Shown piece after piece: positions 1 to 28,430 of a stretch of 28,430 nucleotides of DNA. Location of the stretch: positions 1-28,430 of IMG/VR virus record IMGVR_UViG_3300042541_001064, one strand, 5' to 3'. The notes below the pieces were generated by a model. It saw only the letters and a program-made list of their open reading frames with translations. It was not told the origin of the DNA and ran no database searches. Source of the stretch: a virus. A program made the position numbers and the translations under genes. Numbering within the stretch: the first letter of the stretch is position 1; each line of letters begins with the position of its first letter.

Positions 1-292
1 TGACAGCGGCTTCGCAAGTCACACCCGTGCCTGTAGGGTTATGGACGCTCATGAATTTAATTATTTGGTCGCCCTTCATGCCAGGGTTGCGTTCGACTTC
101 GTTCACAATTTTTAGTTCTTCGTCTGAGAAATCCATCCACGACATTTTGCTGTACCTCCTTTTAGCTACTACACCGAGCACCGCAGAATCATTATACCCG
201 CCACCGGAAGTGCCCTCCAAGTCATTGTATAGATATTTGTGCATTGCTTCTTTTGCCGCTTTTTCTATTGCCATCTCAAAAATCAAACTCAT
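1..292 (-). CDS. Unknown small protein, 3' end cut by window edge
   Basis: An open frame starts at the ATG at 292 and runs off the left edge with no stop (97 codons visible). The start has AAGGA about 10 bases upstream. A second in-frame ATG at 145 has a stronger GGAGG nine bases upstream, so a shorter product starting there (MSWMDFSDEELKIV...) is also possible. The N-terminal part is helical and charged (MSLIFEMAIEKAAKEAMHKY). The middle is Gly-rich, and the part after residue 49 looks like a small helical domain. No family was recognised. It lies downstream of the integrase on the same strand, where phages often keep lysogeny-control or early genes, but nothing here proves such a role. If the two window ends were joined, the frame would stop after one further codon, giving 98 residues. 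Confidence 0.6.
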   Translation of the reverse strand, partial: MSLIFEMAIEKAAKEAMHKYLYNDLEGTSGGGYNDSAVLGVVAKRRYSKMSWMDFSDEELKIVNEVERNPGMKGDQIIKFMSVHNPTGTGVTCEAAV

Positions 293-407
293 GGGCGAAA
301 TATCCTTAGTAACTGGGGAAGTCGTTCGTAGAAAAATTAAGATAACACTATTGTTCACACAATCTACATAAAATATTTAAATTATTTTAAATAATTTTTG
401 GCACTAT
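293..407. other. AT-rich intergenic region after the integrase
   Basis: This non-coding stretch separates the integrase stop from the small partial gene. It holds an AT-only inverted repeat (AAATTATT at 379-386, AATAATTT at 390-397) just after the integrase stop. It has no GC stem, so it is at best a weak terminator, and it could equally be an easily melted site. A second small inverted repeat, ATTGTTCACACAAT at 350-363, sits about 60 bases upstream of the start at 292, where an operator could lie. No convincing -35/-10 pair was found. Confidence 0.35.
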
Positions 408-1622
408 TTACCCTCGGGCTACGCACCGTGCGAGATCGTCACGCTTTTCCGCATAGATTTGTGTGGCGTCAAGGGTGCTGTGGCCGAGTACCGCTTGCGC
501 TCCCTCGAGCCCGTGAGTGCGGCGCACCTGCGTTGCGACGGTGTGTCGGATTTGTAACGGTGTCCAGTGTTCCATCGGGGCACGCTTTGCAGAGGTGGTG
601 TCGAGTTTCTTTTTATCGGTACGAGCGCCCTGGTTGATTGCGAGCCTGCCCTCGTTGTATCTTTTTTGTGCACCCTCAATGGCTCGGGCGTAGCCATCAC
701 CACTGATCATGCCGCTGTAGCCAGCACTCTTGCCAACGCCACGCTGGCACCAGACAGCATCTTTATCCCAAAGCGGTTTTCGTACGGAGCGCATGAGGTC
801 GATGAGATCGGTCTTCATGTAGATTAATCTCGGATCACCCCGGTGAGAGTTCTTGTGTTCCGCTGGAGCGTAGCACCAGAGACCGGGTTCGACCTCCGTC
901 ATCTCCGACCAACGCATGGAGCAGAGCTCCTTGACACGCATCCCGGTTGCGAGGTGGACGGTGAGCACTGCACGGTATAGCGGTTTCAAATGGGGCATGA
1001 TCAGTCTGAAATACTCAACGGGCACGGGGGCGATCTTGTCCGGGTTGCGTAGCGTGGGAGCGGTGCGCCAGTTCAAATGCTGGACGCAGGCCAAGGCTTG
1101 GTATATCTCGACTGGGACAAGTTCCCAGCCGACACCGAGCTTAAACATCTGGCGAATCTTTACGATAGCGTTGTTCACACTGGAGATGCAAAGTTTCTTT
1201 TTCGGTGCGCCTTCAGACTGGGGCATGATGTCTCGGTTGACAATGGCAGCACGAACCGCCACCAGCACTGAGGGCTTAAAATCTTTTATTTTCATTTCAA
1301 GATAAAGGTCGAGCTCCCGCAGTGCCGACTTGATGACACCCACCTGCGATGTGGGTTTCCCGGTCGTCGGGTCTCGGTAGTAGGAAATGGAGTGCTTGAT
1401 CATGGCGTTTACCAGATCAGCGACAACGGGTTCGTGCTCGGGCAGGATTGAGGGCGTGACATCCTCACTGAGGATGTCAGCACACCATCGGAGGTAGGCC
1501 TGCTTGGTAGCTACGAGGCCCCACTGCCCGTGGTAAGTGGCCTTACGGGTTGCGGGGCTGATGCTATACCCTAAGTTTTTTCCCTTATGGTGTAGCAGAC
1601 CGGGTACTTTTTTCTTTGCCAT
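408..1622 (-). CDS. int: Tyrosine recombinase / phage integrase
   Basis: Site-specific integrase that would recombine the adjacent attP with a tRNA-Pro gene in the host. With the start chosen here (404 residues), the visible catalytic residues are Arg229 in the TGMRVKEL box, Lys257 in AEHKNSH, Arg359 in LQIRHT, His381 in VLGHS and Tyr390 in ATQIYAE. The usual His of the HxxR box is Leu356. I believe related planctomycete integrases also vary here, but that is from memory. The N-terminal half should hold arm-binding and core-binding domains. The frame could open at 1676, but that ATG lies inside a likely extended -10 box (1672-1680), so transcription would begin downstream of it. The start at 1622 (MAKKKVPGLL) or 1664 is more likely. 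No strong Shine-Dalgarno precedes 1622. Confidence 0.93.
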   Translation of the reverse strand: MAKKKVPGLLHHKGKNLGYSISPATRKATYHGQWGLVATKQAYLRWCADILSEDVTPSILPEHEPVVADLVNAMIKHSISYYRDPTTGKPTSQVGVIKSALRELDLYLEMKIKDFKPSVLVAVRAAIVNRDIMPQSEGAPKKKLCISSVNNAIVKIRQMFKLGVGWELVPVEIYQALACVQHLNWRTAPTLRNPDKIAPVPVEYFRLIMPHLKPLYRAVLTVHLATGMRVKELCSMRWSEMTEVEPGLWCYAPAEHKNSHRGDPRLIYMKTDLIDLMRSVRKPLWDKDAVWCQRGVGKSAGYSGMISGDGYARAIEGAQKRYNEGRLAINQGARTDKKKLDTTSAKRAPMEHWTPLQIRHTVATQVRRTHGLEGAQAVLGHSTLDATQIYAEKRDDLARCVARG

Positions 1623-1671
1623 GATTTGAACTCGCACGGAAGAAGCCCAAAAGCGAGCCTCCATGCGGAGA

Positions 1672-1708
1672 ATCATAGCAGAAGATGTACAATGTTGTAC
1701 AGTACAAC
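1672..1708 (-). promoter_or_regulatory. Likely int promoter with inverted GTTGTAC repeats
   Basis: On the minus strand TGCTATGAT (1680 to 1672) is a good extended -10 element. Immediately upstream lie three half-sites: GTACAA at 1687-1692, GTTGTAC at 1694-1700 and GTACAAC at 1702-1708. The outer two each form a near-perfect palindrome with the middle one. They occupy the place of the -35 element and lie between the integrase gene and the tRNA-derived core. They could be an operator controlling int, integrase or excisionase arm sites, or both. No standard -35 was seen, consistent with an extended -10 promoter or an activator. Confidence 0.5.
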
Positions 1709-1739
1709 TTTCCCAAAATCACTTTTCTATCAAAAACAA

Positions 1740-1783
1740 GGTCGGGGATACAGGATTTGAACCTGCGACCTCTTCCACCCCAA
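1740..1783 (-). other. attP: attP core: 3' half of a tRNA-Pro(GGG) gene
   Basis: Read on the minus strand, this is a tRNA from the anticodon loop to the 3' end. It has loop TTGGGGT (anticodon GGG with U33 and G37), stem strand GGAAG, variable loop AGGTC, T-stem GCAGG, T-loop TTCAAAT, T-stem CCTGT, acceptor strand ATCCCCG and discriminator A. A C1:G72 pair with A73 is typical of bacterial tRNA-Pro. The next bases are CC then T, so no full CCA is encoded. Upstream (1784-1860) there is no matching 5' anticodon strand directly before the loop, no D-arm and no CGGGGAT acceptor strand, so this is not a whole tRNA gene. The boundary at the anticodon loop is a common crossover point for tyrosine integrases. 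Confidence 0.8.
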
Positions 1784-1912
1784 CCGGAAATATGGAAGAG
1801 TAGCAAAGCCCTATTCTGATAGCGTATTATCATCGCTAATTTTTTAAAATCCGTTAAACTTCTTATGCATTATTATGCAGGAATACGCATGATTTCTAAA
1901 AAAATGTTGTAC
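1784..1912. repeat. attP right arm with short direct repeats
   Basis: The AT-rich stretch 1784-1895 between the tRNA fragment and the next gene carries no gene. It contains TTATGCA twice (1863-1869 and 1873-1879), spaced exactly 10 bases start to start, or one helical turn. A further GTTGTAC copy at 1906-1912 lies just inside the next gene's 3' end. The same heptamer occurs beside the integrase promoter on the other side of the core (1694-1708). Repeats on both sides of a core site are the usual pattern for integrase arm-type or accessory-protein sites. The assignment is inferred. Confidence 0.5.
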
Positions 1913-2126
1913 CACTTTGCCACCATACAAACAGTCTCCGCATCAGGTAGCCACGCACTAGGGAAGCCAAGGTAAACACCCCGCTTAGCGTCAGGTTCTG
2001 CGTGGTCGTGGTTTCGATTCCCATTATTGAGAAAAGGGAAATCTGGATGAGCAAGGAAACAAGAAAGCCCGCGCCCGTGTTGGCGATAGATTCAACCAGG
2101 GACATTCGCCGGGTCTGGCTAGTCAT
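1896..2126 (-). CDS. Small two-helix membrane protein, DUF7220-like
   Basis: A 76-residue protein starting MTSQTRRMSLVES. The pattern is RxMSLVE at the start, a hydrophobic helix (about residues 17-35), a short polar loop, then a second helix ending in a basic YLMRRLFVWW segment. This matches the small phage and bacterial membrane proteins grouped as DUF7220, as I remember them. Their function is unknown. The start at 2126 overlaps the stop of the preceding gene by eight bases, which supports translational coupling. Longer in-frame starts would lie inside that gene. It is the last gene of the late operon before the attP region, and its final codons overlap one GTTGTAC repeat. Confidence 0.75.
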   Translation of the reverse strand: MTSQTRRMSLVESIANTGAGFLVSLLIQISLFSIMGIETTTTQNLTLSGVFTLASLVRGYLMRRLFVWWQSGTTFF

Positions 2127-2574
2127 CGAGGTCGGGAGCGTGAAAGATGGTTGCGCCGTTATGCCAGCCGCCATCGATGCGCTTTGAGCCAGCGCCGTCG
2201 AGCTCCTTCGGGATCACGCAGTCGTGCGGGTGGTACAAGGTTTCGAAGCGGGTGTGTCGGGCGATGAGGACTTGAATCTTTTCCTCGCTGCCCGGTCGTG
2301 CCAGCGTCGGCCCGAGTGGTGGCACCCTGAGTGAGTCTCGCTTGTTCTCCTCTTCAGCTTTTACGCACCCGAGCGAGTGCGACATCTTCGGCGTGTCGGG
2401 CCCGGTGCTCTTGTAGCATTGGCGGCAGAGTTGCCTCGCCTCGTGGGGCTTGCGCTCCCCGCATGAGATGCAGGTGATGAGCCTGCGTGGTATGCGATCA
2501 TAGCACTTGATGCACAAGCCCTTCGCCCGGTGTGGTCGCCTCTGCTTGCAGGTGATGCAGGTAATCTCAGCCAT
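2119..2574 (-). CDS. Protein with two tandem zinc-ribbon modules
   Basis: A 151-residue protein starting MAEITCITCKQ. Two copies of a roughly 24-residue module follow each other. The first begins ITCITCKQRRPHRAKGLC and the second ITCISCGERKPHEARQLC. Each has CxxC, a central His and a second CxxC followed by Tyr, so each could bind one zinc ion. The remainder (residues about 50-151) is polar, with a motif YHPHDCVIPKELDG and no recognised fold. The start overlaps the previous gene by eight bases. Tandem Cys4 or Cys3His modules suggest nucleic-acid or protein binding, but the target is unknown. The two modules probably arose by duplication. Confidence 0.7.
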   Translation of the reverse strand: MAEITCITCKQRRPHRAKGLCIKCYDRIPRRLITCISCGERKPHEARQLCRQCYKSTGPDTPKMSHSLGCVKAEEENKRDSLRVPPLGPTLARPGSEEKIQVLIARHTRFETLYHPHDCVIPKELDGAGSKRIDGGWHNGATIFHAPDLDD

Positions 2575-2917
2575 CCAGTTTGCCTTTGGTTTTGGGTGGT
2601 ATTTCGTAAGGGTCATTACCCCTGCCTCTGCGGATCTTCTTGAGCTTGACCTGAAAGCGGGGGTCGCTCAAGTCGATGAAGTTATCATCGAGGGATTCAA
2701 AGCACTTCTTGCTCGAGCCGTGTCGTGCATACTCAATGACGAACTGCTGGATGAGTAACGGCATGAGGCTATTGACATAATCGCTGTCGACGCCGAAGGT
2801 GATCACTAACCTCCGCAGCATCAGCGTGCGTAGGTCTTCGGGGTCGCTGGCTTTGGCGCCGTTATCACGGTCGCTGTAGCATTGCTCTAAGTGTTTCAAC
2901 CAAGGGTCTTCTTCCAT
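2567..2917 (-). CDS. Unknown acidic-to-basic protein
   Basis: A 116-residue protein starting MEEDPWLKHLEQCYSDRD, preceded by AGGGA six bases upstream. That favours this start over the longer frame beginning at 3043, whose first 42 codons overlap the small membrane gene. The N-terminal half is acidic and helical, the middle contains a hydrophobic helix-like stretch (LMPLLIQQFVIEYARHG), and the C-terminus is strongly basic (KLKKIRRGRGN...KTKGKLDG). No family was recognised. It lies in the cluster of small genes after the holin and overlaps the zinc-ribbon gene, so it is probably co-translated with it. Confidence 0.65.
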   Translation of the reverse strand: MEEDPWLKHLEQCYSDRDNGAKASDPEDLRTLMLRRLVITFGVDSDYVNSLMPLLIQQFVIEYARHGSSKKCFESLDDNFIDLSDPRFQVKLKKIRRGRGNDPYEIPPKTKGKLDG

Positions 2918-2930
2918 GTGTGTTCCCTGT

Positions 2931-3080
2931 CTAGAGAGCGAGAGACCCGAGGAGCCAGAGGAGGAGCTTTGCCAATTTGAGGAAAGGTCGATCGGCGTAG
3001 CAGTGGCAACCACCATAGAGCGTGAACCAGAGGCACCACGCAACGAGCATTCCAGTGATGACCCTGTGGAAGGTAGTCAT
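2931..3080 (-). CDS. Small two-helix membrane protein coupled to the holin
   Basis: A 49-residue frame, too short for most gene finders. Its ATG overlaps the holin stop codon as ATGA (3077-3080), the same junction used between other genes here. It begins MTTFHRVITGMLVAWCLWF, has a short Cys/His loop (GGCHCYADRP), and ends in a second hydrophobic helix (LKLAKLLLWLLGSLAL). It would span the membrane twice. Its position directly after a holin-like gene suggests a second holin, antiholin or lysis accessory, but this rests on position and topology only. The Cys-X2-His-Cys loop is unusual for such a small protein. Confidence 0.6.
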   Translation of the reverse strand: MTTFHRVITGMLVAWCLWFTLYGGCHCYADRPFLKLAKLLLWLLGSLAL

Positions 3081-3298
3081 TTGTTTTTAAGATCGAATCG
3101 ACTCTTGATGTAGGCAAGAGTAGTGCCGCCTGAGATGGCGAGGGTAAAAATGGCGGTGACCATTTTAGTCAGCGAATCCGTGAGCGTTGCACTCTCGGTT
3201 CCGTTAACCACGCCCACGATCACCGCTAACGAAACGCCTTGGAGCACAAGGGTTGTCCAGAACTCTGAAGTCTTCCATCCTGACTTTAACTTATCCAT
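3077..3298 (-). CDS. Holin-like membrane protein
   Basis: A 73-residue protein with AAGGAG six bases before its ATG. It has a short charged N-terminus (MDKLKSGWKTSEFW), a hydrophobic helix at about residues 16-33 (LVLQGVSLAVIVGVV), a polar loop, a second helix at about 45-64 (VTAIFTLAISGGTTLAYI) and a basic tail (KSRFDLKNK). Size, topology and charged ends match phage holins with two transmembrane segments, which open the inner membrane at lysis. It lies between the exported peptidase-like gene and the small ATGA-coupled membrane gene. This supports a lysis cassette, although no standard muramidase or amidase is visible nearby. Confidence 0.75.
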   Translation of the reverse strand: MDKLKSGWKTSEFWTTLVLQGVSLAVIVGVVNGTESATLTDSLTKMVTAIFTLAISGGTTLAYIKSRFDLKNK

Positions 3299-3370
3299 GA
3301 GGCACTCCTTATTATTCGTTCATCGTCCCTCGGAATTTCCATTTATCAACCGCCTCGTAATAACTTTTCG

Positions 3371-4888
3371 CTAAACCTTTTTCTTTCTTGGCTTTACGAC
3401 TTTCCTCTTTACAGTTTCCACCACGACCTCGGCAGGCTTGGGTGTGAACATCGTGCCACCGATGCGCACTAGCGATGCCAACGCAGGGAAACCCGCCACG
3501 GTTAACCCGCCTGCCAGCAACATCACAACGAGTGCGATGGTGCTGTTTCCCGCATCCGGTGCTATGGGCTTTGCGGGGGCTTTTCGTTTGTCAACATCCT
3601 TGTTGGGGTCGTAGTCGGGCCTTACCCGTCTGAGGGCATCAGCGAGCGCATTAGCCCCGCCATTGTAATCGGGTTGACTGTGAAGCACCTTGCCCGCGCC
3701 CCGTGAATCTGGGCCACCCTGCACCATGATTCGGGGTGTACCGGGAAGGAACCCGAGTTCCCTGACTGCCCAGTTGTCGGGTCGGTAGGACTGCACTAAG
3801 AGGGTGTCTGCAAACACACTCAGTGCGGGGTTGCTTTCGAGATCTGCGATCACTGCCTTGCATTCAGACGGCGTCCCAATTACAGTTAGCCGGAGCTTTT
3901 CCCGATCATCGATGAGGTCTTTGCCCTTGCCCTCAATCGCTGAATAGGCCTGCTTGCGTGTAACCTCTCGACCACCGAGCCAGAACTTTTCAACGCCTGA
4001 GTCGATGCGTGAGCGATCGAGCCCGAAGTTCTGCTCCTGTTGTTCGATGACTTTGATGAGGTGTGATGCGGGAGGCGGGAACGGGGAGAGCTCTTGATCC
4101 GCTGACCAGTTGCCGTCGGGCAATAGTTCCCGGTAGCATTGCCTCGCCATGATCCAGACGCCGAGTTGCTTACCTGCGCTGTAGAGTGCTATTTGGTTGG
4201 CATCGATGGCTCGCCATTCGTAGGGCGCTACGACCGCAGCGCTCGAGGGTGTGCCCCATTTCTGCCCGTAGACTTTGACGGGTTCGCTGTCGTTGTATGG
4301 CATCGGGGGAGGCGGGGGAGCGATCACGACCACGGCCCAGCCACCTCCTCCTGAAACCCATCTCTTCTTGAACTCTGCGGGGCTCATCCATTCGTACTTA
4401 GTTTCGCCGGGGAAGTTGTTATCAAGGATCGCTGCCCATTTCTCGGTGAGGTGGACTGCGTTCACCATGTGTGCGATTTTGCCTGTGTAGCGTGGCGAGT
4501 AGCCGTAAGTAACGGAGGGCATTCTGCCGGTGGTGAGGGCAAGCTTAATAAGTGCGGGGTCGCTGCCTTCGTACTGGAGATATTGTGCGCCGTCGCAATA
4601 CTTGGCAAGCATCTTCTCGACCTTGCTAGGGTAGCCACCACCCTGCTCCCTTGTCATCTTCTGCTGGAGCCCGAGGATGCTGTCCACATTCTGCCAGCGC
4701 CCTGCGTGCTCGATCGATGTGAAGACGCAAAGGCCCGCGCCGTCACGGCCTCCGGTGTTCTTCATCTGCTGCGATCCGGGCAAGTCAATTTGAATTTCCT
4801 CGGCACCATCGGGGGAGGTGCGACCACCCTCGACGGAGGTTGCCTCGATTTGACTGAATAGCAAGAGCCATAGGAAGAGGTTCATCAT
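3371..4888 (-). CDS. Exported C39-like cysteine peptidase with thioredoxin-like domain and C-terminal anchor
   Basis: A 505-residue protein that begins with a short hydrophobic signal (MMNLFLWLLLFSQIEA). Spacing from AAGG favours the second Met (start 4885). Residues about 45-190 carry papain/C39-like landmarks: Cys54 in GLCVFTSIEHAGRW, His140 in KIAHMVNAVHL, and Asp156-Asn157 in ILDNNFPGE, followed by a GGGGWAVVV strand. After a Pro-rich linker (190-200), residues about 330-430 resemble a thioredoxin-like fold (PDNWAVRELGF, PRIMVQGG), but no CxxC is visible. A hydrophobic segment at about 449-476 and a very basic tail (KPRKKKV) suggest a C-terminal membrane anchor. It sits upstream of the holin, so it may act as the lysin or as a structural peptidase. 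The domain calls are by motif only. Confidence 0.6.
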   Translation of the reverse strand: MMNLFLWLLLFSQIEATSVEGGRTSPDGAEEIQIDLPGSQQMKNTGGRDGAGLCVFTSIEHAGRWQNVDSILGLQQKMTREQGGGYPSKVEKMLAKYCDGAQYLQYEGSDPALIKLALTTGRMPSVTYGYSPRYTGKIAHMVNAVHLTEKWAAILDNNFPGETKYEWMSPAEFKKRWVSGGGGWAVVVIAPPPPPMPYNDSEPVKVYGQKWGTPSSAAVVAPYEWRAIDANQIALYSAGKQLGVWIMARQCYRELLPDGNWSADQELSPFPPPASHLIKVIEQQEQNFGLDRSRIDSGVEKFWLGGREVTRKQAYSAIEGKGKDLIDDREKLRLTVIGTPSECKAVIADLESNPALSVFADTLLVQSYRPDNWAVRELGFLPGTPRIMVQGGPDSRGAGKVLHSQPDYNGGANALADALRRVRPDYDPNKDVDKRKAPAKPIAPDAGNSTIALVVMLLAGGLTVAGFPALASLVRIGGTMFTPKPAEVVVETVKRKVVKPRKKKV

Positions 4889-4900
4889 GGGCCTTTCGGG

Positions 4901-5263
4901 TTACTGCGCTTTAAGAAGTTTTCGTATTGCTTTGATTTCTGCTTTGGTGAGGAAGTTATCATCCTGGTCTTTATCTCGCTGATCCTTATCGGCTTTTCGT
5001 TTCGCCTTTTCCTCTGGTGTGATATCCTTCACCTTGGTTTTCACTGACCATTTGCCCTTCACCTTTTTCGGTGCTTCAACTTCTGTGTCTTGCGTCAGGT
5101 AGTCCGTGGCTGGTGTGTCCTCAATTTCAACTAGGACATAAGTGCTGCCTTCAATCTCGCCACCCTGCCAGCCATCGCCAAAGCTAGTGTTAGGGTGGTC
5201 ACGCTGTGGATAGGATGGAAATTCAAGGATCGTGTCACCGTTTATTTTTGCGTAATTAGGCAC
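4901..5263 (-). CDS. Small tail-fibre-associated protein
   Basis: A 120-residue protein starting MPNYAKINGDTILEFPSYPQ. The opening (YAxI-x-G-x-V/I-x-x-FP, then DHPNTSF) resembles small phage proteins found after tail fibres, including fibre-assembly or fibre-tip proteins, in which the product's name is repeated as a pattern of sequence and PNTSF. The second half is rich in Lys, Asp and Glu (DKDQRDKDQDDN) and probably forms a helix, ending in IKAIRKLLKAQ. The gene overlaps the end of its upstream neighbour by 22 bases. A role in fibre folding or attachment is plausible but not shown. Confidence 0.55.
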   Translation of the reverse strand: MPNYAKINGDTILEFPSYPQRDHPNTSFGDGWQGGEIEGSTYVLVEIEDTPATDYLTQDTEVEAPKKVKGKWSVKTKVKDITPEEKAKRKADKDQRDKDQDDNFLTKAEIKAIRKLLKAQ

Positions 5264-5862
5264 TGCTCTCCCCTTATGTTGCGTGGTATTAGTTGAATGT
5301 TACTAGGATCGTTATTCATTAGAATCGGTGTACCTTCTGGAACTAAACCTATTTCTTGTAGTGCTTGCCATGCCTCTGGACAGGACATAGCGTTTCTTAT
5401 TTTTGCTGGTGAAGGATGCCCTTGAGCTAAAATCTCTGCGTGAATTTCTTTCGCAACCCATACTGCAAATTCGTTTGGTGCGTTGAACTCAAACATCTGT
5501 TCATCGGTGTAGCCTTCAAGCCTGGTTGGTTCTGCGATCTCGTAGAGTTCGGCCAAGAGTTTTTCCAAGATTGCTATCTCTTGATGATTAAGAATATACG
5601 CTTGCCTCTGACTTTCTTGAACGGATTCAATTTCTAGAATCTCGGCTTCTAGTTCAAGCGTTTCATGCTCTAAGTTGGTGGTCTTTCTGAGGTGTTCAAG
5701 TTTGGCTTTCTTTGCTTGAAACTTTTTCAACCCTACTAGTTCTAATGCTCTGGCACGATGTCGGCCTTCAAGAAAACCTAGTAGCGTTTTTATTTTCTCC
5801 CAAGGTGTCTCACCGATCACTTGAGTACGATAGTTAAATTCCGAGTTTAGTTTTGATGGCAT
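5242..5862 (-). CDS. Coiled-coil protein after the tail fibre, unknown function
   Basis: A 206-residue protein. Residues about 45-105 are dense in Glu, Lys, Leu and Ala with heptad spacing (KAKLEHLRKTTNLEHETLEL...), which predicts a long coiled coil. The C-terminal part (about 120-206) looks globular, with patterns such as FAVWVAKEIHAEI, PAKIRNAM and CPEAWQALQEIG. It starts four bases after the stop of the repeat fibre. Codon use and base composition look more AT-rich than its neighbours, a hint of separate origin judged by eye. It could be a fibre-assembly chaperone or a fibre stem, but no family was recognised. Confidence 0.55.
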   Translation of the reverse strand: MPSKLNSEFNYRTQVIGETPWEKIKTLLGFLEGRHRARALELVGLKKFQAKKAKLEHLRKTTNLEHETLELEAEILEIESVQESQRQAYILNHQEIAILEKLLAELYEIAEPTRLEGYTDEQMFEFNAPNEFAVWVAKEIHAEILAQGHPSPAKIRNAMSCPEAWQALQEIGLVPEGTPILMNNDPSNIQLIPRNIRGEQCLITQK

Positions 5863-5866
5863 TGGT

Positions 5867-6763
5867 TTATGTTCCGTAAGATGCTGCTGCTAGGTCACGC
5901 CGAGCCGAACCTACCCCTGTTACATCACTACCGATAACACCAGAGGAACTTACTAGGTTTGAAATGGAGACATTACTTCCGCTATTACCATAAGCGAAAA
6001 TTGCCTTATCATTTCCGTAGGATGCTGCTGCAAGGGATTGCCTAGCCGTACCCACGCCTGTCACATCGTTACCGATAACTCCAGAGGAACTTACTAGGTT
6101 TGAAATGGAGACATTACTTCCGCTATTACCATAAGCGAAAATTGCCTTATCATTTCCGTAGGATGCTGCTGCAAGGAAATACCTAGCCGTACCCACGCCT
6201 GTCACATCGTTACCGATAACTCCAGAGGAACTTACTAAATTAGACATGGAGGAATTAACAGTACCAGACCCATAAGCGAAAATCGCCTTATCCGTTCCGT
6301 AGGATGCTGCTGCAAGGAGTTGCCTAGCCGTACCCACGCCTGTCACATCGTTACCGATAACTCCAGAGGAACTTACTAGGTTGGACATGGAGACTACAGC
6401 ACTAATATATCCATAAGCGAAAATAGCCTTATCCGTTCCGTAAGATGCTGCTGCAAGGCCATATCTTGCCGAACCTACGCCAGTTACATCATTACCGATC
6501 ACTCCAGAGGAACTTACTAGGTTGGACATGGAGACATTACCTCCGCTAAAACCATAAGCGAAAATAGCCTTATCCGTTCCGTAAGAGGATGCTGCTAGAT
6601 ACGCACGAGCCGAACCTACCCCTGTTACATCACTACCGATAACACCAGAGGAACTTACTAGGTTTGAAATGGAGACAGGCCCAGGCCCATTACCATACCC
6701 AAAGATGGCTCTCCGTCCACCGCCTCCCCTTTTCACACCCATGATTTTTCTAGAGATTGGCAT
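5867..6763 (-). CDS. Repeat-built tail fibre / receptor-binding candidate
   Basis: A 298-residue protein starting MPISRKIMGVKRGGGG at a TAATG overlap with the upstream gene. The longer frame from 6814 would overlap that gene by 52 bases. From residue 18 to the end it consists of six 47-residue repeats of the form KAIFAYG-(variable)-SxSNLVSSSGVIGxDVTGVGxAR-(variable)-LAAASYGxD. Such Gly/Tyr repeats occur in phage fibre proteins and could form a beta-propeller-like or beta-solenoid structure. That fold is a guess. The last repeat lacks one residue before the stop. It lies among tail fibre genes and is followed by small fibre-associated genes, so host recognition is the likeliest role. Confidence 0.75.
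   Translation of the reverse strand: MPISRKIMGVKRGGGGRRAIFGYGNGPGPVSISNLVSSSGVIGSDVTGVGSARAYLAASSYGTDKAIFAYGFSGGNVSMSNLVSSSGVIGNDVTGVGSARYGLAAASYGTDKAIFAYGYISAVVSMSNLVSSSGVIGNDVTGVGTARQLLAAASYGTDKAIFAYGSGTVNSSMSNLVSSSGVIGNDVTGVGTARYFLAAASYGNDKAIFAYGNSGSNVSISNLVSSSGVIGNDVTGVGTARQSLAAASYGNDKAIFAYGNSGSNVSISNLVSSSGVIGSDVTGVGSARRDLAAASYGT
5870..6712 (-). repeat. Six tandem 141-bp repeats in the fibre gene
   Basis: Each 141-bp unit encodes 47 residues. The constant parts are nearly identical even at synonymous positions, for example the string aactccagaggaacttacta recurs. The differences cluster at unit residues 8-13 and 37-38. The last two units in the gene (about 5870-6150) are almost identical, suggesting the newest duplication. 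The variable hexamers in order are NGPGPV, FSGGNV, YISAVV, SGTVNS, NSGSNV and NSGSNV. The variable pairs are AY, YG, QL, YF, QS and RD. There are also small S/N/T exchanges at other sites. Confidence 0.9.
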
Positions 6764-7398
6764 TAGTGGTTCTGGCCTCCTGTCATCGCATACCAAGTCG
6801 TGCCACCATCCCATGTGGTCAGCACAAAGATGTCTACCTTGGCGTTAGTCGATGTCAGCGTGGGGGCAGTTCCACCACTCCACTTAATTGCAGCACCCCA
6901 AGTCACAGCCCTAGCCGTTCCGTCAGCCGTGAATGCCAGTGTGATCCCGAAAGCTGAACCTGTGGTCGGGATGTTGCTTATGGTGAGTGTCGTGATCGCT
7001 GCGTTTAAGCTCACATGAAACACATTTCCAAGGGCACAATTTAGCGTGAGCGTTCCGCTGGAGATTGCTGGTGCGGTTTTCGTTTCGATGAGGCTGGTGA
7101 TCGTTGCGCTTGTGAGCGTTGGACTGGAGGCAAAAACATTTGCCCCTGTGCCAGTTTCATCTGTCAATGCTGCTGCCAAGTTTGCGCTGGTTGGTGTAGC
7201 AAGGAAGGTCGCAACACTTGTGCCAAGGCCAGAAACACCTGTCGAGATTGGTAAGCCGGTGCAACTGGTGAGCGTACCGCTGGAAGGTGTGCCGAGAACA
7301 GGAGTCACCAAAGTTGGTGAGGTCAGCGAAAGCGTGTCACCGCTTTGCAGTTCCTGCACTGTGGTCGTGTTCACTACTAATGGATATCGTGCTGCCAT
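6763..7398 (-). CDS. Low-complexity tail fibre protein
   Basis: A 211-residue protein starting MAARYPLVVNTTTVQELQ, with AGGAG five bases before the ATG. The sequence is rich in Thr, Ser, Gly and Ala and has the phage-fibre phrase SPTLVTPVLGTPSSGTLTSC. The same phrase recurs in the gene at 7687-8541. The C-terminal part (about 110-211) reads as a beta-rich domain typical of fibre tips in many phages (AITTLTISNIPTTGSAFG, AVTWGAAIKWSGG, TTWYAMTGG). It has no enzymatic motif. It is followed by the repeat fibre at a one-base overlap, so the two are probably made in fixed ratio. Confidence 0.75.
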   Translation of the reverse strand: MAARYPLVVNTTTVQELQSGDTLSLTSPTLVTPVLGTPSSGTLTSCTGLPISTGVSGLGTSVATFLATPTSANLAAALTDETGTGANVFASSPTLTSATITSLIETKTAPAISSGTLTLNCALGNVFHVSLNAAITTLTISNIPTTGSAFGITLAFTADGTARAVTWGAAIKWSGGTAPTLTSTNAKVDIFVLTTWDGGTTWYAMTGGQNH

Positions 7399-7406
7399 GT
7401 TTTCTC

Positions 7407-7685
7407 CTAGGTGACGGTTATATTGACGGTGCTGCCACCAAACAAAAGCACTGGCAATGAGCCATTAGAAATACTGACATTGGTCACACTGCCACTAAAT
7501 AGCGTGACAGGTAGCGCACTGGATGTGGAAGCACCTATCTGGACAACACTTGCGGTGCCGTTATCCTTGCGTGTGTAGAGCTTGCCATCGTAGGTATTAA
7601 CCCCAAGCTCACCCAGTGCGAGATCACTTGTGGTTGGCACCCTTGCAGCTACTGCGCTTTGTTTTATCTTGATTAGATTAGCCAT
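7407..7685 (-). CDS. Short tail fibre N-terminal module
   Basis: A 92-residue protein starting MANLIKIKQSAVAARVPTTS. The N-terminal phrase (IKIKxS, then LALGELGVNTYDGKLYTRKD) is a widespread module at the start of phage fibre proteins. The rest is a run of Val/Ser/Gly beta strands (PVTLFSGSVTNVSIS, PVLLFGGSTVNITVT). The start at 7685 is one base after the stop of the upstream gene. An alternative Met six codons earlier would overlap that gene. The protein is much shorter than a complete fibre, so it probably acts as an adaptor or small fibre segment. Confidence 0.7.
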   Translation of the reverse strand: MANLIKIKQSAVAARVPTTSDLALGELGVNTYDGKLYTRKDNGTASVVQIGASTSSALPVTLFSGSVTNVSISNGSLPVLLFGGSTVNITVT

Positions 7686-7686
7686 G

Positions 7687-8541
7687 TTAGAAAGTCCCGC
7701 CATCTAAAATAATGCCACTGCCTAGACTGGTCGCTGATAAAACCACGGTGCCGTTGATGTAGTAGCTCTTGGCTGATGCTATGTTAATATGCTCGCTGCT
7801 TGTCCAGGCATCGGTGCTGTCTACCCAGTTCCATGTGTGATCGGTTAAGCCCTTCAAGGTCAGACCGCCACCATCTGCACCCGCATCGGTGGTGGATGCG
7901 CTAGCAAGAACAATGTTCTTATCACCAACTGCAAGGGTGGTACTAGAGATCGTAGTCGTGGTGCCGTTCACGGTGAGGTCACCACTGAGAACCAAGCTAG
8001 TGCCAGTGGCCACTCCTATATTAGGAGTTACCAGCGTAGGTGAAGTGTCAACTACGAACTTTGATCCGGTTCCGGTCTGGCTAGCAATTACAGTTGCATT
8101 GCCACTGCTTGTGATAACGCCAGTGAGGTTGGCGTTCGTGGTCACTGTTGCCGAGTTCCCACTGGTGGACTGGTTCAGCGTAGGGAATGTGCAATTGGTT
8201 AGGTCACCGCTTGAAGGTGTGCCGAGTGCTGGCGTTACCAGCGTAGGCGAAGTGTTCATCACGAAGGTCGTGCCTGTGCCAGTCTGCGAAGCGATTGAGG
8301 TCGCGTTGCCTACTGATGTTATCGGGCCAGTCATGTTGGCATTTGTGGTGGTTGTTACTGCGAAGTCAGGGCCACCGATTGCGATTACGGATGTTGCCAC
8401 CCCGAAGCTGTCATCACCTAGTCCATAGTAAAGAATCCTCCCGCCTGAGTTCTCGTTGAAGGCAAGTTCTGCTGCGCCTAAAGTTGTAGGTGCGCCAGTG
8501 GAGCCACCTATTCTGCGCTTAATTCTGATCGTGTTCGCCAT
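7687..8541 (-). CDS. Tail fibre protein
   Basis: A 284-residue protein starting MANTIRIKRRIGGSTGAPTT, with AAGGAA eight bases upstream. The first 60 residues are a fibre N-terminal module (IRIKRR...LGAAELAFNENSG). The body contains two similar units, each with TTNAN-(L/M)-TGxITSxGNAT-x-IASQTGTG followed by TSPTLVTP. The C-terminal part (LSGDLTVNGTTTTISSTTL, ADGGGLTLKG, ILDGGTF) resembles fibre shaft-to-tip regions seen in many tailed phages. It ends in LDGGTF, nearly the same ending (LDGGNF) as the next upstream small protein, which may be a shared junction motif. Confidence 0.8.
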   Translation of the reverse strand: MANTIRIKRRIGGSTGAPTTLGAAELAFNENSGGRILYYGLGDDSFGVATSVIAIGGPDFAVTTTTNANMTGPITSVGNATSIASQTGTGTTFVMNTSPTLVTPALGTPSSGDLTNCTFPTLNQSTSGNSATVTTNANLTGVITSSGNATVIASQTGTGSKFVVDTSPTLVTPNIGVATGTSLVLSGDLTVNGTTTTISSTTLAVGDKNIVLASASTTDAGADGGGLTLKGLTDHTWNWVDSTDAWTSSEHINIASAKSYYINGTVVLSATSLGSGIILDGGTF

Positions 8542-8570
8542 GATTCAAGTTCCTTAGTTAGAAGTTACCT

Positions 8571-8810
8571 TCAGAAATTACCACCATCTAGTTTGTTCGT
8601 GTTGACCCACTGCGTTGATGCCGATGAATATTTTAAGAGGTCACCATCTGCCACCCCAGTAATGGTGGTATCGGTAAGCTCATTAAGTGTAGCAGCACCA
8701 GCAGCACCCGCTGGCCCTGTCAGGCCTCGGCCATCGTAGACTGTGACTAGCGTTTCGCCTTGTGCGACTGTGACGATGCCAGATTCTGTGACCACTACGA
8801 TATCAGGCAC
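8571..8810 (-). CDS. Short collagen-like tail protein
   Basis: A 79-residue protein with a GTG start, six bases after GGAGG, that overlaps the stop of the upstream gene. It holds a short collagen-like stretch (GRGLTGPAGAAGAA), then a phrase common in phage fibres (ELTDTTITGVADGDLLKYSS...TQWVN) and the ending LDGGNF. It is too small to be a full fibre. It probably joins or extends fibre parts made from the next gene, whose C-terminus has the same ending. Confidence 0.65.
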   Translation of the reverse strand: MPDIVVVTESGIVTVAQGETLVTVYDGRGLTGPAGAAGAATLNELTDTTITGVADGDLLKYSSASTQWVNTNKLDGGNF

Positions 8811-9153
8811 GGGTCACCTCCGCTTTCACGGTGAAAGTGCCTTCGATGAGTCTGATCACCGTTGTTCCGGTGTAGAGTTCTAAATCGTAGTAGTATTTAC
8901 CCGGCGTAATCGCTTCCATCGTGGCCGCGTCAACGAGTAGATCCACGGTTCCAGCGGCACCGCCAAGCGTGATTCGGGTGTTTTCGGTGGTGAGCTCCAG
9001 CGTTACGGTTGCGCTTGCTGCGGTTGGTCGAACCTGCATAGCAGCGGTGTAGCCTGTCAGATCGGTCTCGACCTCGTCAGCGTCGGTGTACAATATGGTA
9101 CGGGCTAGGGTTGCGCCCTGTTCTGCCGCAAAGTTGTAGATTCCTGCTGGCAT
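8803..9153 (-). CDS. Baseplate/tail beta-sandwich protein
   Basis: A 116-residue protein starting MPAGIYNFAAEQGATLART, with GGAGG five bases before the ATG. That rules out the longer frame from 9249. The sequence pattern (FxxEQGATxxRTxxYTD, DLTGYTAAMQVR, TTENTRITLGG, GKYYYDLELYTG, EGTFTV) is one I recognise from many tailed phages, where small beta-sandwich proteins of this kind sit next to fibre or baseplate genes. The exact position in the virion is not known to me. It lies between the glycosyltransferase-like gene and the collagen-like protein. Confidence 0.7.
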   Translation of the reverse strand: MPAGIYNFAAEQGATLARTILYTDADEVETDLTGYTAAMQVRPTAASATVTLELTTENTRITLGGAAGTVDLLVDAATMEAITPGKYYYDLELYTGTTVIRLIEGTFTVKAEVTRA

Positions 9154-9221
9154 AATGACCTCCGAAAAAAAGAATATTACCGAGGTTAACTTGGCTCGGG
9201 TGGCGATGCAAATCGCTCGCA
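9154..9221. other. Short intergenic region before the baseplate gene
   Basis: Only 68 bases separate the glycosyltransferase-like stop from the next start. It contains the Shine-Dalgarno (minus-strand GGAGG, about 9159-9163) for the downstream gene. No hairpin or promoter was identified. Confidence 0.5.
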
Positions 9222-9953
9222 CTAGGCATAGTTCGGGGTATGCCCCCACCCTGCCACCGTAAAGGACTCATCAAGGGTGATGCCGTAACGATCTGCAATT
9301 TTTTGGTACTCTTCACGATGTGCCGAGCAGTGCCAAACGATGCCCGGATCACGCACCGTGCGCCGTTCTTGGAAAAGATCCCAGCGCCAGAAATCGGACT
9401 CTATCTTCTGCATCGCCTCTATCACTACCGATTCTGCTGCTGTTTTTTTCGTAGGTCGTGGTCTCATATGCAGAAGCGCATCTTGCCTATACCATTTGTT
9501 GACATCAAACAGGATCGCCTCGGTGCGAAGCGGTAGCCGGTGCGGGCCCTCGAAACAGGACTGGCACCCGGTCGCAAACCCGCTCGCTAAAAGCTTCTCT
9601 GCGCTATCATCGAGCCAGCAAGGAATGTCGATAAGAAGCCTCTGCGATAGCTTACACACCACATCGAGCCCGTGCATCTTGCCCCACTGAATCCCTAGGT
9701 AGTAGCAAGCGAGATCGCCCCCCACATGGCCGAGCCGATCGGGTGAGCACCAGAGTGCGACATTGTTATCTTGCACGATCTTGAGCAACAGGGTGAAGTG
9801 CGAGTCGTAGTCGGGGAAGTCCATACACCCAGGGGAGCAATCATCGGAAACTAGGATCGGGGTGTCTGCCCCGTTACACTCGCGGATCAGTTTGATCTGG
9901 GTCTCAATGAGGCGGGGGTAGTTATAGCTTCCAAGGATCACACCTGCACGCAT
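9222..9953 (-). CDS. Glycosyltransferase-like protein in the tail module
   Basis: A 243-residue protein. The opening (MRAGVILGSYNYPRLIETQI) and ILVSDDCSPG at about residues 33-42 match the first strand and nucleotide-sugar loop of GT-A fold family-2-like glycosyltransferases. A later phrase, VCKLSQRLLIDIPCWLDD, sits where a metal/sugar-binding DxD region is expected, but no clean DxD is visible. The activity is therefore inferred, and the motif could also serve a related nucleotidyltransferase-like fold. The start overlaps the Cys-rich gene by 16 bases, so the two are probably coupled. It might modify fibre or capsid proteins, or host surface sugars. Confidence 0.6.
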   Translation of the reverse strand: MRAGVILGSYNYPRLIETQIKLIRECNGADTPILVSDDCSPGCMDFPDYDSHFTLLLKIVQDNNVALWCSPDRLGHVGGDLACYYLGIQWGKMHGLDVVCKLSQRLLIDIPCWLDDSAEKLLASGFATGCQSCFEGPHRLPLRTEAILFDVNKWYRQDALLHMRPRPTKKTAAESVVIEAMQKIESDFWRWDLFQERRTVRDPGIVWHCSAHREEYQKIADRYGITLDESFTVAGWGHTPNYA

Positions 9954-10270
9954 GGGATATCCTCCTCATACTCAAGGCATTGCAAGCATGATCGCACCGC
10001 GTCGGCGCTTGGGCCGGTGCGACATGATCCGTGTTTATCGCATTGGCGCACCCACTTCGAGGGGCAATTGCACGACCCTCGGTCGAGGACTTTGCCAAGG
10101 TTCATGCAGTTGTCACGGCGCTTTACTTTGATCGATTTTATGCCGGTGAGTTTCTGGACGCTGAAGAGCTTTTGATAGCGCTCGTCATAGGTGGCGAGCC
10201 AGCACAATCGGCACTGGTCTGCTGACCAGTCGGGCGAGGTTACACGGTTGCAGGTGCATGGGCGTTTCAT
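9938..10270 (-). CDS. Cys-rich putative metal-binding protein
   Basis: A 110-residue protein starting MKRPCTCNRVTSPDW at an ATGA overlap with the previous gene. It has about a dozen cysteines in clusters: CTC near the start, CRLC at about residues 20-23, CNC and CDKHGSC at about 67-81, and CLQC near the C-terminus. The pattern SxDWSADQCRLCW and CNCPSKWVRQCDKHGSC is one I associate with planctomycete proteins next to glycosyltransferase genes, from memory only. It probably binds zinc or forms a disulfide- or iron-sulfur-stabilised fold. It overlaps the glycosyltransferase-like gene by 16 bases, so they may act together. Confidence 0.65.
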   Translation of the reverse strand: MKRPCTCNRVTSPDWSADQCRLCWLATYDERYQKLFSVQKLTGIKSIKVKRRDNCMNLGKVLDRGSCNCPSKWVRQCDKHGSCRTGPSADAVRSCLQCLEYEEDIPCVQV

Positions 10271-11124
10271 TCGGTGATGATCACTTTCATGGTTCCAGAT
10301 GGTTTGTAGTAGGTTGCGTAAGTGTGGGTCGAAGACCCAAGAGTCCGAGTTGCAACCCATCTCCCGATGTGTCCGGCCGCAGGAGTATAACTGCCTGTTA
10401 ACGATGTGTCGGACATTTCATACGATTCCGATACATAAGGGTAAGATGGCTTCATCGAGGAATATCCAGCAAACGGCGAGCAATTCATCAGAATGTTGTA
10501 CGCGTAAAGATCGAAAAAATTTAAAAGTCCAGAACGAAAGGTTCTGTGAAAACCGTATGGGTTATTCCCGCTTTGAAAGGGAGGCCAGCCTGGTTGGGTC
10601 TTTATGTTGAAAGTCCACTGTGTGCCTGTGCCGCCAGTATACAGCTCACCGCAAAAAACTCCAAAATCCAAATAGAATGGGCCAGCGTTGTCCCCATAAG
10701 ACAAGACATAATTTATATCTGGGCCGGATGAACTGTAGGTGTAAGTTGATTTTAGATTACAGTTGATGTTGATAGGTATATCCTCCGCAACATAAGCGTA
10801 TCGGTTAGGCCTTGCATAAATATAATACCCCCAACCCATCCGAAAAAAAGCATTGTCTGGGTTTAAGCTGTCAGTCAGTGTAATATCAAAAACCTTGTCT
10901 TGAATCTTGAAGTCTGCCAAAGCGTACTGAGGCAAATCAAGTGCCGATGTGGATGCTGGGGTAGGCCATCCAGCGTTCTCATATCCAAAAAGCGAGACGG
11001 TTAATTTCTCGGGCATGGTGTAGGCGGCGCAACAGCCAAGGGTATTTGGGTTGCCGGTTGGCGGGCAGCACGGCACACATTGCTGTGGTTGCGTTCGTGC
11101 ATTTCTAGTTAAGTCCATTGTCAT
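10267..11124 (-). CDS. Minor tail protein with Cys-rich N-terminus
   Basis: A 285-residue protein that starts at a TAATG overlap. The first 40 residues include CVPCCPPTGNPNTLGCC, which suggests disulfides or metal binding. The remainder is rich in Tyr, Gly, Ser and Pro and has the look of an all-beta surface or fibre domain. No family was recognised. Downstream it is coupled to the Cys-rich protein. Codon and base use in the middle of the gene (10400-10900) look more AT-rich than the head genes, as is common for fibre genes that have moved between phages. Confidence 0.6.
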   Translation of the reverse strand: MTMDLTRNARTQPQQCVPCCPPTGNPNTLGCCAAYTMPEKLTVSLFGYENAGWPTPASTSALDLPQYALADFKIQDKVFDITLTDSLNPDNAFFRMGWGYYIYARPNRYAYVAEDIPININCNLKSTYTYSSSGPDINYVLSYGDNAGPFYLDFGVFCGELYTGGTGTQWTFNIKTQPGWPPFQSGNNPYGFHRTFRSGLLNFFDLYAYNILMNCSPFAGYSSMKPSYPYVSESYEMSDTSLTGSYTPAAGHIGRWVATRTLGSSTHTYATYYKPSGTMKVIITE

Positions 11125-12347
11125 TATGCACCCTCTAGTGCGCTGAGCCTAGAATAAATATCGCCTAAATCGGGTGGCCCTGGGATGGACGCAACAACCC
11201 CGCTTAATGTGGCAAGGTCACCTTGCAATGTAGAGATGTTCCCGTTCGCTGTGGCAAGGTCGCCTTGCAATGTAGAGATGCTGCCTTGTGCTGTAGCGAG
11301 ATCGCCTTGCAAAGTAGAGATGTTGCCTTGTGCTGTAGCGAGGTCGCCCTGTGCTGTAGCAAGGTCTGTTTCTAAAGCAGTGATGTCGCCCTGTGCTGTA
11401 GCAAGGTCACCCTGTGCTGTTGCGAGGTCTGCCTCTAAGTCAGTGATGCTGGTATAAATGCTGCTTAAATCTGGCGGGCCTGGAATAGATTCAACTGCCG
11501 AAACTAGATCTGCAAGGTCGCCTTGTAAGGCGGCGATGGTGTCATTTGTCGTGTCGAGGTCGATCTGAAGTGCGTAAGGGTCAACAAAAAATTCCAACCC
11601 ATCGCCCGCCTCGTTCACCCGAACTAAATACCCAGCGGTGTAGGTATCAGGGAAACCAATTAAATCTGTGAGCGAGGTTAAACTGTCTTGCCATCCTCTT
11701 ACGCCGCTGTCGTTGGTGCCGTAAACTTTATTATTCCCCGGCGAGGCCACATCGCCCACGAGGTTAAGCGTCACGCCTGCTGCGAGTGATGCGCCCCCGG
11801 TGATGGAGTACCGGGTCGTGATCGTGTAGTTGCCAGTTTGCTGACCAACGATGATTGCTGTACCGCTGTCAGGGCATATGGTCGCATAGGTGACACTGAG
11901 TTCGCCGTCGGTGCAATCGATCGACTGAATCACATCAAAGCATTCTCCCGAGGTGCCCGAGGTTCCTGAGCCTCCCGAGGTTCCTGAGCCTCCCGAGCCC
12001 GAAGAAGTAGAGGCACTCGAAACGCTCACAAGAAACACTGGTTGCCCTGCTGAAGTGTAACCACTAAAGAACCCTACATAGTAATCGTTGGCTTTGAGCG
12101 CTTGCCCGTTCACCTCTCTGATCTTAACCTCGTTCTGAACCACAAGCACGCCATCGGTTGCGTGATAGTCCAGGCGTGTTCCCAAGGAAAGCGGGGACGC
12201 AACCGCCGTCACCTTCACCACGCTCATCGTGGAACCGCCGAGCATGGGCCCGATCCGTGTGGGTTCGGTCGTGTCGCCCTCGACCGACTTCACCACTCTG
12301 GCGATGCGTCTGGCACTATCTTCAGTAAAGCCATAGGCGCTGGACAT
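11124..12347 (-). CDS. Tail fibre with heptad-repeat stalk
   Basis: A 407-residue protein starting MSSAYGFTEDSARRIARVVK at a one-base TAATG overlap. Residues about 1-110 form a head domain. A Gly/Ser linker (SGSGGSGTSGGSGTSG) follows at about 115-135, then a beta-like domain (about 140-275). Next come 11 seven-residue repeats, mostly DLATAQG or NISTLQG, with hydrophobic residues at positions 2 and 5. That predicts a parallel, probably trimeric coiled-coil stalk. The phrase SIPGPPDL occurs on both sides of the heptads, followed by IYxx(I/L)xxLE, which suggests a duplicated hinge. The gene is likely structural. Confidence 0.75.
   Translation of the reverse strand: MSSAYGFTEDSARRIARVVKSVEGDTTEPTRIGPMLGGSTMSVVKVTAVASPLSLGTRLDYHATDGVLVVQNEVKIREVNGQALKANDYYVGFFSGYTSAGQPVFLVSVSSASTSSGSGGSGTSGGSGTSGTSGECFDVIQSIDCTDGELSVTYATICPDSGTAIIVGQQTGNYTITTRYSITGGASLAAGVTLNLVGDVASPGNNKVYGTNDSGVRGWQDSLTSLTDLIGFPDTYTAGYLVRVNEAGDGLEFFVDPYALQIDLDTTNDTIAALQGDLADLVSAVESIPGPPDLSSIYTSITDLEADLATAQGDLATAQGDITALETDLATAQGDLATAQGNISTLQGDLATAQGSISTLQGDLATANGNISTLQGDLATLSGVVASIPGPPDLGDIYSRLSALEGA
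11199..11429 (-). repeat. Eleven 21-bp repeats coding heptads
   Basis: Seventy-seven residues are encoded by eleven 21-bp units with close DNA similarity, for example tgtgctgtagc-agg in various forms. Units coding DLATAQG alternate with NISTLQG-type units in the second half. This kind of repeat changes length easily by slippage or recombination, which would lengthen or shorten the fibre stalk. Confidence 0.85.
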
Positions 12348-13297
12348 TAGAGTATTTTCCTGTAGATGGGGAGTAGCCAAGCGAACGAGATATCATCGTA
12401 AATGCGGAAGCGTAAGAAGCCACCATTTGCCTCGGTAGGGGCGACCCCGTGATCGAGCGGGATGCCCGTGTCTCCTAAGATGATTACTCCGTTGGGAAGG
12501 ACATTTCCTGCGATGTCTCTTGCTGTTATTAATTCGGTGCCGTTCCACTCACGGTAAGAATGATTAAGCACTACCGCGTCCCAGTTATCCTTGTCGAGTA
12601 GGAACTCGAGCGAAATGCGCCAGTATTTAAAGCCACTCTCATAGACCCGCTTTGCCGTCACTTTATCAAGGAGCATGGTGCGAGCTGCAAAGCCTGAGAA
12701 GGTAGCGGTGTTCACACACTTAACTCGGCTCATCCAGTCGAGAGCGATAAAGGTTGCGCTATTAAATTCAAGCTTCATGTTAAGCAGCGGTCGGTGCGTC
12801 ATGACCGGCGGGTCGAACCTCTCACCGTTCCCGTTTACCATCGCCTTGGGCGTTGCGCTGTAGTCTTCATCGAGGACATACTCTTTATCGGAAGTGCTGA
12901 AATCGATGTCAGTAGGTCTCGTCAGCGGGTTGAGGTTTTCCTCGCTGGCCTTCTCTTCTGGGCTTGCGCCCTTGTTTTGGTTTGCAACCTCGGGCGTCTG
13001 CGGTGCGCTAGGCGTCGAGCTCGGCGCCACGGTGTCGATGTTCGATGAATAGCTGCAAGTGACTTTCCAGAAGTAGGGGTCTTCCATCTGCGACGCGGTG
13101 CGGCCGATGCACCAAGCACGCTCAAAGGTCGGGTGCTGGGAGAAGAGCGCGGGAAGGTTGGTGCCAAAAAGACTGGGCACATCATCGGCCATATCGTTCG
13201 TCTGCACAATGAACGAGCGCACCAGCGAGACTTGGAGCTTGCTGTCATCGCTGCCTGTTCGGCCTTCAAAAGTTTCATAGGTGTTCGTGACTGCCAT
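12347..13297 (-). CDS. Distal-tail protein, unknown family
   Basis: A 316-residue protein with AAGGAA five bases before its ATG. It directly follows the tape-measure gene, where siphoviruses place distal tail or baseplate hub proteins. The N-terminal half is a folded region. A low-complexity acidic/Pro-rich linker lies at about residues 95-125 (PSSTPSAPQTPEV...PEEKASEEN). The C-terminal half has patterns FNSATFIALDW, YWRISLEFLLDKDNWD and GFLRFRIYDDISFAWL that look beta-rich. No specific family was recognised, so the role comes from position. Confidence 0.6.
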   Translation of the reverse strand: MAVTNTYETFEGRTGSDDSKLQVSLVRSFIVQTNDMADDVPSLFGTNLPALFSQHPTFERAWCIGRTASQMEDPYFWKVTCSYSSNIDTVAPSSTPSAPQTPEVANQNKGASPEEKASEENLNPLTRPTDIDFSTSDKEYVLDEDYSATPKAMVNGNGERFDPPVMTHRPLLNMKLEFNSATFIALDWMSRVKCVNTATFSGFAARTMLLDKVTAKRVYESGFKYWRISLEFLLDKDNWDAVVLNHSYREWNGTELITARDIAGNVLPNGVIILGDTGIPLDHGVAPTEANGGFLRFRIYDDISFAWLLPIYRKIL

Positions 13298-13307
13298 AGT
13301 GTTTCCT

Positions 13308-16013
13308 TTACACTTGAACGATGTTCATTTGGTTGTTGTTCGCCGTTGCTGCTGCGATCGCTGCCAAGTAGTTATTTCTTGCGGTGTCTTTTTCTTCTGC
13401 CCGTTGCTGAAGCCGTAACAATCTGTCCGCAGCGCTTTCGCCTCCTTTTGCGTTTTGGATCTTGAGCACTTGCGAGAATGCGCCTGCCGTGCCCTGCATG
13501 AGTGCGGCAGGGTTCTTGAGTTCTTCCATCGCTCCGACGCTGCGCTCGAGTTCGTCAGCAAGTTGCGCTGCACCCGCTGCGAAAAGGTCGGGCCGATCCG
13601 CAAGGGTCATTTTGAGCTCTTCCATTTTTCTGCGATAGGTTTCGAGTGGGCTTTCAATGTTGGATAGCTCTTTGATCCAGGCGGGCATATTGTCACCACC
13701 CATGAAGGCGTTGAGGCCTGAGATGTCGAGGGCGTCAATCTTCTCGTTGATCAGTGCGATCCCGTTGGCGTATTCCGTGTTCGTGATGATGCCAGCTTTA
13801 AGCTTGGCGTCCAGCGATGCCATCGCACCTTCGGAAAGCTTTGTCATTTTTGCTGCGAACTCTTCAGCAGTAAGGTTTCCCAGTTCCATTTCGCGTCTAA
13901 GGATCGCAATCGTCGAGCCTACGCCACCTTGTAAGGTGTTCAAGAAAGTGGTGTGCCCTACATTGGCAGCGGTCAGCGATGAGAAGAATGAGTCGATCTG
14001 CGTGTCGACCCCAGCGAGTGAGAACTTTCGGAACGGGTTGGCTTTTTCTGCAAAGCCTTTCGACCTTTCAACAATCGTGTTCTCTAGTTCCATTAAGAAC
14101 TGATTACCGGCTTCGCCACCGCTTCCCCCGATGCGTCTCGTTATCTCATCAAAGGAGGCGTTCATTTTTGTTTTAATCGCTTCTGCATCGATCTGAGGGC
14201 CACCACCACTTACCTTGCTATTAGCGTAGAGGCCACCCGCTACCCCACCTATGATCGCAGCGGGAAGAGCAGTAACGCCACCAAACGAACCAGCGAGCGT
14301 TCCAACCTTGGCGCCAGCTACCACACCTGCAAAGATGGCTGCAAACTTCTTGAGCCCGCCCACGGCAGCTACGATCTCATTGATGACTGTGATTGCCCCA
14401 CTCATCACCGACTGCATTGCTACCATTACGCCCTGCGCAAAGGAAACAACCACCGCCCTAATGTTGTCGATACTCCCCACCGCCACATCGGCCCCGCCCA
14501 TCGTGGTGAAGAAACTCACCAAACCCTTGAACGCATCGAATAACACATCTCGAACCACGGCGAGCACCATACCGATATTTTTGATCGCTGGGGTTAGTGA
14601 ATCAAAGTTCGCTCTGAGACTTTGCATGAACCCAATGAGGCTTTTTGAAAAACCTTTGAGATCCAAAGCGTCTACAATGTCGGCACCGAACTCAGTAAAG
14701 AACCCTTGCACCTCACCCGCAAGTCGGGCGTAAATACCTTTAAGTGTTCCAGCCTGTTCTTCTGCCTGCTTGATCACATCGGAGTTTGTCTGCAAATTGT
14801 TCAATGCGTTGAGAGCGTCTGCGGTTCCGACTTGATTCCTAGCCAGCATCCCCATTGCTTCTTGTGCAGTTATTGCTCTTTTATAAACCATCGAAAGACG
14901 CTGCGCCAGTGCATCGTAAACAGGCAGGCCCATCGCTGCGAGCGCTGCGAAATCATCCTTGGAAGCTTGACCGGTGCGGGTCATGTTCTGAGCGACTTCG
15001 CCTAATTTATTGAAGACATCCGTGGCACCCGAGCCAGCAACGAGGCTAGTGCGCCCGAAACTTTCAATCATGCGTGCTGCGTCTGCGCCCGAGACCCCGA
15101 GGCCGAGGAACCCGGTAGCTAGCTTGCCGACTGCATCTTGAGCGATGCGCCCCTGATCAGCGATCTCGCCCATCACGCCACCAAGACGCTCTGCGTTGGC
15201 TTCGCCTGCGAGCCCCTTGATGCGGGTCAAGATTTCCTCGGTGTTTGCAAAGGCCATCACGGCACGGTCGTAGATTTTGTACACGCCATAAGAGGCGAGA
15301 GCGCCCCCGATGGCGGTGACCGGGTTCATGATAAGGTTGGTTACACGGCTGAAGATAGAAGATGCAGCACTGCTGATTTTTGTTTCGACATGGGTGAGGA
15401 AGCTGGCGAGCTTGGATTTGGCTTGCGATTCTTTCGCGGCATCGCCACCACCCACTGGAGCTTGCCCGCCCTGCGTGAGAAGTTTCAAAGCATCCTTGCC
15501 CGATACGGCACCCGAGGCGATCCGCTTCATGACCTCGGCAGTCGTGACTGCTTTACCTTCGACCTTGGAAAGTTCCTTGGCCATTGCATCGAACGCTCGC
15601 ACGCCCATGCTTTCCAGCGCTTGAATATCTTTGAGTAAGACCTTATCGCTTTCGCCGATCTTTCCGAGGATGCCTGCGAAAGCCTTCGACGCTTCGCCTG
15701 CATTCTTGGCAAACTTCCCTATACCCTTACCGAACTTGTCGAGCGTGCTGGTGATCGTGTCCGCATCGAGGCCGAGCTTCTTGAGCGAGACCGCAAAGGC
15801 GAGAGCATCGTCTGCACCGAGCTTTGAAGTCTTTGCGAACTTATGAAGCGCATCGCCCATCACCCCGGCGACATCATCATCGAAGTGCTTGGAAGCCTCC
15901 GAGGTTACTGCCTCGAGGCTTCCCATGTCCTCTTTAACTTTGTCGAGATTCGTGATGAAGTCAGTTATGGAAAGACCCATCGAAACATTTAATGATCCGA
16001 TAGTTTTTGCCAT
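13308..16013 (-). CDS. Tape measure protein
   Basis: A 901-residue protein. AGGAG sits five bases before the second of two adjacent ATG codons, so the start at 16013 is preferred over 16016. It has the usual tape-measure make-up: long Ala/Lys/Gly-rich helical stretches, several hydrophobic segments in the middle (about residues 230-260 and 560-620, for example AGAKVGTLAGSFGGV) and a position after the tail chaperone pair. Residues 235-420 match the tape-measure domain found in many phages (VSGADAARMIESFGR, TRTGQASKDDFAALAAMGLP). Length sets the tail length. At about 1.5 angstrom per residue, the family's rule of thumb, this predicts a tail near 135 nm. Confidence 0.9.
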   Translation of the reverse strand: MAKTIGSLNVSMGLSITDFITNLDKVKEDMGSLEAVTSEASKHFDDDVAGVMGDALHKFAKTSKLGADDALAFAVSLKKLGLDADTITSTLDKFGKGIGKFAKNAGEASKAFAGILGKIGESDKVLLKDIQALESMGVRAFDAMAKELSKVEGKAVTTAEVMKRIASGAVSGKDALKLLTQGGQAPVGGGDAAKESQAKSKLASFLTHVETKISSAASSIFSRVTNLIMNPVTAIGGALASYGVYKIYDRAVMAFANTEEILTRIKGLAGEANAERLGGVMGEIADQGRIAQDAVGKLATGFLGLGVSGADAARMIESFGRTSLVAGSGATDVFNKLGEVAQNMTRTGQASKDDFAALAAMGLPVYDALAQRLSMVYKRAITAQEAMGMLARNQVGTADALNALNNLQTNSDVIKQAEEQAGTLKGIYARLAGEVQGFFTEFGADIVDALDLKGFSKSLIGFMQSLRANFDSLTPAIKNIGMVLAVVRDVLFDAFKGLVSFFTTMGGADVAVGSIDNIRAVVVSFAQGVMVAMQSVMSGAITVINEIVAAVGGLKKFAAIFAGVVAGAKVGTLAGSFGGVTALPAAIIGGVAGGLYANSKVSGGGPQIDAEAIKTKMNASFDEITRRIGGSGGEAGNQFLMELENTIVERSKGFAEKANPFRKFSLAGVDTQIDSFFSSLTAANVGHTTFLNTLQGGVGSTIAILRREMELGNLTAEEFAAKMTKLSEGAMASLDAKLKAGIITNTEYANGIALINEKIDALDISGLNAFMGGDNMPAWIKELSNIESPLETYRRKMEELKMTLADRPDLFAAGAAQLADELERSVGAMEELKNPAALMQGTAGAFSQVLKIQNAKGGESAADRLLRLQQRAEEKDTARNNYLAAIAAATANNNQMNIVQV

Positions 16014-16021
16014 CATCGCTC

Positions 16022-16345
16022 CTAGGTTTTCTTAGTGCCCATCGCTTGCGCCCACGCCTTGAGCCCTGCGAAGTTGTCGGCTTTCTTGTTTTCCCCGTAC
16101 CAGTCCGGGATAAAGTCTTTCACCTCGAGAACCTTTGTCTCAGATCCGCGCCACACATTCGCCGTCGTTGAGCACACCTGCGCTGCATGAATGTCGGCAC
16201 GGTCTGCGTCGAGTGGCTCGATCGTGGAGAAAGCCATCCACTCCGTGAGCTCGGCGGCATCCATGCCATCGAGGAGTTCACCGACTGTTTTTTTGAGATG
16301 CCCAGCCAAGCGGAATAGAAACCGCCTCCCCGGGCGCTCAATTAG
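16022..16345 (-). CDS. Tail assembly chaperone C-terminal part (gpT-like), made by -1 frameshift
   Basis: This frame continues the tail chaperone gene after a -1 slip at 16345-16351. It gives 107 residues from LIERPGRRFLFRLAGHLKK to the end. The region about GRRFLFRLAGHLKKTVGELL...AAELTEWMAFSTIEPLD...DIHAAQV resembles DUF4035/lambda gpT-type sequences, which have a similar W-x-A-Y/F-x-x-I-x-P-L...D pattern. Lambda uses the same arrangement (G and G-T). A TTG at 16309 would give a shorter stand-alone frame, but it lacks a ribosome-binding site and cuts off conserved-looking residues, so the fusion is preferred. The fused product would be about 228 residues. It lies directly before the tape-measure gene, as expected. 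Confidence 0.8.
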   Translation of the reverse strand, partial: LIERPGRRFLFRLAGHLKKTVGELLDGMDAAELTEWMAFSTIEPLDADRADIHAAQVCSTTANVWRGSETKVLEVKDFIPDWYGENKKADNFAGLKAWAQAMGTKKT

Positions 16346-16351
16346 TTTTTT
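16323..16351 (-). other. Programmed -1 frameshift site (A AAA AAC) in the tail chaperone pair
   Basis: At the end of the first frame the codons AGA AAA AAC TAA contain the canonical slippery heptamer A AAA AAC, with the stop codon directly after it (16342-16344). Slipping back one base joins the open frame that encodes the gpT-like part. Eight bases downstream, CGCC (16333-16336) and GGCG (16323-16326) could form a small GC hairpin, a fit for a stimulatory element but only four pairs long. Confidence 0.85.
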
Positions 16352-16707
16352 CTTGCGTCTTCAACTGCTCCGCCACTCATGCCATTGTGCTTGGCGCACG
16401 CATCGAAGAGGATGCCAACAAGAGGCGCAGGCATCTCGCCCACAGCTTCGACCTCGGCATCGGTGAAGATCCGCTTGCCTTGATCATCAGCGATAGACCT
16501 CACCACCAGCTTGGCTCGGATGTTGGATAAGTTGCCCGACTTCGAGCCCGCACTGATTTCACTTTCAAGTTGATCACGCTCACGGGAGCTAATCACTCGC
16601 AAGAATACTTTGCCACCGAGCTCGGGGATCTCGATCTCCCCGAGCTTGTACGCACTGCCTGCACTTAATAACTTTTGCTTGTCTAAAATGAGAAACTCCT
16701 TAATCAA
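16342..16707 (-). CDS. Tail assembly chaperone (gpG-like)
   Basis: A protein of up to 121 residues after the tail tube gene and before the gpT-like frame, the standard order for siphovirus chaperones that coat the tape measure during tail assembly. It reads SAYKLGEIEIPELGGKVFLRV, then ERDQLESEI, a pattern common in these proteins (E-x-x-x-P-E-W/L-G-G). A TTG at 16707 opens the frame but has no ribosome-binding site. AAGGAG at 16696-16701 lies inside the frame and would serve an AUU codon at 16689, giving a 115-residue product. The gene overlaps the tail tube stop. The 3' end carries the -1 slippery site, so a fraction of ribosomes should make the longer fusion. Confidence 0.8.
   Translation of the reverse strand: MIKEFLILDKQKLLSAGSAYKLGEIEIPELGGKVFLRVISSRERDQLESEISAGSKSGNLSNIRAKLVVRSIADDQGKRIFTDAEVEAVGEMPAPLVGILFDACAKHNGMSGGAVEDARKN
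16687..16701 (-). promoter_or_regulatory. Ribosome-binding site pointing to an AUU start
   Basis: AAGGAG (16701 to 16696) is followed after six bases by an in-frame ATT (16689 to 16687). No ATG, GTG or TTG in frame lies within a usable distance. The only conventional start, the TTG at 16707, is upstream of this AAGGAG and lacks its own ribosome-binding site. AUU initiation is known in bacteria (infC), so this is possible but unproven. Confidence 0.5.
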
Positions 16708-17107
16708 AAGCGTAGGTTATTTTGCCTACTGGTTTAACGCCAACTGTGGCCTTAACTGTGTTGTCGCCCGTGGCAACGCCATCGACTTGAAACTTCGTGA
16801 TGATGCCATCGAAAGAGACGGTCGATGAATCGGCGAGGGTTATAACGCACGATTTGGCTGCGCCGTAATCTTCGATGTATGCGCTGATCGTGCCGAGTGC
16901 TGCGTTGCCCACACCTACGATTGCGGTCGCAGACATCTCGCCACCATCGATCATCCCGCCTGCGTATTCCTTAGCGTGATCTGGGCTAAGTAGATTGCTT
17001 ATATCAACGGTGCCACGGGTCGCACTGGGTGGCGTGATGTCGGTAACACCGGTGAGGGTGGTGCCGCCGATCGAGATTGCCGTGCCTTGGGTTAAGACTG
17101 CTGCCAT
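16700..17107 (-). CDS. Major tail tube protein
   Basis: A 135-residue protein with GGAG eight bases upstream. It has the beta-rich, Gly/Thr/Val-rich make-up of tail tube proteins: an N-terminal strand pattern (GTAISIGGTTLTGVTDITPP), RGTVDISNLLSP, and a C-terminal strand run (FQVDGVATGDNTVKATVGVKPVG). Position supports it, since it follows the tail completion gene and precedes the chaperone pair. It is short for the class but within the usual range. It would assemble around the tape measure into the tube through which DNA passes. Confidence 0.8.
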   Translation of the reverse strand: MAAVLTQGTAISIGGTTLTGVTDITPPSATRGTVDISNLLSPDHAKEYAGGMIDGGEMSATAIVGVGNAALGTISAYIEDYGAAKSCVITLADSSTVSFDGIITKFQVDGVATGDNTVKATVGVKPVGKITYAFD

Positions 17108-17109
17108 AA

Positions 17110-17517
17110 TTAAGACTCCCTATAGATGATGGAAAAATCCAAAGACGAATGATAAAACACGGTGTCCGAGCCCTCAAAGAACTCGGGTTGGTCTTGCTCA
17201 TCACTCACGCTAACACCGAGAACGACCACCCCGGAAGAGGTGCCGCGAAAGTTGTCCATCACGACTCGCATTTGATTCATGATGGTTTCGACTTCCGATT
17301 GAGTTGTTGCGATGACATCGCACTGAAGGCGCACTTCAGGCACCTTGGTGTTGCCGCTGTCGAGCGTGGCCGAGCGCACCGTGCTGATGCGGTGGTAAAC
17401 AATGTAAGGAAGAACGGGCTTTTGTGGCGCACGACCGGGATAGATGCGGGTGCCCACAAGACCAGAAAGGGTAGCATCGTCGATTAGTCGGGCTCGAAGG
17501 GCTTTAGAAGCACTCAT
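17110..17517 (-). CDS. Tail completion protein, DUF3168-like (gp17-like)
   Basis: A 135-residue protein starting MSASKALRARLIDDATLSGL at an ATGA overlap with the gene before it. The longer frame from 17592 begins inside that gene. The pattern RxRLxDDxxLxxLVGTRIYPG...PYIVYHRIS and, later, RLQCDVIATTQSEVETI matches the DUF3168 family, which in SPP1 is gp17 and completes the tail end joining the head. The final strand reads VFYHSSLDFSIIYRES. Its place between the gp10-like gene and the tail tube gene is standard for this family. Confidence 0.85.
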   Translation of the reverse strand: MSASKALRARLIDDATLSGLVGTRIYPGRAPQKPVLPYIVYHRISTVRSATLDSGNTKVPEVRLQCDVIATTQSEVETIMNQMRVVMDNFRGTSSGVVVLGVSVSDEQDQPEFFEGSDTVFYHSSLDFSIIYRES

Positions 17518-18044
17518 GCCGCCCCCCTGTCTACCGCTTCGCCTAGTATCGCTGCGATTATGTTGAGCGCTTGGTCTTTGGTTTCGTCCCACGCTGGTCG
17601 AAGGTATGGCTTGGGTCTACCACCGGGATGCAATTTGCCATCGGCTTTATAGTCTTTGTCTTTGCGTGTCAGAAGCATTTCGTTGGTCACATCGCCTGCA
17701 CCCGTTGGATGTGCTGCGGTTCCATATTCAACGAAGTGCGCGTACTTGGTCGGGATGTGTTCGAGCTTTCCGATCTTTACCCCTGCCCGTCTTCGTGGCC
17801 CGATAACAGCGTAAGCATATTGCTCTGATTTTTTGAGTACTACCTTTTCCCGTATGTCTAAGGCGTTTTGCAACACCCGATGTTTTATTGAGACTTTTCG
17901 GATTGCTGCTGCAACCACCAGTTTGCCCGCTGCTTGCAATGCGTTTTTCAATCCTTCTCGCTTTACCTTGGTATCGATATGCTCCATCAAGGTGAGCAAA
18001 CCTTTTAGCGATGAGGAGTCGATTCTGATTTCTGCTCTGGGCAT
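17514..18044 (-). CDS. HK97 gp10-like tail/neck protein
   Basis: A 176-residue protein starting at a one-base TAATG overlap. It is basic and helical at the N-terminus (MEHIDTKVKREGLKNALQAAGK...). The HK97-gp10 family signature region YAHFVEYGTAAHP...PKPYLRPAWDE at about residues 102-157 is clear. Family members sit at the head-tail junction or act in tail completion, and the exact role differs between phages. The order connector, head closure, gp10-like, DUF3168-like, tail tube is intact here. Confidence 0.9.
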   Translation of the reverse strand: MPRAEIRIDSSSLKGLLTLMEHIDTKVKREGLKNALQAAGKLVVAAAIRKVSIKHRVLQNALDIREKVVLKKSEQYAYAVIGPRRRAGVKIGKLEHIPTKYAHFVEYGTAAHPTGAGDVTNEMLLTRKDKDYKADGKLHPGGRPKPYLRPAWDETKDQALNIIAAILGEAVDRGAA

Positions 18045-18370
18045 TAGTTCCCCCTTTCGATCGCATCTATTTCAAGTTCCCATGAGCCCTCATCGATGTT
18101 GCGGATGCTGACGATCTCAAGCGTGCGACTACCCATCGAGATGCGATCACCGTGAAGGATGTCTGCCTTGAATCGAATGCGGACACGGTGCGAGATCGAA
18201 GCCTGCCTCGCCATGCCCTGCTCTTGCTCCCTGCCTGAGAGCGGGCGAACACTCGCCCAGGTCGTGTAGTAGGTATTCCATGAGCGGGTCACCTGACCGT
18301 AATCATCAACGGTGGTTGATTCATCACGCTGAAAGCTTATTCTCTGTGTTAATTCGCCAGCTTTTAGCAT
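18044..18370 (-). CDS. Head closure protein (head-tail adaptor)
   Basis: A 108-residue protein with the pattern LTQRISFQRDESTTVDDYGQV, WASVRPLSGREQEQG and ISHRVRIRFKADILHGDRIS. The SPP1 gp16/HK97 gp7-like head closure family carries this signature (basic start, D-x-G, W-A-x-V-x-P-L-x-G-x-E). It seals the portal after DNA packaging and connects to the tail. It overlaps both neighbours by a single base, consistent with coupled translation. Confidence 0.9.
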   Translation of the reverse strand: MLKAGELTQRISFQRDESTTVDDYGQVTRSWNTYYTTWASVRPLSGREQEQGMARQASISHRVRIRFKADILHGDRISMGSRTLEIVSIRNIDEGSWELEIDAIERGN

Positions 18371-18939
18371 TAGTTGACAATGCCTCGACTAAACATTTTA
18401 ACGATGTTGTCGACGGCGTAGGGCACTTCGTAGCCCTGCACTTCTCCTACTGTCTCGCGCTGGTTGTACCAGTGCGCCACCAACATCTTGATCGCTTGCT
18501 TTAAAATCGCTGGGACTTCGTTGGCGTTGCCGCAGCCTGCGACATAAGTCACCACGATGGAGTTGTAGTCATCGAGGTAGTCGGGCCAAGTCTCATCGTA
18601 GGCAGGCATTACACGGCCCGGGTTCGAGGTAATGTCGACTTGATAAAGTTCGTCATCCCAAGTTTGAAGGTTGCCATCGAGGTCGTAATATTGGATTGAG
18701 CTCACCGACTGCACTGGGCCTTCGAGGTAGAGGATGCCAGAGTCGGGGAAGTCATCGATCGAAAGCGCAAGAGTCTGCGTCACCATTTTGTGACTGGCCA
18801 TCTGCTCGAGCTGCTGTCGCGCTGCGGTGATGAGCGTATTAATTAGAGCGTCATCGTCGTTGCCATCAATGCGACTGTGCAGTTTCATTTCTGCGAGGGT
18901 GATCGGTTCGGTCGCTGGAGGAGTGACAACTGTCAACAT
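18370..18939 (-). CDS. Head-tail connector protein (gp6/phiE125 gp8-like)
   Basis: A 189-residue protein beginning MLTVVTPPATEPITLAEMKLH. The opening phrase (PxxEPITLAExKxHxRIDGNDDD) is typical of the connector family, followed by ALINTLITAARQQLEQ and the strand run LEGPVQSVSSIQYYD. The C-terminus reads PAILKQAIKMLVAHWYNQRE, the usual end helix. It would bind beneath the portal in the neck. It starts with a TAATG overlap at the end of the small gene after the capsid. Confidence 0.9.
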   Translation of the reverse strand: MLTVVTPPATEPITLAEMKLHSRIDGNDDDALINTLITAARQQLEQMASHKMVTQTLALSIDDFPDSGILYLEGPVQSVSSIQYYDLDGNLQTWDDELYQVDITSNPGRVMPAYDETWPDYLDDYNSIVVTYVAGCGNANEVPAILKQAIKMLVAHWYNQRETVGEVQGYEVPYAVDNIVKMFSRGIVN

Positions 18940-19145
18940 TAGCGTTTCTCTTTTTGTTTTTTCGAGGTTGCCTTCTCAGCCTTGACTTGTCGGGTTTCCG
19001 AGACCGGAGGAGCGGGCGCTTCAACAGCGCTCGCCCAGCCGAGTCGGACACAATTTGCAGCCTCTTCGAGCGGGAGGTCGTACACCAGATTTGCATCATA
19101 GGTGAACGACAGGCCCGCCACGGAAGTATGAAATTTAATTTTCAT
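18939..19145 (-). CDS. Small protein after the capsid gene
   Basis: A 68-residue protein beginning MKIKFHTSVAGLSFTYD. The pattern V/I-K-x-x-x-S-x-A-G...Y-D...L-P-x-E-E-A-x-x-x-x-x-x-G-W-A-x-x-V is common in small proteins located just after phage capsid genes, where the role is unclear. The C-terminus is rich in Pro/Ala then Lys (KKQKEKR). It shares one base with the capsid stop (TAATG). Confidence 0.7.
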   Translation of the reverse strand: MKIKFHTSVAGLSFTYDANLVYDLPLEEAANCVRLGWASAVEAPAPPVSETRQVKAEKATSKKQKEKR

Positions 19146-20512
19146 TAGCTAGCTGCCATTACCATATGCTTGATTGGATCAGTGCCAGCGTCGAGGATTC
19201 TTCCGTCGTGACGGGAGAAACCAACAAAGCCAACTTGGTGATAATCGGCATATCTTTCTTCAAGGCGCAAGAGTGTGAAGTCCTGCACATCTCGGATGAT
19301 ATACTTGGAAAAATCACCGTAGTAGATAGCCTTGGCGCCAGCCGCAACTGTTGCCACATCCTGGTTGATCACGACAGGAACCCCGAACAAAGTACCAGGG
19401 GAAGTCGCAGAAAGGTCGTTCATGAAGATCGGCCTGTTCTGATCATCGACAAGTTTACGCACAAGCTTGAAGGTCGAGTCGTGCATCATGAACTTGGCGT
19501 TCGCACGATAAGCTGGATCGAGCGAATGCTGAAGATCAAGCAACTCAGCGAAGGTGATGGCGTCAACAGCGGCAGCAGTTTTACCTGCACCGGATGCCGA
19601 GATGCCCTGTGGTTTTGAGGAGTTGTCACCAACGGTTGCGTGAGTATTAAATATTCTCGCAATCCTTTCCCCAAGTGCGCCGCCGATGAAAGATTCCAAA
19701 TCAATCGCAGAATCTTGCAAGAGTTCAGACGAAACTCGGATGAGCTTCGATGAATACTTGTAAGCCTTCAAGGTGATCTGGGCGAAGGTGATATCTTGCT
19801 CAGCAACTTGAGTATTTTCTGCAAGGATCGCACCAACATTACTGTGATCACTCACGGTAGGAATTGGCAGGTCATTGCCTTCTGCTGTTCGTAAGATGGT
19901 TGCGACTTCTCGCATCCCGCCGAAAGCCAGCAAAGAAGCTTCGAGCTGATTGATGAAACCTTGGGGAACGGTATAACCACCAGCGGAACCGGTCAAGGAT
20001 TGCGCACGGGCTTCGGCTTGTGACTTAGGAGCTTTAGCGTTGAGCTTGAAGCTCAAGCGATTGTTCCCAAGTTCTAGGCCAGATCGTTGCGCAGCGTTTC
20101 TCTGCTCATTGGAGGCACCGTTCACGCTATGAAATCCGAGCCATCCTCGTAAGGCCAATGCTCTATCTGAAGTTGATTGACGATCGCCAAAATCGCGCAC
20201 AAACGCAGGCGCTTCGATCGGTGAAGACCTTCGTGCTGCGGGTCTTTTGGAGGAAGCTTCCAAGCTTGCAAGCTTATTACTGCGAGCGGAAGCGGCTTCT
20301 TCGGGTGCTGCTTCTTCTGCGGGAGCTGCTGCGCCGCCTTCAATCTCAGTTATGCGGGCTTCGTGTTCGTCAACCTGAGAAACCAAGGCCTCGAATGCGG
20401 TGGCTTCTTCGGGGGTCAGTTCTCGCTTTTCGGTGGTGCCTTGAGCGTGTATGGCTCTGGCTTCGGCAAGTTTTGCGGTGCGCTGGGAGCGCAGGGTTTC
20501 GATTTCGGTCAT
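19145..20512 (-). CDS. Major capsid protein, HK97 fold
   Basis: A 455-residue protein. Residues 1-60 are charged and helical (TLRSQRTAKLAEARAI...), forming the N-terminal scaffolding-like (delta) segment removed by the prohead protease in this family. An Ala/Glu-rich linker follows (about 60-78). The HK97 core starts near residue 170 (SLTGSAGGYTVPQGF). Its family landmarks include ILRTAEGNDLPIPTVSD, YSSKLIRVSSELLQDS, LGERIARIFNTH and GTLFGVPVVINQDV. Its ATG lies nine bases after AGGA, and this Shine-Dalgarno is part of a hairpin in the leader (20523-20543). The gene is preceded by its own promoter-like sequence and leader instead of following the protease gene directly. Confidence 0.95.
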   Translation of the reverse strand: MTEIETLRSQRTAKLAEARAIHAQGTTEKRELTPEEATAFEALVSQVDEHEARITEIEGGAAAPAEEAAPEEAASARSNKLASLEASSKRPAARRSSPIEAPAFVRDFGDRQSTSDRALALRGWLGFHSVNGASNEQRNAAQRSGLELGNNRLSFKLNAKAPKSQAEARAQSLTGSAGGYTVPQGFINQLEASLLAFGGMREVATILRTAEGNDLPIPTVSDHSNVGAILAENTQVAEQDITFAQITLKAYKYSSKLIRVSSELLQDSAIDLESFIGGALGERIARIFNTHATVGDNSSKPQGISASGAGKTAAAVDAITFAELLDLQHSLDPAYRANAKFMMHDSTFKLVRKLVDDQNRPIFMNDLSATSPGTLFGVPVVINQDVATVAAGAKAIYYGDFSKYIIRDVQDFTLLRLEERYADYHQVGFVGFSRHDGRILDAGTDPIKHMVMAAS

Positions 20513-20630
20513 TGGATTTCTTCCTAATATTTGCGGTATTAGGGCAGTGCATCAGTCTCGGTGAGAGACATAAAAAAACGCACAGGCCCCTAGTTCGGGA
20601 AACTGTGCGTAAAGACTGCACTGATTTCGA
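20513..20630 (-). ncRNA. Structured leader of the capsid gene
   Basis: On the minus strand, the roughly 118-base leader can form several stems. P1 is an outer stem of 7 pairs (20617-20623 with 20545-20551), followed after a 3-base bulge by 4 more pairs (20613-20616 with 20555-20558). Enclosed is an 8-pair hairpin followed by U residues (a terminator). A 5-pair hairpin (20565-20569 with 20555-20559) competes with the inner part of P1. Lastly a 7-pair hairpin (20537-20543 with 20523-20529) covers the capsid Shine-Dalgarno. The layout, a switch between pairings plus terminator plus covered ribosome site, looks like a regulatory leader. No known class was recognised. Confidence 0.6.
20571..20610 (-). 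terminator. Terminator/attenuator within the capsid leader
   Basis: Minus-strand ACGCACAG (20610 to 20603) pairs with CTGTGCGT (20585 to 20578). The loop has a CCC/GGG inner stem, and seven T residues follow (20578 to 20572). This is a classic intrinsic terminator, yet it lies between a promoter-like sequence and the capsid gene. It would cut off capsid transcription unless it is overcome. Confidence 0.8.
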
Positions 20631-20637
20631 TAGACCG

Positions 20638-20665
20638 ATTAAACCACGGATCTGCGATCCGTCAA
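20638..20665 (-). promoter_or_regulatory. Capsid promoter with palindromic operator
   Basis: Minus strand -35 TTGACG (20665 to 20660), 16-base spacer, -10 TTTAAT (20643 to 20638). Each box matches the sigma-70 consensus in five of six positions. The spacer and the end of the -35 contain a perfect 7-base inverted repeat, ACGGATC-TGC-GATCCGT (20646-20662), which would be a suitable operator. It lies directly downstream of the moron terminator. Confidence 0.7.
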
Positions 20666-20675
20666 CAATCGTGCC

Positions 20676-20707
20676 AAAAAAAAAGGCCCGCCGGTGAAGG
20701 CGAGCCT
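20676..20707 (-). terminator. Intrinsic terminator of the small membrane gene
   Basis: Minus-strand AGGCTCGCC (20707 to 20699) pairs with GGCGGGCCT (20692 to 20684) with one G-T wobble, a 6-base loop, and a run of nine T residues (20684 to 20676). It lies about 20 bases after the stop of the small membrane protein and is one of the strongest terminators in the window. Confidence 0.9.
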
Positions 20708-20726
20708 AGGGAGAGCGGGGGAAGGG

Positions 20727-21032
20727 TTAACGACCCTTATAAGCATCTCTGAACATTGCGTCAGTTTTATCTCGGGAAGTCTGAATCCTTACTCGTTCTC
20801 TTTCCGCAACTCTCTCGCTCTCTCTGCGAACCGCTTCCCGGTCCTCGGCCTCGAGGGCATTCTTCTTCATCGCCGCCGCCATATCTGTCACGCTCTGCGC
20901 TGCCGACTCTTGGGTCATTTGTTGGTTACCACCCTTTACTAACACCACCACGACCACACACGACACGATCAAGCTGACTGTCAGGCACGCCACCGCTGCA
21001 ACCAATAGGTTGATTTTCGTCTTGCTATCCAT
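20727..21032 (-). CDS. Small membrane-anchored coiled-coil protein (moron-like)
   Basis: A 101-residue protein with AGGAG seven bases before the ATG at 21032. The longer frame from 21116 has no such site. It has a short basic N-terminus (MDSKTKIN), one very hydrophobic helix (about residues 9-32, ...SLIVSCVVVVVLV) and a charged C-terminal helix rich in Glu, Arg and Ala (about 46-90, REAVRRESERVAERERVR). Topology would be a single-pass protein with a soluble coiled-coil domain. It stands apart between the protease and capsid genes and has its own intrinsic terminator, the arrangement of a phage moron. It resembles a spanin subunit or a membrane tether in shape, but function is unknown. Confidence 0.75.
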   Translation of the reverse strand: MDSKTKINLLVAAVACLTVSLIVSCVVVVVLVKGGNQQMTQESAAQSVTDMAAAMKKNALEAEDREAVRRESERVAERERVRIQTSRDKTDAMFRDAYKGR

Positions 21033-21271
21033 GTTTCTGCTCCTTTTTTCGATCCATTCAACCGGGCAAACGCCGGTCGCCGTATTGCTATCGTAGCCTA
21101 TTGTTCGTGGGAGCACGCACTTTATTATGGATAATCACGATATGGTTGGTTAGAAAGCTTCCAGAAAGTCAATTTTCCTAGGGCTTTTATAGGGTGGAGG
21201 AATTCCCCCACCCTAGTCCACGGAAAGGCGTTTGCGTGAACTAAGCGAGCGACTTAGTCCAAGTTGCTGAA
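21033..21271 (-). other. Intergenic region with two hairpins after the protease gene
   Basis: A 239-base gap between the protease stop and the small membrane gene. The stem TAGGGTGG (21190-21197) pairs with CCACCCTA (21208-21215) with a palindromic GGAATTCC in the loop. Nearer the protease, ACTAAG (21240-21245) pairs with CTTAGT (21253-21258). Neither is followed by a T-run, so they are not standard terminators and could be RNA-stabilising or processing elements. TTGACT (minus strand, 21172 to 21167) and CATAAT further downstream resemble promoter boxes but are not correctly spaced. No gene was found. Confidence 0.55.
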
Positions 21272-21832
21272 CTACCGATCACCCCGGAGGCGAAGCTCCC
21301 GCAGGCGTTGCGCTGACCGGATGGCGTCCTGGGTGTAGATCGATAAGGAGCGAACTGCCACCGAGGTGTCCGGGTAGGCGGGATAAGTCACCACACTCAC
21401 ATCGTGGAGCTCCACGGCGAGAAGACTGCGCACCCGCTTACCATCCACCAGATCCCACGCATCCTCGGAAGTCGTAAACGCAAAGCTCATCTGCGAGACA
21501 TCACCCCGAGACATGACCGCCATCAAGTCGGCAGCATACTGGGTGTCGGGCGGGTCGATAGTAACCTTGAGCCCGGTGGCATCGCTCTCGAGTCTTAGCG
21601 TGCCCGAGACGGTACGCCCGAGGATGAGACTCGGGTTGTGATCAATCAAGGCCCTCACATCGGGGTTGCTGTCGAGGGAGCGGGTGAATGCACCAGGGCG
21701 AACGAACTCTCGAAAGCCGCCGAGGTCTTCTGAGGAAAGATCGTATTTCGCTGCGTAGCCGATGATCTTCTGCGCTGCGACATCGACTCGGAGTTCGGTA
21801 GAGAACCTGCGTTCAACGGTATTAGTTTTCAT
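21272..21832 (-). CDS. HK97-family prohead protease
   Basis: A 186-residue protein starting MKTNTVERRFSTELRVD. Its family landmarks are IIGYAAKYDLSSEDLGGFREFVRPGAF, His65 in ALIDHN, LGRTVSGTLRLESD, the Ser-containing GDVSQMSFAF at about residues 110-119 (likely nucleophile Ser116) and ELHDVSVVTYPAYPDTSV. It would cut the N-terminal segment of the capsid protein during head maturation. The start overlaps the portal gene by 11 bases. Its stop is followed by the hairpin-rich gap and not directly by the capsid gene, which is less usual than the compact protease-capsid order. Confidence 0.95.
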   Translation of the reverse strand: MKTNTVERRFSTELRVDVAAQKIIGYAAKYDLSSEDLGGFREFVRPGAFTRSLDSNPDVRALIDHNPSLILGRTVSGTLRLESDATGLKVTIDPPDTQYAADLMAVMSRGDVSQMSFAFTTSEDAWDLVDGKRVRSLLAVELHDVSVVTYPAYPDTSVAVRSLSIYTQDAIRSAQRLRELRLRGDR

Positions 21833-23675
21833 TGCTGACCCCTTTCATGGTGTTGATCTTTTCGGAAACTGCTTCGGCAAGTTTCGCTGCGGTCACTGAT
21901 CCGCTGAAGTCCAGCCAAGTGGATCGGAACTGGTCGAGATGCCTTTGCACATGACCATCGAGATCGGTGGTCAGGCCAAACGCTTCCAAGACTGGTGAGT
22001 ATGCGGACACGACGCGGGCCCGATGCTCGGCACAGAAGTGATCGAGCTTGGTTAAGAACTCTGCTGGTTTGTTGGCAAATCTCTTGACGGCTGAACACTC
22101 CACATTTTGAAGGCGTTCACCCGCATCATCAAGCAGGCGTAGGATGATCGACTCATGAGAGCGAGCGGGTGTGGTCGCTGGAGGGTTTGGTAAGGTTGGT
22201 GGAGTTGGCACACTGTCGAGCCCGTTGAAGATTTGATCGACCACCGCTTGCGAGAGGAACGGGAACGAGGCAATTGCAATCGCCTTGGCCGATGCGATCG
22301 GGATGAGCTTCATGCCTACCTGAGTAACCAAGTCAACAAGACTGGTGATCTGTGCGCCGTTGAGTGCGGTGCTTGCGACATCTGCCCCCGCTGCTGCTGC
22401 GGGTGCTGCGATCGCTGTCGGGTCTTGGGTCTCTGGTGTGGGCACTGCCACCAAACTCGGATCGGTTGCAGGTGCTGCCGTGGGTGCGGTGTTGATCGAC
22501 TGCATATTCATCGGCTGCATATACACATCGCCACCCTCGATCGGGTTCATGTTTTCTTTTTCTCGTATCTCGTTCACCGACAACCATCCCCAGTTGCGAG
22601 CGACCGAGTACGACTGATAACGGGCAGCGATCTCGCCCCGCAGTTTCCCGTCTACATTGAACTCGAAAAAGAAACTTCCTTTGTCTTTCGGCCTGATGAT
22701 CTTGCGGTTAAGTTGTTGTTCCCAACGAACTAGCCAAGGGCGAAGCGTATCCACGACGAAGCTGATCTCCATCTGCTCGAGGGAGTTGTACGAAGTCTTT
22801 GAGAGATCTTTGAGCTTGTTGGGTGGCAGGTTAAACCAGCGAGCGATCTCGATGATTTGGAACTCTCTCGACTGAAGAAACTGCGAATCGTCGGGTGGCA
22901 CGCCAATCGCCTCCCACTTCAGGCCCGCCTCGAGCAAAGCGACCCTGTGAGAGTTTGCACCACCGGCATGAAGTTCTTCAAACGATCTGCGAAGGTTCTG
23001 CCGTGCTTCGGGTGATAGCTGGCCGGGGAAGGTTAACACACCACCGGGCCTCGCACCTCTGCCAAAGTAACCAGCACCGAAGCTTTCAATCGCCATTGAT
23101 AACCCGATCGACTGGCGGGCCAACCCGATCACGCTGATGCCCGAGATGCCATCGAATGATAGACCGGGTATGTGCAACATATTGCCAGCGGTGATGAAAG
23201 ACTTTCCCCGGTTGAGTTCGTAGTAAAGCTCACCCGAGTCGGTGCGCCTGGGCGTCACCATAGTCGGGTCGATCGGCCAGAGCTCGACCACATTGCCCTC
23301 AAGGTCACGCACGATTTCAGAGTAAGAATTTCCATGAAGCAACAAGTGCGCCATTGAGGCTTCGCGCCATTGCAGCGAGCTCATCTCGGGGTTAGGTTCA
23401 TCATGAAGGAGCGTGTGCAGCGGGTTCGCTTTTGCGTGTGCCTTGCCACCACCCGGCAGGCGTTCGTAGTAGTTGAGCGGAAGCGAGGACACGGACTCGG
23501 CAATGCAACGCACCGCAGCGTAAACCGCTGAGTAGGTGAGGGCCGTATCGGGTGTGACGCTGACGCCTGAGTCAGTTGATGCGCCCCCGAAGAGCTCATT
23601 TAAGCGAGGGTCTTTCAGGTTGCCACCCGATAGGGAAAGCGCCCGAGAGATAAATCCTTTTATGCGTTCAATCAT
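21822..23675 (-). CDS. Portal protein, HK97 family, with long C-terminal extension
   Basis: A 617-residue protein that starts at an ATGA overlap with the large terminase. Residues about 40-385 are the HK97-type portal core (ALTYSAVYAAVRCIAESVSS, ELWPIDPTMVTPRR, NYGRG-like FGRGARPGGVLTFPG, SREFQIIEIARWFNLPP, NWGWLSVNEIREKENMNP). An Ala/Pro-rich linker follows (about 388-435). Residues about 435-486 (TALNGAQITSLVDLVTQVG...SAKAIAIASFPFLSQA) match a small domain I know from the ends of several phage portal/capsid proteins. The last 110 residues are helical and charged, with two cysteines. The usual HK97 portal is nearer 420 residues, so about 200 residues are extra. Confidence 0.93.
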   Translation of the reverse strand: MIERIKGFISRALSLSGGNLKDPRLNELFGGASTDSGVSVTPDTALTYSAVYAAVRCIAESVSSLPLNYYERLPGGGKAHAKANPLHTLLHDEPNPEMSSLQWREASMAHLLLHGNSYSEIVRDLEGNVVELWPIDPTMVTPRRTDSGELYYELNRGKSFITAGNMLHIPGLSFDGISGISVIGLARQSIGLSMAIESFGAGYFGRGARPGGVLTFPGQLSPEARQNLRRSFEELHAGGANSHRVALLEAGLKWEAIGVPPDDSQFLQSREFQIIEIARWFNLPPNKLKDLSKTSYNSLEQMEISFVVDTLRPWLVRWEQQLNRKIIRPKDKGSFFFEFNVDGKLRGEIAARYQSYSVARNWGWLSVNEIREKENMNPIEGGDVYMQPMNMQSINTAPTAAPATDPSLVAVPTPETQDPTAIAAPAAAAGADVASTALNGAQITSLVDLVTQVGMKLIPIASAKAIAIASFPFLSQAVVDQIFNGLDSVPTPPTLPNPPATTPARSHESIILRLLDDAGERLQNVECSAVKRFANKPAEFLTKLDHFCAEHRARVVSAYSPVLEAFGLTTDLDGHVQRHLDQFRSTWLDFSGSVTAAKLAEAVSEKINTMKGVSNEN

Positions 23676-25375
23676 AGTAGTGTTATTCCTTGGGTGTCGT
23701 AAATATTTGTTGCGTTTAGGCTGCTGACCTGCGCCCGACCTAAAGCCATAATTGTTGCCACGATGCCATCGATTTTCTCGACGGCTCGGCCCTTATGCAT
23801 TTTGATGTTGCCTGCATTGTCTCGCTCGACTTGCACATTCGAGAACATCCAACGCAGCACCGGGTTGCCGTCATGCGCGATCTTCTCGGAGAGTACGAGG
23901 ACTTCTAACTCTTTCGAGGGTGCGGTCATCGCTGCGAAGCCCTGCCCGAAGCCAACAAGCCAATCGGGCCTGCCGTTATTCTTGCCGAGTGTTTCGAGAT
24001 CCTTACTGATCTGGTTAATGTTCCAACGGTCAACGGCGATCTCTTGGATGTTGTACTTTCGGGCCAGTCCATCAATGACCGCCACGACTGCCCTATAGTC
24101 GAGCGATCGCCCAGGCGTAGTCACGATCAGACCTTGGCGTTCCCAATCATCGAGTCGGTGCTTGTTGTTTCTTTCTCGCTCCCTCGCTGCGTCCGCAGGT
24201 GCGAAGAAGGTCGGCACGATCCAGTAGGGTTCATTGGGTTCGATAGGCGGGAAGAGAAGCACGAACGCCGTTAAGTCGAGGGTTGATGAAAGATCAAGAC
24301 CACCGAAACACATTCGACCGGAAAGATCAGGGAGATCGCGGGAGCACGCATCCCAGCGCTCGAGCGAGATCCATCTCGTCTCCTGCGATGTCCACTGGTT
24401 CAAGTGTAATCTTCTGAAAGCGTTTTCGCGGGAAGGGTTCGCACTGGCCTCTGCTACTGCCTTCACAAAGTAATCCGCTTTCACGGTAACGCCATAGTTC
24501 GGGTTCGCCTCGGCCCAAGTCGATTCGGCCTTCCAGTCGCCTGTGCTGGTGTAGATTTTGCTGTAGAAAGTCGGGTCGTGAATGAGCTTATCGTTGACGC
24601 CCTCGGCATACTGGCGAAGCTCCCAGCATAAGCTTTGGCGATCATGCCCTGCGGTCGTGAGTGCGAGCGTTAGCGGTTGCCTTCGGGCCCCGGTTGAGGT
24701 TGTCAACACATCCCACAGTTCTCGGTTTGGTTGAGCATGAACCTCGTCAACGATCACGCCATGAGCGTTGAGCCCGTGTTTCGTGAAGGCGTCGCTTGAT
24801 AGCGATCTGTAGAACGAGTTCGAGGCCTTGTGCTCGATGGTTTTGTTGCGATAGATCCTGAGCATGGTTGAGAGGTTCGGGTTTTCCTCGATCATCTGGC
24901 AGGCTTGGTCGAATACGATTGAGGCTTGATCTTTGTCGCTAGCTGCGCTGTAGATTTCTGCACCTTCCTCACGATCGAGGCAGAGCAAGAAGAGAGCGAT
25001 GCCCGCTGCGAGTGTGCTCTTCCCGTTCTTCCGTGGCACCTCAAGGTAGGCGGTGCGGTACTGGCGCAGGCCATCCTTGCGCACCGTCCCGAAGAGTTCG
25101 TTCAAGAACTGACGCTGCCATTCAGCCAGGACGAAACCCGTGCCCGCCCACTCGCCTTTCGTATGACGCAGGTGGTCACCAAAGAACCTTACGATCGGGT
25201 GATCTTTGGCGGGGGCAGGCTTCTTTTTCCTTGGCGCTCGGGTGGTTATTGGATAGCCCTCATGATGTCGATGATGCCATCTTTGCCGCCATTGGTTGAC
25301 TGGAGGTTCGGTCTCGATGCAGGTGTTAACCCGAACTGGCACTCCAACTTCAAGAGTTGATCGTGCATTTTGCAT
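23672..25375 (-). CDS. terL: Terminase large subunit
   Basis: ATP-driven DNA packaging motor and nuclease. In the 567-residue frame, the Walker A-like loop is VPRKNGKST (113-121), Walker B VIVDE (207-211), a coupling LTTAG (239-243) and a nuclease Asp at 361 (GGLDLSSTLD), with DGIVATIMALGRA near the C-terminus. The first 42 residues overlap the small terminase gene and look like that gene's other frame. The start is uncertain. ATG 25375 has no ribosome site. An ATA at 25249 overlaps the small-subunit stop (ATAA) and lies seven bases after GAGGG. It would give a 525-residue product beginning at TTRAPRKKKPAPAKDHP, a more typical N-terminus. Confidence 0.95.
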   Translation of the reverse strand: MQNARSTLEVGVPVRVNTCIETEPPVNQWRQRWHHRHHEGYPITTRAPRKKKPAPAKDHPIVRFFGDHLRHTKGEWAGTGFVLAEWQRQFLNELFGTVRKDGLRQYRTAYLEVPRKNGKSTLAAGIALFLLCLDREEGAEIYSAASDKDQASIVFDQACQMIEENPNLSTMLRIYRNKTIEHKASNSFYRSLSSDAFTKHGLNAHGVIVDEVHAQPNRELWDVLTTSTGARRQPLTLALTTAGHDRQSLCWELRQYAEGVNDKLIHDPTFYSKIYTSTGDWKAESTWAEANPNYGVTVKADYFVKAVAEASANPSRENAFRRLHLNQWTSQETRWISLERWDACSRDLPDLSGRMCFGGLDLSSTLDLTAFVLLFPPIEPNEPYWIVPTFFAPADAARERERNNKHRLDDWERQGLIVTTPGRSLDYRAVVAVIDGLARKYNIQEIAVDRWNINQISKDLETLGKNNGRPDWLVGFGQGFAAMTAPSKELEVLVLSEKIAHDGNPVLRWMFSNVQVERDNAGNIKMHKGRAVEKIDGIVATIMALGRAQVSSLNATNIYDTQGITLL

Positions 25376-25722
25376 GAGACCATGTAAGGCGGGGTCTCTT
25401 TATAGCCCTTAATCTTTTCGTCATCACCCATGATCTCGATGTGAGTGGGAGTTCCAGCGCTCAAAGAAGCTTCCGCATCAATCCATCGGACGAGACAAAT
25501 CGCATAGCGGGAAAGCGACGAGCCATCAATCTCGGTGAGGACGCCAACACGAAACAAAGCCTCTGACATCTGGTCGAAGATAATCTTTTCACGAGGGCCA
25601 AGAAACTCAGGCGAGTCGAGTTGTGATGCGCTCGGTTGCGGTTCGCCGGTGCGTGTCTTCGCTCTCCATGCTCCACGCATTTTCAAAATTGCTGTCGGTG
25701 TTTTTTTCGGGCCTCGAGCCAT
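25246..25722 (-). CDS. terS: Terminase small subunit, P27 family
   Basis: A 158-residue protein with AGGAG five bases before the ATG. The landmarks fit the P27 family: a basic start MARGPKKTPTAILKMRGAWR, EPQPSA, PEFLGPREKIIFDQMSEAL, VGVLTEIDGSSLSRYAICL and near the end LKLECQFGLTPASRPNLQ, where the LxxxFGLTPASR phrase is diagnostic. It would recognise the packaging site and load the large subunit. The gene lies directly downstream of the HNH gene and the non-coding gap. Confidence 0.92.
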   Translation of the reverse strand: MARGPKKTPTAILKMRGAWRAKTRTGEPQPSASQLDSPEFLGPREKIIFDQMSEALFRVGVLTEIDGSSLSRYAICLVRWIDAEASLSAGTPTHIEIMGDDEKIKGYKETPPYMVSCKMHDQLLKLECQFGLTPASRPNLQSTNGGKDGIIDIMRAIQ

Positions 25723-25810
25723 TACTACTCCTAAATCATCAAAAAAGGGCTATATACTGGTGAAAATCTGTAAACGCATACCACGCAAGGTACTTTGACC
25801 CCTCCTAAAA

Positions 25811-25858
25811 CAAAAAAGACCCCCCTCCCCTTTTTTGCTCCAAAAATGGTCATTTTTG
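25811..25858. other. Inverted repeats and C-rich tract, candidate packaging site (cos)
   Basis: CAAAAAA (25811-25817) is mirrored by TTTTTTG (25831-25837) around acccccctcccc, an unusual pyrimidine-rich tract. Right beside it is a perfect CAAAAATG (25841-25848) / CATTTTTG (25851-25858) repeat at the end of the HNH gene. In many HNH-carrying phages the cohesive-end site lies next to the HNH and small terminase genes, so this is a plausible cos or TerS-binding site. The gap 25723-25849 has no gene. The rest of it is ordinary. Confidence 0.4.
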
Positions 25859-26173
25859 AGGCCTCGCAGAAAGCTTGACGAAACCACCACCGACTCGGTC
25901 TTCATGCCATGTTTTGAGGGCGTGGCACTTGTGGCATAGGGTCTGGAGGTTGTCGAGGGAGTCGGTGCCACCGTGACTCTTTGCGATGATGTGGTCAACA
26001 TCGGTGGCAGGTGCTGCGCACCGAACGCACAAAGGCGAGCGAGCGAAGGCAAGCTTCCTGAGTTGCTGCCATGAATGACCGTAGCCACGACGAGAGGGCG
26101 AAAGCCTAGGTGCTCGGCACCCAGGCGCATCGTGAAACCTGACCTCATGCCTCGGGGGCTTATGTGATCTCAT
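25850..26173 (-). CDS. HNH endonuclease (packaging-associated)
   Basis: A 107-residue protein starting MRSHKPPRHEVRF at an ATGA overlap with the phosphoesterase gene. The HNH zinc motif is clear: CxxC at 49-52, DVDHIIAKSHGG with Asp60-His61, Asn75 in DNLQTL, and CHKCH at 80-84. Small HNH proteins immediately upstream of the P27 terminase genes are known to cooperate with the terminase in cos cleavage in HK97-like phages. The basic N-terminus (PRLSPSRRG) fits DNA binding. The longer frame from 26329 is an overlap artefact. Confidence 0.9.
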   Translation of the reverse strand: MRSHKPPRHEVRFHDAPGCRAPRLSPSRRGYGHSWQQLRKLAFARSPLCVRCAAPATDVDHIIAKSHGGTDSLDNLQTLCHKCHALKTWHEDRVGGGFVKLSARPQK

Positions 26174-27045
26174 GGTTGCTCCGGGAAGGTGTTGTACTCG
26201 GTGTGCGAGTTCGACCTGGTCATCTCGGTCGTGATCCACCACCCGCCAAGTGGCCGAGCTGCGGCACCTCGGCTGATGTGCCACCCGCAGTCGAGCTCTT
26301 GCTTGTAGCTGCCACACCTGACGAACCATTGATCAGTAGTCTCGATGTTCCCTTTACCGCTGACGCTGGTGATGACATTGTGGTCGGTGTTGCGTCTGTG
26401 AATGTGCCCGCTGATAAACACATCAGCCTGCCATTGTGATCGGGTTGCCTGATGCTGGGGGATGCCTCTGCCTGATTCGCCGCCGCCACCATAGCCGTGA
26501 TGAAGGAAGATGCGCTTAGTGCGCACATCGGCTTTACCTGTTGTGCGGTCATTCTTTTGCAATAGATAACACCAGTCCTCACCGTAGATAACGGGAGAGT
26601 TGTATTGGGTGCGCAGTGAGTGGGTGAGTCTATCGATCAGGTCGATCTCGTTTCTCTTGATAACTGCTGCCTCATGATTGCCAGGCGTAATCAGGCATAG
26701 GATAGAGGCGTAAGGCTTGAACCATTCCAGCGCTGTGCTGCTAATCAAATCAAAGTAATTGCTGCCACGATGCTCGGGTCGAAGCGTCTTTGGGTCAGCC
26801 CTCGGGTCATATTTTCCCTGCATCACATCGAAGAGATCGCCCACGATTACAACGGGAGCGTTCTCAGCGAGTGCATAATCCAAATGCTTTTTAAGGAAGG
26901 CTCGGTCGCAGTGCGCTGAATCCCAATGGAGATCGGTCAGTGCGAGAAATCTGAATCGGCTTCCCGATTTCGGGAAGCTGACACGGAGTTCATGGACTCG
27001 ATCTGTAACAGTCCCACAAGACCAGCGCTGTTTTGGCTTTGCCAA
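26170..27045 (-). CDS. Metallophosphoesterase
   Basis: A 291-residue protein. A TTG at 27045 follows AGGAG by seven bases and avoids overlap with the resolvase gene. The ATG at 27102 would overlap it by 34 bases, so the TTG start is preferred. Calcineurin-like metal-binding motifs appear in order: DLHWD (Asp38, His40), GDLFD (Asp70), GNHE (Asn123-His124), HHGYGG and GHIHR. These bind two metal ions and hydrolyse phosphate esters. Similar phage enzymes act on DNA, RNA or cyclic nucleotides, and the substrate cannot be read from sequence. Its place between recombination and packaging genes hints at DNA metabolism. Confidence 0.85.
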   Translation of the reverse strand: MAKPKQRWSCGTVTDRVHELRVSFPKSGSRFRFLALTDLHWDSAHCDRAFLKKHLDYALAENAPVVIVGDLFDVMQGKYDPRADPKTLRPEHRGSNYFDLISSTALEWFKPYASILCLITPGNHEAAVIKRNEIDLIDRLTHSLRTQYNSPVIYGEDWCYLLQKNDRTTGKADVRTKRIFLHHGYGGGGESGRGIPQHQATRSQWQADVFISGHIHRRNTDHNVITSVSGKGNIETTDQWFVRCGSYKQELDCGWHISRGAAARPLGGWWITTEMTRSNSHTEYNTFPEQP

Positions 27046-27068
27046 ATGCAAGCTCCTAAAAAAACTAT

Positions 27069-27437
27069 CTAAGATTGTGTGCGCCTTAAGTAAACAACGC
27101 AAATCGCTCGCACTTTTGCTTGGGTCGGGGGATGATAAGAGGTGGTGATGCGTCGCACATATTTGGTGTTGTCATCATGAAGGTAACCTTTATTTACCAA
27201 CATATCGATGACCGCTTTGTTCGTGTTGTCGAGATCCCTGCGATGAGTCCAACCTTCGCCACCGTGAATCTCGATTAGGATCTCTGCAAGTCCTTCGAGT
27301 GCCTTGCCTCGAGGTATCAAGATCGCGACCTCGGCGAGCCATGCCATATAGCACCTCGCCTTATAGAATTTGCCACGCCGACCCGAGGCCCGGAAGAGTT
27401 GGTTAGTGCTCGGTGGTATCGGCACCTCGAGCCTCAC
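27069..27437 (-). CDS. rusA: RusA-family Holliday junction resolvase
   Basis: A 122-residue protein with a GTG start overlapping the HNH stop (GTGA). It begins with the family phrase VPIPPSTNQLFRASGR. The catalytic acidic residues are Asp68 and Asp70 in RRDLDNTNKAVIDML and Asp88/89 in LHDDNTKYV, matching the DxD and later Asp of E. coli RusA. It would cut four-way DNA junctions during recombination or before packaging. The length is typical. Confidence 0.92.
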   Translation of the reverse strand: MRLEVPIPPSTNQLFRASGRRGKFYKARCYMAWLAEVAILIPRGKALEGLAEILIEIHGGEGWTHRRDLDNTNKAVIDMLVNKGYLHDDNTKYVRRITTSYHPPTQAKVRAICVVYLRRTQS

Positions 27438-27757
27438 GGTCTGGCTTTTATTTTCTGTAATAAAACCTCCGCATCTTTTCGGGCTTGCAGGTTATAGCTC
27501 TTGAAAAGCTTGTGGTGACCAATGAACAGGTGACAGTTGCCACCCGTCTCGCATAAGGTCAGAAGGTTCGAGGGTTCGAGCTCGAGATTCGGGAAGAGAT
27601 GGAACGGGTGAATATGGTGCACCTCGAGCTTGTCGTTAGTGCCACACGCAGCGCAGGTCGGGTTCCTTTTCAGGTGTGCCCCTCGCACCGCTGACCATCT
27701 CGGTGAGCGGGCAGGCAACCCGGCAAAGTATTCGGTGATGGTTTTCACGATGCTCAT
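27434..27757 (-). CDS. HNH endonuclease-like protein
   Basis: A 107-residue protein starting at an ATGA overlap. The zinc/HNH elements are CAACG at 35-39, the catalytic LEVHHIHPFHLFP (His47-His48) and SNLLTLCETGGNCH (Asn64, Cys69, Cys75, His76). The basic N-terminus (ARSPRWSAVRGAHLK) fits DNA contact. It lies in the early part of the operon with RusA. The roles of two HNH proteins in one phage may differ, one linked to packaging (25850-26173) and this one possibly a nuclease of DNA metabolism. Confidence 0.85.
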   Translation of the reverse strand: MSIVKTITEYFAGLPARSPRWSAVRGAHLKRNPTCAACGTNDKLEVHHIHPFHLFPNLELEPSNLLTLCETGGNCHLFIGHHKLFKSYNLQARKDAEVLLQKIKARP

Positions 27758-28038
27758 GGTCGCTCCTCCAGTCGTGACACGATTGTTAAGTAGCCGATCG
27801 CGTCGACGAGGTTATCCCGTTTGTGTGTGTTGCTCTGCCTGACGATCTTAAGTGCTGCCATGAGAAGTCCCACATCGCTCGCACTCACCCGCTGGCCCGG
27901 TGCGAGTTGGCTACGCAAGAGCGTCGTCCAGATCTCAGCAATCTGGCAGAAGCTCTCGCTCGGGTCACCATACTGGAGGCCTCGTTCCGAGATGATGCCA
28001 TCAACCTGGGCGAGAATGTCCTGGTCATTTGTTGCCAT
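27754..28038 (-). CDS. DUF6378-like protein
   Basis: A 94-residue protein. The pattern ISERGLQYGDPSESFCQIAEIWT...SASDVGLLMAALKIVRQSNTHKRDNLVDAIGYL matches the DUF6378 family from phages and bacteria: an RGxxYGDP loop, an IAxxW helix and a D-x-x-x-D-x-x-G-Y helix at the end. The helices resemble an all-alpha (MazG-like) nucleotide-pyrophosphatase fold, but the activity is unproven here. The start lies inside the previous gene by 14 bases. Confidence 0.85.
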   Translation of the reverse strand: MATNDQDILAQVDGIISERGLQYGDPSESFCQIAEIWTTLLRSQLAPGQRVSASDVGLLMAALKIVRQSNTHKRDNLVDAIGYLTIVSRLEERP

Positions 28039-28363
28039 GTTTTGCTATCTCCCGGTCAAAGGTTTTGCGGTCATCAAGCATGGTTGCGATCTCGTCTTCA
28101 AGAAACTCGATACGCTCACGCAAGTTGCGGTGCGTAAGGGACTCCATCTGCTCGTATTTTGCGATCTTGTCTTTAAGACGCTTAATCACCCTCCGGTAGT
28201 TCTCGCCCGCAATACGGGCCCCGTGTGCGGCCCTGAGTGCGGTTGTGGTTAGCCCGGTCGCACGCACCGCGCAGAAGCGGCACGCATACGCCTTGGAACC
28301 TCTTCCTATGGGGTAGCCACCACGGGTGATCGACTTCCCGCACTGCTTGCAAAGATTAGACAT
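28025..28363 (-). CDS. Zn-ribbon plus coiled-coil protein
   Basis: A 112-residue protein with AGAGG about ten bases before the ATG. Residues 1-31 hold Cys5, Cys8, Cys28 and Cys31 (CKQCGK...CRFCAV), a zinc ribbon. Residues about 60-105 (RVIKRLKDKIAKYEQMES...LRERIEFLEDEIATML) have heptads, so a coiled coil is likely. No family was recognised. It is the first gene of the operon seen in the window, and a promoter/operator-like inverted repeat precedes it. Confidence 0.75.
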   Translation of the reverse strand: MSNLCKQCGKSITRGGYPIGRGSKAYACRFCAVRATGLTTTALRAAHGARIAGENYRRVIKRLKDKIAKYEQMESLTHRNLRERIEFLEDEIATMLDDRKTFDREIAKHGNK

Positions 28364-28410
28364 TCTCGTTTATCCCTCTTATAGAGTGTGGATTATGGGA
28401 TAAATGAGAA
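28363..28410 (-). promoter_or_regulatory. Inverted repeat ahead of the first gene
   Basis: TTCTCGTTTATCCC (28363-28376) is mirrored by GGGATAAATGAGAA (28397-28410), with 13 of 14 positions complementary, separated by 20 bases. It covers the region just upstream of the first start codon, including its Shine-Dalgarno (AGAGG) and a CATAAT box (28397 to 28392). It could be a repressor operator with two half-sites or an RNA hairpin over the ribosome site. No good -35 was found. Confidence 0.55.
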
Positions 28411-28430
28411 TAAACCCTTATATATCTAAG

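Follow-up and report, generated by a model that had tools for sequence, protein, structure and literature searches.

Does the tRNA gene fragment that lies between the integrase gene and the late genes of this virus represent the attachment site of an unintegrated phage (attP), or one end of an element integrated in a bacterial chromosome? The window, that is, the whole stretch analyzed here, is the entire IMG/VR record IMGVR_UViG_3300042541_001064, a linear sequence of 28,430 bases whose main genes all lie on the minus strand. Along that strand, early genes at the right end are followed by those for terminase, portal, protease, major head protein, head–tail adaptor, and tail, and then by small late genes, the DUF7220 gene, the tRNA fragment, a tyrosine integrase gene (int), and, at the left end, a single truncated gene. 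This annotation bears out the gene order given by an earlier reading of the sequence without database searches (the sequence-only reading), with the integrase on the 3′ side of the fragment and the late genes on its 5′ side. BLAST searches against 50,697 phage records gave one trivial match for positions 1–8000 of the window and none for the integrase, so that the phage has no named relative there. Adjoining the tail genes, a minus-strand open reading frame (5867–6814) is made up of a 141-bp unit, repeated in tandem about 5.7 times (84% match), that encodes YGTDKAIFAYG...NLVSSSGVIGNDVTGVG; relatives have related arrays that vary from one to another. In the early region, a metallophosphoesterase gene (26170–27102; compared with L017:15417–16367) is replaced in a relative about 90% identical to the window (G006) by a phosphoadenosine phosphosulfate reductase-like gene, located between the homologues of 27434–27757 and 27069–27437, which points to variable cargo at this place.

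The core of the locus, TTGGGGTGGAAGAGGTCGCAGGTTCAAATCCTGTATCCCCGAC on the minus strand, is the 3′ half of a tRNA-Pro(GGG) gene, beginning at the first anticodon-loop base (TT-GGG-GT) and continuing through the 3′ anticodon stem, variable loop, T arm, and acceptor strand to the discriminator, without a 5′ half. ARAGORN found no complete tRNA in the window, confirming the proline tRNA fragment described before; its extent, given then as 44 bases (1740–1783), is right to within one base, 43 bases being identical to the host gene described below and the 44th not. No second copy exists in the window, the next best match having 19 mismatches in 44 positions, which also answers the concern that the same bases might recur at the right end of the phage. 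An Rfam scan of the window gave no match, and folding of the fragment gave no significant structure. An inverted repeat around the core (CTCTTCCA/TGGAAGAG) was considered as a pair of core sites or as a tRNA with an insert; both readings were rejected, the repeat being absent from most other phages and a 5′ half being missing. The whole attP, about 220 bp, is assigned to 1694–1912, and the limits of the sequence-only reading (1672–1912) coincide with the outermost predicted arm site (1906–1912) and the predicted int promoter (1672–1701).

Table 1. Features of the attP region, with the predicted products of integration (offsets in bases).
Feature	Position	Strand	Remarks
Gene downstream of int	2..358	−	Incomplete at the left window end
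Tyrosine integrase gene (int)	408..1622 (first in-frame ATG at 1676)	−	404 aa from the start common to relatives; PF00589, phrog_1
Predicted int promoter, TGTACA-18-TATGAT	1672..1701	−	Consensus scan; putative function
Predicted arm-type site P′2 (GTACAAC)	1694..1700	−	Offset +83
Predicted arm-type site P′1 (inverted GTACAAC)	1702..1708	+	Offset +75
attP common core	1741..1783	−	43 bases, from the anticodon loop through the discriminator and one further base; all 43 shared with the host gene
Anticodon loop TTGGGGT	1777..1783	−	Predicted 7-bp overlap; strand exchange would occur here, judging from the start of attB identity
Three 10-bp direct repeats TGCRTANNNN in P arm	1860..1889	−	Sequence and comparison
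DUF7220 (PF23858) gene	1896..2174	−	Final late-side gene before attP
Predicted arm-type site P1 (GTACAAC)	1906..1912	−	Offset −129; in the final codons of the DUF7220 gene
Predicted attL string			GCGCGCTTCC + core + CTTGTTTTTG
Predicted attR string			TATTTCCGG + core + TATTTTC

The counterpart of the core in a bacterial chromosome was found in Planctomycetota. An exact scan of 84,980 species genomes with the 44 bases returned zero matches, owing to a difference between host and phage at the last base (C against T); with that base dropped, the only matches in the whole collection were five contigs, all from Planctomycetota MAGs of one genus, each carrying a complete and intact tRNA-Pro(GGG) gene composed of CGGGGATTGGCGCAGATTGGCTAGCGCGCTTCC, the same 43 bases (43/43 identical to the core), and TATTTTC. 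The match is not due to chance, since a 42-base pattern is present with 0 mismatches in only 5 of the 95 genomes of the host family, the two next best differing in the anticodon stem. Three of the five MAGs have titles with apparent lake or station codes (LacPavin, ZE, Loc). One MAG with the same tRNA allele is titled Candidatus Kuenenia stuttgartiensis (L031), a name that looks wrong because the genome collection groups all five in one genus of seven genomes. One of the five (G013) holds a 4,962-base contig that is 84% identical to positions 24996–28386 of the window, which may be regarded as an independent link to the host, subject to binning error. The sequence-only reading had proposed to look for such a tRNA gene with attL/attR sites nearby; the gene is thus at hand, while neither attL nor attR occurs in the five host MAGs, which have no prophage at tRNA-Pro(GGG), among the viral contigs described below, or in a scan of viral contigs for the host 5′ half. 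In freshwater phage work, tRNA attachment sites have served for host prediction before (PMC6802176).

The same 43–46 bases are present in 32 other IMG/VR contigs (33 with the window), once per contig and never within a complete tRNA. The scan for the host 5′ half detected none in viral contigs, and the host 3′ flank (ATTTTC) is absent from the core wherever the 3′ side is readable among the 33 contigs; hence neither host flank, which would mark the end of an integrated prophage, is present on either side of the core. The integrase lies on the tRNA 3′ side in 24 contigs, those in which it is readable over 250 aa, and all 23 close relatives of the integrase in IMG/VR are encoded on these core-bearing contigs. 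Relatives that extend beyond the left end of the window continue into phage genes, not into the bacterial genes that the sequence-only reading had named as evidence against itself. In G006, 5.9 kb with phage replication genes lies between the two ends of the window: the homologue of the truncated gene at 2..358 is followed by a gene for a helix-turn-helix (HTH) protein and by a primase-helicase gene (Prim-Pol/AAA protein). The HTH gene, 0.8 kb downstream of int in a region missing from the window, has a weak excisionase match (phrog_66, E 4.5e-4). The window itself has no terminal repeat or closing overlap and is a 28.4-kb fragment. Three relatives of 33.8–35.4 kb (G006, G109, and G114), on the other hand, have terminal direct repeats of 141, 163, and 113 bases, respectively, so that the circular or concatemeric ends proposed for inspection are found in relatives and not in the window. 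Since these overlapping ends lie at different map positions, the three maps are closed or circularly permuted through attP; the closures of G006 and G114 are bridged by continuous sequence in relatives, and that of G114 also by the window.

Taken together, we conclude with a probability of about 0.93 that the region 1694–1912 represents, in unintegrated form, the attP of a phage that is temperate and lambda-like and whose host belongs to a planctomycete genus known from lake MAGs. Lysogeny is deduced from the parts, because no integrated copy was found. In the predicted mechanism, the core-binding and catalytic domains of the integrase (Int) would bind the anticodon-stem half-sites of the core, and its N-terminal β–β–β–α domain would bind arm sites about 129 bp upstream and 75–89 bp downstream; Int would then recombine the 7-bp loop TTGGGGT with its identical counterpart in the host tRNA-Pro(GGG) gene. 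The crossover is predicted to fall within the anticodon loop, as this is where identity between core and attB begins: in the window at the first base of the loop, and in each of the 33 contigs no more than one base away, only three of them having one extra matching 5′ base. Integration would join the host 5′ half to the phage 3′ half beside int, giving attL with a complete tRNA, and the host 3′ half would remain as attR at the end with the lysis genes. When these products were built in silico, ARAGORN recognized a full tRNA-Pro(ggg) in attL, on the int side, and none in attR or attP. Counted against this reading were the lack of attL/attR, the fallibility of MAG binning, the Leu in box II of the integrase, the absence of a closing overlap in the window, and the small number of arm switches.

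A 3′ half beside late genes is also what an attR looks like, and the fragment could in principle be the attR of an integrated prophage, with the integrase at 408–1676 belonging to a neighboring element or to a second, tandem copy of the prophage; a tandem double lysogen would have an attP between its copies. This explanation is very improbable, given that relatives from independent samples keep the int–core–late order and continue through replication genes until the terminase side is reached again, that three of them close into circles, that the host flank ATTTTC is absent, and that the arm motifs of P and P′ match. Even the tandem version would contain a genuine attP. The attP part of the sequence-only reading is therefore supported by the host tRNA, the gene order, and the circular relatives, whereas the free state that it claimed is the likeliest reading and not a proven one, as a tandem double lysogen would show an attP too. 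The chance is slighter still that the junction is an assembly artefact, in which a 43-bp core common to the host and many phages fused two different phages. Several contigs (L003, L008, L044, and L045) do end 1–40 bases from the core, as expected at a graph branch if a sequence shared by host and phage breaks assembly graphs. However, G003, G004, and G006, which come from other metagenomes, show the same junction of left and right flanks at the core with 88–93% identity, and in 14 of 14 attPs both sides of the core have the same arm-site class.

The integrase matches PF00589 above the cut-off and possesses the catalytic set of tyrosine recombinases (R, K, H, R, H, Y) with the box II His replaced; R247, K275, R377, H399, and Y408 (422-aa numbering) are invariant. 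The replacing residue, Leu374 (L356 in the 404-aa numbering), is found in every readable member of the integrase clade. In comparison with solved structures, full-length lambda Int is the best match to the integrase model, in which the N-domain is predicted to adopt a β–β–β–α fold whose strands 1 and 2 contain residues 10 and 21.

The motifs listed in Table 1 as P1, P′1, and P′2 are predicted to be arm-type sites of Int, a role suggested by their arrangement and by the modeled N-domain; P′1 and P′2 together form the palindrome GTTGTACTGTACAAC. In 14 of 14 dereplicated attPs, the motifs are located at near-constant offsets, −129 (or −130 and −141) in the P arm and, in the P′ arm, +74 to +76 (inverted) as well as +82 to +84 in most, and the motif words are rare in the remainder of the contigs. 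The direct repeats at 1860..1889, present in the clade of the window and weaker or absent elsewhere, are candidate excisionase or host-factor sites. Although the motif varies between phages (GTACAAC, GTACTAC, GTACAGAA, and TGACGGAA), its class is equal on both arms in all 14 attPs. G012 and G109, for example, have catalytic domains 98% identical and N-domains 54% identical, and belong to different arm classes. A tree that leaves out the N-domain requires at least six changes of motif class and at least four of the broad class (ending in -AC or -GAA). Three N-domain positions with one fixed change, G8/K, L10/C, and I or V21/T (404-aa numbering), split the broad classes perfectly, as do a few more variable N-domain positions, compared with 0 of 337 columns elsewhere in the protein. 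It is somewhat more probable than its negation that phages sharing one attB have repeatedly switched arm specificity, on both arms together with Int positions 8, 10, and 21, while keeping the core and catalytic specificity and a near-fixed attP geometry. An independent-pairs sign test of this arm code gave p 0.25 for 3 pairs, the 3–4 independent switches being too few for significance; the motif was picked after inspection of the data, and physical linkage is a possible confounder.

Such linkage is central to a different explanation of the covariation, namely that int is controlled by a repressor or excisionase whose operators are the GTACAAC-type motifs, and that the N-domain varies with them merely as a neighbor. 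All the parts lie within about 400 bp and could be exchanged together, and the palindrome overlaps the −35 element of the predicted int promoter. We nevertheless regard it as unlikely: the motif also occurs beyond the core, at −129, and the separating residues are confined to the N-domain, in strands 1–2 of the predicted arm-binding fold, and recur in distant clades (G117 and G118). An autoregulated int with a promoter overlapping att is, moreover, already known (PMC2951348), and both roles may hold. By virtue of the overlap between its promoter and the P′ arm sites, int is probably autoregulated; in KplE1 and many tRNA-linked integrases, such promoter overlap means autorepression (PMC2951348).

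The arrangement is the textbook one, a lambda-type attP and Int with a tRNA anticodon-loop target. Phage lambda has the arrangement predicted here, with arm sites on both sides of the core and an Int with an N-terminal arm domain, and the same module order, whereas the present phage is distinguished by its tRNA target, the Leu in box II, unrelated arm sequences, and a P′ arm that is upstream of int and overlaps its promoter. In Cluster K mycobacteriophages (CrimD, Anaya, Adephagia, and Pixie), two pairs of arm sites, one inverted, flank the core, resembling the layout predicted here, and the arm consensus differs from relative to relative together with Int N-terminal residues 17 and 19; Tweety has its core, but not its arms, in common with Pixie (PMC3203893). 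Their targets, however, are tmRNA and tRNA-Lys genes in mycobacteria, in contrast to the several arm classes seen here over integrases 48–100% identical, with one attB and a planctomycete host. The intS/argW system of KplE1 (PMC2951348) resembles the present one in its tRNA target, an int pointing away from att, and a promoter inside the recombination region, the last feature being the basis of the autoregulation predicted here; it differs in the tRNA, host, and integrase subfamily, and autoregulation is so far a prediction in our phage. Relative to the literature searched, what is new is the genus of the host, how large the family is, and the clean series of arm switches.

These results link an uncultured phage family to one genus of uncultured lake Planctomycetota. 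With the whole attP of about 220 bp delimited, an integration vector for these bacteria becomes testable. With the covarying arm sites, the way in which integrase N-domains read DNA can be put to a direct test; earlier mycobacteriophage work, within the literature searched, touched on this with two residues only (PMC3203893). If the switching is true, it would constitute a readable recognition code for arm binding, and co-infecting phages could share a target without sharing regulation.
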